The position numbers and the translations under genes were made by a program. Shown one piece after another: positions 1 to 42,411 of a DNA stretch of 42,411 nucleotides (its first letter is position 1; the number at the start of each line of letters is the position of its first letter). Under the pieces are notes generated by a model. The model worked only from the letters and a program-made list of their open reading frames with translations. It was not told the DNA's origin and searched no databases. The stretch is from the IMG/VR virus record IMGVR_UViG_3300043313_000303, positions 1 through 42,411 of that record, one strand, 5' to 3'. The stretch is from a virus.

Positions 1-69
1 TGGCCTCGCCACCTCCCGCTCTCGATTGGTACCATTTACGATCGAATGGGGGTGGGGATTAGCCAGCCC
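1..69. repeat. Terminal direct repeat, left copy
   Basis: These 69 bases recur without a mismatch as the last 69 bases of the window (42343-42411). This is what a circular assembly overlap looks like; a genuine short terminal repeat is possible but shorter than is usual for podoviruses. It means the leftward transcription unit ending at 194 continues into the genes at the right end of the window. Confidence 0.97.
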
Positions 70-94
70 TTGCGACAGGTACTGACTAATCCCC
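54..94. other. Long hairpin beside the contig junction
   Basis: GGGGATTAGCCAG (54-66) pairs with CTGACTAATCCCC (82-94) at 12 of 13 positions across a 15-base loop. No T-tract follows on either strand, so it is not a standard intrinsic terminator. It lies in the least GC-rich stretch around the terminase genes. A packaging, attachment or control site is possible; no function is shown. Confidence 0.6.
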
Positions 95-193
95 CGACCA
101 TTACGCTGTACGCTACGCACACCATTAAGCCTGATCATGACCAACGGATTTGTAATCCGCTGTTTATCGCTGCGAGAGTAGGATAACTTGCGC
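70..193. other. Non-coding stretch with a tRNA-Thr(UGU) anticodon-arm match
   Basis: There is no convincing gene here. CGGATTTGTAATCCGC (145-160) equals the anticodon stem-loop sequence common in alphaproteobacterial tRNA-Thr(UGU), but no D arm, T arm or acceptor stem surrounds it, so it is not a tRNA gene. Phage attachment cores often copy tRNA anticodon arms, yet no integrase gene is visible. The leftward frame of the junction gene stays open across this stretch back to an ATG at 138. Confidence 0.5.
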
Positions 194-478
194 TCATGTC
201 GCATCTGTGTCGCGTCCAGTATTCTCGATGACCTTCGGCTCGGTCGGCGCGATCGTATTCTGGATGATGTGCCTAATGGTAACCCTAATATCCCCCTCGC
301 CGTCCTCGCCGGTGTGCGTCTGCGGCGGCTTGCCCCAGCCGCGATCGAGCAGCGCGACGCACGCAGCCACGCGCGCAGCGTCGGTGTCGCCGTGCTGCGC
401 AATGCCACCGAGCTGCTGCACGGCCACGTCGGTCCACTGACGCGCCAAGCTCCTGATATTGACTGGTGCTCTGGCCAC
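194..478 (-). CDS. Conserved phage protein, candidate terminase small subunit
   Basis: This 94-residue protein has an N-terminal helical part followed by the motif ALLDRGWGKPPQ (about residues 43-54), typical of a widespread family of small phage proteins near terminase genes. The start is GTG at 478; a G-rich stretch at the end of the upstream gene could serve as ribosome site, suggesting coupling. On the circular map the next substantial leftward gene is the large terminase, which supports a packaging role. I see no definite DNA-binding fold, so the small-terminase call is inference. Membership of the LDRGWGKPPQ family is firmer than the function. Confidence 0.55.
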   Translation of the reverse strand: MARAPVNIRSLARQWTDVAVQQLGGIAQHGDTDAARVAACVALLDRGWGKPPQTHTGEDGEGDIRVTIRHIIQNTIAPTEPKVIENTGRDTDAT

Positions 479-485
479 TTGCGTC

Positions 486-673
486 TCACCCGCCCCCTGT
501 CCCCTGTTGCTCCAGCTTGGTCACCCGATCGGCCAGCGTCACCATGCTCTCCGCCAGCCGTGTGGTGACGCCGAGCAGCTTGCGCTGCAGCTCCTCCAGA
601 TCGCGCGAGCCGCGACCTGCCGCGCCTTGACGATCTCGCTGTCGACGAAGCTGACGACCTTCATCCCGGCCAT
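486..673 (-). pseudogene. Small coiled-coil protein gene with an apparent frameshift
   Basis: Two reading frames each carry clear coding bias and together make one protein. From ATG 673 (ribosome site AGGG seven bases upstream) the first frame reads MAGMKVVSFVDSEIVKARQ. From about 605 onward the sensible frame is one base different and gives a coiled coil (residues like DLEELQRKLLGV and LADRVTKLEQQ) ending at 486. The junction falls in a GCGCGCG run (601-609), so a one-base deletion, real or from sequencing, is the simplest reason. No slippery heptamer is present. An alternative is one frame from GTG 716, whose N-terminus looks non-coding. Function unknown. Confidence 0.5.
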
Positions 674-683
674 GACCGCACCC

Positions 684-692
684 TGTGGATAA
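684..692 (-). promoter_or_regulatory. Perfect DnaA-box match
   Basis: The leftward strand reads TTATCCACA, the consensus DnaA box, just upstream of the ATG at 673. Only this single copy was noticed, so it may be chance; it does not by itself mark an origin. Confidence 0.3.
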
Positions 693-712
693 CTCCGCCA
701 GAATGCGCCGCG

Positions 713-982
713 TCACGCGTGGGCGTCAAGTTGCCCCTGTGGCCGAGGCTTGGGCCGGTGCCGCACGCCGAAGCCGAGATGCAGCATCAGCCGCAGCAGC
801 TTGACCGATGAAGCGGGCACCTCGGCCTCACCCGCGACGTAGCGCCGGGACGTGCGATCGGACACGCCGAGGAAGCGCGCGCCGCTGCTCTGGTTCAGGC
901 CCAGCGCGGCGAGCAGCCGCTCGTACTCGGCCGGGCTGATCGCCGCGACCTTGCGCCAGTCGGCGTAGTTTGGGTTTGCCAT
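713..982 (-). CDS. Helix-turn-helix transcriptional regulator
   Basis: This is an 89-residue DNA-binding protein, probably the phage switch or early regulator. Residues about 20-60 form a helix-turn-helix of the XRE/HigA-antitoxin style, with GARFLGVSDRTSRRYVAG as turn and recognition helix and a following VPASSVKLLRLML helix. The C-terminus is basic and proline-rich. ATG 982 has the ribosome site GGAGA, in the same AACGGAGACGAC context used by the gene at 15051. It is transcribed away from the gene at 1101 across a 118-base control region with facing promoters and operator-like repeats, the classical arrangement of an autoregulated repressor. Its gene ends by overlapping a GTG at 716. Confidence 0.8.
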   Translation of the reverse strand: MANPNYADWRKVAAISPAEYERLLAALGLNQSSGARFLGVSDRTSRRYVAGEAEVPASSVKLLRLMLHLGFGVRHRPKPRPQGQLDAHA

Positions 983-1007
983 GTCGTCTCCGTTTGATGC
1001 CGTAAAT

Positions 1008-1036
1008 AATATGCCTGATATTCTGCACTAGGTCAA
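1008..1036 (-). promoter_or_regulatory. Leftward promoter of the regulator and possibly the late unit
   Basis: The leftward strand shows TTGACC (1036-1031), a 17-base spacer and CATATT (1013-1008), a good sigma-70-type match. An ACTAGG hexamer (1027-1032) overlaps the -35 box and recurs at 1053-1058 and, inverted, at 1068-1073. All genes to the left as far as the junction, and beyond it the late genes, run in this direction. Confidence 0.6.
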
Positions 1037-1045
1037 TTTGGACAC

Positions 1046-1075
1046 TTGACGGACTAGGACAAATAGGCCTAGTCT
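1046..1075 (+). promoter_or_regulatory. Rightward early promoter with operator TAGG-N9-CCTA
   Basis: TTGACG (1046-1051) and TAGTCT (1070-1075) are separated by 18 bases. Between them ACTAGG (1053-1058) and CCTAGT (1068-1073) form a perfect inverted repeat with a 9-base centre. The element TAGGACA-N4-GGCCTA and the following CTGCGTCATC leader are shared with the promoter at 14995-15050, so both are probably bound by the same protein. Confidence 0.65.
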
Positions 1076-1100
1076 GCGTCATCAACAACGGAGATACGCC

Positions 1101-1529
1101 ATGACCAAGTACACCGACGGCTCCCTGATCCGCACCAAGCAGACCTTCGGCGAGACGATCAGCGAAGGCCACACCGACTTCGGCCTGCTCGACGCCAAGG
1201 GCCGCAAGCTGGGCGCCAACTGGCGCATCTTCCGCATCACCGTGACGCCGGTTGGCGACGCGCCGTCGAACTGCGGCTGCATCTGCATGGAAAGCCCCGA
1301 CCTGACCGGCGAGCGCGTCGCGATCGCCCACACCGTCGCCCGCAACGGCGAACGCTTCGGTGGCGCAGGCTGCTGGCGCGAAGTCCACGCCGACGTCGCG
1401 TCCGCCGTCGCCGCGATCAACGCCAAGAACGCCAAGGCGCGCGCCCGCTACGCCCGCATGGCGGACGTCACCGCCCCCGGCCGCGAAGGCCCCGCCCTGC
1501 TCGACGCCGTCCTCCACGGGAGGGCATGA
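1101..1529 (+). CDS. Unknown early protein
   Basis: I do not recognise this 142-residue protein. It starts at ATG 1101 behind the ribosome site GGAGA and the operator-bearing early promoter. The middle contains NCGCICMESPD and a GGAGCWREV stretch, giving three cysteines; the C-terminal half is alanine-rich and helical (AVAAINAKNAKARARYARM). No signal peptide or membrane segment is seen. As the first gene after a regulated early promoter it may be an early host-directed or regulatory protein, but that is only position-based inference. Confidence 0.75.
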   Translation: MTKYTDGSLIRTKQTFGETISEGHTDFGLLDAKGRKLGANWRIFRITVTPVGDAPSNCGCICMESPDLTGERVAIAHTVARNGERFGGAGCWREVHADVASAVAAINAKNAKARARYARMADVTAPGREGPALLDAVLHGRA

Positions 1530-1531
1530 GC

Positions 1532-1903
1532 ATGGGCAGCGAAAACAACCCGTTCTACGAGGAGGCGCTCGACGCCCAGCGCCTCGCCGCCGACAGCTTC
1601 GCCCGCAACACCGCAAGGAAAACCATCATGGACGGCCTGCCCGACCTCGTGCTGCCGCAGGTCTCGATCAACGGCAGCCACCCCGACGACCTGCTCGCGC
1701 AGCAATCAGCCGTGATCACCGCGCTCGCCCAGCTCCAGCGCCGCATGGCCGCCGCCCGCCCGCACGGCCGCGACTACCAGTACCGCCCGGCCGAGTACGT
1801 CGCCGCGCGCTACGCATGGGCCGCGCGCGAGGACCTGCTGCTCGCGCTGCAGCAGGACCTCGTCAACCACGCCAAGGCGATCAGCCGCGCGAGCGCGCGT
1901 TAA
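1532..1903 (+). CDS. Unknown early protein
   Basis: This 123-residue, mostly helical protein has no recognised domain. Two ATGs (1526 and 1532) lie at the start; I favour 1532 because GGAGGG (1519-1524) is seven bases before it but only one base before 1526. Choosing 1526 adds two residues and makes an ATGA overlap with the upstream gene. It carries GRDYQYRPAEYVAARYAWAAREDLLLAL, split here only for its aromatic-rich helix. Its TAA overlaps by four bases the stop of the convergent gene at 1900. Confidence 0.7.
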   Translation: MGSENNPFYEEALDAQRLAADSFARNTARKTIMDGLPDLVLPQVSINGSHPDDLLAQQSAVITALAQLQRRMAAARPHGRDYQYRPAEYVAARYAWAAREDLLLALQQDLVNHAKAISRASAR

Positions 1904-2229
1904 GCCAGCTTCGCCTCGGCCAGCTCGCTCTCCAGCGACTGGCCGCGGTGCTTGCCCAACAGCGTCAGCACCGCCTCGATCAGCACGTCCGCCCGCGCCC
2001 GCTTCTCGACCGCCTCGTCGCGCTCGGTCCGGTACGCCTCGACCTCGGTCTGCAGCCGCGCGTGCGCCAGCCGCAGGGCGTCGTGCTCGGCCTGCAGCCC
2101 GCGGTGCTCGACCTTGAGCTTGTCGAACGCCTTCTGGCAGGCGTCGCGTTCCTCCTCGGCCTCGACCACCGCCATCAGCCCGGCCTCGACGCGATCGCGC
2201 CGCCCGGTCGTCGTCCCGTTCGTGTTCAT
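1900..2229 (-). CDS. Coiled-coil protein of unknown function
   Basis: This 109-residue protein is almost entirely one long coiled coil (residues about 20-95, rich in E, R, L and A in heptads). Start ATG 2229 overlaps the TGA of the upstream signal-peptide gene as ATGA, so the two are probably translated together. An in-frame ATG at 2244 is a less likely start. No DNA-binding or catalytic motif is visible. Paired with a secreted partner it might act at the envelope, but nothing in its own sequence shows that. Confidence 0.7.
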   Translation of the reverse strand: MNTNGTTTGRRDRVEAGLMAVVEAEEERDACQKAFDKLKVEHRGLQAEHDALRLAHARLQTEVEAYRTERDEAVEKRARADVLIEAVLTLLGKHRGQSLESELAEAKLA

Positions 2230-2567
2230 CGCCTGCAGCTCCATGAATTTCCGCTCCACACCGTGCGCCGGCCGTGCCGCTTGCACGTCTCCTGATCCGG
2301 CTTGCGTATCGTGACGACCACCGTCCGCACCGGACGGGGTTCCACCGGCGCAGCCGAGCCCGTGGGTGCGTTTTGCACCGGCTGGGGTGCCGGAGGCAGG
2401 GCCACCAGCGCGTCGCGCACCAGCAGCTGCCGCACCGGCTCCCATCGCTGCTCGAACGTGAGCGGCACCGGCGCCGTCATCGCCGGGTGCCGATCCTGTA
2501 TCTTCTCGCCCGCGCCCGCCGCCGTGACGCCCGCGAGCAGGGCCGCCATCATCATCCACATTCTCAT
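2226..2567 (-). CDS. Small secreted protein with C-terminal CKRHGRRTV/SWSCRR motif
   Basis: The 113-residue protein begins with a signal peptide: MRMWMMMAALLAGVTAAGAG, with cleavage likely after AGA. The middle is proline-rich, and the end has two cysteines in CKRHGRRTVW...SWSCRR, a tail seen in small periplasmic proteins of Bradyrhizobium-like bacteria. ATG 2567 is preceded by GGAAGG; ATG 2561 is a near alternative. It probably works in the periplasm, perhaps in superinfection exclusion or envelope change; that role is a guess. The likeness to host proteins suggests acquisition from a rhizobial genome. Confidence 0.65.
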   Translation of the reverse strand: MRMWMMMAALLAGVTAAGAGEKIQDRHPAMTAPVPLTFEQRWEPVRQLLVRDALVALPPAPQPVQNAPTGSAAPVEPRPVRTVVVTIRKPDQETCKRHGRRTVWSGNSWSCRR

Positions 2568-2625
2568 GATCCTTCCATCCTTCCAGCCTTCCATTGTCGC
2601 CGCCACGACGGGCGGGCGCGAGCCC

Positions 2626-2693
2626 GGTTACACATATATGTAACCGTAATTCCCCTTATATCTCAACGAGGTTACATTAGTTACACAGTTACA
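2626..2693. repeat. GTTACA iterons in a non-coding region, candidate origin or operator
   Basis: The 208-base gap 2568-2775 is A/T-richer than the rest of the genome. GTTACA occurs four times in one direction (2627-2632, 2671-2676, 2680-2685, 2688-2693) and once inverted (2639-2644). GGTTACA (2626-2632) and TGTAACC (2639-2645) form a perfect inverted repeat. The leftward strand also has TTGAGA, 17 bases, then TTACAT, a possible promoter for the secreted-protein gene with the inverted repeat over its -10 box. Lying just beyond the primase gene, the repeats could be replication iterons. Confidence 0.5.
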
Positions 2694-2755
2694 CATACTA
2701 TTGGAGACCTCCGGTTATATTAGGCTACGCCGCAGGTATCCTGGTACATAGCGCC

Positions 2756-2784
2756 AAAAAATGAAAAGTCTGGGATCATTTTTT
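2756..2784 (-). terminator. A/T hairpin terminator at the end of the primase operon
   Basis: AAAAAATGA (2756-2764) and TCATTTTTT (2776-2784) form a perfect nine-base stem around an 11-base loop that includes the primase stop codon. Read leftward the RNA ends in a run of U, as in an intrinsic terminator, though the stem is A/U-only and so weak. Confidence 0.5.
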
Positions 2785-5025
2785 AACGTAACCTGTAACC
2801 GGACGTGTTTCCGCCTTCGCGCGAACGTATCCGCGCACCGATTTACCCTCTGACTTGAATACCTTGGCTTCCCACCCGAGCAGCCGCATGACGTCCGCGA
2901 GCCGTTTCGTATGCCTGATGTCCATGTGTACCTCCTGTAACTGGAGGGCGTATGTAAGCAGATCGTAAGTTGTGACGCGCTCTTCATCGCCTTCTACGTT
3001 AACAATGCCGCGACCCAGACGACCGACGCCAGCCAGCGGACCCGTAACCGGGATAACACTCAAATTTGCCAGCACGGCCTCCCACGGATCGCGCACGCGG
3101 CGCGCCTCCTGATCCTCGCCCGCGGCGCCCCACAGCGCCTCGTCGAGCACGAGGCTCTCGCCCGCCGACTGCGCCGCCGCGGCCTCGCCCCACAGCTGCA
3201 GCCGCACTGCGCGCAACGCCGCCACGTCGATCGGGCGCTCGACCTGCAGCGACCAGAACCGCCGGTTCCCGGTCGTTGACTGCAGGTATTCCATGTTGTT
3301 CGTCGTGCCGACCTCGATCGAGTGCCGCGGCTGCACCGCGAGGAAGCGCGCGTATGCGGGCCGCGCGCGGTCCTCGACCCTGCTGGCGTAAGCCTTGACC
3401 GTCTCCACCTCCGCCTTGCGCATCCCGGCGAGGTCCGCGTTCTCGTGTATCCAGATGCCCGCGAGCTGCTCCTGCACCTCGCGGCTCTCCTTGCCGATGA
3501 TGCGCTCGTCGGAGAAGTTTCCCTCGCCCGCCAGCACGCGCCACACCGTCGACTTGTTCCAGCCCTCCGGCGACACCAGCACCATTATCGTGTCGAACTT
3601 GCACCCCGGATTGCGCGCCCGCGCGACCGCGGCAATCATCACCTTGCGCACGCACTGCCGGTTCAGCGCCGTGTCCGCCGCATTGAAGTGATCGGCCGCC
3701 ATGCGGTCGAGCCGCCGCACGCCGTCCCACGCCGCTTCCGCCTCCGCCAGCATGTCGACGACGGGGTTGAACTGGTTTTCCAGCGCCGCCGCCACCACCG
3801 CGTCGCGGACGTGCTTCTCGGTGAAATCGCGCCCGTAGGTCACCGACACCCACCAGCGCAGCGACGCAATGCGGTTGTCCGTCACCTCGCCGCAGAACGC
3901 CGTCGTGGCGCCCCCGGCGGGCTTGCCGATGTACATCTTGTTGTGAAAAACGTCATAGGTCCCGAAGAACCCGCCCGCCTCGATCGCCAGCCGCGCGTTG
4001 TGCAGCGACGCCCGCGGCGTGCCGTTCTCGTACCGCTCGCGCCAGTTCGGCACGTCCGGCGCCGGCGCGACGCCGTGCAGCTCGGCGACCGCCGCCAGCC
4101 GCTCCGCGAACCCTTCCGGCACGTGCGTCGGCGCCGCGCTCTTCGGGCAGTGCCACGTCGCCTCTTCGTTGTCGAACACGCCGACGCAGCGCGCGACGTA
4201 GCAGTCCCCGACCCGGCACTTGGTCCGGTCGTGGCTGCCGTCGATGAACGACCCCGATACCCGTATCTCGCCGCCCGCGGCCATGTCGCACAGCGCGTCG
4301 TAGTCGATCTGGTCCGGGCCGTTGTGCACGTCGAACCGCGTCGCGTCGTCGATGTCGTACACCACCGGCCCGCTCGCGCCGTCGTGGATCGGCTTCACCG
4401 CGACCAACCCGTGCGCCTCCATGATGGCGTCGCAGGCGTCCATCAACGGGCTCAGGTCGGCGCCGGGAAAGGTCGGCAGCTCGGCCGCCTGCGCGTCGAG
4501 GATCGTCGCGCCGTGATACCCATAGTGGCGCTCGACCCCGTCCGTGATGCTGTGCAGGCCGTGCACGCCGACGTAGCGCCGCGACAGCGTGGTGAACACC
4601 TCGACGCGGTGGCCCTTGGCCTCCGGCGTCTTGGGCGCCGTTCCGGGGACCACCCAGCGCCGCGTGTTGAGGTAGTGCCGCTCCGTCTCGGCGCGCCCGA
4701 TCAGCGCCAGCTTGGCGGCGCCCGAATGGCGCCGCAGGCAGCGCGCCATGAAGTCCGGCCAGCGCGCCGTGAGCATCGCCACGATCTCGTCGACCACCGC
4801 CGCGATGCGCACGTCGATGTCGATCACCACCAGCCCGCTGCCGTACATGCGGATCGCCGCGGCGCGCCCGTTCCACCGCTCGATGTCGGTCGCCTCGTTC
4901 GGCATCGTCGGCCAGCCGGGCAGCGGGTGCGCCTTACCCTCCAGCAGTGGTATGACGTCGAAGCCGTTCGCCTTGATCTTGTGCCACACCGGGCGATAGA
5001 GCGTGATCCTCTTGGGTTTCAGCAT
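2776..5025 (-). CDS. Primase-polymerase / VapE-type helicase (phage replication primase)
   Basis: This 749-residue protein would prime and unwind DNA at the phage fork. The N-terminal 200 residues look like a bifunctional Prim-Pol domain: GFDVIPLLEGKAHPLPGW is the typical entry motif and VVIDIDV (D69, D71) supplies metal-binding acidic residues. The C-terminal half is a VirE/VapE-type P-loop ATPase with an atypical Walker A, SPEGWNKST (K491), a Walker B-like WIHENADLAGM, the KAYASRVEDRARPAYAR motif and TTNNMEYLQSTTGNRRFW. In the family Walker A is usually GxxGxGKST and the B motif ends in E, so both are divergent here. ATG 5025 follows AGGTGG and overlaps the upstream zinc-ribbon gene by seven bases; an extended frame from 5085 lacks that support. 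Confidence 0.88.
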   Translation of the reverse strand: MLKPKRITLYRPVWHKIKANGFDVIPLLEGKAHPLPGWPTMPNEATDIERWNGRAAAIRMYGSGLVVIDIDVRIAAVVDEIVAMLTARWPDFMARCLRRHSGAAKLALIGRAETERHYLNTRRWVVPGTAPKTPEAKGHRVEVFTTLSRRYVGVHGLHSITDGVERHYGYHGATILDAQAAELPTFPGADLSPLMDACDAIMEAHGLVAVKPIHDGASGPVVYDIDDATRFDVHNGPDQIDYDALCDMAAGGEIRVSGSFIDGSHDRTKCRVGDCYVARCVGVFDNEEATWHCPKSAAPTHVPEGFAERLAAVAELHGVAPAPDVPNWRERYENGTPRASLHNARLAIEAGGFFGTYDVFHNKMYIGKPAGGATTAFCGEVTDNRIASLRWWVSVTYGRDFTEKHVRDAVVAAALENQFNPVVDMLAEAEAAWDGVRRLDRMAADHFNAADTALNRQCVRKVMIAAVARARNPGCKFDTIMVLVSPEGWNKSTVWRVLAGEGNFSDERIIGKESREVQEQLAGIWIHENADLAGMRKAEVETVKAYASRVEDRARPAYARFLAVQPRHSIEVGTTNNMEYLQSTTGNRRFWSLQVERPIDVAALRAVRLQLWGEAAAAQSAGESLVLDEALWGAAGEDQEARRVRDPWEAVLANLSVIPVTGPLAGVGRLGRGIVNVEGDEERVTTYDLLTYALQLQEVHMDIRHTKRLADVMRLLGWEAKVFKSEGKSVRGYVRAKAETRPVTGYVKK

Positions 5026-5240
5026 GATCGCCACCTGACGAACATCTCGCCCTTGTGCTCGTGCAGGATCAGCGTCGGATTGCACCCTTTAGTCTCGCAA
5101 ACGAAACCGATCGTTACGACGCCGCCGGGGATCAGCACGACCTCGCGGAACTTGAGATACGTGTCGCCGCACGGGCACGCCAGCGTGTGCTCGACATCGG
5201 GTTGATTTCCGATGTGAAGTTCTTCAGTAGTGATGGGCAT
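5019..5240 (-). CDS. Small zinc-ribbon protein
   Basis: The 73-residue protein has two paired-cysteine knuckles, ACPCG near residue 22 and CETKGC near residue 48, separated by beta-rich sequence, as in a zinc ribbon. ATG 5240 has AAAGG about nine bases upstream. It sits between the VRR-NUC nuclease and the primase and overlaps the primase start, so it is likely a replication accessory; no specific function can be named. Confidence 0.7.
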   Translation of the reverse strand: MPITTEELHIGNQPDVEHTLACPCGDTYLKFREVVLIPGGVVTIGFVCETKGCNPTLILHEHKGEMFVRWRSC

Positions 5241-5276
5241 TGGTCTGCACCTTTCCGTATCAAGGGTGTTCAGATC

Positions 5277-5307
5277 GGGCCGGGGCGCCCTCCAAGCGCC
5301 TCGGCCC
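5277..5307. other. Intergenic hairpin between nuclease and zinc-ribbon genes
   Basis: GGGCCGGGGCG (5277-5287) pairs with CGCCTCGGCCC (5297-5307) with one mismatch and a nine-base loop. There is no T-tract. It could protect mRNA ends or attenuate transcription between the two leftward genes. Confidence 0.6.
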
Positions 5308-5318
5308 CTCGTCCGCTG

Positions 5319-5615
5319 TCAGGGCGCGGCGAGCAGGCGGTCAATATCCGCCGAATTGCGTACGAAGTAAACTTCAACACCTAGTGCCTTGAACCGATCG
5401 TAATACTGCTGCTGGTGTGGCGCCACGCGCCCGAAGCGCGGCCGCTTGATTTCCGCGAATATTATCCGCGGCCCCGGCAGCACGATTAATCGGTCAAAAA
5501 ATCCACGCTTGCCGACGCACATCACCTTCTCGCACACCCCGCCGAGCGCGACCACGCGCGCGACCAGCTCGGCCTCGACCGCGCGCTCCTTGACAATGGC
5601 TGATCGTCCATCCAT
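5319..5615 (-). CDS. VRR-NUC domain nuclease
   Basis: This is a 98-residue stand-alone VRR-NUC nuclease of the PD-(D/E)XK fold, a family that cleaves branched or flapped DNA. The order is EAELVARVVALGG with E14 or E16, then GFFDRLIV with D41, then FAEIKRP with E55 and K57, and PHQQQYYDRFKALG with Q68: the complete active-site set at normal spacing and length. It is the first gene of the leftward replication block, facing an HNH gene across 47 bases. The chosen ATG 5615 has a poor ribosome site; no better start is visible. Confidence 0.88.
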   Translation of the reverse strand: MDGRSAIVKERAVEAELVARVVALGGVCEKVMCVGKRGFFDRLIVLPGPRIIFAEIKRPRFGRVAPHQQQYYDRFKALGVEVYFVRNSADIDRLLAAP

Positions 5616-5662
5616 GCTGGCAGCAGAACATCGCGATTTAAAACTGGCAAGGTGAATTTAGC

Positions 5663-6214
5663 ATGGACGAACAGTGGCGCCCCGTCCTCGGCTTCGAGGA
5701 CTACTACGAAGTGTCCGACCAAGGCCGCGTTCGCGGGTTGGCCCGGACCCATGAGTACCGCGGCGGGGTCAGGCGCGTTCGCGCCAGATTGCTTGTGTTG
5801 ACCCCTGACGCCGATAAACACCACCGCACGCACTGCTATGTCGGCGTGATGCTATACGACGGCGGAAAGGCGTATCGTAAGCGCGTTCACAGCCTAGTTC
5901 TAGAGGCGTTCGTCGGCGCACGTCCGGCCCGCGCTGACGTGCGGCACCTCAACGGAGTTGGTAACGACAACCGCCTTGTAAATCTGGCGTGGGGGACGCG
6001 CGCAGAGAACTGTGCCGACCAAGTGCTGCACGGCACGCGCCGCCGAGGCGCGCGCGTAGTAAACGCCAAGTTGAACGAACGCGACATACCCAACATACGC
6101 GCCGAGTTGGCTGCTGGTGCCTCGCAGAGTGCGGTGGGGCGCCGGTACGGTGTCTCACAGAGCGCCATTTATTGCATCGCGAGAAAGGTTACGTGGTCTC
6201 ATGTCTCGTCATAG
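5663..6214 (+). CDS. HNH homing endonuclease (NUMOD4-HNH)
   Basis: The 183-residue protein starts with a NUMOD4-like segment (WRPVLGFEDYYEVSDQGRVR), then an HNH_3-type core: VHSLVLEAFVG, the DVRHLNGVGNDNRLVNLAWGT motif (H-N-N residues), then AENCADQ. A C-terminal helix-turn-helix (SAVGRRYGVSQSAIYCI) would add DNA specificity. Such free-standing genes are mobile and cleave phage DNA lacking them. It has visibly less biased codon use than its neighbours, a sign of transfer, and its end overlaps the next gene by 14 bases. Length and domain order are typical of an intact enzyme. Confidence 0.9.
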   Translation: MDEQWRPVLGFEDYYEVSDQGRVRGLARTHEYRGGVRRVRARLLVLTPDADKHHRTHCYVGVMLYDGGKAYRKRVHSLVLEAFVGARPARADVRHLNGVGNDNRLVNLAWGTRAENCADQVLHGTRRRGARVVNAKLNERDIPNIRAELAAGASQSAVGRRYGVSQSAIYCIARKVTWSHVSS

Positions 6215-7448
6215 CGCCATCGTCGGCGGCTCCACCAGTGGACGCCTGCTCGCCTGCCCCGCCAGCCTGTCCCGCAACCGCGCATTGCCCGCGACCGCCG
6301 ACGCGCCCTCCGAGTACGCCGAGGAAGGCACCGCCATGCACGCGGTCATGGACTACCTGATGATCCAGCGCGCCCACGGCGCGACGTCCCTCGACATCAG
6401 CGCCTCGCTCGGCAAGGTCTTTCACGATCGCCCGCTGACCGACGAGCACCTCGATACGATGGTGTACCCGGCGCTGGGGCACCTCCAGACGCTGGAGCAG
6501 GAATACGACACCGGCTGCGCCTTCGATGTGGTCGGCGTCGAGAGCCGCGTCACCTTCCCCGGCATCCCCGGCGCCTTCGGCACCGTCGACCTGATCCTGC
6601 AGAACGACCGCTTCACCATCTTGGTCGACTGGAAATTTGGCCAAGGCATCGGCGTGCGCACCGTCTACAGCGACGGGCAGGGCGAGATCGTCAATCCGCA
6701 GCTGATGTACTACGCCGCCGCCGCCCTCAAGACCAAGCCGCGGCTGTTCACCGGCCGCCGCATCGTCGTCGCCATCATCCAGCCGCGCTCGCTCGAACCG
6801 CTTACCTTCACCGAAGTGACCCGTCGCGAGCTGAAGATGTTCGTCGAGGACCTGCACAATTCCGTGCTCGCCGCGGTCGACCGCGACCCGCCGATGCGCC
6901 GCGGCGAGCACTGCCGCTTCGCCCCCTGCAAGATCGCCTGCCCGCTGTGGACCGGCGCCGTGCTCGACCTGACCGCGCTCAGGCCGGTCGAGCGGACGAC
7001 GGCGGTAAAGGGGCCGACGCCCTACGGCGACTATCTCGCCCGCGCCAAGGCGCTCACCGACACCGTGCTCCAGTTCAAGGGCGAGCTGGACGCACAGATG
7101 CACGCCTACCTCGAAAACGGCGGCACCATCCCCGGCTGGCGTCTCAAGGCCAAGGCGACGCGGCGTCAGTGGATCGACCCGAAGGTCGTTTCCGAGGGCC
7201 TGCGCGACATCGGCTTCGCGAAGGCGGAGATATGGCGCGAGCCCGAGCTGGTCACCTTCCAGTCCGCCGAGGCGACCGCCAAGAAGCTCGGCGTCGCCAT
7301 TCCCGACGAGCTGCGTGTCGCCCCGCCGCCGAGCGGCACCACGCTCGCCACCACCGACGACCCGGCACCGGTGGTCGAGCCGGCCGCGCTGGTCGAGAAA
7401 TTCGCCGCGTCACTGCGGCTTCTGCAGCAACAGCAGGCCGGCAAGTGA
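6201..7448 (+). CDS. DUF2800 family RecB/Cas4-like nuclease
   Basis: This 415-residue protein belongs to the phage DUF2800 family of PD-(D/E)XK nucleases. SEYAEEGTAMHAV (about 37-49), D130 in AFGTVDLIL, VDWKFGQG (D143, K145) and the NPQLMYYAAA helix form the RecB-type active site. Four cysteines, C19 and C238-C243-C247, match the one-plus-three iron-sulfur pattern of Cas4/AddB, so an Fe-S clamp is likely. The probable role is a 5' or 3' exonuclease making ssDNA for recombination. ATG 6201 fits the family's N-terminus (MSRHSAIVGGSTSGRLLACP); the frame is open further upstream but overlaps the HNH gene. It is followed 30 bases later by its usual partner type. Confidence 0.85.
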   Translation: MSRHSAIVGGSTSGRLLACPASLSRNRALPATADAPSEYAEEGTAMHAVMDYLMIQRAHGATSLDISASLGKVFHDRPLTDEHLDTMVYPALGHLQTLEQEYDTGCAFDVVGVESRVTFPGIPGAFGTVDLILQNDRFTILVDWKFGQGIGVRTVYSDGQGEIVNPQLMYYAAAALKTKPRLFTGRRIVVAIIQPRSLEPLTFTEVTRRELKMFVEDLHNSVLAAVDRDPPMRRGEHCRFAPCKIACPLWTGAVLDLTALRPVERTTAVKGPTPYGDYLARAKALTDTVLQFKGELDAQMHAYLENGGTIPGWRLKAKATRRQWIDPKVVSEGLRDIGFAKAEIWREPELVTFQSAEATAKKLGVAIPDELRVAPPPSGTTLATTDDPAPVVEPAALVEKFAASLRLLQQQQAGK

Positions 7449-7478
7449 CTGCCGGCCCCATGAAGAGGACTGCGAATT

Positions 7479-8267
7479 ATGTCTGATATCGTGAAACGTG
7501 GCGAGCAGCTGCCCGCCGACTACATCTCCCGCCTGATGTCCGGGATCGCGGAGAGCCGCGCCCAGACCATCGTCGCCGGCGGCAAGCCGTTCTTCCGCAT
7601 GTCCCGCTCCGGGACCTACATCTTCGGCCAGAGCAGCGAAGAGATGCAGGAGGGCTCGCGCTGGGCCGTCAACATCATGACCATGAGCCACGGCTGGAGC
7701 TGCTGGGTCGACGGCGGCCCCAATCAGGCCAATGCGCTCGCCGGCGAGGTCATGACCGCGATGACCAACCCGCTCCCGCCGCGGCCGGACCCGATCGGCG
7801 ACGCCGCCTACAAGGACCAGCGCAGCTTCGAGATGAAGTGCCTCGACGGGGCCGATCAGGGCACCGAGGTGATCTACAAGATCAACTCCGTCGGCGGCAT
7901 CCGCGCCGTCGCCGAGCTGCTCGACGCCATCCACGCCCAGCTGGCGCGCGCGCCGGCCTACCCCTGCCCGGTGCTGACCTTCACCTCGGACAGCTACCCG
8001 CACAAGAAGTGGGGCCAGATCTACGTCCCGATCTTCACCGTGGTGGGCTGGGCCGACATGAACGGCAACCTGCAGGGCGACGACCAGCTCGCCCTGCCGC
8101 TCGCCGATCGCGTCCCGACCACCGAGCCGACCCGCCCGGCCGCGGAACCGGCACGCAAGCGCAAGGAGCCGCTCGGAACGGCCCCCGCGGCCGCAGCGGC
8201 GCCCGTGCAGCCCGCCCCGACGGCGCAGACCCACGTCGGGCAGCGCCGCCGCCCGAGTGCTGCCTAG
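7479..8267 (+). CDS. Conserved phage protein, probable ssDNA-handling partner of the DUF2800 nuclease
   Basis: The 262-residue protein has a globular N-terminal 200 residues (PFFRMSRSGTYIFGQ, WAVNIMTMSHGWSCWVDGG, SVGGIRAVAELLDAI, DSYPHKKWGQIYVPIFTVVGW) and a disordered, Ala/Pro-rich tail. I recognise the pattern from proteins following DUF2800 nucleases in phage replication modules, where ssDNA-binding or annealing proteins usually sit. It has no named fold that I can see, so that role is inference from position. Start ATG 7479 has AGAGGA about ten bases upstream. Confidence 0.7.
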   Translation: MSDIVKRGEQLPADYISRLMSGIAESRAQTIVAGGKPFFRMSRSGTYIFGQSSEEMQEGSRWAVNIMTMSHGWSCWVDGGPNQANALAGEVMTAMTNPLPPRPDPIGDAAYKDQRSFEMKCLDGADQGTEVIYKINSVGGIRAVAELLDAIHAQLARAPAYPCPVLTFTSDSYPHKKWGQIYVPIFTVVGWADMNGNLQGDDQLALPLADRVPTTEPTRPAAEPARKRKEPLGTAPAAAAAPVQPAPTAQTHVGQRRRPSAA

Positions 8268-8290
8268 CGCCTTCCCTGTGTCAATCCGCG

Positions 8291-8327
8291 TGGTCCGCAA
8301 TGCGGACCATGCGGACCATGCGGAGAT
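8291..8327. promoter_or_regulatory. Palindrome and 9-bp tandem repeats before the XRE gene (operator)
   Basis: TGGTCCGCAATGCGGACCA (8291-8309) is a perfect palindrome of nine-base arms around one base. The right arm TGCGGACCA is repeated directly at 8310-8318, and a partial third copy (TGCGGA) starts at 8319. The array ends six bases before the start of a helix-turn-helix gene and contains its ribosome site, so it is a good candidate for autoregulatory binding. The palindrome could also fold in the mRNA. Confidence 0.65.
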
Positions 8328-8332
8328 CGTCC

Positions 8333-8578
8333 ATGCCGGCCGACGACCTGCCCTTCGCCGCTTTCCTGCGTGACCAGCGCGAGATACACGGCCTGACATT
8401 GCGCGAGGCGGGAGCGCGGATCGGCTGCACCAAGACCCACATTCTGGACCTCGAAGCGGGCCGTTCACACAATCCGAAGATCATGACGCTGGTGGCGCTG
8501 GCGCGCGCCTACCGCCTCGACGTTGGCGATCTGGCCCGCCGTGCCGCCGCAACGTGCGCCCCGGGCGTGCGGCGATGA
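8333..8578 (+). CDS. XRE-family helix-turn-helix regulator
   Basis: This 81-residue protein is one XRE/Cro-type domain: FLRDQREIHGLTLREAGARI, then GCTKTHILDLEAGRSHNPKI as turn and recognition helix, then LVALARAYRLDVGDL. ATG 8333 is chosen for the GGAG eight bases upstream; earlier in-frame ATGs lie inside the 9-bp repeats. Its end overlaps the DNA polymerase start as ATGA, so it may adjust polymerase expression as well as its own through the palindrome just upstream. Confidence 0.85.
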   Translation: MPADDLPFAAFLRDQREIHGLTLREAGARIGCTKTHILDLEAGRSHNPKIMTLVALARAYRLDVGDLARRAAATCAPGVRR

Positions 8579-10785
8579 ACGCTCGCACAAAAATGCATTT
8601 CGCACATGCGCCGACGGACCCGGAGCGTGCTTGGGGCCCGACGTTTCCCATTGAGAAAATTGGGCTTATTGATTTTGAGAGCCGCGGCCGGGTCGACATC
8701 GCGGCCGGCGCCTATCGTTACGCTACGGAAGCCGACGCGGTCGTGCTGTCCTACGCGATCGGCATGGGGCCGGTACGCCGAATAGCGGTGCCCACTTTCC
8801 CGGCCACGCTCGACATGGTCGACCTGCCGACCGAGTTCCTCGCATTTCACGCCAAGGTGATGACCGGAACCGGGATCTGGGCGGCGTGGAACGCTTCCTT
8901 CGACCGCGCCATCTGGAACTACGCCGCCACCGGCTTCCCGCTGCTGGCGCCGCACCAGATCATCGACGTGATGGCGCAAGCCGTGGCCAGCGGATTGCCG
9001 CCGGACCTCTCCGCCGCGGCAGTCGCGTCGCACTCGACCAAGAAGCTGGCCAGCGGACGCGAGCTGATCCGGCTGTTCTGCCTGCCCGACAGCACCGGCA
9101 CGCCGCAGAGCCACCCGGCCGAGTGGTCAGCCTTCCTCGACTACGCCGACCGCGACATCGACGCCATGCGCTCGGTGTTCCTCGGCACTCGCCAGCTGGC
9201 GCTGGCCGAGTGGCGCGAATACTGGGCCATGGAGGCGATCAACGACCGCGGCGCGGCGATCGACCTGCCGATGGTCGAGGCCGCCAGCCGGCTCGCCGCC
9301 GAGGACAAGGAACGCGCCAAGGCCGAGCTGCGCGCCATCACCGGCGACCCCCAGATGACCGTCGACATGGTCAAGCGGCTGACCGCGTGGCTTCTCGACC
9401 GGCTGCCCGAAGAGGGCCGGGCGATCATCACCAAGCGCGACGAGGAGGTCGACGAGGACGGCGTGGTCATCAGGCCGGCCAAGCACGTGCTCACCCGGCG
9501 GCAGGTCGAGCGCCTGATCGCCTACGTCAAGGACCTTAATTCCCCCGAATTAACGTCCGCCTTGCGCCTGCTGCAGATCAGGCTCTACGGCGGCTCCAAG
9601 ACCCCGGCCAAGTTCGCCAAGATGCTCGCCAGTCACGTCGACGGCGTGCTCTACGGCCAGTACGTGTTCAACGGCGCCGCCCAAACAGGTCGGGCGTCGA
9701 GCCGCGGCGTGCAGGTGCACAATCTGGCGCGCGACACGCTGCCAAACGAGCTGGCGGTGATCGATGCGATCATCGGGGGGTGCAAATATGACGACCTTTC
9801 TGCACCCCCACAGGGGTGCGCAGGCGCCCAGCCTGTGCACCCCGACCCGGTGGCGCGCCAGCTCTCGCTGCTGATCCGCCCCGCCTTCGTGCCGGCCGGC
9901 GATAACGTGTTCGTCTGGAGCGACTGGAGCCAGATCGAGGCGCGCGTGCTGCCGTGGCTGGCCGGCGACGACCCCGGCGCGCTGGCCCGGCTGCAGGTGT
10001 TCCGCGACGTCGACGCCGACCCGACCGTGCCGGACCTCTACACCCGCACCGCCGCGGTGCTGTCGCACCTGCCGATCGAGCAGGTGACCAAGCCGGTGCG
10101 CCAGCGCGGCAAGGTCGCCGAGCTGGCGCTCGGCTTCGGCGGCGGGCTCGGCGCGCTGCAGAGCATGGCGGCCGGCTACGGCCTGCATCTGGAGGACGCC
10201 GAGGCGCGCCAGACCGTCGAGGACTGGCGCGCGGCCAACCCGTGGTGCGTCGAGTTCTGGGAAGAGCTGGAGGACGCGGTCGAGCAGGCGATGCGCCTGC
10301 CGGGGCTGCCGCAGCGCGCCGGGCGCGTCGTCTACACCTTCGCGCGTGAGTACCTCGGCGGCTCGCTGTTCTGCCAGCTGCCCTCGGGACGCTTCCTCAC
10401 CTACCGCAACCTGCACTACGAGCCGGTCGAGGAGAAGGACGACGACGGGCAGACGCTGCGTACGGTGCGCCAGCTGCGCTTCTCGCGCGGCCACGGCCGC
10501 GTCAAGCTGTGGCGCGGCATGCTGTGCGAAAACGTCGTGCAGGCGGTCGCCGCCGACGTCCTGCGTGGCACGCTGCGGCGGCTCGTCGACAGCGACTATT
10601 GCGTGCGCCTGCACACCCACGACGAAGTGCTGGTCGAGACAAACCTCTCAGAGGCTGCGTCAACCTCTGAGAGGTTGCGCGAAGTCATGCAGCGCGGCTT
10701 CGACTGGAGCGAGGGCCTGCCGCTGATGAGCGAGGAGACGCTCGGCTATTACTACACCAAGCATGAGGGGAGCCACGGGCTATGA
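8575..10785 (+). CDS. Family A DNA polymerase with 3'-5' exonuclease domain
   Basis: This 736-residue enzyme is the replicative polymerase. The N-terminal exonuclease has the DxE motif LIDFES (D33, E35) and WAAWNASFDRAIW. The polymerase motifs are A, VWSDWSQIEARVL (catalytic D450), B, RQRGKVAELALGFGGG (K513), and C, HTHDEVLVE (H682, D683, E684), where motif A has Trp in place of the usual Tyr, as in many phage relatives. Two loops carry DNA palindromes that look inserted in frame: codons 401-423 between the domains and codons 690-701 after motif C. ATG 8575 overlaps the XRE stop; the TGA overlaps an HNH start, so the module is translationally linked. Confidence 0.95.
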   Translation: MNARTKMHFAHAPTDPERAWGPTFPIEKIGLIDFESRGRVDIAAGAYRYATEADAVVLSYAIGMGPVRRIAVPTFPATLDMVDLPTEFLAFHAKVMTGTGIWAAWNASFDRAIWNYAATGFPLLAPHQIIDVMAQAVASGLPPDLSAAAVASHSTKKLASGRELIRLFCLPDSTGTPQSHPAEWSAFLDYADRDIDAMRSVFLGTRQLALAEWREYWAMEAINDRGAAIDLPMVEAASRLAAEDKERAKAELRAITGDPQMTVDMVKRLTAWLLDRLPEEGRAIITKRDEEVDEDGVVIRPAKHVLTRRQVERLIAYVKDLNSPELTSALRLLQIRLYGGSKTPAKFAKMLASHVDGVLYGQYVFNGAAQTGRASSRGVQVHNLARDTLPNELAVIDAIIGGCKYDDLSAPPQGCAGAQPVHPDPVARQLSLLIRPAFVPAGDNVFVWSDWSQIEARVLPWLAGDDPGALARLQVFRDVDADPTVPDLYTRTAAVLSHLPIEQVTKPVRQRGKVAELALGFGGGLGALQSMAAGYGLHLEDAEARQTVEDWRAANPWCVEFWEELEDAVEQAMRLPGLPQRAGRVVYTFAREYLGGSLFCQLPSGRFLTYRNLHYEPVEEKDDDGQTLRTVRQLRFSRGHGRVKLWRGMLCENVVQAVAADVLRGTLRRLVDSDYCVRLHTHDEVLVETNLSEAASTSERLREVMQRGFDWSEGLPLMSEETLGYYYTKHEGSHGL
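9776..9843. repeat. Paired hairpins inside the polymerase gene
   Basis: GGGGGTGCA (9776-9784) and TGCACCCCC (9801-9809) are perfect inverted copies. Immediately after, GGGGTGCGCAGG (9813-9824) pairs with CCTGTGCACCCC (9832-9843) with one mismatch. The segment encodes a linker between exonuclease and polymerase domains, so it looks like a palindromic element tolerated in frame. Confidence 0.75.
10642..10676. repeat. Perfect 13-bp inverted repeat inside the polymerase gene
   Basis: AACCTCTCAGAGG (10642-10654) and CCTCTGAGAGGTT (10664-10676) are perfect inverted copies with a nine-base loop. Each arm is itself almost self-complementary (CCTCT/AGAGG). It encodes a surface segment soon after catalytic motif C. 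Confidence 0.85.
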
Positions 10786-11399
10786 CGCCGGAAAACAGGG
10801 AAAAATTGCGCGTGGCTAATACTACGCACGGCATGAGCCACACGGCGATCTATCGCCAGTGGCACGCGATGATCACACGCTGTACAAACCCCAACATAAA
10901 TCACTGGCACCGCTACGGCGGGCGCGGCATCACGGTGTGCGATGCGTGGCGCGATTTCACTGTTTTCTTTTCCGATATGGGTGCGAGTTGGCGAGCTGGT
11001 CTCACGATCGAGCGGATCAACAACGATGAAGGCTACGCACCGGGAAACTGCAAGTGGGCGACGCGGCAAGAGCAGGCGCGTAACAGGCGTCGCTTACGTA
11101 TGCTTGATACGCCATGGGGGCGTGTAACTTTGGTCGAAGCTGCGGAACGCAGCGGCATTTGCGCCACGACGATTGCGTCTCGGATCAAAGCGAAAAGCGA
11201 CCCATTTATTTTGCACAATGCCAATCTTGGCAGGAAGCACGCAAGCTACGCGCGCAGCACCGATCGCTACCTCGACACGCCATGGGGTCGGATGAACCTA
11301 GCAGACACCGCACGACGTGCCGGGCTCACACGAGATGCTTTGCTGTGGCGGCTCGGCAAGGGACTGAGCGTCGCTGAAATTGTCGGGGCGCAAGCATGA
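10782..11399 (+). CDS. HNH endonuclease with two C-terminal HTH repeats
   Basis: The 205-residue protein is a free-standing phage HNH nuclease: RYGGRGITVCDAWRDF, DMGASWRAGLTIERINNDEG and YAPGNCKWATRQEQARNRR are hallmarks of the family. After it come two similar DNA-reading units, LDTPWGRVTLVEAAERSG and LDTPWGRMNLADTARRAG, each followed by a recognition-like helix. Less biased codon use marks it as a newcomer between polymerase and helicase. Both ends use ATGA overlaps, so insertion preserved or rebuilt the coupling. Probably a homing endonuclease; its cut site may be in a nearby replication gene of HNH-free relatives. Confidence 0.9.
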   Translation: MTPENREKLRVANTTHGMSHTAIYRQWHAMITRCTNPNINHWHRYGGRGITVCDAWRDFTVFFSDMGASWRAGLTIERINNDEGYAPGNCKWATRQEQARNRRRLRMLDTPWGRVTLVEAAERSGICATTIASRIKAKSDPFILHNANLGRKHASYARSTDRYLDTPWGRMNLADTARRAGLTRDALLWRLGKGLSVAEIVGAQA

Positions 11400-12841
11400 G
11401 ACCGGCGTCTGATCTCAGAGAATATCAGCAGAGAATAGCTACTTTTTTATATGAGCATGATGAAGGTCTTTGCGTGCTGCGCCCCGGCGGCGGCAAGACC
11501 GTCGCCGCGCTGACCGCGATCTGCGACCTGCTCGACGATGGTGTGATCCGTCACGCGCTGGTGATCGCGCCCAAGCGGGTCGCGCGCGTGGTGTGGCCGG
11601 ACGAGCTGGCGCAGTGGGAGCACACCGCCAAGCTGCTGACCTGTCAGGTGCTCGACGGCTCGCCCGAGAAGCGGCTGGCGGCGCTGAAAAATTCGATCGA
11701 CTACCAGCTCACCATCGTCGGGCTCGACGTGGTGCAGTGGCTGATGGAGGCGCTCCTAGACTTCCATACTGACCACGCGCTCTATGACCTGCTGGTGATC
11801 GACGAGGCGAGCCGCCTGCGCAACCCGTCGGGCGAGCGCGCCAAGGCGCTGGCGAAGTATGCGCACCACTGGCGCATGATCTGGGGCCTGAGCGGAACGC
11901 TGCGCCCGTCGAGCGCGCTGGATTTATTCATGCCGGCGCGCGTGGTGACCCGCGGCAAGCTGTGGGGGCGTTCGTTCTGGCAGTGGCGCAAGGAACATTT
12001 CTATCCCGTAGACTACAGCGGCTACGACTGGCGCGCTCTGCCCGGCGCCGAGGAGAAGCTGAACGCCGCCTTGGCGCCGCTCACCGTGACGGTGGCCGAG
12101 GGCGAGATGCCGACGGTCACCCCGACGATCGTGCTCGACAAGGTCGAGCTGCCGCCGGCCGCGCGCAAGCAGTACCGCGACATGCAGGCGCGCCTGATGG
12201 CAGACGCCGGCGACGAGCGGGTGATCGCCGGCTCCGCCGCGATCGCCACCGGCAAGCTGGCGCAGATGGCGAACGGCTTCGTCTACGGCGAGGGCGCGGA
12301 CATCCCGGCGAACGACGTCCACGGCATCCACAACGCCAAGCGCGACTGGCTGCGCGATCTGATCGAGGAGGCGACCGCGCCGACCTTGATCGTCTACGAG
12401 TATCAGGCCGACTGGCGCATGCTGGAGCACGAGGTCGTGCTGGCGACCAAGCAGGACTTCCGCTACCTCGGCGCCGGCGTATCCGACAGGCAGGCCGCCG
12501 CCAATATCGCGGACTGGAACGCCGGGCGCCTGCGCTTCATGGGCCTGCACCCGGCGAGCGGCGGGCACGGGCTCAACCTGCAGCACGGCGGCGCCGACAT
12601 GGCGTGGATAAGCCCGACGTGGTCGCCCGAGTTGTGGGAGCAGACCATCGCGCGCCTCGCGCGCCCGGGCCAGACGCGGCCCGTCGTGGTGCGCGTGTGC
12701 GTCGCGACCGACACGGTCGACGAGCTGAAGCTCGACCGCGTCCACTTCAAGATGGGCGCACAGGAGGCGTTCGAGGCTTGGCTGCGCCGTTGGCACGCGG
12801 ATGCTGCTCGTCAAAATGCGCCAGCGTGCCCCGCAGCGTGA
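11396..12841 (+). CDS. SNF2/DEAD-like superfamily 2 helicase
   Basis: This 481-residue ATPase belongs to the phage SNF2-like helicases that accompany family A polymerases. Motif I is LRPGGGKT (K34), II is VIDEAS (D136-S139, followed by RLRNP), III is LSGTL (166-169), and the C-terminal lobe has GLNLQHGGADMAWISPTWSPELWEQTIARLARPGQ, quoted in parts as motifs V-VI. Length is normal and no inactivating change is seen. ATG 11396 overlaps the HNH stop. The last 95 bases overlap a convergent gene on the other strand, an unusually long antisense overlap. Confidence 0.93.
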   Translation: MRPASDLREYQQRIATFLYEHDEGLCVLRPGGGKTVAALTAICDLLDDGVIRHALVIAPKRVARVVWPDELAQWEHTAKLLTCQVLDGSPEKRLAALKNSIDYQLTIVGLDVVQWLMEALLDFHTDHALYDLLVIDEASRLRNPSGERAKALAKYAHHWRMIWGLSGTLRPSSALDLFMPARVVTRGKLWGRSFWQWRKEHFYPVDYSGYDWRALPGAEEKLNAALAPLTVTVAEGEMPTVTPTIVLDKVELPPAARKQYRDMQARLMADAGDERVIAGSAAIATGKLAQMANGFVYGEGADIPANDVHGIHNAKRDWLRDLIEEATAPTLIVYEYQADWRMLEHEVVLATKQDFRYLGAGVSDRQAAANIADWNAGRLRFMGLHPASGGHGLNLQHGGADMAWISPTWSPELWEQTIARLARPGQTRPVVVRVCVATDTVDELKLDRVHFKMGAQEAFEAWLRRWHADAARQNAPACPAA

Positions 12842-13028
12842 CCGGGATCGCGTCGATGATCTTGTCGCGCGTGGTGTCGTCGGTGCGCGCCAGCATGGTG
12901 GCGATCGCGCGGATGAACGTGAGCAGCACCACCGCCTTGGCCTTGTCGCGTATGACCGGCTCGACCTGCTTGTAGAGGTCATCGACCATGCGGTTGACGA
13001 GGGGGGTGGCGTCCGGCGTCGGTTTCAT
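12747..13028 (-). CDS. Unknown helical protein at the end of the regulatory cassette
   Basis: The 93-residue protein is helical (LVNRMVDDLYKQVEPVIRDKAKAVVLLTFIRAIATML), with a basic, proline-rich tail. ATG 13028 overlaps the GcrA stop as ATGA. Its last 95 bases lie opposite the helicase's C-terminal codons; both frames show reasonable coding bias, so both are kept. No family recognised. Confidence 0.65.
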   Translation of the reverse strand: MKPTPDATPLVNRMVDDLYKQVEPVIRDKAKAVVLLTFIRAIATMLARTDDTTRDKIIDAIPVTLRGTLAHFDEQHPRANGAAKPRTPPVRPS

Positions 13029-13528
13029 GTGCTTGCCCTGTCGCGCACCATCCCGACCATCCGGCCGCAGCTGATCCCGGTGTGATAGGCGCAGTAGGTC
13101 TTGCCCGCGGTCGGCGCGCCGCAGAACAGGAACGGCACCCGGTCGCCGTGCGGCCAGCGGCAGGTGTTGTCGGTGAGCTGGAACAGCGTGATGCGGGTCC
13201 CCGGCGCCGGGCGCGGCACCTCCATCACCTTCCAGCGCGGCAGCACGCACGGCACCGGCTCGGGCGCGACCGCGGCCGGCGCCTCGGCCACCAGCGTCAC
13301 GGCGCGCTTGCGCTTGTCGCCGCGGAACACCTTGCGCGGCCGTTGCGCCAGTTTCATCCTGCGGGCCTTCCCGATGCAGGCGTTCTTCGACACTTCCATA
13401 CCCCATTCCGCCGACAGTTGCGCGGCGATCACGTCGAACGACAGCTTCTTGTTGGCGTGCAGCGCGCGCAGCCGCGCCACGCGGTATTCGTCCCAGATGA
13501 TCTCGCCGGGGGCGCGGTGGTGCTTCAT
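13025..13528 (-). CDS. GcrA-family cell cycle regulator
   Basis: GcrA is an alphaproteobacterial factor that binds sigma-70 RNA polymerase and activates promoters with methylated GANTC sites. This 167-residue copy has the N-terminal HTH region (LRALHANKKLSFDVIAAQLS, VSKNACIGKARRMKL), a variable basic linker, and the C-terminal signature NTCRWPHGD ... FLFCGAPTAGKTYCAYH. The opening segment differs from host GcrA, where a W-T-D-E motif is usual; here it is IIWDEYRVARL. Phage copies are known and are thought to redirect host or phage transcription. ATG 13528 overlaps the upstream HTH stop as ATGA. It sits with two other DNA-binding proteins. Confidence 0.87.
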   Translation of the reverse strand: MKHHRAPGEIIWDEYRVARLRALHANKKLSFDVIAAQLSAEWGMEVSKNACIGKARRMKLAQRPRKVFRGDKRKRAVTLVAEAPAAVAPEPVPCVLPRWKVMEVPRPAPGTRITLFQLTDNTCRWPHGDRVPFLFCGAPTAGKTYCAYHTGISCGRMVGMVRDRAST

Positions 13529-13728
13529 CGCTTCTTTCCGTTGCTCATGTAGGCGCGCACCCGGTCGATCGTGGTCAGCCGCGGCAGGCGCCCGGACTGC
13601 AGCCGCGGGATCAGGTGGCCGTCATTGGCCGCCAGTATCCCGAATTTTGTCCTGTCGAGATTGTTCCGCGCGCGGTAGTCGTTGATCTCGTCGATCAGGC
13701 GGCGCACGTCAGGGTGTAGTTTTCGCAT
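13525..13728 (-). CDS. Small HTH-like DNA-binding protein
   Basis: This 67-residue protein reads LIDEINDYRARNNLDRTKFG, then ILAANDGHLIPRLQSGRLPR, then LTTIDRVRAYMSNGKKR. The NDGHLIPRLQSG..PRLTTIDRV part resembles the small alphaproteobacterial HTH proteins in which a recognition helix precedes a TIxxVxxY helix. ATG 13728 is preferred over 13734 because GAGGA then lies six bases upstream. It overlaps the LuxR-type gene by 20 bases and GcrA by four. Confidence 0.7.
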   Translation of the reverse strand: MRKLHPDVRRLIDEINDYRARNNLDRTKFGILAANDGHLIPRLQSGRLPRLTTIDRVRAYMSNGKKR

Positions 13729-13912
13729 TCCCATTCCTCGTGTAGAGCAGCGCCAGCTCGGTGCGGTTGCGCACCGCAAAGCGGGTGTAGAGCAAGTGCA
13801 GCATCATCTTGACGGTGCCCTCGCCCACGTTCATGGCGCGCGCGATCGCCTTGTTCGGGTGCCCGGCGACGACGTGGTCGAGCAGCTCGCGCTGGCGCTT
13901 GGTCAGCCTCAT
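13709..13912 (-). CDS. LuxR-type (GerE) helix-turn-helix protein
   Basis: The 67 residues make up one GerE domain without a sensor: LTKRQRELLDHVVAGHPNKA, IARAMNVGEGTVKMMLHLLY, then TRFAVRNRTELALLY. The recognition helix follows the canonical G-N-x-x-I/E-G-T-V-K pattern. Free-standing GerE domains can activate or compete at host promoters. ATG 13912 overlaps the stop of the small gene at 13909 as ATGA. Confidence 0.85.
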   Translation of the reverse strand: MRLTKRQRELLDHVVAGHPNKAIARAMNVGEGTVKMMLHLLYTRFAVRNRTELALLYTRNGNAKTTP

Positions 13913-14067
13913 TCAACCACCTCGTAGTCGCGCCGGAACGCCGCTTCAATTGCCTCGGCGATCTGGACCGCGAGGTAGGTCAGACCGTTCGGCTGGGTGG
14001 CGCGGTTGTCCGCGTAATGGCACAAGAACAGATGCCACTCGTCCGCGTTTGATCCCTGCGGTCTCAC
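13909..14067 (-). CDS. Unknown 52-residue protein
   Basis: A short gene fills the gap between its neighbours: GTG 14067 overlaps the upstream TGA as GTGA, and its own TGA (13911-13909) overlaps the LuxR-type start as ATGA. The product reads as coding (ADEWHLFLCHYADNRATQPN then a helix LAVQIAEAIEAAFRRDY). No family recognised. The double coupling and G/C-biased third positions argue that it is real. Confidence 0.7.
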   Translation of the reverse strand: MRPQGSNADEWHLFLCHYADNRATQPNGLTYLAVQIAEAIEAAFRRDYEVVE

Positions 14068-14249
14068 TTCCCGCCCTCCCGCACAAGTCCCGTGAGTGCC
14101 GAGCGCATGATGTCGTAAAGGCGATCGATCTTGCGCTGTCCTTCGTCGCTATCCGGATGCGGCATGTGCGGGCGCCCGATGCGGCAACGCTCGTAAGTCT
14201 CGCGAGCGATAAGGTGCATTTCGGCGTCTTGCTCTGTGCTAATCATCAT
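14064..14249 (-). CDS. Unknown 61-residue protein
   Basis: The protein is polar and helical: MHLIARETYERCRIGRPHMP followed by QRKIDRLYDIMRSALTGLV. Two adjacent ATGs (14249, 14246) follow the strong site GGAGGAAGG; either may start it. It is embedded in the chain of overlapping leftward genes. No function is visible. Confidence 0.65.
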   Translation of the reverse strand: MMISTEQDAEMHLIARETYERCRIGRPHMPHPDSDEGQRKIDRLYDIMRSALTGLVREGGK

Positions 14250-14443
14250 CCTTCCTCCCGCGAAATACTCGTCTCCGCGCCGGGCGCAGACCGAAACCGT
14301 CGCGGATGGGATGTCTCGGAACGCTGCAGCGGAGCGACGAACTGCCCCCACTGAAAGTTCTCGCGCCACTGCGTCTCGCGCACGCCCGGCACCGACACGC
14401 TGAGATACGCGCCGTCCTTTTGGTCGTAGCGGTACGGGTTCAT
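14246..14443 (-). CDS. Unknown 65-residue protein
   Basis: It starts at ATG 14443 with the ribosome site GAGGTGA and ends in TGATGATG at the next start. The N-terminal half (MNPYRYDQKDGAYLSVSVPG, VRETQWRENFQWGQFVAPLQ) is aromatic-rich and probably folded; the rest is basic and serine-rich. No family recognised. Confidence 0.65.
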   Translation of the reverse strand: MNPYRYDQKDGAYLSVSVPGVRETQWRENFQWGQFVAPLQRSETSHPRRFRSAPGAETSISREEG

Positions 14444-14799
14444 GGCTTCACCTCTTGATCCTCGCCGTCGCGCAGCATCAGCTCCAGCCGGGCGAGCGCG
14501 TTCCACGCCACCTGCGCGGCGTGCGCGAGGCCGGTCTCGGGGTCGACCGGGCCGTCGATCTCCTCGCCGGCCAGATGGCGCATCAGCGCGTCGCCGTAGC
14601 GGTCGATGCCGTCCGGCACGCTCTGCCAGCCCTTCCACGTATACTTGGCTGCGCCGTGTTGCGAGATGTCGGACACCGCGCCGAGCGCGCGCGGGAAATA
14701 CTGCACCACGCCGCGCAGGATCGGGCTCTTGCCGGCGTCCAGCTTGGCGCCGGGCTGGCGCTGGGGGATGCCGTGCGGGTCGCGTTCCGGCTCTCGCAT
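14440..14799 (-). CDS. dATP/dGTP diphosphohydrolase-like protein (DUF5664, MazZ-like)
   Basis: This 119-residue protein matches the DUF5664 / dATP-dGTP diphosphohydrolase N-terminal family: AKLDAGKSPI, FPRALGAVSDISQHGAAKYT, YGDALMRHLAGEEIDGPVDP, then ETGLAHAAQVAWNALARLEL. Acidic residues in the helix pairs would bind metal and dNTP. Relatives hydrolyse dATP or dGTP and in Z-DNA phages help replace adenine by 2-aminoadenine. PurZ is absent here, so general nucleotide-pool control is more likely. It is first in the regulatory cassette; ATG 14799 faces the rightward unit at 14867. Confidence 0.82.
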   Translation of the reverse strand: MREPERDPHGIPQRQPGAKLDAGKSPILRGVVQYFPRALGAVSDISQHGAAKYTWKGWQSVPDGIDRYGDALMRHLAGEEIDGPVDPETGLAHAAQVAWNALARLELMLRDGEDQEVKP

Positions 14800-14830
14800 G
14801 CGTTAACCTCGTGTTAGCGAATGGATGCTA

Positions 14831-14858
14831 TCCCATTGATGGCTTAACCGCAATGGGA
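14831..14858. promoter_or_regulatory. Inverted repeat covering the ribosome site of a small membrane-protein gene
   Basis: TCCCATTG (14831-14838) and CAATGGGA (14851-14858) are perfect inverted copies with a 12-base loop. The right arm contains the GGGA of the ribosome site for the ATG at 14867, so in RNA the hairpin would hide it; in DNA it could be an operator between divergent units. Confidence 0.55.
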
Positions 14859-14866
14859 GAACTGCC

Positions 14867-14980
14867 ATGACCACGATCGCCGCCATCGCTTGGGGCCTGT
14901 CGTTTGCCTGCCTCGCCTGCGTCGTCAACCTGTGCATCATCTCGACGATCCGCGGCCGGCCGGAAGAAAATGACGATTGA
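14867..14980 (+). CDS. Small single-span membrane protein
   Basis: This 37-residue product starts at ATG 14867 with GGGAGA six bases upstream. Residues about 4-27 form one hydrophobic helix with three cysteines (AAIAWGLSFACLACVVNLCI), then a short basic and acidic tail (RGRPEENDD). An inner-membrane place is likely. It could be an early lysis-control, exclusion or envelope peptide; none is shown. The IR over its ribosome site suggests tight control. Confidence 0.6.
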   Translation: MTTIAAIAWGLSFACLACVVNLCIISTIRGRPEENDD

Positions 14981-14994
14981 TGGGAAAATAGCCA

Positions 14995-15024
14995 TTGACA
15001 GGGTAGGACAGACTGGCCTATACC
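14995..15024 (+). promoter_or_regulatory. Second early promoter sharing the operator of the 1046 promoter
   Basis: TTGACA (14995-15000), an 18-base spacer and TATACC (15019-15024) form a strong sigma-70-type promoter. Its spacer has TAGG (15004-15007), nine bases and CCTA (15017-15020), the same architecture as at 1055-1071. The longer match is TAGGACA-N4-GGCCTA, then CTGCGTCATC and ACAACGGAGA in both. One DNA-binding protein probably controls both promoters. Confidence 0.75.
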
Positions 15025-15050
15025 TGCGTCATCGACAACGGAGACGACAG

Positions 15051-15428
15051 ATGATCACCATGCAGAACCAGAGCGTAGGCTCCTTCGACGACCAGACCCA
15101 CGAATATGTCGAAGTGTCGTGGGACGAGACGATGGTGCAGGCGTTCGCCTTCCACAGCGTCGGCACCCACGGCGGCGGCCCGAAGGCCGCCTACCACCGC
15201 GTCCACGGCATCAGCGTCGAGGCGCGCTTCGTGTTCGCCGCGATCAAGGCGTTCGCCAACTGCCAGCTGATGGCGGTCGCTCCCGACGGGCAGAAGTTCT
15301 TCGTGACGTGGGTCATCCGCCCGGTGGACGGCACCGAGGAGCTGCGCGCCGGCGGCAAGTGGGGCAAGGTGATCGCCCGCATGCGCCGCACCGGCTACGT
15401 GCAGCAGCCGCAGCGGGAGGTCGCGTGA
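15051..15428 (+). CDS. Unknown early protein
   Basis: This 125-residue protein starts at ATG 15051 behind GGAGA and the shared operator-promoter. It appears folded (HEYVEVSWDETMVQAFAFHS, VEARFVFAAIKAFANCQLMA, FFVTWVIRPVDGTEELRAGG). No family recognised. The frame is open upstream, but those codons contain the promoter and lack bias. Its TGA overlaps the next ATG (TGATG). Confidence 0.75.
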   Translation: MITMQNQSVGSFDDQTHEYVEVSWDETMVQAFAFHSVGTHGGGPKAAYHRVHGISVEARFVFAAIKAFANCQLMAVAPDGQKFFVTWVIRPVDGTEELRAGGKWGKVIARMRRTGYVQQPQREVA

Positions 15429-15664
15429 TGCGGTTCTACAGCGTCGACACCGCTTTTTTCACCACCAAGCGCGAGGCGGCCGCGGCCGCCCGCCACGCGG
15501 CCAAGACCTCGTACCACAACGTCGAGGTCGATCTGGTCGACGTGCGCGCCGATCGCGCCACGCTTTTGCGCCTGCTCAACGATGAGGGCGGCTTCGTGAA
15601 CACGCTCAAGCGCGCGGTCTACGTCGCCGCGGCGAAACTGGAACGCGGAAAGGATGACGTGTGA
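15428..15664 (+). CDS. Unknown 78-residue early protein
   Basis: The start at ATG 15428 and the stop at 15664 are both shared with neighbours through TGATG overlaps. The sequence MRFYSVDTAFFTTKREAAAA and the ADRATLLRLLNDEGGFVNTL segment suggest a small alpha/beta fold. No family recognised. Confidence 0.7.
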   Translation: MRFYSVDTAFFTTKREAAAAARHAAKTSYHNVEVDLVDVRADRATLLRLLNDEGGFVNTLKRAVYVAAAKLERGKDDV

Positions 15665-16059
15665 TGGAACGGTCAGTCGCAATCAGGAAGCTGGGCAAGC
15701 TGCTCGGCAATCGCCTCGGCTACCGCGTCGACCGCGACGCGCCGGACGCCGAGACGCGCGCAGCGGTCCGCCAGCAGCTGCCGGGGCTGCGCGCGGCCGA
15801 GCAGCAGGCCGAGGCGGCGATGGACGCCCGGCGCGCTGCGATCTTGGCGGCGGACCCCGAGTATCAGGCGCTGGCCGAGGCCTTCAAGCTGGCGCGCGCC
15901 GGCAGGCAGGCGGCAGCGGCGGCGACCAGCCGCTACCGCATCACGGTCGGTATTTCGGGCGCCGTGTTCTTCCACGTCAAGGCGCAGGGCGACAGCTGGG
16001 AGGACGTGATCGCCAAGCTAACCGCGGATCGGCGCCCCGAACGCGTGCCAGCCGAGTAG
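15664..16059 (+). CDS. Unknown 131-residue early protein
   Basis: ATG 15664 overlaps the upstream stop by one base; a GTG at 15661 would add one residue. Residues about 40-80 form an alanine-rich coiled coil (LRAAEQQAEAAMDARRAAIL, YQALAEAFKLARAGRQAAAA), followed by a beta-rich tail (YRITVGISGAVFFHVKAQGD). No family recognised. The last 42 bases overlap the convergent late gene at 16018. Confidence 0.7.
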   Translation: MERSVAIRKLGKLLGNRLGYRVDRDAPDAETRAAVRQQLPGLRAAEQQAEAAMDARRAAILAADPEYQALAEAFKLARAGRQAAAAATSRYRITVGISGAVFFHVKAQGDSWEDVIAKLTADRRPERVPAE

Positions 16060-16194
16060 CAGCAGCAGGATGAACAGCAACAGGCTGCCGCCGAGCGGGT
16101 GCCACTGCCCGGCGGCGACGCCGGGCCAGTTCTGCCACAGGCCGAACACGAGCCAGAGCAGCATCAGTATCCAGAACACCAGACCAATGCTCAT
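16018..16194 (-). CDS. Two-helix small membrane protein, candidate holin
   Basis: The 58-residue product has two hydrophobic helices (VFWILMLLWLVFGLW and SLLLFILLLLLGWHAF) around a short WPGVAAGQWHPLGG loop. Similar small proteins are common near phage lysis or tail genes. Size, topology and position at the very end of the late operon, next to a lipoprotein, fit a holin-like role. ATG 16194 overlaps the lipoprotein stop as ATGA. I see no dedicated endolysin next to it, so lysis is only a candidate function. Confidence 0.7.
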   Translation of the reverse strand: MSIGLVFWILMLLWLVFGLWQNWPGVAAGQWHPLGGSLLLFILLLLLGWHAFGAPIRG

Positions 16195-16397
16195 CGTCGT
16201 ACTCCGCAGCGTTGTGCCTGCACCATCGTCCGCGCCAGACGGCGGCACTCCGCCTCGGCGTTGATCGCGTCGATCTCGGCCCGGTCGTAGTAGGGCGGCG
16301 GGCGCGTGATGATTTCCTCGCCGCCGCGCCCGAACCAGCCGCCGCCCACGGATGCGCAGCCCGACAGCAGCAAGGCCATCAGGGCTGCGCGGGTCAT
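16191..16397 (-). CDS. Small lipoprotein, candidate outer-membrane spanin (Rz1-like)
   Basis: The 68-residue protein has a lipoprotein signal: MTRAALMALLLSGCASVGGG, with lipobox LLSGC, so Cys14 would be lipidated. The mature part has PPP and an acidic helix (EIDAINAEAECRRLARTMVQ). Rz1-type spanin subunits are short proline-bearing lipoproteins located in lysis modules, matching size and place. No inner-membrane spanin partner overlaps it. The holin-like gene follows at once. Confidence 0.6.
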   Translation of the reverse strand: MTRAALMALLLSGCASVGGGWFGRGGEEIITRPPPYYDRAEIDAINAEAECRRLARTMVQAQRCGVRR

Positions 16398-16792
16398 GGC
16401 GACGACGTTGTTTGTGCTCGCAGCATGGCAACGACAGCTTCGGTCAGCGCGTCCAGCTGGATTTTTGTCGCGACGAAGTTCGCGGTCGAGAAATTGTCCG
16501 GGATGTTCTGCATCGCGGTCTTGACCGCGACGGCGACATCAAGTGCCGCCTCGACACCCGCGTCTATTCGTGCGTTGGCGCGCACAGCCTCCAGCGGAAC
16601 ATCGAGCACCGCTGGGCCGGGTATCGGGTAGGGCGCTTGCGGCGGCGGATTGAGGTGGTGCTCGACCAGCGCGGGGATTTCCGTCTCGCCCGCCGCCGTG
16701 GTGACGACGAACGGGTTGCCGGTGTCGGGCACGACGAGGAACGCCTTGCCAGCGTACACGTCTGGCATGAATGGTTCGTAGGTGTAGGCCAT
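16394..16792 (-). CDS. Unknown protein downstream of the tail fibre
   Basis: The 132-residue protein starts at ATG 16792, 12 bases after the fibre gene, and overlaps the lipoprotein start as ATGA. It opens with TYEPFMPDVYAGKAFLVVPD, a possible small beta domain, then a proline-rich hinge (LNPPPQAPYPIPGPAVLDV) and a helical C-terminus. Location suggests a fibre-assembly or fibre-tip accessory protein, without sequence proof. Confidence 0.65.
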   Translation of the reverse strand: MAYTYEPFMPDVYAGKAFLVVPDTGNPFVVTTAAGETEIPALVEHHLNPPPQAPYPIPGPAVLDVPLEAVRANARIDAGVEAALDVAVAVKTAMQNIPDNFSTANFVATKIQLDALTEAVVAMLRAQTTSSP

Positions 16793-16803
16793 GACAGTTT
16801 CCT

Positions 16804-17721
16804 CTACGCACTTATCCGGTTGCGGAAAGCCATGATGCCGAACGTCTGCGTCGAACCGGCTATGTTGGTCAGGGCATAGCCGCCTTGCGCCGCAGCGTAG
16901 GCCAGCGAGATGGACGGCGTGCCCGCGGCGGTGCTACCCGTCTTTGACACGGCGCCGCCGCCACACACGAAAATCTCGGTCACGCCGATGCTGTGCGCCG
17001 TGACGAAGATCACACCGGAAAAATTTTCAATGACGCAAACCAGCGCGCCGTTGGCGGCCGTCCGGGTGTTTTGCGTCGCGTCGATGGTATACTCGGTCTC
17101 GGTCGTGTTGGTGGGGATAAGTTTCCCTTGATAGAACAAATCCCCGGCAATCGTTCCGCCCGCCAGCGGCAGTTTGGTGGCGTCGGCCGCGTCAACATAA
17201 TCCTTGCGCACCGCATTGGTGGCGGCGGGACCGACAGGAAGCGCAAGGTGCCCTGTCATCGTGTCGCCGGTCACGTTGACATAGTCGGCGTCGGTGCCCA
17301 CCCGCACCCACGGTTGCCATGTACTCCATCTCGTTCGGGTGTATTTGATCGCCGGGATGCCGTGAACATAAGCCTCCAGCGCCATCGAGCCGCCGTCATA
17401 GATGTGGCAGATGCCGGAAATCACTGAGACACCGCCATCCGGCGCACCCGTCGCACCCGATGCCGACTTGAACGATCCGGCCTCCCACGGATGCGTGTCG
17501 TAGTTGGTCACCACCTGCGCTGCCACCTCAGCATCGAGATTGTCGCGCGCCGCTGTCGCGTTGTTCGCGCCAGTGCCGCCCGCGATGATCGGGCGCGGCG
17601 CGTTGAGGTCGGCCGCGACGTCGGCGACGTTGGCGTTGTATTTGCTGCTCTCGATCGTCGTGTCGGGCACCGCCGTGGTGCCCGGCGGCGTTGAGTAGAT
17701 CCCTGAACCGTCGCGCGGCAT
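16804..17721 (-). CDS. Tail fibre or spike protein
   Basis: The 305-residue protein is probably the receptor-binding fibre. It begins with an IYSTPPGTTAVPDTTIESSK particle-binding-like segment and IIAGGTGANNATAARDNL, then a beta domain (PWEAGSFKSASGATGAPDGG, RWSTWQPWVRVG), then DYVNVTGDTMTGHLALPVGP with NAVRKDYVDAAD, a fibre repeat known from many phages, then a beta-rich tip. It is short for a podovirus fibre and has no S74 chaperone of its own. Lower codon bias in the C-terminal part fits exchange of host-range tips. Confidence 0.85.
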   Translation of the reverse strand: MPRDGSGIYSTPPGTTAVPDTTIESSKYNANVADVAADLNAPRPIIAGGTGANNATAARDNLDAEVAAQVVTNYDTHPWEAGSFKSASGATGAPDGGVSVISGICHIYDGGSMALEAYVHGIPAIKYTRTRWSTWQPWVRVGTDADYVNVTGDTMTGHLALPVGPAATNAVRKDYVDAADATKLPLAGGTIAGDLFYQGKLIPTNTTETEYTIDATQNTRTAANGALVCVIENFSGVIFVTAHSIGVTEIFVCGGGAVSKTGSTAAGTPSISLAYAAAQGGYALTNIAGSTQTFGIMAFRNRISA

Positions 17722-17730
17722 GGTGTGCTC

Positions 17731-19383
17731 CTATTGACCGTAGTCGGCGTTGACCGTGATGCGCGGAATTAGCTTGCCGTCATCGGTCTGGAAGTAGCCC
17801 TGCTTGACCAGCTCGGTGGTCAGCGCGTCGCGCGCGTTCGCCACGCCACCTCCGCCGGGCGGCGGCGCCATTGGGGCATTGGCGGCGCGCTGCTGGTAGA
17901 GCGGATTGCGCCGGGAAATCATGTCACGCAGCTCGTTGATGTCTCTGGCGGCGCGGCGGTTGCCCAGCGCGCGCAGGGCGAGGCCCGTCCCGGTCACGCC
18001 GAGCCCGGTCGTCGCGCCGCCGCCAAGGTACTCGCTGCCGACACCGCCCGCGACCAGCGCGCCGAGCCCGCCGCCGCCGCCGAGGTACTTGTCGGCGTAG
18101 CCCAGCCCACGGCTGATCGCACCCTGACCGCGCGAGAAGTAGTCGAGCGCGGCCATCTCGGCGTCGTTGTATCCCGCTTTCGAAAACGGGCTGTCGCCGG
18201 CCTTTTCCTTCAGGCCGCTCCTGATCGTTTTCTGCAGCTCGTTGCGCAGGTTCAGCCCGGCGTGCGTCGCGCCCGCGGTTCGCTCGGAGTTGCGGATCAT
18301 CTCCTCCAGCACCTCGGTGCGTTTGGTGCCCGCGTGCAGCTCGTGCGCCATGCGCGACTGGTGCGCCGCGAGCGCGGCATTGGCCTCGTGTCCCGGCACG
18401 ACAGAGCCCGGCGGCGGGTTTTGCAGGAAGTCGTCGATGTTGCGGCGCACGATGCGCCCCGCGCCTTGTTCGGTTACCGGAAGCCGGTCGCCCGTGACGC
18501 CCTTGCGCACCACGTCGATGTCGGCAGGCGTGATGTGCGTGGCTGCACCGGTCGCCGGGTTCACAGCGGTCGGCGGCAGGCGCATCTGCTCGACGGTGTT
18601 GAACGTCCGCGGACTGCCGCCTTCGGCTGCCGGCGCGTTGTAGTAGTTCTCGCGCCGCAGCGCATGCGTGGCCTCGTCGGCGCGCTGCGCGAACGAGGAT
18701 GGCGTGTACTGCGCCGGGTTGGCGCGCAGCGTGTCGTAGGCTATGTCGCGCGCAGCCCCCTGCTGGGCGCCGCTGGGCGCCTGTGCGGTCGAGCGCATGC
18801 CGCCCGCCGGGCCGAAGGCGGCACCGCCGAGGCCACCGAGTACGCCGCCCATCACGCCGCCGGTCGTGGCGTTGGTCAGGTAGTCGATCGGCTTGCCGGT
18901 GAAGGTGTTGCCCGCGCCCTGCAGCGCGCCGACGGCCATGCCTTCGGCACCGTAGCCGATCCCGCGCGCCAGCGCCCGGCCGCCCATGCGTGCCGCCAGC
19001 CCCGCACCGCCCATTCCGGGCAGGGCGACGGCGCCGGCGACGTCACCGGCGACCGAGGCGATCGGGCTGCGTTCGCGCTGCTTGGCCAGCTTCGCCCGTT
19101 CCGCCTCCACGCCGGCGGAGTAGCTCGGGTAGTCGCCGGCCAGCCAGCCCGCCAGCGCGTCGCGGCGGACGTCCAGCCCGAAGGTGGCCGAGCTGCCGGC
19201 TGCGGTGCCGAAGTCGATCGCCGTCTGTCCGGCGCTGCGCAGCGTGTCGCCCCACGTTCGATTGGCGCCGGGCGGCGCCGCGGGCGGCGGCGCGACGAAG
19301 TTGTCGGGCGCGTACTTGTCGGCTGCCGCCGGCGCGCCCGCGGCCGGGGTGTCGATGAAGTTGTCGGGGTCGTACTTGCCCAT
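17731..19383 (-). CDS. Internal virion / DNA ejection protein
   Basis: This 550-residue protein is probably carried in the capsid and released with the DNA. The N-terminus has two KY-x-PDNF motifs (KYDPDNF, KYAPDNF). Residues about 85-190 are a glycine-zipper membrane-active region (SVAGDVAGAVALPGMGGAGL, GGVMGGVLGGLGGAAFG). The rest is helical, with glycine-rich LGGGGGLGALVAGGVGSEYL later. The start ATG 19383 lies one base after the upstream stop; codons upstream in the same frame are not biased. Position after a transglycosylase-bearing core protein supports the call. No enzyme motif is seen. Confidence 0.72.
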   Translation of the reverse strand: MGKYDPDNFIDTPAAGAPAAADKYAPDNFVAPPPAAPPGANRTWGDTLRSAGQTAIDFGTAAGSSATFGLDVRRDALAGWLAGDYPSYSAGVEAERAKLAKQRERSPIASVAGDVAGAVALPGMGGAGLAARMGGRALARGIGYGAEGMAVGALQGAGNTFTGKPIDYLTNATTGGVMGGVLGGLGGAAFGPAGGMRSTAQAPSGAQQGAARDIAYDTLRANPAQYTPSSFAQRADEATHALRRENYYNAPAAEGGSPRTFNTVEQMRLPPTAVNPATGAATHITPADIDVVRKGVTGDRLPVTEQGAGRIVRRNIDDFLQNPPPGSVVPGHEANAALAAHQSRMAHELHAGTKRTEVLEEMIRNSERTAGATHAGLNLRNELQKTIRSGLKEKAGDSPFSKAGYNDAEMAALDYFSRGQGAISRGLGYADKYLGGGGGLGALVAGGVGSEYLGGGATTGLGVTGTGLALRALGNRRAARDINELRDMISRRNPLYQQRAANAPMAPPPGGGGVANARDALTTELVKQGYFQTDDGKLIPRITVNADYGQ

Positions 19384-19384
19384 C

Positions 19385-21457
19385 TCAGTCCCCCAGCACC
19401 TGCTCGCCCAGCCCCGGCGTGTGGTAGGTCTTGTCGAACGCCTTGATCTCGGCCGCGCGCGCTTCCGGGTTGTCCGCGATGCTCTTGCGCAGCGCGGCGA
19501 TCGCGCCGCGCGGCACGATCTTCTCCATTGGCAGATGATAGCTGTTGCCCCAGACCTGTCGCAGCCGCTCGCCGCGCGCGTCGCTGCCGGCGTTGGCGAT
19601 GACGGTGCGCTGGTGGCCGATCGCGTCACGCACGCCCTGCCGCTCGATCATGGTCAGGATGCGCTCGATGGTGCCGCGCTCCAGCGAGACGTTGCCGGCC
19701 GCGGCGTCCTGCAGCAGCTTGAACTCGGGCTGCGACTGCGACCCCGGCCCGACGATGGAAGGCCGCAGCGCCGCAATGATCGGCGTGATCATGCCGCGGA
19801 ACGTCTGGGTGTTCTCGGCGCGCGGGTCGTAGGGCAGGCCGAGCTTGTTGGCGAGCGCGGCGAGGTCGGCCTGCAGGCCCGCGCCCTTGCCGGTGAACAT
19901 GCCCGGGTTGCTCGCCAGCAGCTCCTTGACGGCGCCGATCGCGGCCATGGCGCTCGGGATGTTCTTGACCTGATCGTGGCTGTCCTTGACGATCGCCTGA
20001 TGCTTTTCGAGCCCGAGCGGGCGCTGCTCGCGCTCGACCTGCGCCTGCTGCTCGGCCTGCCGTTCCTTCTCCAGCTTGAACTGCTCGCCGGGAAATTTGC
20101 GCGAGTATTCCTGCTCGGCCGCGTCCTGCGTGTTCCACGCCGCGATGTCCTTCTCGTAGACGTCCTTCTTGAGCGTGTAGGCGGCGTCGCGCTGCTCCTT
20201 GCCGCGCGCCATCAGCGTTTCGGCCTGTTGCACCATGCGCGGATCGTCGGCGAACTGCCGGCGCAGGCGGTAGCCCTCGATCTCCAGCTGCGTCGGCCGC
20301 TCGCCGTCGCGCGAGGGCGGCTCGGGCTTGGGCCGCGGCCACGTCGTGACCGGCGCGCGCATGCCCGCCGCCGGGCCGGCCGGCTCCTTGCCGGGCGGAT
20401 CGAAGGCGCCCGGCATGCGTCCTAGATCGCCGCCGGCCTGCGGGGCGGGCTGGATGCTGGTCGGCGTTACCGGATTGTCCGGCTCGACGCCGGTGGCGCT
20501 GTCGATCGTCATGCTGGCGCCGGCGTCGCCGCCGCCGCCGGACGCGCCCGAGGTCGCCGTGGCGGCGCCCTGCAGGCGGCGCAGGTAGTCCTGTCCGTAG
20601 CCGCCGATGGTGAGGCGCTGGTGGTCGTCCATCAAGTTGGTCTTGTTGATGTTGCCGGGGCCGCCGTACCACGCGCGCGCGGCGCCCTCTTCGCCGAACT
20701 TGGCGACGTAGGTCCCGAAGCGGTGCCTGAACACGGCGTCCTGCGCCTCCGGGTCGGCGAGGAACTCCTGCGGCGTGAGCGGCTTCCCGAGCGCCGCCGC
20801 ACTCCACGGCCCGACATTGGCCGCCACGATGCCGTACTTGCCCAGCGCCGGGCCGTACTTGGTCTGGATGCCGACCGTGCTGTACGGGTCCTTGCGTCCG
20901 CCGCTCTCGATCCCGCCGATCGCGGCCGATCGCGCCGACCACAGGCCGTCGTCATCCGAAGCGGGGGAACCAGTCTGCGGGGGCGCTACCCCCGCCTCCG
21001 TAGGGTTTTCTTGGCGGACCCCCGGGCCGCTGATCAGGCCCGCGATGTTGTTGCGCCGCACCAGCGGGTCCTCGGCGTCGGTGCGCGGGCCGGGAACGGC
21101 CGGCACGCCCGGTACCGGCGCTGGCGCCGGCACGCGCGCCGGGGCCGGCACCGGCTGTCCGGTGTAGACGCGTTCGGCCGCGTCGCCGGCGGCGTCGGTG
21201 CGTGCCTTGTAGGCCGCTTCCGCCGCGGTCAGGCGGCTCTCGGCCATGCGGTCGCCGACCGCCTCGCCGAGCGAGGTAAGGCCTTCGCCGATGTTCTTCG
21301 GGAAGCCGCGCTTCTGCGACGCCAGCGCCATCGCGACGGCTTGACGGCGCTTCAGCTGCTCCAGCGACATCGGTGTCGGGGAGCCGCCGCCGAAGGCGAA
21401 GCTGAGTGGATTGCTCGGGTCGAGGATGCCGCTCTGCGCGGGCAACAGATCAGGCAT
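19385..21457 (-). CDS. Internal core protein with lytic transglycosylase-like domain
   Basis: The 690-residue protein probably opens a hole in peptidoglycan at infection. Residues about 175-290 match the SLT-like domain of rhizobial phage proteins: SAAIGGIESGGRKDPYSTVG (catalytic E184), GKYGIVAANVGPW, LTPQEFLADPEAQDAVF and AARAWYGGPGN. Before it is a proline/alanine linker; after it a disordered linker and long coiled coils (KLEKERQAEQQAQVEREQRP), then a helical end. A GC hairpin (20977-20995) lies in the linker just before the domain. It overlaps the S74 protein gene by eight bases. As no separate endolysin is seen, it might also contribute to lysis. Confidence 0.82.
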   Translation of the reverse strand: MPDLLPAQSGILDPSNPLSFAFGGGSPTPMSLEQLKRRQAVAMALASQKRGFPKNIGEGLTSLGEAVGDRMAESRLTAAEAAYKARTDAAGDAAERVYTGQPVPAPARVPAPAPVPGVPAVPGPRTDAEDPLVRRNNIAGLISGPGVRQENPTEAGVAPPQTGSPASDDDGLWSARSAAIGGIESGGRKDPYSTVGIQTKYGPALGKYGIVAANVGPWSAAALGKPLTPQEFLADPEAQDAVFRHRFGTYVAKFGEEGAARAWYGGPGNINKTNLMDDHQRLTIGGYGQDYLRRLQGAATATSGASGGGGDAGASMTIDSATGVEPDNPVTPTSIQPAPQAGGDLGRMPGAFDPPGKEPAGPAAGMRAPVTTWPRPKPEPPSRDGERPTQLEIEGYRLRRQFADDPRMVQQAETLMARGKEQRDAAYTLKKDVYEKDIAAWNTQDAAEQEYSRKFPGEQFKLEKERQAEQQAQVEREQRPLGLEKHQAIVKDSHDQVKNIPSAMAAIGAVKELLASNPGMFTGKGAGLQADLAALANKLGLPYDPRAENTQTFRGMITPIIAALRPSIVGPGSQSQPEFKLLQDAAAGNVSLERGTIERILTMIERQGVRDAIGHQRTVIANAGSDARGERLRQVWGNSYHLPMEKIVPRGAIAALRKSIADNPEARAAEIKAFDKTYHTPGLGEQVLGD
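20977..20995. repeat. GC hairpin in a linker of the transglycosylase protein
   Basis: GCGGGGG (20977-20983) and CCCCCGC (20989-20995) pair perfectly around CGCTA. A direct copy of GCGGGGG occurs at 20961-20967. The site codes a disordered linker (EAGVAPPQTGSP), comparable with the hairpins in the polymerase gene. Confidence 0.55.
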
Positions 21458-22997
21458 GGCGACGCCCTCCTTTGTCGCGCAGGATCGATCCCATGCGCGT
21501 CATGTCGATGTACTTGGTTCCGGAGATGGTCTTGACCGCGCCGCGATCGACCTTCTCGACGTCCTGCGCCATCGGGCCGATATGGCTGATCGCGGCGGGG
21601 TCGTCCTTGTACTTGTACTCGTGGATCGGCAGCTTGCGCTCGCCGTCCGGCCCGGCCGCGAACACGGTGCCGAGCTTGGGGCCGACGTCCTTCTCGCGCC
21701 GGTCCGACCGCGTCAGGCCCGACACCGCGCCGAAAATGCCGCCCATGATCTGGTTGAAGTTCTGGCTGCTCTGCTGGTAGTTCGCCATGTCCTGCGAGAA
21801 GCGGTTGTTGACCAGCCCGGCGTAGTCCGTCGTCGGGATTTGGCTCGACTGCGTGCTGGCCCATTGCGGCTGCGACACCTGTCCGCCCGACATCAGCGCC
21901 GCGATCTCGTTGATCGGCTGGTTGCGCTGCGCGTACTGCTCGGCGAGCCACTGCTTGCGCGCACTGTTGTTCGCGTCGAGCTTGGCCTGCGCCATCGCCA
22001 TCTTCTGGCCCTCGGCGGTGTTCTTGAACTGCGCGCGCAGGCCCTGCTGGGTGAAGTCCTGCTGCTGCGCCGCGTTGGCGAACGTCGCCTTGCCCTGCGA
22101 TTGCTCGAACGCCTGCTTCTGCGCCGCGTTCTGGAAGCCGGCACGCTGCGCCGCCATGTCGTTGAGCAGCTTCTGCTCCTGACCGCCCTGCGCCGTGATG
22201 CCGAGCCGGGTGTCGGTGAGCTGCTTGTTGAACAGCTCCTTCTGCGCGCCGTAGGCTTCGCCGCCGGCGAGGTTGCCTTGGTCGCGCAGCTGCGCCTCCA
22301 TGCGCTGGCGGTCGCGTTCGAGCTGCGGCGCCATGCGCTCGTACATCGCGTTCTCGACCCGCAGGCGGTCGGCCGAGAAGCCGTCGGCCGGGCCGTAGTC
22401 GCGCGTGATCGCGCCGCCGCTGTCGAAGTCGCGCAGCTGGCGGTCGTTCGGGTCGCCGTAGCTGTTGTCGATCGTGAAGCCGTTGAGCGAGTTGGGGTCG
22501 CCTGCCTGCGGCGCGCCCGATGTGTTCAGCGGCTGACTGAGCATGTTCTTCAGCGCGCCCGACTGCTGGTTGGCCATCTGCGCCAGATTGAGCTTGGACT
22601 GTTCGTTCTGGCCGAAGGCGTCCATGGTCGAGCCGCCGGAGCGGCCCTCGAAGCGGCCATACGTGTCGTAGTGCTGCTGCGCGAACGTGTTCGGGTCGAT
22701 ACCGGTATCGCGCGCACCCTGCATCACGTCGGGGTACTGCTGCAGGTACTGCGTCGGGTTGAACAGGCTCTGCGTCGCGGTGCGCGTCGGGAGATTGTAG
22801 GTCTGCCCGGTGGACGGATCAGTCCAGCTGTAGGTGCCGGTGTTGCTGAAGGTCAACGAACCGCCCGGCGTGACTTGGTTCATGTTGTTGAGCATGTTGT
22901 TGGCGACCGCGGTCGACACGTTGGTGCCGGTCTGGGCAGCCGCCGTCGCCGTCGGGTTGGGCGGGGTCGGCGCGTCGCCTTGGCAGCATGAGCCCAT
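21450..22997 (-). CDS. Virion protein with C-terminal S74 intramolecular chaperone
   Basis: The 515-residue protein ends in an S74 (endosialidase-type) autocleaving chaperone domain: SDRREKDVG with cleavage expected before D432 (S431, K436), then LPIHEYKYKDD, SHIGPMAQDVEKVD (H472) and KYIDMTRMGS. Such domains trimerise fibres and are then removed. The N-terminal part has FNPTQYLQQYPDVMQGARDT and HYDTYGRFEGRSGG, a motif of surface proteins of alphaproteobacteria; the middle is Gln/Ala-rich helix. The chaperone suggests a trimeric tail or internal fibre. Helical content and the neighbouring internal proteins leave open an ejection-complex role. Confidence 0.85.
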   Translation of the reverse strand: MGSCCQGDAPTPPNPTATAAAQTGTNVSTAVANNMLNNMNQVTPGGSLTFSNTGTYSWTDPSTGQTYNLPTRTATQSLFNPTQYLQQYPDVMQGARDTGIDPNTFAQQHYDTYGRFEGRSGGSTMDAFGQNEQSKLNLAQMANQQSGALKNMLSQPLNTSGAPQAGDPNSLNGFTIDNSYGDPNDRQLRDFDSGGAITRDYGPADGFSADRLRVENAMYERMAPQLERDRQRMEAQLRDQGNLAGGEAYGAQKELFNKQLTDTRLGITAQGGQEQKLLNDMAAQRAGFQNAAQKQAFEQSQGKATFANAAQQQDFTQQGLRAQFKNTAEGQKMAMAQAKLDANNSARKQWLAEQYAQRNQPINEIAALMSGGQVSQPQWASTQSSQIPTTDYAGLVNNRFSQDMANYQQSSQNFNQIMGGIFGAVSGLTRSDRREKDVGPKLGTVFAAGPDGERKLPIHEYKYKDDPAAISHIGPMAQDVEKVDRGAVKTISGTKYIDMTRMGSILRDKGGRRHA

Positions 22998-23007
22998 CGT
23001 CTATCTC

Positions 23008-23502
23008 CTACGCCGCTTCGTCGGCCTTGACCGTGACGCGGTGATTAAATCGCTTGGTGAACCTGCTCGCCAGCCAGTCCTCGACAGTCAGCAGCGCGAG
23101 CACGCCGTCCTCGTTGCGCCCGCCGGCGCGCGGGATGCGGATCAGCGCGAAGTTCATCGCCGCCAGCATGCGTAGCACATGCGTGCTGCGCGCCATCGTC
23201 TTGGTGATCAGCATCTGGCAGCCGCAGTGAACGAACGGGTACTGGAACATGACGCCGAGCGTCGTCGGGGTCAGCCAACGCTGCTTCGGCAGCGCCTCGA
23301 CGCTCATCTCGATCGTGCCGGCTTCCGGGTTGTAGTTGAAATAGACGATCCCGGCGATCAGCTCGTTGCGCTCGTCGATGATGCCGATCGCGCGCAGGTT
23401 CTTGTCCGGGAAGCCGGCGCGCTTGGTGTGCCCCGAGGCGATCTTGGCCCGTGCCACGAAGTCGGCGACGAGCAGGTCCTGATCGTAGACGTAGCGCAGC
23501 AT
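23008..23502 (-). CDS. GNAT-like acetyltransferase-fold protein
   Basis: This 164-residue protein fits the GNAT fold: helix, IGIIDERNELIAGIVYFNY beta pair, TIEMSVEALPKQRWLTPTTL, then FVHCGCQMLITKTMARSTHV with LRMLAAMNFALIRIPRAG. Proteins of this type are often found among podovirus tail or internal genes. The usual acetyl-CoA loop Q/R-x-x-G-x-G/A is not clear, so it may be non-catalytic or bind another ligand. It is between two repetitive proteins and the S74 protein. Confidence 0.7.
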   Translation of the reverse strand: MLRYVYDQDLLVADFVARAKIASGHTKRAGFPDKNLRAIGIIDERNELIAGIVYFNYNPEAGTIEMSVEALPKQRWLTPTTLGVMFQYPFVHCGCQMLITKTMARSTHVLRMLAAMNFALIRIPRAGGRNEDGVLALLTVEDWLASRFTKRFNHRVTVKADEAA

Positions 23503-23853
23503 CTACCTGACCCCCGGCAGCGGCATGCTTGGCGCGGCCGGTGGCGTCGAGAGCATGCCTCCCGGCTGCATGCCGGGCGGCGTGGCGGCCCCGAGCTGCG
23601 GCAGCATCGGCGGCGTGCCCGGCGTCATTCCGCTCATCCCGGGCGCTCCCGCGGCGGCTGGCGGCATGCCGCCGGGCGCGCCCGGCATCTGCGGCGGCGC
23701 GCCGCCCGCGGGCGGCGGCATCGGCACATCGGGCACCGGGGGCGGGTTCTGCACCGCCATCAGGGCCTGCGTGATGCGGTCGCGCGCGCCGCCGGGCGCG
23801 CCCGCTGGAGCTGCGGCGGGCGCTGCGTAGTTTGCGCTGTCGGTATAGGCCAT
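23503..23853 (-). CDS. Pro/Gly/Met-rich low-complexity protein
   Basis: Of 116 residues, after residue 35 nearly all are P, G, A or M (VPDVPMPPPAGGAPPQMPGA and so on). The N-terminus has a short helix (ARDRITQALMAV) similar to the helix RDRITQAVIERM in the gene at 35662. It is likely disordered, perhaps a linker or assembly aid. It ends exactly one base before the GNAT start. Confidence 0.6.
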   Translation of the reverse strand: MAYTDSANYAAPAAAPAGAPGGARDRITQALMAVQNPPPVPDVPMPPPAGGAPPQMPGAPGGMPPAAAGAPGMSGMTPGTPPMLPQLGAATPPGMQPGGMLSTPPAAPSMPLPGVR

Positions 23854-23871
23854 CAGATCGTTCCCTTCATG

Positions 23872-25731
23872 TTACCAGCCTCCGCCGGCGCCGCCGTCGC
23901 CGCCGCCGCCGGCATCGCCGCCACCGGCATCGCCACCGCCGCCTTCGCCGCCGCCTTCACCGCCGCCCTCGCTGCCGCCGCCTTCGCCGCCGCCTTCGGC
24001 GCTGGCATCGCCGCTGCTGAGACCACCGGAGCCGGCGTCGCCGTCGCCGCCGAGGCCGAGGCCGGCGCCTTCGCCGCTGCCAAGACCCGCGGACGCATCG
24101 CCACCGAAGCTGCCCGATCCCGCTGCGTCGCCGCCGCCCAGCCCAATGCCCGCGCCCTCACCGCTGCCCAGCCCAATGCCCGCGCCCTCGGCACTGCCAA
24201 GCCCGCTGCCGAGGCCGCCGCCCTCGCCCAGCCCGCCGCCCAGTCCCATGCCCGCGCCCAGCCCGGCGCCGATGCCGAGCCCCGCCGCGGCGTCGGACGA
24301 CGCCGCCGCTTCCGCGGACGCGTCGGGGCCGCCCAGCCCGAGGCCGCCGATGCCCAGCCCGCCGACGCCCTCGCCGGAGCTGATCCCGAGCCCGAGGCCA
24401 CCAAGGCCGCCGGTCAAGCCCGCAGCGGCAGCGGCGGCAGCGGCAGCCGAGCTGTCGCCGGACTGGTCGCTCTCGCTCTGGGCGCTCTGCGCTGCCGCGC
24501 CTTCGTTGCTGAAGCCGCTATTGCCGAAGCCGAGCGGGCCGCCGCCGCCCATCAGGCCGCCGCCGGGTCCGGTTAGAGCACCGCTGGCATCGACGCTGAA
24601 ACCCGCCACGGCGGGACCTCCGGAAGTACCGAGGCCGTAGCCGCCCCCGAGGCCAAGCGCGCCGCCGCCGAGGCCCTGCGGGCCGCCGGCCTGATCCGCG
24701 CTGGCGAGGCCTGCGCTGTAGCCTGACGCAGCCGTCGCATCACTGAAGCCCTGCGCGGCGGCGTTGCCGGCAAGGCCGCCTTCGGTGCTGTAACCGACCG
24801 CGGCGGGTCCGCTGGCCATGGCGCCGAGGTTGCCACCCGCATCGGTGTTACCGAGGCCGATACCGATGCCGAGGCCCTGATGCCCGCTGGGCGCGCCTGA
24901 GACGTCGTTGGAGCCCTGCTGAGACGCCGCTGCGGCGGCTTCCGCGGCTGGGTCGGATATGCCCTGCGAGAAGGCACTGCCGGGGCCTTGGTTGCCTGAG
25001 AAGCCGGGCGTTCCGGTGATGCCCATCGTGCTGGCCGCGACAGCGCCCACGTCAGGCGTCGAGGCTTCCTGCGCGGCCTCCTCCTGCGCATTCGCCGCCT
25101 GCCGTCCGGCGGCGATTGTGTCGGCATTAAGCGACGCTTCGTCGTTGATCGCTTGATCGTTGTCGGATGTACGGCCGCCCTGCTGCAGACCGCCCGTGAG
25201 ATTGCCTGCGCTGATGAGGCCGCCGGTCTGGGCCGTGCCCGGCGTGTTCGCGGCAGTGCCGAGAATGCCGCTGTTGTTTGCGCTCATGGCAGGGCCGCCG
25301 AGTGCAGGCGACGCCGCGAGATTGCCCTGCGAGATGGCGTCGGAGTTGAGCGATGCCTCATCGTTGATCGCCTGATCGTTGTCGGGCGTCGGCGCTGGTG
25401 CCGCCACCGGAGCCGTGGCGGGTGACGGCGCGGCCGGCGACGGCGCAGCAGGCGCAGGCGCGCCGGGCGTGGCGGCGTCGGCCTGCGGCGCGCCGCCGAA
25501 GAAGTCGCCGAACACGTTGCCGCCCCAGCCTTGGAAGCCGGACGGTGCGGCGGGCGCGCCGGCCAGCGCGGCGCCGGCGTCGGCGCCATACGGGTCGTCG
25601 CGGCGCGGGATGCCGCGCGCGCTCTCGGCTTCGATCAGCGCCTGCACGATCGCGCGGCGGCGCGCCTCGGCGCTGTCGGCCGGGGTGATGCCCCACCCGG
25701 TCGGGGGCGATGCGAAGCCGTAGTCCGACAT
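23872..25731 (-). CDS. Large glycine-rich repetitive protein
   Basis: This 619-residue protein is mostly Gly, Ala and Ser. The N-terminal 60 residues look folded (ADSAEARRRAIVQALIEAES). DNDQAINDEASLN occurs twice, about 65 residues apart. The rest has GLGLGG- and SGEGAGIGLG-type repeats and a final tract of almost pure glycine ending DAGGGGDGGAGGGW. Such sequences can form polyglycine-II bundles, as in some phage adhesin tips, or stay disordered. I choose ATG 25731 since codons before it lack bias. Position after two tail accessory genes suggests a tail or internal component; the function is unknown. Confidence 0.75.
   Translation of the reverse strand: MSDYGFASPPTGWGITPADSAEARRRAIVQALIEAESARGIPRRDDPYGADAGAALAGAPAAPSGFQGWGGNVFGDFFGGAPQADAATPGAPAPAAPSPAAPSPATAPVAAPAPTPDNDQAINDEASLNSDAISQGNLAASPALGGPAMSANNSGILGTAANTPGTAQTGGLISAGNLTGGLQQGGRTSDNDQAINDEASLNADTIAAGRQAANAQEEAAQEASTPDVGAVAASTMGITGTPGFSGNQGPGSAFSQGISDPAAEAAAAASQQGSNDVSGAPSGHQGLGIGIGLGNTDAGGNLGAMASGPAAVGYSTEGGLAGNAAAQGFSDATAASGYSAGLASADQAGGPQGLGGGALGLGGGYGLGTSGGPAVAGFSVDASGALTGPGGGLMGGGGPLGFGNSGFSNEGAAAQSAQSESDQSGDSSAAAAAAAAAGLTGGLGGLGLGISSGEGVGGLGIGGLGLGGPDASAEAAASSDAAAGLGIGAGLGAGMGLGGGLGEGGGLGSGLGSAEGAGIGLGSGEGAGIGLGGGDAAGSGSFGGDASAGLGSGEGAGLGLGGDGDAGSGGLSSGDASAEGGGEGGGSEGGGEGGGEGGGGDAGGGDAGGGGDGGAGGGW
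24137..24189. repeat. 30-bp tandem repeat in the glycine-rich gene
   Basis: A 23-base block at 24137-24159 recurs exactly at 24167-24189, a 30-base period encoding the SGEGAGIGLG-type decapeptide. Slippage in such repeats would change the protein length. Confidence 0.8.
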
Positions 25732-25741
25732 AAGCCGCCTC

Positions 25742-27442
25742 CTAGACGTTGACGCCGGCGACCTCGAAGGTCGCGGCGATCGCGACCAGCTCGACGTCGG
25801 GCTTGGCCTGCTGCGCGACGGTGACCTGAACGATCGGCGCGTGCGAGAAGCCGGTCTTGCCGATGCTGACCCACATCGTGTTGCGGTTGGCCGGGCGATT
25901 GCGCGCCGGCTGGTCCCACTGGCCGTAGGCGTCGCGCTGCGGCGTGGTCGGCACCGGCGGCGGCGGTCCACCCATGTCGGGGCCCCACTCGGCCTCGTCC
26001 CAGACGTCGGCCGGGCCGGGGTCGGGGCCGGGCTGCGGCGGCGGCGGGATCTCGACGATGTAGTCGGTGGCGGCGTCGAGCTGCGGGATGAACGGCTCTG
26101 ACGCGGACGTGGTGAAGATCGCGCGCGCCTGCCGCCAGTGAACCGTCATCGAGCGCGCCTGAAACATCTCCCAGCCGCCGACCAGCGTCGCGACGTAGGG
26201 CAGGCCGTCGTCGGAGCCGGTACGCTCCATCTGCATGATGCGCCCGTCGCGCGTGCCGAAGAACATATTGGCGCGCTGGCGCAGGAAGCAGAGCGCGTCC
26301 CAGCCGACGCCGCGCCCGAAGGCGCCGGTGGCGCTGTTCATGGCTAGGCAATACTGGTTGCCCGGCCGCCCGCCGGGCAGCGTGATGAAGATGCCGCCGT
26401 ACTCGTCCCAGCGCCGGATCGTCCACGGGTAGGTGGTGTTGATCGCGACTTCTTCGCGCCACATCCGCTTGATGGCGCGGCTGACCATTGCCAGCTCCAT
26501 CTCGCCCGCCGACTTGGTGATCACTTGGTTCATCGGCACGACGCCCTCGACGGTGAGGATCAGCAGGTCGCCGCCGACCTGCTCGTGCGCGTTCATCCCG
26601 AGCGGCTTGCCGACGAAGTAGCGGCCCTCCTGCCGCCAGTTGGCGGCGTCACCGGGATTGTTGCCGGTCCAGATCAGCGCCTCGCCTTCGGAGGTCACCA
26701 CCACCAGCTTGTCGTCGATGCCGTCGCCGGCGTCGATCGACCAGTTGCTCATGAACATGAGGTAGCCGCCGCGGGTCGCGGCGCCCGACATCGGGATCTT
26801 GGTGAGCGTGCCGCCGACCGCGTCGACGCCGAGGTACCAGACGTTCATCGACCGCTTCTCGATGAAGAACAGCCGGTTGCGGTACTTGCAGACGTAGGAC
26901 AGGTTGCGGCCGTTCTCGACTGGCGAGCCTGCGGGTCCGGTGATCGCGCTGGCGCCGTCGGCCGGGACGGCCGGCGGCAGCAGCTCGGCCCATGTGATGC
27001 CGTCCTTGGTGCGCAGCACCGGGTCGCCCGCGTCGTTGACCGCGAGGCCCCAGTAGCCGCCGAGGTTGGCGAGCACGGTCGCGGAGTAGTTGCCGCTGGT
27101 GCGCCCGGTGGCGATCGCGGCCGGCGTGCCGGTGGTGACGTCGAACACCTTGGTCGCCTGCGCCGCGAACATGCGGTGCTGGGCGGTGTCGACGTACTCG
27201 AACGACGAGATCACCGGCACGGCGTCGGGCAGCGTGGCGTAGCGCGTCGAGCCGCCGCGCAGCTTGACGCCCTTCATGGTGGGAAACCAGTTGTCCGAGA
27301 CGATCGCGGCGCCGGGGCCGATGTAGGCGTCGTTCTCGTGCTGCACGAGCCCGCGGGTCGGGGCCGGGAGCGTCACGGTCTTGAGCGCCTGCGCGTAGTT
27401 GCCCGGCACCGGCTGGCGGCGGAAGGCGGCGTGCGCGCTCAT
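25742..27442 (-). CDS. Tail accessory / stabilisation protein
   Basis: The 566-residue protein is probably part of the short tail, like P22 gp10-type stabilisation factors. It has a beta-propeller-like pattern: NYAQALKTVTLPAPTRGLVQ, DNWFPTMKGVKLRGGSTRYA, YRNRLFFIEKRSMNVWYLGV, WTGNNPGDAANWRQEGRYFV, GRGVGWDALCFLRQ. Proteins with this entry motif follow the capsid genes in many podoviruses. ATG 27442 overlaps the upstream stop as ATGA; the frame is open further but those codons read the neighbouring gene. A Pro/Gly-rich loop lies near residue 500. Confidence 0.8.
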   Translation of the reverse strand: MSAHAAFRRQPVPGNYAQALKTVTLPAPTRGLVQHENDAYIGPGAAIVSDNWFPTMKGVKLRGGSTRYATLPDAVPVISSFEYVDTAQHRMFAAQATKVFDVTTGTPAAIATGRTSGNYSATVLANLGGYWGLAVNDAGDPVLRTKDGITWAELLPPAVPADGASAITGPAGSPVENGRNLSYVCKYRNRLFFIEKRSMNVWYLGVDAVGGTLTKIPMSGAATRGGYLMFMSNWSIDAGDGIDDKLVVVTSEGEALIWTGNNPGDAANWRQEGRYFVGKPLGMNAHEQVGGDLLILTVEGVVPMNQVITKSAGEMELAMVSRAIKRMWREEVAINTTYPWTIRRWDEYGGIFITLPGGRPGNQYCLAMNSATGAFGRGVGWDALCFLRQRANMFFGTRDGRIMQMERTGSDDGLPYVATLVGGWEMFQARSMTVHWRQARAIFTTSASEPFIPQLDAATDYIVEIPPPPQPGPDPGPADVWDEAEWGPDMGGPPPPVPTTPQRDAYGQWDQPARNRPANRNTMWVSIGKTGFSHAPIVQVTVAQQAKPDVELVAIAATFEVAGVNV

Positions 27443-28146
27443 GTCGGGACCGGCCACGGATAGCTGTGGCGCATGGTGTGCGACATCGGGCGGCGGTCGA
27501 TGATGATCGGCGCGGGCTGGTCGCGCCCCATCGCGTTGGCGAGCGCGTCGGAGTAGCTGCCCATGTCCTCGGCGTAGGGCGAGCCCTTCTGCGCCTTCCA
27601 CTGCCAGACCATGCCCAGCTTGAGCAGCCGCTCGTCGAGGCGGAAGCTGTCGGTGTCGGCCATGAAGGCGTCGCCGTAGCCGCCGCTGGTGAGCGCCACG
27701 CAGTTCCGGTCGAGGTAGACGAACGTGGCGGTCTGCCCGACGCCGAGCGCGGGCGAGAACACCATATTGCCGCCCATCATCGTCCACTCGCCGCCACCGT
27801 AGTCGGCCACGTTCGAGATGCGCCGCTGCAGCCACTCGTCGGCGTCAGAGATGAAGATCATTGGCGACTGCGTGTCGGTCGAGCGCCACACGTTGGCGGT
27901 GACCGGCATGCGCTTGTAGTTGGCCGGGAGCGGGAAGGCGGTCTGCACGCCGTCGCCGACAAAGACCTGCGTCGCCTTCAGCGCGGTCCAGTCGCGCGTG
28001 TCGTAGGCGATGCGCTGACCCATCTCGTTGGCGAGCGCGAGCATCTCCTGCATGGTGCGATTGTTGGCGATGCCGCCGAACACGGTCGACGGCACGGCGA
28101 CGCCGACGGTGGCGCAAACGTCCTTCACCACCGTCAGCAGGCTCAT
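27439..28146 (-). CDS. Head-tail joining protein
   Basis: The 235-residue protein fits a tail accessory or head-completion protein of the P22 gp4 / T7 gp11 type. It starts SLLTVVKDVCATVGVAVPST, then TMQEMLALANEMGQRIAYDT, DWTALKATQVFVGDGVQTAF and PLPANYKRMPVTANVW, ending with GRDQPAPIIIDRRPMSH. This pattern is common directly before a stabilisation protein. It starts one base after the upstream stop and overlaps the next gene by four. Confidence 0.75.
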   Translation of the reverse strand: MSLLTVVKDVCATVGVAVPSTVFGGIANNRTMQEMLALANEMGQRIAYDTRDWTALKATQVFVGDGVQTAFPLPANYKRMPVTANVWRSTDTQSPMIFISDADEWLQRRISNVADYGGGEWTMMGGNMVFSPALGVGQTATFVYLDRNCVALTSGGYGDAFMADTDSFRLDERLLKLGMVWQWKAQKGSPYAEDMGSYSDALANAMGRDQPAPIIIDRRPMSHTMRHSYPWPVPT

Positions 28147-28147
28147 G

Positions 28148-28858
28148 TCAGGCCGCCTTGTCGGGTCGCGCTTCCAGCGCCATGCGCACCAGCGCCTTGC
28201 GGTTCAGGTTGCCGATCGGCTCTTGTCCGGTGTGCGCGGTGACGTAGTCGCGGATCTGATCGGTGGTCATCTCCTTGAACTGGCCCTCGCCGCCGCTCTT
28301 CTTGAGCGCCTCGTTGTCCTCTTCGAGCACGGCGTTGCGCGCACGCAGCGCCTCCAGCTCCTCGACCAGCTGCGTGTTCGGCGCGTTGCTCTTGCTCTGC
28401 TCGATATAGTCGGTGGCTTGGTTCTTGAAGTCGCGGCCGTGCGGGCCGAGGTTCTTCAGCTCCTGACCGTCGATGATGGCGAGCTGCTCGACCGTGTAGA
28501 TGTTCTGCGCGCGCAGCTCGGCGCGCTTGCCTTCGGACAGGAACGGCGCGTGGTCGAGCGGCGTGCCGGTCTTGGTCTGCTGCATCTGCGCCTTGAACTG
28601 CGCGTACTGGCGCGGGAAGCGTTCGATGTAGGTGCGCGAGGTCTGCTCGCCGGTGAACGGGTTGACCTCCCAGTGCGAGTGCGCGGCGGCCGGGTAGGGC
28701 GTCCAGTTGCGCGAGCCGGGCACGCGCACCTCGACCACCTCGATGTCCTCGTAGATCGGCCGGCCCTCGGTCGCGCTGCGCGCCTCGTTCTTCAGCGCCA
28801 TGTTGCGGAAAGTCGCCACCAGCGCGTCGTCGGGGTGGCGGAGTTGGCTCGTCTGCAT
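28148..28858 (-). CDS. Conserved podovirus protein following the capsid gene
   Basis: I chose ATG 28858 (MQTSQLRHPDDALVATFRNM) because GGAG lies seven bases upstream and family members start this way; the frame extends to a GTG at 28915 that falls in a hairpin loop. The 236-residue product has a beta-like front (VVEVRVPGSRNWTPYPAAAH, SHWEVNPFTGEQTSRTYIER), a helical hairpin (LRAQNIYTVEQLAIIDGQEL), coiled coil (ELEALRARNAVLEEDNEALK) and a MTTDQIRDYVTAHTG tail. It sits between capsid and joining genes in related phages; the exact role is unknown, possibly head assembly. Confidence 0.75.
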   Translation of the reverse strand: MQTSQLRHPDDALVATFRNMALKNEARSATEGRPIYEDIEVVEVRVPGSRNWTPYPAAAHSHWEVNPFTGEQTSRTYIERFPRQYAQFKAQMQQTKTGTPLDHAPFLSEGKRAELRAQNIYTVEQLAIIDGQELKNLGPHGRDFKNQATDYIEQSKSNAPNTQLVEELEALRARNAVLEEDNEALKKSGGEGQFKEMTTDQIRDYVTAHTGQEPIGNLNRKALVRMALEARPDKAA

Positions 28859-28888
28859 CCGTAGCTCCGGGTTTCGCGTGAAATGGGC

Positions 28889-28933
28889 GGAGCCGCCGAC
28901 CGACAGGCTCGTCACTGAACGGTCGGCGGCTCC
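28889..28933. terminator. 14-bp perfect hairpin after the capsid gene (attenuator or mRNA stabiliser)
   Basis: GGAGCCGCCGACCG (28889-28902) and CGGTCGGCGGCTCC (28920-28933) are perfect inverted copies around a 17-base loop. It lies in the 129-base gap between the major capsid gene and the next one. No clear T-tract follows on the leftward RNA, so partial termination or protection of capsid mRNA is more likely than full termination. Confidence 0.6.
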
Positions 28934-28987
28934 GGGTGTCGGAACACGGGGCTGGAAAGGATTGGGGGGACCCCGCGTCCCAATGGA

Positions 28988-30010
28988 TCAGGAGGCCGGG
29001 ACGCTGTCGTAGAGCCTCCAGTTGAACAGCGGATTGACCATGGTCAGTTCGCCCATCCAGCCGATGAACTGAGCGATAGCATCCTTATCGATGGGCATTT
29101 GGCCCTCGCCCTCGAACAGCTTGTCGAAGTTACGCGAGGGGTGGTAGCGCAGCCGGAAGCTGTCGGTGTTCAGGCCGAACGTCGTGTTGGCCGGCATGTT
29201 CGAGCCGATGCCGCCGTCGAGCACGATCTCGGCCCGTTTTCCGCCGCCGATATACTCCAGCGCCGTGAAGCCGAGCTTGCCCAGCGACGTCTCGCCCTGC
29301 TGGCGCTGGATCGCGACCGTGGCCGCGTCGTAGGCGGCGTAGTGTTCCGGGGACATGACCAGCAGGTCCGCGTAGTTGCGGTTGCGGCTCTGCTTGGTCA
29401 TCACTGCGTTGAGCAGCGGCCGGATGGTGGTCGCGTTGACCTGCGTGCCGATCGCCGCGCTGTAGGTGTGCGCGTCGTAGGTCTTGGTCTGCCAGATGGT
29501 GGCGATGTTGCGGTCGATGCCGCCGTAGGTGCCGGTGGTCGGCACGATCGGCACCGCGGTGGCGAGCCCGGTGATCTGCTTGCCGCCGTTGGCGGTGCCG
29601 TCGCCGTACAGCCCGGCGTCCATGGCATCTTCCAGCGCCCGCTCGGCCGCCTCCATGTAGGCATCCAGAACATCTTCGAGCTGGTTCTCGCCTTGGTTGT
29701 TGAGGATCTCCTGCATGCTGAGCACGATCGGCACGACCACCATCTTCGGGTCGAAGAAGGCATCGTTGAACAGGTCGATCGCCGGGTTGAGCAGCTGGTC
29801 GTAGCCGGAATACCACTGCGCGACCTGCTTGCCGATCTGCAGCGTCTGGCGAATGCGCGGCCCGCTGTAGGTCTGCCAGAGCCCCTTGCGGCGCATGACG
29901 GCCAACAACGCATTGTTGTTGGAGACGAGGTCCTCGTAGGACGACGAGCGGTCCTCGACCGCCATCGACAGGATCTGCTGATAAGCAGCATTGGTGGTGA
30001 CGTTGGGCAT
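28988..30010 (-). CDS. Major capsid protein (HK97-like fold)
   Basis: The 340-residue protein forms the shell. Typical capsid features are the long-helix region MVVVPIVLSMQEILNNQGEN, VLDAYMEAAERALEDAMDAG followed by LYGDGTANGGKQITGLATAV, the SRNRNYADLLVMSPEHYAAY segment and GFTALEYIGGGKRAEIVLDG, then NTDSFRLRYHPSRNF. It follows a scaffold gene by 26 bases with a good ribosome site (GGGAG), and is followed by a strong hairpin, as expected for the most abundant protein. N-terminal maturation cannot be judged. Length is normal. Confidence 0.9.
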   Translation of the reverse strand: MPNVTTNAAYQQILSMAVEDRSSSYEDLVSNNNALLAVMRRKGLWQTYSGPRIRQTLQIGKQVAQWYSGYDQLLNPAIDLFNDAFFDPKMVVVPIVLSMQEILNNQGENQLEDVLDAYMEAAERALEDAMDAGLYGDGTANGGKQITGLATAVPIVPTTGTYGGIDRNIATIWQTKTYDAHTYSAAIGTQVNATTIRPLLNAVMTKQSRNRNYADLLVMSPEHYAAYDAATVAIQRQQGETSLGKLGFTALEYIGGGKRAEIVLDGGIGSNMPANTTFGLNTDSFRLRYHPSRNFDKLFEGEGQMPIDKDAIAQFIGWMGELTMVNPLFNWRLYDSVPAS

Positions 30011-30036
30011 CAGAGTGCTCCCGAGGGTTCAAAGGA

Positions 30037-31299
30037 TCAGAGCGAGCCGCTCGCGCGCTTGATGGCGCTGGCGATCGCCTCGCGGCGGCCGACGGGTCGT
30101 TGCGGGCGTCCGGTCCCGTTGGTGGGCCCTGCGGGTGCGCCGCTGATCGACTTGCCGGTGGTACGGGTCTGAGCCGTCGGGGTGCGGGTCTGAGCCGCGT
30201 GGGTTGCCGGGCGGAGCCTGTCCGCTCTGGCGTAGGCTTGGTCGAGCGTGAAGCCGAGCTTGATTTCCTGCTCGATCAGATCGCCCAGCTCGTCGAACCT
30301 TGGGTGCGCGTCGGCGTACCGATCAAGCGCGCTGCGGGTCTGGCTGAACGTGGCCTGATACTGCATCTGCTTGATGCCGGTTGCAAGCTGGCTGATCTCG
30401 CGGTGCAGCTGCCCGATCTGGGCGTGCTGCGCGGCTTGCATGTTCTTGGCCTGCACCAGCTGGTGCTGTTCCGGCGTCTGGTTGATGACGTGCCAGCAGA
30501 TGTCGCGGAAGGTGATCGGGGTGCCGTCGTCGGCGCGCAAATTGAGGTTCTGGGTAATGACGTCGAAGCCGGCCACCGGGTCCTGCCGCAGCCGCTGCTC
30601 CATGCTGGTGTAGCTGGTGAGCGCGCGCTCCAAGGTGGTGCCCTGCTGCGCCGCCATCTGCTGGAACGGGCGGATCGTCTCCATGACCTGATGGTCGGCA
30701 CGGTACTGCCCGTAGGCGCGCTGGAACTCGCCGTTGGCACGGTGGATCTCGCCGCGCACGCTCTCCGGCGTATTGGCCCAGTCGGCCTTGGCGCGCTCGT
30801 GCAGGCGCACCGGCGGGTCGCGGTAGGGCGCCGTCTCGGGCAGCCGGGCGTGCGAGGCAACGGCGGCATTTGCCGTCGTTGCCGTCGTTGCCGCTTGACT
30901 TTGCGCCGGCTGGCGCGGCGCGAAGTGGCCGTGCTCGGCGCGGTCGCGCGGCTGCGCGGCGCCCTTCTGCGGCACGTCGCCCTTCTGCCCCGGCTGGTCG
31001 TCCGGCCGGCGCTTGAGGTCGATCGTCGGCTTCTCGCGGTCGATCGGCTCGGGCGGCTGGTTGTGGCCGATCTTCGGCTTGGCCGCCTCGGGCTTGGGCC
31101 GGGTGTCGACCTTGGAGAAGGCGCGCTGGATCGCCTCGCGGCGCGATGTCGGCGGCGCCTCGGGCTTGGCCGGCGCCTGCGAGCCCACCGGCGCGGGCGC
31201 ACTGACCGGGTTGGGATTGACCGGGACCTCGGTCTGGCTCGGCTGCGGGGCTGGCTGCGACGGCGGGGCGGTATCCGGGGCGACTGCGGTGTCTGACAT
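30037..31299 (-). CDS. Capsid scaffolding protein
   Basis: The 420-residue protein is proline-rich and disordered for 150 residues, then helical and coiled (EFQRAYGQYRADHQVMETIR, QAAQHAQIGQLHREISQLAT), then ends in a basic helix (RREAIASAIKRASGSL), the type of tail that docks on coat protein. A related RREAIQRAF helix occurs near residue 53. KIGHNQPPEPI (about 76-86) shares the IGHN(Q/N)PP motif with the gene at 34007. It directly precedes the capsid gene. No protease domain is visible. Confidence 0.82.
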   Translation of the reverse strand: MSDTAVAPDTAPPSQPAPQPSQTEVPVNPNPVSAPAPVGSQAPAKPEAPPTSRREAIQRAFSKVDTRPKPEAAKPKIGHNQPPEPIDREKPTIDLKRRPDDQPGQKGDVPQKGAAQPRDRAEHGHFAPRQPAQSQAATTATTANAAVASHARLPETAPYRDPPVRLHERAKADWANTPESVRGEIHRANGEFQRAYGQYRADHQVMETIRPFQQMAAQQGTTLERALTSYTSMEQRLRQDPVAGFDVITQNLNLRADDGTPITFRDICWHVINQTPEQHQLVQAKNMQAAQHAQIGQLHREISQLATGIKQMQYQATFSQTRSALDRYADAHPRFDELGDLIEQEIKLGFTLDQAYARADRLRPATHAAQTRTPTAQTRTTGKSISGAPAGPTNGTGRPQRPVGRREAIASAIKRASGSL

Positions 31300-31383
31300 G
31301 GCGACGTCCTGCGTGGCCGCGACGAGCGGCGGTTAGGACGAGCCTGTGGAGTGCGCCGGCCGGACCCCCGTCCCGCCGTCAGA

Positions 31384-31701
31384 TCACCGGGCGCGGTGGC
31401 CTGCCTTGAACTTCTCCGCCGCAGTGCGCAGCGCCTTGCGGCGCGCGTCCTTCACGGCACGCTGGTCGGTCGAGCGCACCAGCGGCTTTGGTTTTTCGTT
31501 GCCGATCTCGATCAGCCCGAGCGATCGCCCGACCGCGCGGAACTGGCGCTTGGACGTGTAGAACCTACCGTCGACCTGTTCCACGGGGTCCATCGTGTCC
31601 GAGATCACGGACGGGCACGGCAGGCTTGAGCGCGCCACCGGGATGCTGCGCCGGTCCACGCGCCAGCGACCCGGCTCCACTTCGATCAGCCTCACGTCCA
31701 T
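31384..31701 (-). CDS. Unknown basic protein upstream of scaffold
   Basis: The 105-residue protein (VRLIEVEPGRWRVDRRSIPV, VDGRFYTSKRQFRAVGRSLG, and a basic AVKDARRKALRTAAEKFKAG helix) may bind nucleic acid; the pattern resembles small phage proteins with an FYTSK segment near terminase or portal genes. ATG 31701 has AGGAG six bases before it. The upstream gene continues 137 bases into it in another frame. An 84-base gap without a gene separates it from the scaffold. Confidence 0.7.
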   Translation of the reverse strand: MDVRLIEVEPGRWRVDRRSIPVARSSLPCPSVISDTMDPVEQVDGRFYTSKRQFRAVGRSLGLIEIGNEKPKPLVRSTDQRAVKDARRKALRTAAEKFKAGHRAR

Positions 31702-31900
31702 CGGCAGCTCCTGCAAGCATCAGCAGCGGCGGTACCACGAAGGTGACGGCGAGCGCCATGCGCGGCGCCACCACCTTGGTCACCGGCGTGCCGCGACCGT
31801 TGGCCGCCTCGGACACCGGCACGCCCAGACGCGGGAACGTGCCGGTGACGTCGATCACGGGCAGGCCGCCCGCCGCTACGGTAACGACCGGCCATCCCAT
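31565..31900 (-). CDS. Small phage structural-type protein with odd C-terminal extension
   Basis: The first 65 residues (MGWPVVTVAAGGLPVIDVTG, LGVPVSEAANGRGTPVTKVV) match short beta-rich proteins found among phage head genes, which normally end near here. The remaining 45 residues (READRSGAGSLARGP and on) read through the start of the next gene and look non-coding. Either the normal stop was lost or a frameshift occurred; the N-terminal part is solid. Confidence 0.6.
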   Translation of the reverse strand: MGWPVVTVAAGGLPVIDVTGTFPRLGVPVSEAANGRGTPVTKVVAPRMALAVTFVVPPLLMLAGAADGREADRSGAGSLARGPAQHPGGALKPAVPVRDLGHDGPRGTGRR

Positions 31901-31909
31901 GTTGTTCTC

Positions 31910-32131
31910 CTACTTGTCTGCCGTCGTGGCTGTTGCGGCCTTCACCGCCCACATCGCCGCTTCTTCGTAAGCAGTCTGCGCCAGCGCGGCGCAGCGCCCC
32001 TGCTCGGGAAATGGCGACTTGTACTGCTCGCAGAGATCGATCAAATCGGCGGTTTTCTGCTTGATCTGATCGACCACGCTATCGCCGGACGGATTGAACG
32101 AAACGCGCACGCGATCTTGTCCAAGGCTCAT
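31910..32131 (-). CDS. Acb2/Tad1-like small protein, candidate anti-CBASS cyclic-nucleotide sponge
   Basis: The 73-residue protein reads RVRVSFNPSGDSVVDQIKQK, TADLIDLCEQYK, then GRCAALAQTAYEEAAMWAVK AAT in its second helix. FNPSG-x-IK, LIDLCE and the LA-T-x-x-E-x-A-MWAVKA helix are what I associate with the helical-hairpin family now called Acb2/Tad1, whose studied members bind CBASS or Thoeris signal molecules and so block host defence. Size and two-helix layout fit. This is recall of a family pattern without a search, and members with other roles exist. It is embedded between head genes, where such small accessory genes are often found. Confidence 0.55.
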   Translation of the reverse strand: MSLGQDRVRVSFNPSGDSVVDQIKQKTADLIDLCEQYKSPFPEQGRCAALAQTAYEEAAMWAVKAATATTADK

Positions 32132-32137
32132 CGCCGG

Positions 32138-33091
32138 TCACCTCTTGCCCTTCTTGACGCGCTTGCTGCTCGGCGTGTCCTTCTTTGGCTTGCGCTGCTG
32201 CTCGCGCTTGGCGCTGCTCATGCGCGCGACCGCGGTGAACTCGAACGACAATACGTCGCTCATCTCCTCGCCGCGCGATACTTCGACGTCGACGATCTCC
32301 GCCGTCGCCGACACCGGGCAGTCCGCGGTCAACTCGGTCGGGGACACGACGATCGTCGGCACGTCGACGTCGTCGAACACCACCACGCAATTCGGGCCGA
32401 AGCCCGAACCGGTGACGGTGAGCGGGAACGAGCCGGAGCCGACCACCGCGGTGTCGGGGCTGATATCGGTCAGCACCAGCGGCGGCAGGTTCTGCGGGTC
32501 CTCCGGGACCTGATTGGGTCCGTCCGAGCCGGTGAATACGTGCGAGCCGGGAGGCTCGTTGATGCTGACCAGCCGGTCGGGCTCGCCCAAGCCCCCGCCG
32601 CCTTCCTTGGCCTGTCGCTGGCGGTTCTCCGCCTCCTGCACCTGATCGCCCGCGTCCTTGGTGTGATCGAGGCCGAGGCTCGGCCACTGCTCGACCTTCA
32701 CCTCCGGCTCGGGCGGCGCCACGCCGGCAATGCTCTCCATGCCGAGCCGCTTGGGGTCGACGATGCCGCCGGGGTCCTTGATCCGCGCGTTCGGTGGCCC
32801 GGTTTCCTCGGGCGCCACGCTCGGGATCGCCGGATTGACGTTGTCGCGGGTCTGCTGGCCGTGGTGGCTGGTGTCGTCGAGCCGGTCCTCCGGCTTGGTG
32901 CGCTCGATGAAATCGAACGGCTTCTCCTCAAGCAGCTCGCGCCGGTCGTCGCCCTCGGCCTTGGGCAACCGCTCGGGCTGGTCGTCCTTGCGCTTGCGGC
33001 CGTCGTCGAACGGCCGATCCTTGTTGATCTCGGCCTCGCGCTGGCGCTGGCGCTCGTTACGGCCGTCGTCGGGCGTGCGTGGAGTGTTCAT
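32138..33091 (-). CDS. IPT/TIG (Ig-like) domain virion protein
   Basis: The 317-residue protein has a charged, disordered N-terminal half (NERQRQREAEINKDRPFDDG), then at about residues 205-295 an IPT/TIG immunoglobulin-like domain: PPLVLTDISPDTAVVGSG, PLTVTGSGFGPNCVVVFDDV, IVVSPTELTADCPVSATAEI. A lysine-rich tail ends it. Such Ig-like domains decorate phage heads or tails and bind sugars weakly. ATG 33091 overlaps the preceding IPT gene as ATGA. The pair probably encodes surface decoration. Confidence 0.78.
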   Translation of the reverse strand: MNTPRTPDDGRNERQRQREAEINKDRPFDDGRKRKDDQPERLPKAEGDDRRELLEEKPFDFIERTKPEDRLDDTSHHGQQTRDNVNPAIPSVAPEETGPPNARIKDPGGIVDPKRLGMESIAGVAPPEPEVKVEQWPSLGLDHTKDAGDQVQEAENRQRQAKEGGGGLGEPDRLVSINEPPGSHVFTGSDGPNQVPEDPQNLPPLVLTDISPDTAVVGSGSFPLTVTGSGFGPNCVVVFDDVDVPTIVVSPTELTADCPVSATAEIVDVEVSRGEEMSDVLSFEFTAVARMSSAKREQQRKPKKDTPSSKRVKKGKR

Positions 33092-33801
33092 GTGAACGTC
33101 CAATTCGTTGCGTTGCTGGGGGTACCGCCGACGCCGTTGACGACCGTGACCGGCAGGGTGCCGGCCGTGGCCCGCTTCGGCGCGTTGGTCACCGTCAACG
33201 AAGTCGCGCTCACGAAGTTCGTCGTCTGCGCAACGCCGTTCACAAAGACGACGCTGGAGCGGTTGAAGTTGGTTCCGGTCACGGTCAGCAGCGTGGTGCC
33301 GGCGCCGGAGACGTTGCTCGCGCCGCTCGCCGCCGACGTCGTCGGGGTGCCGGTGCCAACCGTTCCGGTCAGGTAGGAAGCATGGCTGGCGTTCGGCGAC
33401 AGGGTGTAGGCGCCCAGATCCGACACCGCCTGCGTCGGGCACTCGGCGCGCGAACCGGGTGCGGTGACCACCACCTCGGTGCCGGCGCCCTCGTGCGCCA
33501 CGGACGTGGAGGCCGGGACCACGCCGCCGGCCGCGCCGGGGTAGCTGTTCTCGGTGCCGCCCGCGGTCGCGCCGGTGCCGGAGGCGAGCGCCGCGGTATT
33601 GGCCGCAAACGCGGTGAGAGCGCCGGCGGTGCCGTCGTCGAAGTAGGGCGGCGGCGCGGAATTGAAGATGTTGTTGTCGAAGTTGTCGGCGTAGGTCGCC
33701 TTGGTGAGATTGGGCGGATTGGGCGGCGTGGCGCCGGTGAACGACATATTCGTCGGCGGCGTCGGGCTGGGCGGCGTAACCGTCAATGCACTTTGGGCCA
33801 T
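33088..33801 (-). CDS. IPT/TIG domain protein, probable capsid decoration
   Basis: The 237-residue protein has a Pro/Thr/Ala-rich N-terminus, a middle region (TENSYPGAAGGVVPASTSVA, VVVTAPGSRAECPTQAVSDL) and a C-terminal IPT/TIG domain (TTLLTVTGTNFNRSSVVFVN, TTNFVSATSLTVTNAPKRAT). ATG 33801 has GAGGAG upstream; that same stretch holds the promoter of the rightward gene at 33837. Likely surface-exposed on the head. Confidence 0.78.
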   Translation of the reverse strand: MAQSALTVTPPSPTPPTNMSFTGATPPNPPNLTKATYADNFDNNIFNSAPPPYFDDGTAGALTAFAANTAALASGTGATAGGTENSYPGAAGGVVPASTSVAHEGAGTEVVVTAPGSRAECPTQAVSDLGAYTLSPNASHASYLTGTVGTGTPTTSAASGASNVSGAGTTLLTVTGTNFNRSSVVFVNGVAQTTNFVSATSLTVTNAPKRATAGTLPVTVVNGVGGTPSNATNWTFT

Positions 33802-33829
33802 TGTCGTCTCCTCTCGGGTTGAGTACCAT
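33801..33829 (+). promoter_or_regulatory. Rightward promoter inside the late operon
   Basis: TTGTCG (33801-33806), 17 bases, then TACCAT (33824-33829). The expected start of transcription is at about 33836-33837, right at the ATG of the following gene, so the mRNA would be leaderless. It overlaps the ribosome site of the leftward gene at 33801. Confidence 0.45.
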
Positions 33830-33836
33830 AGTCCCC

Positions 33837-34028
33837 ATGCACGCGCTTGAGCAAACGATCCGCGACCTGATCGCGCGCAAGAACGCCGCCACCGCGGGTT
33901 CGGCCACGTATCGCATGGCCGTGCGCCAGCTGACCGGCCTGCACCGCACCAGCGCCGAGGCGGAGCCGATCATCGAGGAACTCGATCCGCTCGAATGGGG
34001 CGGCGTTCATTTCGGATACCGCGACTGA
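33837..34028 (+). CDS. Lone rightward small gene in the late operon (moron-like)
   Basis: The 63-residue protein (MHALEQTIRDLIARKNAATA, GSATYRMAVRQLTGLHRTSA, EPIIEELDPLEWGGVHFGYR) has very strong G/C bias at third codon positions, so it is coding, yet lies opposite to more than thirty late genes. There is no ribosome site before ATG 33837 but a promoter fits with a start on the ATG. It overlaps the convergent gene by 22 bases. Single genes with their own promoter inside late operons are often prophage or host-interaction morons. No family recognised. Confidence 0.72.
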   Translation: MHALEQTIRDLIARKNAATAGSATYRMAVRQLTGLHRTSAEAEPIIEELDPLEWGGVHFGYRD

Positions 34029-35665
34029 TCGGCGATCGCGCCCATTCCGACGGCGCCCATCAGCGCGTACATCGGGATTTCACCTTTGATGATCCCGCGC
34101 CGCAGTATCTCATCCTTCGGCATGCCGGTAAGGCGGTGCGTGCGCTCGATGCTCTCGTTGATCGTCTGGATGAACGGCTGTCCCGCCGTGTAGGACGGGT
34201 CCTTCATGTTCTTGAAGCCGGACCAGCCGACGTCCTGATAATTCTGCGGACGCACGCCGACCTTGGCGGCCTCCTCGCCGAGCACCTTCTCGTACAGGCC
34301 GTAGGTCCCCGGCGGCGGCATCATGACCTTGGGCGTCATGCCCGACGTCATCTGCTCGTCCATCGTCGCCGCGCCGCGGTTGCCGGTGAAATTCTGCGAG
34401 AAGTTGTGCCGCTTCGGGTTGGCCGCGCCGAGCGCGGAGAAGCCGCCCTCGTCGAATATCTTCTTGTGCATCGCCATGTTGCCGGAGGCGTAGCGTCCGC
34501 CGATCGGGAACGGCATCTGGTGCGCGGCCTCGGGGTACGGCTTGCCGGTGGCGCGCAGGTAGTTGCCGTAGTGCGCCATCATCCAGTTCGAGGTAGGATC
34601 GGCGCCGCCGGTCGTGGCCGCCATGCTGGTCGCGATGCGATCCTGAAACGCCTTGCGCCCGGCCTGCGGCCCCAGCTCCTTGATGAACTCGTCCTCCAGC
34701 TGCTTCATCGCGTACCAGTCGGCCGTGTTCGGGAGTTGCGTACCGCGCTCGAACGCGGCGCGCAGGCGCGTGCGTGCCTCCTCGCTGCCGATGTTCTCCA
34801 TGTGCTTGTCGATCGTCGCCTGCTTCTTCGGGACGATCGTTGTCGTGTCCACGTTCGGCGGGTAGTTGGCCGGATCGACGTGCTGGCGCTGCGCGACGTC
34901 GAAGTACGGCTGGTAGCCGTTCTTCGCCATGTCGTCCGATATTCGCTTGCGCTCCTTCTGGAAGGCTACGGCCTCGGGCGTCAGCTCCTTCGACCAGAAC
35001 TCCTTCTTGGTCTTGGGGTCGATCGCCAGCACCGGAGGCCCGACCGGCGGGTACTCCTCGGCGTACTGGCCGAAGCGCGCCGCGACCGGCGGGTTGTTGT
35101 GCCCGATGCCCGGCGGCGTCCAGTTGGCAACATCCGCCACGCCGCCCATCACGGCCTTGCCGCGCGGCACGCGCGGGCGTCCCGCGGCCTCGGCCGTGTC
35201 GGAGCCAAGCACGGCGCCGGCGGCAGCGGGTATGGCGCGGCCGATCGCGCCGAGGCGCTTGACCGGATTGAGGTAGGTCGCGGCGTCGAACACGTTGTCG
35301 GGCGCGAGCGCGTTGCCGAGCGCATCGGCCATGCGTTGCTGCTCGACCGGGTTCATCCCGGTGACCGGCGAGCGGATGTCGGCCGGGCCCTCGCCCTGCT
35401 TGGCGAACGCGCGCAGCGCGTCGGCGCTGCGCTGGTGCCTCTGCAGCTGCGTCTCGTCCTTGTTCTGCTGCCGCCGGGCGCGATCGTAGGCGTCGAACGG
35501 GGCGTAGGTGGTCGGGCTGTACTGGTCGGTGCCGGCGAGGGCGCCCATGCGGTAGGCGCCGGCCGCGCTCGGCTCATCCGGCCAGCGTTCGTGGACCGGC
35601 GCCAGCGGGGCGGGCGCCGGGTCGATCGGCATGCCGGTGAACGGATCGTAGTAGCGATCACTCAT
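34007..35665 (-). CDS. Large internal or structural protein with IGHNNPP motif
   Basis: The 552-residue protein starts SDRYYDPFTGMPIDPAPAPL, has an alanine-rich region (RLGAIGRAIPAAAGAVLGSD), then GIGHNNPP near residue 200, then charged helices, and a conserved C-terminus (NYQDVGWSGFKNMKDPSYTA, FIQTINESIERTHRLTGMPK, DEILRRGIIKGEIPMYALMG). I recognise the last part from phage proteins of unknown function. ATG 35665 overlaps the upstream stop. A place in the head interior or ejection complex is inferred from position and alanine-rich helices. The long N-terminal frame before ATG 35665 belongs to shadows of the neighbour. Confidence 0.7.
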   Translation of the reverse strand: MSDRYYDPFTGMPIDPAPAPLAPVHERWPDEPSAAGAYRMGALAGTDQYSPTTYAPFDAYDRARRQQNKDETQLQRHQRSADALRAFAKQGEGPADIRSPVTGMNPVEQQRMADALGNALAPDNVFDAATYLNPVKRLGAIGRAIPAAAGAVLGSDTAEAAGRPRVPRGKAVMGGVADVANWTPPGIGHNNPPVAARFGQYAEEYPPVGPPVLAIDPKTKKEFWSKELTPEAVAFQKERKRISDDMAKNGYQPYFDVAQRQHVDPANYPPNVDTTTIVPKKQATIDKHMENIGSEEARTRLRAAFERGTQLPNTADWYAMKQLEDEFIKELGPQAGRKAFQDRIATSMAATTGGADPTSNWMMAHYGNYLRATGKPYPEAAHQMPFPIGGRYASGNMAMHKKIFDEGGFSALGAANPKRHNFSQNFTGNRGAATMDEQMTSGMTPKVMMPPPGTYGLYEKVLGEEAAKVGVRPQNYQDVGWSGFKNMKDPSYTAGQPFIQTINESIERTHRLTGMPKDEILRRGIIKGEIPMYALMGAVGMGAIADQSRYPK

Positions 35666-35997
35666 TGCTGCGCTCCGATGCCGGGTGGAATATTCCACCA
35701 CTGCTGCAGCGGCTCCTCGCTCTGCAGCACGCCGAGCGTGCCCTCGCGGCGGATCTGCTCGCGCACCGACGGATGCGGTGTTTGCAGCTGCTGCAGCTGC
35801 TGCTCGGCGGCGCGCATGCGATCGCCCTTCACGTCGTTGAGCATCGTCTCGGCGCGCTGGATGGCGTCGATCTGGTACTGCTGCGCGAGCGGTGTCGCCG
35901 GATCGTAGTGACCGGGCGGCACCACGTCGGGACGATGCGGCATGTTCCCGCGCATGCGCTCGATGACGGCCTGTGTGATGCGATCGCGCCAGCTCAT
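35662..35997 (-). CDS. Unknown 111-residue protein
   Basis: The protein begins MSWRDRITQAVIERMRGNMP and has a glutamine-rich helix (RMRAAEQQLQQLQTPHPSVR) and a PLQQWWNIPPG end. The opening RDRITQA helix echoes the low-complexity protein at 23503. Both ends overlap neighbours (TGATG and ATGA). No function seen. Confidence 0.65.
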   Translation of the reverse strand: MSWRDRITQAVIERMRGNMPHRPDVVPPGHYDPATPLAQQYQIDAIQRAETMLNDVKGDRMRAAEQQLQQLQTPHPSVREQIRREGTLGVLQSEEPLQQWWNIPPGIGAQQ

Positions 35998-36089
35998 CAG
36001 AGCGCCCCCACGGCCCAGAACACGATCGCAGCGCAGACCACCGCCAGCGCGAGCAGCGTGTAGATCGCAACGTGATCGCCCTCGATCAT
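35997..36089 (-). CDS. 30-residue single-span membrane peptide
   Basis: ATG 36089 overlaps the upstream TGA by one base and its TGA overlaps the next ATG by one base. The product is MIEGDHV followed by one hydrophobic helix (AIYTLLALAVVCAAIVFWAV) and GAL. Its tight coupling supports reality despite the size. Possibly a lysis or envelope peptide; unproven. Confidence 0.55.
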   Translation of the reverse strand: MIEGDHVAIYTLLALAVVCAAIVFWAVGAL

Positions 36090-37105
36090 CACAGTCGTCC
36101 CGGAATGTAGGCGCGCCGTCCGAAGTTGAGGACGCCGGGCGGCGGCAGCAGCGGCGCGCCGCGGTCGACCTCCAGCACGGCGACGCTGGTCGTCACCATG
36201 ATCGCGAGCGGCGACGCGGTCAAAACAATATCGCCGGCCGGCGGCGCCGTCGCGACGATCAGGTCGGCCGATCCGGTCGCGATCGTGACCGGGAGCCGGA
36301 TGCCACTGAGGACGTAGTTGTCCTGCGTCACGCCGACGGTGAGCGTGGCGGTCTTGAAGCTGGCGGTGACCGGCAGCACCGTGCCGGTCAGGACGAAGGC
36401 GTCCGAGATGACCCCGACACGCAGGTCCGCGGTCTTGAAGCTGGCGGTGACCGACAGCGTCGTGGCGACGATCTGGTTGCCGCTCGACTTGACCAGATTG
36501 GCGGTCTTGAAGCTGAGCGTGACCGGCAGCTTGGCGGACGTCAGCCGCCACGCCGAGCGCAGCGTGGCAGTCTTCGGCGCGACGGTGACCGAGAGCGCGG
36601 AGGATGTCAGCCGGCGCCCGGCCGACAGCGTGGCGGTCTTGGGGCTGACGGTGACCGACAGCTTGGCGGATGTCAGCCGCCGCCCGAGCAGCAGCGCCGC
36701 GGTCTTGGGGCTGACGGTGACCGGCAGCGGCGTGCCGGCGACCCTGCGGCCGGAGCCAATCGACGAGGTCTTGAACGAGGCCGTGACCGCCAGCGTCGTG
36801 CCGGTCAGGATATAGCCGCGCCGGATCTTCAGGTCGGCGGTCTTGGGGCTGACCGTGACGCCAAGCGTCGTGGATGTCAGGCGGAAGTCGCGGTGCGCCG
36901 AGAGGCTGGCGGTCTTGAAGCTGACCGTGACGCCAAGCGTCGAGCCGGTGAGCTTGTAATTGCGCTGGATCTTGAGGTTCGCCGTCTGCGGCGTGACGGT
37001 GACCGCGAGCGTCCCGGTCGTTTGCCCGAGCTGGCCGTCCCAGTGCGCCGCGTCCCACTTGCCGCGGTCCCATCGCTCCGGCACCACTGGCTTGACGAAG
37101 GACAT
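36089..37105 (-). CDS. Twelve-repeat beta protein of the virion region
   Basis: After a short N-terminus with tryptophans (ERWDRGKWDAAHWDG), the 338-residue protein is a chain of about 12 units of 22-29 residues with the pattern T-(G/S)-x-x-L-x-VTVS-(P/F)-KTA-x-L-x-x-x-R. Units 5-8 are nearly 22 residues exactly and are 66 bases apart in DNA. Each unit has two beta-strand-like stretches, so a solenoid or fibre is plausible. The gene lies between decoration-like and internal protein genes. A structural or adhesive role is likely; the exact part is unknown. Confidence 0.75.
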   Translation of the reverse strand: MSFVKPVVPERWDRGKWDAAHWDGQLGQTTGTLAVTVTPQTANLKIQRNYKLTGSTLGVTVSFKTASLSAHRDFRLTSTTLGVTVSPKTADLKIRRGYILTGTTLAVTASFKTSSIGSGRRVAGTPLPVTVSPKTAALLLGRRLTSAKLSVTVSPKTATLSAGRRLTSSALSVTVAPKTATLRSAWRLTSAKLPVTLSFKTANLVKSSGNQIVATTLSVTASFKTADLRVGVISDAFVLTGTVLPVTASFKTATLTVGVTQDNYVLSGIRLPVTIATGSADLIVATAPPAGDIVLTASPLAIMVTTSVAVLEVDRGAPLLPPPGVLNFGRRAYIPGRL

Positions 37106-37114
37106 GCGCGCTCA

Positions 37115-37543
37115 TCACTGGACCGTGAGGAAACCGTTCGTTCCGTCGAAATCGCTGGTGAACGTATCGGTGTCGGCGAGCGTCACGCTGGCGCCGTTGT
37201 CGATCTTGGCGACCACCTTGTTGCCCGCGCTCGAGTTGTAGACGACGACGTAGCGGAACGGACCGATGCCGCCCGCGGTGGCGGTGAACACGGTGTCGGC
37301 CAGCACCAGCTTGAACACGCCCGCCACCGTCGCCGCGCTGCTGGTGGTGAGCGTATTGCCGCCCGCCGGGTAGCCGTTGGCCGCGGCGGGCGGGGGCGCC
37401 ACGGTCGTATTCCAGACGGTGTCCGCGGCACCCGGCGCGGTGTTGGTCAGCGCCGCCTTGAACACGGCGGTGGCGAGGTTGTGACCGGCCTTGGACAGCT
37501 CGTCGATGAAGGCGTCGTATTTGACGATCGGTGCGACGGCCAT
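37115..37543 (-). CDS. Beta-rich structural protein, probably head decoration
   Basis: The 142-residue protein follows a pattern often seen after portal genes: VFKAALTNTAPGAADTVWNT, ANGYPAGGNTLTTSSAATVA, VFKLVLADTVFTATAGGIGP, FRYVVVYNSSAGNKVVAKID, SVTLADTDTFTSDFDGTNGF. It starts one base after the portal stop. Probably a minor capsid or decoration protein. Confidence 0.72.
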   Translation of the reverse strand: MAVAPIVKYDAFIDELSKAGHNLATAVFKAALTNTAPGAADTVWNTTVAPPPAAANGYPAGGNTLTTSSAATVAGVFKLVLADTVFTATAGGIGPFRYVVVYNSSAGNKVVAKIDNGASVTLADTDTFTSDFDGTNGFLTVQ

Positions 37544-37544
37544 C

Positions 37545-39950
37545 TTACACTCCCGGTCTGGTTGGCGGCGCGGTCATCTTGAACTGGGCCATGGCGCGGC
37601 GCTCGTCCTGCTTCGCCAGCATGTCCTGCTGCTTGATCTGCGACGCCTGCTTGGCCATGTCGATCTTTACGGCGCCCGCCTGCAGGTCGGCCTGCTTCTT
37701 GACCATGTCGGCCTGATGCTTCTCGCGATCGGCCATCATCTTGAGCTGGGCCTGCTGCGCCTTCTCCGCGCCGTCGCCCTGCTTGGCCTGCAGGTCGGCC
37801 AGCTTCATCTTCTCGTTGGACGCGATCTTCATCTGCTCGTGCTTGTCGCGCATGCCCATCTCGGCCTGCTTGAGCTGGGCGTCCTGCGCGTCCTTCTGCT
37901 GCGCGTGGGCGATCTTCATCGCCTCGATTTCCTTGGCGGTGTTGGCCTGCACCGTGGTCGGGTCAGGCCCCTTGGGCGCCTCGGCCTTGGTCTGCATCAG
38001 CTCGACGAGGTCGTCGATCGCGCCGTCGAGCGAGCGCCCGGCGCGGTAGGGCGCGGTGGCGAACTTGAGAACCTCGCCGCAGAAGCCTGCGGTCTGCGGC
38101 TCGACCATGATCATCTGGGTGAGCTGCGGCAGCAGCTGGGCGAGCACGGCGACGAACTCGGCGCGGCGCTGCTTCTCGGAGTTCTCGTCGAGCTGGATGG
38201 TGCTGTCGCTCTCGATGTCGAGGGTAAAGGACTTGGTGCGACTGTCGCGGAACAGCTCCATGACCTGATCGAAGGTCGGCGCCTCGATGATCTTCTTGAG
38301 CGCCTTGTGCCCTTCCGCGACCACGGCCTCGGCCTGCGCCAGCAGCGCCTGCGGGTCGCCACCCGGCGGAGCGGCCGTGGCGCCACCGGGCGGTCCGCCC
38401 GGCGGCGCGGCTGGCGGGCCGCCGGGCGGCGCTCCCGGAGCGGTCGGGCTACCGGGTGGAGGCCCACCGGGAGGGGCTTGCTGCTGCAGCATCTGGCGCG
38501 CCATGGCGAGCTGCTGCTGCTGCTGCATCAGCTGCTGGCTCAGCTCGCGCGCCTGCTTCTCCTGCATCTTGGTGGTCGGGAGCTGGGTCTGGCTCATCGC
38601 GATGATGGTCAGCTCGTCGAAGTTCTCGGTGATGATTTCGGCGGTGATGTTGACGAGGTCGCGCGCGATGCGGACCAGCTCCTCCTGCTTGTCCTTGATG
38701 CGGCTGGAGCCGTACTGGGTTTTCAGCTCCTGCGCGCCGAGCGTCTCGCGCGCGTCGGTGGCGCCGCGCATGATGTCGGACAGGCCCATGATCTGGTAGA
38801 TGTCCTGAATGATCTGCTGGCGCAGCGTGACGCACTGCTGGATGGTCGCCGCGATCTCCTGAATGGGCAGCCAGATGATCACCTCTTTCGATCCGCCGAA
38901 GGCGGCCCAGTTGCTGATCGGGACCAGCATGCGGCCGGGCGTGTTGGTGGTGATCGCCGCCTGTATCGCCTCGCTCAGCTCGGCGCCGCCGGCCGGGTAG
39001 AACCCCTTGGCCTCCAGCGCGCTTGAGAGCGCGTGGATCTTCGCCGTGAGCGTGTCGATCTCGTTCAATTGATCTTCATACTGCAGCGCGTCCGGGACGG
39101 GCACGAGGCTGCCGCGCTGCAGGGTGCCGTAGGCCGGCTTGGGGCAGGGGAAGAAGTCGACGCAATCAAGGTGTGGATCCGCCTCGTCGAGGATGTCCTC
39201 GCAGCCCTCGGCGACCCAGACCACGCGGCGGTTGGCCTTGTCCCAGATTTCCCAGAATTTGGCGCGTTCACGGGCATCCGCGCCGCCGATCTCCTTGACG
39301 TCGCGGTCGACCTTGTAGTCGGCCTCCTTGTAGCAATCGCCGCTGGTGGCGTGGAACCGCTCGCGCGCCTGCGCGCGGGTCAGGTAGGAGGCGGCGGCGA
39401 CCCACGTCACCTCGAACCAGTTGCGCGCCACGCTGTGAAGGAAGTCGCGGCGCTGCTTGAAGTCGACGCAGACGCACTCGTAGTCGTGGCGCTCGTCCTT
39501 CTCCTCGTAGCGGCACCACGCCACGCCGCGGCCGTAGAGGGCGACGTCGTTGCGCACCAGCAGCATCAGGTCGTTGATGTGGCAGAGGTCGAAGCTGGCC
39601 GTGACGCAGCGTTCGAGCACCTCGGAGGCTGCCTGCGGCACCGGGCGGCGGTCCTTCCACTTCGGCGTGACGACCGGCTGCGGCGGCTTGGCGTAGATGG
39701 AGGGGCCGATGACCTCGATGTTGGCCCAGAGCATCTGGAACTCGCGGTCGCGGCTGGCACTGCTCAGGCGGTCGATGTTGGCATACCGCCTGTCGATCTT
39801 GTCGCAGTGGTCGTTCCAGCTGTCGAACGCCTTCTCGCTCTCGCGCAGCAGGTTGAGCCACGCGTCGGCCTTGTCCGGTTCGAGCCGGACATCAAATTCC
39901 AGATCGTCGTGGCGGACGTCGTCGTCGGCCGGAGGGGGCGTGTCGACCAT
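37545..39950 (-). CDS. Portal protein (head-tail connector)
   Basis: At 801 residues it matches the long portals of P22-like podoviruses. It has the entry DKADAWLNLLRESEKAFDSW, FQMLWANIEVIGPSIYAKPP, DVALYGRGVAWCRYEEKD, VTWVAAASYLTRAQARERFH, FFPCPKPAYGTLQRGSLVPV and PDALQYEDQLNEIDTLTAKI. After a Pro/Gly-rich insert (about residues 490-540), a long helical C-terminus (DAQLKQAEMGMRDKHEQMKI, QQAQLKMMADREKHQADMVK) would form the portal barrel. Three genes separate it from the large terminase. ATG 39950 has GGGGAGG six bases upstream. Confidence 0.88.
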   Translation of the reverse strand: MVDTPPPADDDVRHDDLEFDVRLEPDKADAWLNLLRESEKAFDSWNDHCDKIDRRYANIDRLSSASRDREFQMLWANIEVIGPSIYAKPPQPVVTPKWKDRRPVPQAASEVLERCVTASFDLCHINDLMLLVRNDVALYGRGVAWCRYEEKDERHDYECVCVDFKQRRDFLHSVARNWFEVTWVAAASYLTRAQARERFHATSGDCYKEADYKVDRDVKEIGGADARERAKFWEIWDKANRRVVWVAEGCEDILDEADPHLDCVDFFPCPKPAYGTLQRGSLVPVPDALQYEDQLNEIDTLTAKIHALSSALEAKGFYPAGGAELSEAIQAAITTNTPGRMLVPISNWAAFGGSKEVIIWLPIQEIAATIQQCVTLRQQIIQDIYQIMGLSDIMRGATDARETLGAQELKTQYGSSRIKDKQEELVRIARDLVNITAEIITENFDELTIIAMSQTQLPTTKMQEKQARELSQQLMQQQQQLAMARQMLQQQAPPGGPPPGSPTAPGAPPGGPPAAPPGGPPGGATAAPPGGDPQALLAQAEAVVAEGHKALKKIIEAPTFDQVMELFRDSRTKSFTLDIESDSTIQLDENSEKQRRAEFVAVLAQLLPQLTQMIMVEPQTAGFCGEVLKFATAPYRAGRSLDGAIDDLVELMQTKAEAPKGPDPTTVQANTAKEIEAMKIAHAQQKDAQDAQLKQAEMGMRDKHEQMKIASNEKMKLADLQAKQGDGAEKAQQAQLKMMADREKHQADMVKKQADLQAGAVKIDMAKQASQIKQQDMLAKQDERRAMAQFKMTAPPTRPGV

Positions 39951-40109
39951 CTAAGCCTCCCCGCGCCAGATCCGGCGCAGCATCTCGTCGTCGCGATAGC
40001 GATAGCTCGGCAGCATGCCGAGCTTGGCCCACGCGCGGTAGTGCTTCTCGTCGACCTGCCACGCCAGCCAGATCGCGCGGACGTGGCGGATGATCGGCCA
40101 GCGTTTCAT
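39951..40109 (-). CDS. Unknown 52-residue basic protein
   Basis: The protein MKRWPIIRHVRAIWLAWQVD and the EKHYRAWAKLGMLPSYRYRD segment is Trp- and Arg-rich and may bind nucleic acid or lie on a membrane surface. ATG 40109 overlaps the upstream stop as ATGA; its stop touches the portal start. No family known to me. Confidence 0.65.
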   Translation of the reverse strand: MKRWPIIRHVRAIWLAWQVDEKHYRAWAKLGMLPSYRYRDDEMLRRIWRGEA

Positions 40110-40492
40110 GCCGCGGCGCTCCGGTATTCCCACGCATTACCACAGACCGGGCACGCGAGCATCAGCCGGTTTTTGTCGCGGTAGACGCGCTTGCTGGCGC
40201 GGCTGTCGCACTGCGGACAGGCGCGCGAGCTACGCGGGCTTGCCGTGGTTGGCAGCGGGCCGAGTGGTGCGATCCACTGTGATCCCAAATCTTGCTCGAC
40301 CCGCTTGGCGACAGACTGCGGTGTGATCTCGACCGCCGCGCCGAGATCGGGCACGGGGATTTTTTCAGTGAGCAGATTACTCGCGTCGATCAGCAGCTGC
40401 GCGGCGTCGCGGATGGCGTGGTCGGCGTCGTCGCCGTAGTGGCCGATGATGTAGGCGGCGCAGGTGCGCATGCGGTCGGTCAGCTCGCTCAT
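40106..40492 (-). CDS. Zinc-ribbon protein near terminase
   Basis: The 128-residue protein has a helical N-terminus (YIIGHYGDDADHAIRDAAQL) and a C-terminal zinc ribbon (RACPQCDSRASKRVYRDKNR, LMLACPVCGNAWEY), with two CxxC knuckles 21 residues apart. It may bind DNA in packaging or be a transcription accessory. Coupled by ATGA overlaps on both sides. Confidence 0.72.
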   Translation of the reverse strand: MSELTDRMRTCAAYIIGHYGDDADHAIRDAAQLLIDASNLLTEKIPVPDLGAAVEITPQSVAKRVEQDLGSQWIAPLGPLPTTASPRSSRACPQCDSRASKRVYRDKNRLMLACPVCGNAWEYRSAAA

Positions 40493-40770
40493 GGCGCGCG
40501 CCAGTCGCCCTTGCGCACGAACTGGCCGGTGCGGCGGTACTCTTGGTAGCGGCGATACGCCGGGCTGGCCTCGAACAGCGCGCGCTCGTTCGCCGTGACC
40601 GCGTCGGCGCAGCGATCGAGCGCGGCGAGGTCGAGCACGTCCTGCGCGCGCTGCTCGCGTATTTTCTCCTTGGCACAGGCGAGCTGCCATCTGGCGGTCG
40701 CCAGCTGGCCGCGCAGGTCGCGGATCACCGCGGTCAGGCTCGGCTTGGTCTTGGTCTTGCGCTTGGTCAC
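40489..40770 (-). CDS. Unknown helical protein next to terminase
   Basis: The 93-residue protein begins with a basic stretch (TKRKTKTKPSLTAVIRDLRG), then a coiled region (QLATARWQLACAKEKIREQR), and ends RRYQEYRRTGQFVRKGDWRA. Start ATG 40770 overlaps the large terminase stop as ATGA. A terminase accessory role is possible but unsupported by a motif. Confidence 0.65.
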   Translation of the reverse strand: MTKRKTKTKPSLTAVIRDLRGQLATARWQLACAKEKIREQRAQDVLDLAALDRCADAVTANERALFEASPAYRRYQEYRRTGQFVRKGDWRAP

Positions 40771-42140
40771 AGCATGGCCCTCCTGCGTGGCTCGGGTGGC
40801 GGCGGGATGATCCAGCCGCTGAGCGCCGGGTTGGGTGGCGGCTTGATCTTACGCAACGCAGGCTTGCGCCAAGCCATACTCATATACCTAAAGGCGTCCG
40901 ACGGATGCGAGGTCCAGTCGTGGACGGCGTTGGCGCGGAACGCCTTCTTGTCGTCGTCCCACTCGCGACGGTACTGTTCAAGAGCAGATAAACCACCTTC
41001 CTCTGTGCGGGGGTGAAAGACGCAAAGAGGCAAGGTTCTTCTGACGGCGTTGATCCCGTCATCAAGACTATGGTGCGGCACCAGCATGGGCCGAAGTCCC
41101 ATCGACTGCATGGTTTCGACCCGAGTTCGGCCGGACCCCCACTCCTTGATTTTCGCGTCGTGCGGGACGTAGTCGTCGCCGTGCTTCCAGCCATGTTCCT
41201 TCTCCTTGGCCTCGATCACGCCGGCGTAGTGCTCCAGACCGACGCCGGAGGCGGCGTAGTGGTCGAGGATGCTGATCTGGCTGCCGCGCGGCTGGAACCA
41301 CCAGATCGAGGTGTCGTCGCCGACGCCGAGGTCCCACGCGCGGTGGACCGGCTCGCCGGGAATGGCCTGTACCTCCGCGACGCGGCCCTCGTCGCGCACG
41401 TCCTTCATCTCGCGGGCGTAGAAGGCGCCGAGGATGGCGGCGTGCCAGTCGCAGAGGTATTCCTGCCGGAACTGGGCCTCGCCGACGTCCGCGCCGTAGA
41501 GGGCCTGATACTCGGCGAGCGCCTCTTCGAGCTGCAGGGTGGAGAGCGTGCCGGTGTCGACCGCGGTCAGCCGCTCGCAGAACCACCCCTGAGTGCGCTG
41601 CGCGTGGCCGAACATGGCGTGGGCGTGGTTGCGGCCGCGTGGCGTGGTGATGAAGGCGGCCCAGCCGTTGTTCTCCTCGACGATCGGCCGGTGGTAGGCC
41701 CACGCGCTCGGATTGGCCAAGGCCCACTCGGAGTAGGTGACGCCGGCGACGCCGGAGCCGACGGTCGCGTCAAAGCGGTCGGAGCCGATGAGCTGCCATG
41801 TCGAGCCATTCTTGAACCTGATGAACATCTCGTGGTCGTTGGTGTTGGCGCGCATCGCCTCGGGGAACGCCTCGTCGATCCGCCGGCGGCCGGTGTGCGG
41901 GTTGACCGCGGTCCAGATCGCCTTCCTCGCCTGCCCGTACTCGGGCAGGCAGTGCCAGTAGTTGCCGACGCGCTTCCACGCGGAAACGGCGCTGTGGTGC
42001 AGGCAGATCTCGTCCTTGCCGGCGCGGCGGTGCCACACCGCCATGGCGCGCTTGCCGCCCTCCTGCAGGAAGGTCCAGAGCCCGGCCTGATGGCGCCGCG
42101 GCAGCCAGCCGTGGCTGGGCAGCTCGACCTCGGTCGCCAC
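40767..42140 (-). CDS. terL: Terminase large subunit
   Basis: The 457-residue ATPase-nuclease packages DNA. The ATPase part has AVWHRRAGKDE (Walker A-like, K42) and GVTYSEWA (Walker B, E138), with FITTPRGRN as coupling motif. The C-terminal RNase H-like nuclease has acidic residues in HRAWDLGVGDDTS (D270), VPHDAKIKEWG (D328) and SHPSDAFRYM (D414). Start is GTG 42140, one base after the preceding stop, with only a weak ribosome site; no other start keeps the ATPase N-terminus. Its probable small subunit lies across the contig junction at 194-478. Confidence 0.93.
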   Translation of the reverse strand: MATEVELPSHGWLPRRHQAGLWTFLQEGGKRAMAVWHRRAGKDEICLHHSAVSAWKRVGNYWHCLPEYGQARKAIWTAVNPHTGRRRIDEAFPEAMRANTNDHEMFIRFKNGSTWQLIGSDRFDATVGSGVAGVTYSEWALANPSAWAYHRPIVEENNGWAAFITTPRGRNHAHAMFGHAQRTQGWFCERLTAVDTGTLSTLQLEEALAEYQALYGADVGEAQFRQEYLCDWHAAILGAFYAREMKDVRDEGRVAEVQAIPGEPVHRAWDLGVGDDTSIWWFQPRGSQISILDHYAASGVGLEHYAGVIEAKEKEHGWKHGDDYVPHDAKIKEWGSGRTRVETMQSMGLRPMLVPHHSLDDGINAVRRTLPLCVFHPRTEEGGLSALEQYRREWDDDKKAFRANAVHDWTSHPSDAFRYMSMAWRKPALRKIKPPPNPALSGWIIPPPPEPRRRAML

Positions 42141-42141
42141 G

Positions 42142-42354
42142 TCAGGCGCCCGGGGCGGGCGCCACGCCGGCCGCAGGCTTGGGGCACAAGGCGGCGCGGC
42201 GCCCTGCGGCCGCGCTCTCGGCGAGGAGCACGCGGCCGGTTTTAGTGGGCGGTTTACGGGCTGGATCAGCAGACCGGCTAAAAGGATTAACGGTAATACC
42301 AGAAAAGGGTTTAACTAAATCATCGGGCGTTCCAGCGACAGTTGGCCTCGCCAC
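42142..42354 (-). CDS. Uncertain small gene that crosses the contig junction
   Basis: From GTG 42354 the frame gives 70 residues (ARPTVAGTPDDLVKPFSGIT, VNPFSRSADPARKPPTKTGR) and stops one base before the terminase start. Because 42343-42411 equals 1-69, the frame can be followed through the junction, open back to an ATG at 138, for 112 residues. Only the last 30 codons carry the genome's usual third-position bias, and no good ribosome site is seen. It could be a real terminase-leader gene or an open frame in a control region. Confidence 0.4.
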   Translation of the reverse strand: MARPTVAGTPDDLVKPFSGITVNPFSRSADPARKPPTKTGRVLLAESAAAGRRAALCPKPAAGVAPAPGA

Positions 42355-42411
42355 CTCCCGCTCTCGATTGGTACCATTTACGATCGAATGGGGGTGGGGA
42401 TTAGCCAGCCC
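42343..42411. repeat. Terminal direct repeat, right copy
   Basis: This is the exact second copy of positions 1-69. One copy should be removed when the genome is drawn as a circle. Confidence 0.97.

Follow-up and report, generated by a model that had tools for sequence, protein, structure and literature searches.

Two distant phage promoters share a KorC/Aca1-type operator, probably read by a small regulator encoded beside one of them

The window analysed here is the whole of IMG/VR virus record IMGVR_UViG_3300043313_000303, positions 1-42,411 (42,411 nt). Two of its promoters, P1 and P2, carry the same inverted repeat in their spacers, and the best-supported reading is that they form a two-promoter regulon under the 89-amino-acid protein encoded at 713-982. 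As judged from its sequence, the system is of a known kind, that of the KorC/Aca1-type repressors, found here in a phage with the regulator gene divergent and with two promoters 14 kb apart. With sites and repressors of this kind, plasmids (KorC) and other phages (Aca1) shut off genes that fight host defence. The first-pass annotation called both promoters early, and we infer the same. The features are as follows.

713-982, minus strand: regulator gene; 89-aa helix-turn-helix (HTH) protein of the KorC/Aca1 type (P0001), recognition helix SDRTSRRYV
1008-1036, minus strand: putative promoter of the regulator gene, read from the sequence; -35 TTGACC at 1031-1036, 17-bp spacer, -10 CATATT at 1008-1013
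1029-1045, no strand: secondary degenerate operator TAGGTCAATTTGGACAC, covering the -35 box of the predicted regulator promoter; third-best operator-matrix site in the window
1046-1075, plus strand: promoter P1; -35 TTGACG at 1046-1051, N18, -10 TAGTCT at 1070-1075
1055-1071, no strand: operator O1, TAGGACAAATAGGCCTA, 17 bp, TAGG-N9-CCTA
1076-1100, plus strand: P1 leader with ribosome-binding site (..GCGTCATCAACAACGGAGA..), from the alignment of upstream regions
1101-1529, plus strand: first P1 gene, 142 aa; candidate anti-defence protein with homologues in sister phages only
1526-1903, plus strand: second P1 gene, 125 aa, without family match
14995-15024, plus strand: promoter P2; -35 TTGACA at 14995-15000, N18, -10 TATACC at 15019-15024
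15004-15020, no strand: operator O2, TAGGACAGACTGGCCTA, an exact fit to TAGGNCA-N3-TGNCCTA
15025-15050, plus strand: P2 leader with ribosome-binding site (..GCGTCATCGACAACGGAGA..), from the alignment of upstream regions
15051-15428, plus strand: first P2 gene, 125 aa, without family match
15428-15664, plus strand: second P2 gene, 78 aa
15664-16059, plus strand: third P2 gene, 131 aa

The genes of both operons are predictions of our own gene caller. The first-pass annotation stated that P1 and P2 agree in the -35 box, in a TAGG-N9-CCTA repeat within the spacer and in the leader, and this is confirmed. In a comparison of the 100 bases before every predicted gene of the window, the regions upstream of 1101-1529 and 15051-15428 came out at the top of 1,313 pairs, with a score of 49 (the next pair scored 36). 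The leader common to both, CTGCGTCATC(A/G)ACAACGGAGA, follows directly after the operator and aligns with small gaps. It is also correct that the promoters resemble each other more than the genes they drive: the proteins of 1101-1529 and 15051-15428 show no similarity beyond that of shuffled sequences (they score 30, the shuffle mean is 27.6, and 82 of 300 shuffles score at least as high). O1 has A for T at position 11 of the consensus TAGGNCA-N3-TGNCCTA, which was derived from sites of further viral contigs, and fits it otherwise. The -10 boxes of P1 and P2 overlap the right half-site of the operator; at both promoters a 17-bp spacer, with the -10 box moved by one base, is equally possible.

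Rather than occurring at many random places, the exact TAGG-N9-CCTA motif is present twice in the 42.4-kb window, and each copy (O1 and O2) lies in a promoter spacer. With the -35 box included (TTGAC-N4-TAGG-N9-CCTA) and up to two mismatches allowed, the O1 and O2 promoters are still the only matches; the shuffle mean is 0.15, and one of 100 shuffles reaches two. TAGG-N9-CCTA alone is not enriched in the window at one mismatch (6 found, 2.98 expected), so promoter context matters. The count of two operators given in the first-pass annotation stands for exact sites and has to be extended by a third, weaker one, at 1029-1045 over the -35 box of the regulator gene, which is a predicted autoregulation site. 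On sequence evidence, then, the operator is carried by P1 and P2, plus the weaker site at the regulator promoter.

The 713-982 protein appears to be a remote homologue of KorC that is also related to Aca1. Comparison of the phage regulator profile with the plasmid KorC profile by hhalign gave a probability of 95.8% and an E-value of 8e-9, and an HMM built from plasmid proteins of motif loci placed 713-982 above all other proteins of the window (E 2.5e-4). KorC and 713-982 are alike around the recognition helix, and Arg43 and Arg46 do not vary in either of two alignments (23 and 24 members). When a profile of phage and plasmid members was compared with the PDB, Aca1 was the first match (E 7.5e-7); a phage-only profile matched Aca1 more weakly (E 0.005). 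The AlphaFold2 model of the protein (pLDDT 80) is an HTH fold resembling HigA2, MqsA, Aca1, Aca2 and Aca10, every Foldseek E-value being at least 0.001. The homology with KorC has to be called remote, because plain tblastn of the protein against plasmids gave no match at 1e-3. A plasmid-only profile with a loose first filter also misses the protein in a genome scan. Scans for close homologues of the regulator yielded few: a scan of viral contigs returned one relative, and the same search with the regulator of another record, G004, matched its own contig and no other.

Our picture of the KorC operator draws on IncP-1 motif loci, on a primer from work on plasmid RA3 and partly on general knowledge. 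A scan of a bacterial genome collection for TTGACA-N3-TAGGNCA-N3-TGNCCTA gave 36 loci, and in 33 of the 36 fetched KorC is encoded within about 8 kb. The majority are klcA/kle promoters of IncP-1 type, with the form gtttagctaaagtgc-TTGACAGGT-TAGGACATTTTGTCCTA; one of them corresponds to an annotated IncP plasmid carrying klcA, klcB, korC and kleA. In plasmid RA3 KorC is the main global regulator, and a primer in the RA3 paper contains TAGGCCAAATCGGCCTA (PMC7414963). Since the bacterial loci mostly encode KorC and the RA3 primer holds TAGGCCAAATCGGCCTA, the phage operator is of the KorC type. The KorA operator GTTTAGCTAAA, typical beside IncP-1 promoters, is absent at P1 and P2.

Dozens of phage contigs carry the promoter with its operator. 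The strict motif pattern was found in further viral contigs, several of them with at least three copies before start codons. The motif pattern was found in 34 viral DNA stretches and the reversed pattern in 17; multiple copies per contig were seen with the motif pattern only. The first-pass annotation had suggested scanning related phages, and the outcome favours its reading: of 38 viral records with the motif, 24 have a KorC-like gene (E<1e-9), and of 17 reversed-motif records none. Because the profile behind this count includes some of those very proteins, the fair test is the plasmid-only KorC profile, which finds 14 of the 38 and none of the 17 controls (Fisher p=0.002), with the reservations that near-duplicate records (L005/L009, L066/L072, L073/L081) make the counts not fully independent and that the controls differ from the motif records in size and probably in composition. 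No clear regulator is seen in roughly a third of the motif-bearing records; some of these are fragments and some are probably chance hits. L003/L008 (TAGGTAGGTGATGCCTA) and L011 appear to be chance matches or to belong to other systems. An extreme array is found in L111 (IMGVR_3300023063_000005), where at 5601-14935 about 17 TAGG-N9-CCTA promoter units with near-identical leaders stand within 17 kb, most of them before a small gene; no clear KorC homologue was found in L111.

The position of the regulator gene, divergent beside P1 as first described, recurs in L012, G004, L066 and G028. In these four records and the window a strong site lies 71-91 bases, and a weaker one 30-51 bases, before the regulator start codon, so that the weaker site of the window has counterparts at a similar position in all four.

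A sister phage, G039 (IMGVR 3300020016_000017), is collinear with the window, with DNA mostly 95-98% identical over the structural region. Its regulator is only 52% identical to the 713-982 protein and has the helix SERTLRRYAS. TAGG-N9-CCTA, present twice in the window, does not occur in G039; TGCC-N5-GGCA (operator sequence TGCCAAATTGGCA) occurs there exactly twice, at corresponding places in the P1 spacer and upstream of the regulator, and not at all in the window. The -35/-10 frame and leader of P1 are kept in G039, and where they align the P1 gene products of the two phages share about 87% identity. The operator change thus goes with the regulator rather than with the gene. We regard the pair as a natural specificity switch, a change in the regulator being matched by a change in its operators.

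Control of P2 is not conserved, because the P2 locus of G039 holds a different gene (303 aa) under a different promoter repeat, together with its own small HTH gene. The sister P2 locus (L109 5936-7130) has the promoter TTGACACCCTGTGTCAGGCGTGCCATACAGGGT with the repeat ACCCTGT-N14-ACAGGGT, the 303-aa gene, in which there is a CxxCxGxG motif, and an HTH gene of 64 aa; it may be a second pair of repressor and operator, independent of the first. A similar gene of 303 aa, likewise with CxxCxGxG, stands behind a TAGG operator in G028.

The operators might be read by another phage protein or by a host protein, 713-982 merely adjoining P1. The window does encode at least two further HTH proteins. One is an XRE-type protein at 8333-8578 (PHROG_8, transcriptional regulator), which was not found in L012, G004 or G039; the other is a small LuxR-like protein at 13709-13912, judged by eye, of which G039 and G004 also have a copy. 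That G039, without TAGG sites, is also without an 8333-8578 homologue would fit the XRE-like protein as reader. However, L012 and G004 possess the operator and no such homologue, and we rejected this candidate for that reason. As to other readers in general, it is the KorC-like gene that accompanies the motif in unrelated phages and in plasmids, and it is the divergence of 713-982 that tracks the operator change in G039. We therefore consider a different reader very unlikely.

The first-pass annotation left open whether the 713-982 protein represses or activates its two promoters. The regulon itself is upheld by co-occurrence and co-variation. As for the sign of control, repression is much more likely, because the operator occupies the spacer and extends into the -10 box and because KorC and Aca1, to which the protein is related, act as repressors. 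Some regulators, those of the MerR type, bind in the spacer and activate by a twist of the DNA, and an activator at the spacer palindrome could in principle turn on P1 and P2 in the same way. But no twist would be needed here, since the spacers are 17-18 bp and the -35 boxes near consensus; with the overlap of the -10 box and the repressing homologues also against it, activation seems to us about as improbable as a different reader. Very unlikely too is that O1 and O2 are copies left by a recent duplication of a promoter-leader cassette, with an incidental palindrome and no common regulation: the similarity does run into the leader, and other phages repeat leaders of their own, but the palindrome is kept across phages with wholly different leaders, matches the operator of characterised repressors and is replaced in G039 by another palindrome while the flanks stay.

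We hold it highly probable, then, that the 713-982 protein is an autoregulated repressor of the KorC/Aca1 type and that two small early operons are active when the DNA enters the cell and are then shut. The protein would bind as a dimer to the 17-bp palindrome TAGGNCA-N3-TGNCCTA. P1 and P2 would be strong promoters for the host polymerase, and bound repressor would exclude RNA polymerase at the -10 box. When DNA enters a cell that holds no repressor, both promoters would fire and give a burst of small products; as repressor accumulates, the P1 and P2 operons would be shut together. The weaker, half-degenerate operator over the -35 box of its own divergent promoter would let the repressor limit its own level. 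Such a course would parallel the zygotic induction of KorC-controlled IncP genes and the transient expression of Aca-controlled anti-CRISPRs. For the former, klcA and the kle genes are strongly induced in new transconjugants, and the zygotic induction of KorC-controlled klcA is 224-fold (PMC7314908).

What might the two operons encode? Their products gave no match that counts in Pfam, PHROG or NCBIfam, so that KlcA/ArdB is not supported as an identity for them. Scans of viral contigs gave two relatives for the P1 protein and none for the P2 protein; the first P2 gene has one weak tblastn match, in Rhizobium phage RL2RES. The predicted structure of the P1 protein is of low confidence (pLDDT 49). 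In other phages the genes driven by the operator include two of the ArdC anti-restriction type, DUF932, DUF7227, a PAPS-reductase-like gene and DUF6011 with a zinc-finger motif. The ArdC-type genes (L007 4113-4988 and L009 4075-4962) come from two related lineages of phages and follow the operator directly. For the P1 and P2 products, a part in early anti-defence or host takeover is probable, anti-defence being our leading guess and no more than that.

The rest of the window is that of a phage. It encodes terminase, portal, major head protein, DNA polymerase, primase/helicase and exonuclease; no tRNA genes were found in it, and no integrase among the proteins scanned. Because of an exact 69-base direct terminal repeat (1-69 and 42343-42411) the record is probably complete, a circular or terminally redundant genome. 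Degenerate tandem repeats with units of 66-72 bases occupy 36332-37011, within the gene 36089-37105. The gene at 14440-14799 receives the PHROG labels 'endolysin; inhibits RNA polymerase' and 'dATP/dGTP pyrophosphohydrolase' together, and the label looks unreliable.

A broader suggestion can be made, on which we ourselves lean slightly towards doubt. KorC, Aca1, the AcrIF24 tail and many regulators of environmental phages may constitute one superfamily that reads 17-bp TAG..CTA spacer palindromes and mainly gates anti-defence genes. If correct, the motif would find such genes, and the four or five P1 and P2 proteins would be new anti-defence proteins. The operator is specific enough for collection-wide scans and would thus offer a direct way to list candidates; the scan has already yielded the two ArdC genes. 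The findings also link the plasmid KorC regulon, Aca1 and the multi-promoter regulons of uncultured phages, and we came upon no paper that joins the three.

We know several systems with which that of the window can be compared. In the KorC regulon of IncP-1 (RK2/RP4, R751) and IncU (RA3) plasmids the frame is the same, TTGACA with the 17-bp TAGGNCA-N3-TGNCCTA in the spacer, and, as in the phage, several promoters of the kil-kor regulon are under one small HTH repressor. The recognition helices are homologous (GDRTIRRWV in plasmid KorC, SDRTSRRYV in 713-982). The phage system differs in sitting in a phage genome, in driving genes other than klcA or kle, in a homology seen by profile only, and in its divergent regulator gene, whereas IncP-1 korC lies inside the klcA operon. 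From the titles and abstracts of the matches listed among open-access papers mentioning both, no link between KorC and anti-CRISPRs is apparent.

Aca1 of Pseudomonas phage JBD30 is likewise a small HTH protein, related by profile. Aca proteins bind repeats in core promoters (PMC9410906), and published Aca1-binding DNA contains TAGGCACAATGTGCCTA, that is, TAGG-N9-CCTA (PMC9410881); we find TAGGCACAATGTGCCTA in JBD30 just upstream of acrF1, in the acr promoter. The outer half-sites and the spacing agree with those of the phage operator, and in both cases the inverted repeat lies in the core promoter. Yet aca1 is downstream of acr in one operon, while the regulator gene of the window is transcribed away from P1, lies 14 kb from P2 and, unlike that of Aca1, would serve two promoters far apart. 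The window has no known acr gene.

The plasmid KorC profile has as its first PDB match the C-terminal HTH domain of AcrIF24 (E 5.5e-5). The AcrIF24 site, TAGCTCGATCCGAGCTA, is a 17-bp 7-3-7 repeat between -35 and -10 (PMC9001735); KorC-type, Aca1 and AcrIF24 sites are all 17-bp 7-3-7 repeats starting with TAG. The inner half-site of AcrIF24 is different, and its HTH tail is fused to an anti-CRISPR domain, in contrast to the stand-alone small protein of the phage. Finally, immunity repressors of temperate phages, such as P22 C2, share the HTH fold, the palindromic operator and switches of specificity between sisters. The window differs from these in having neither an integrase (among the genes scanned) nor a clustered multi-operator immunity region, and its regulator would instead control small accessory operons.
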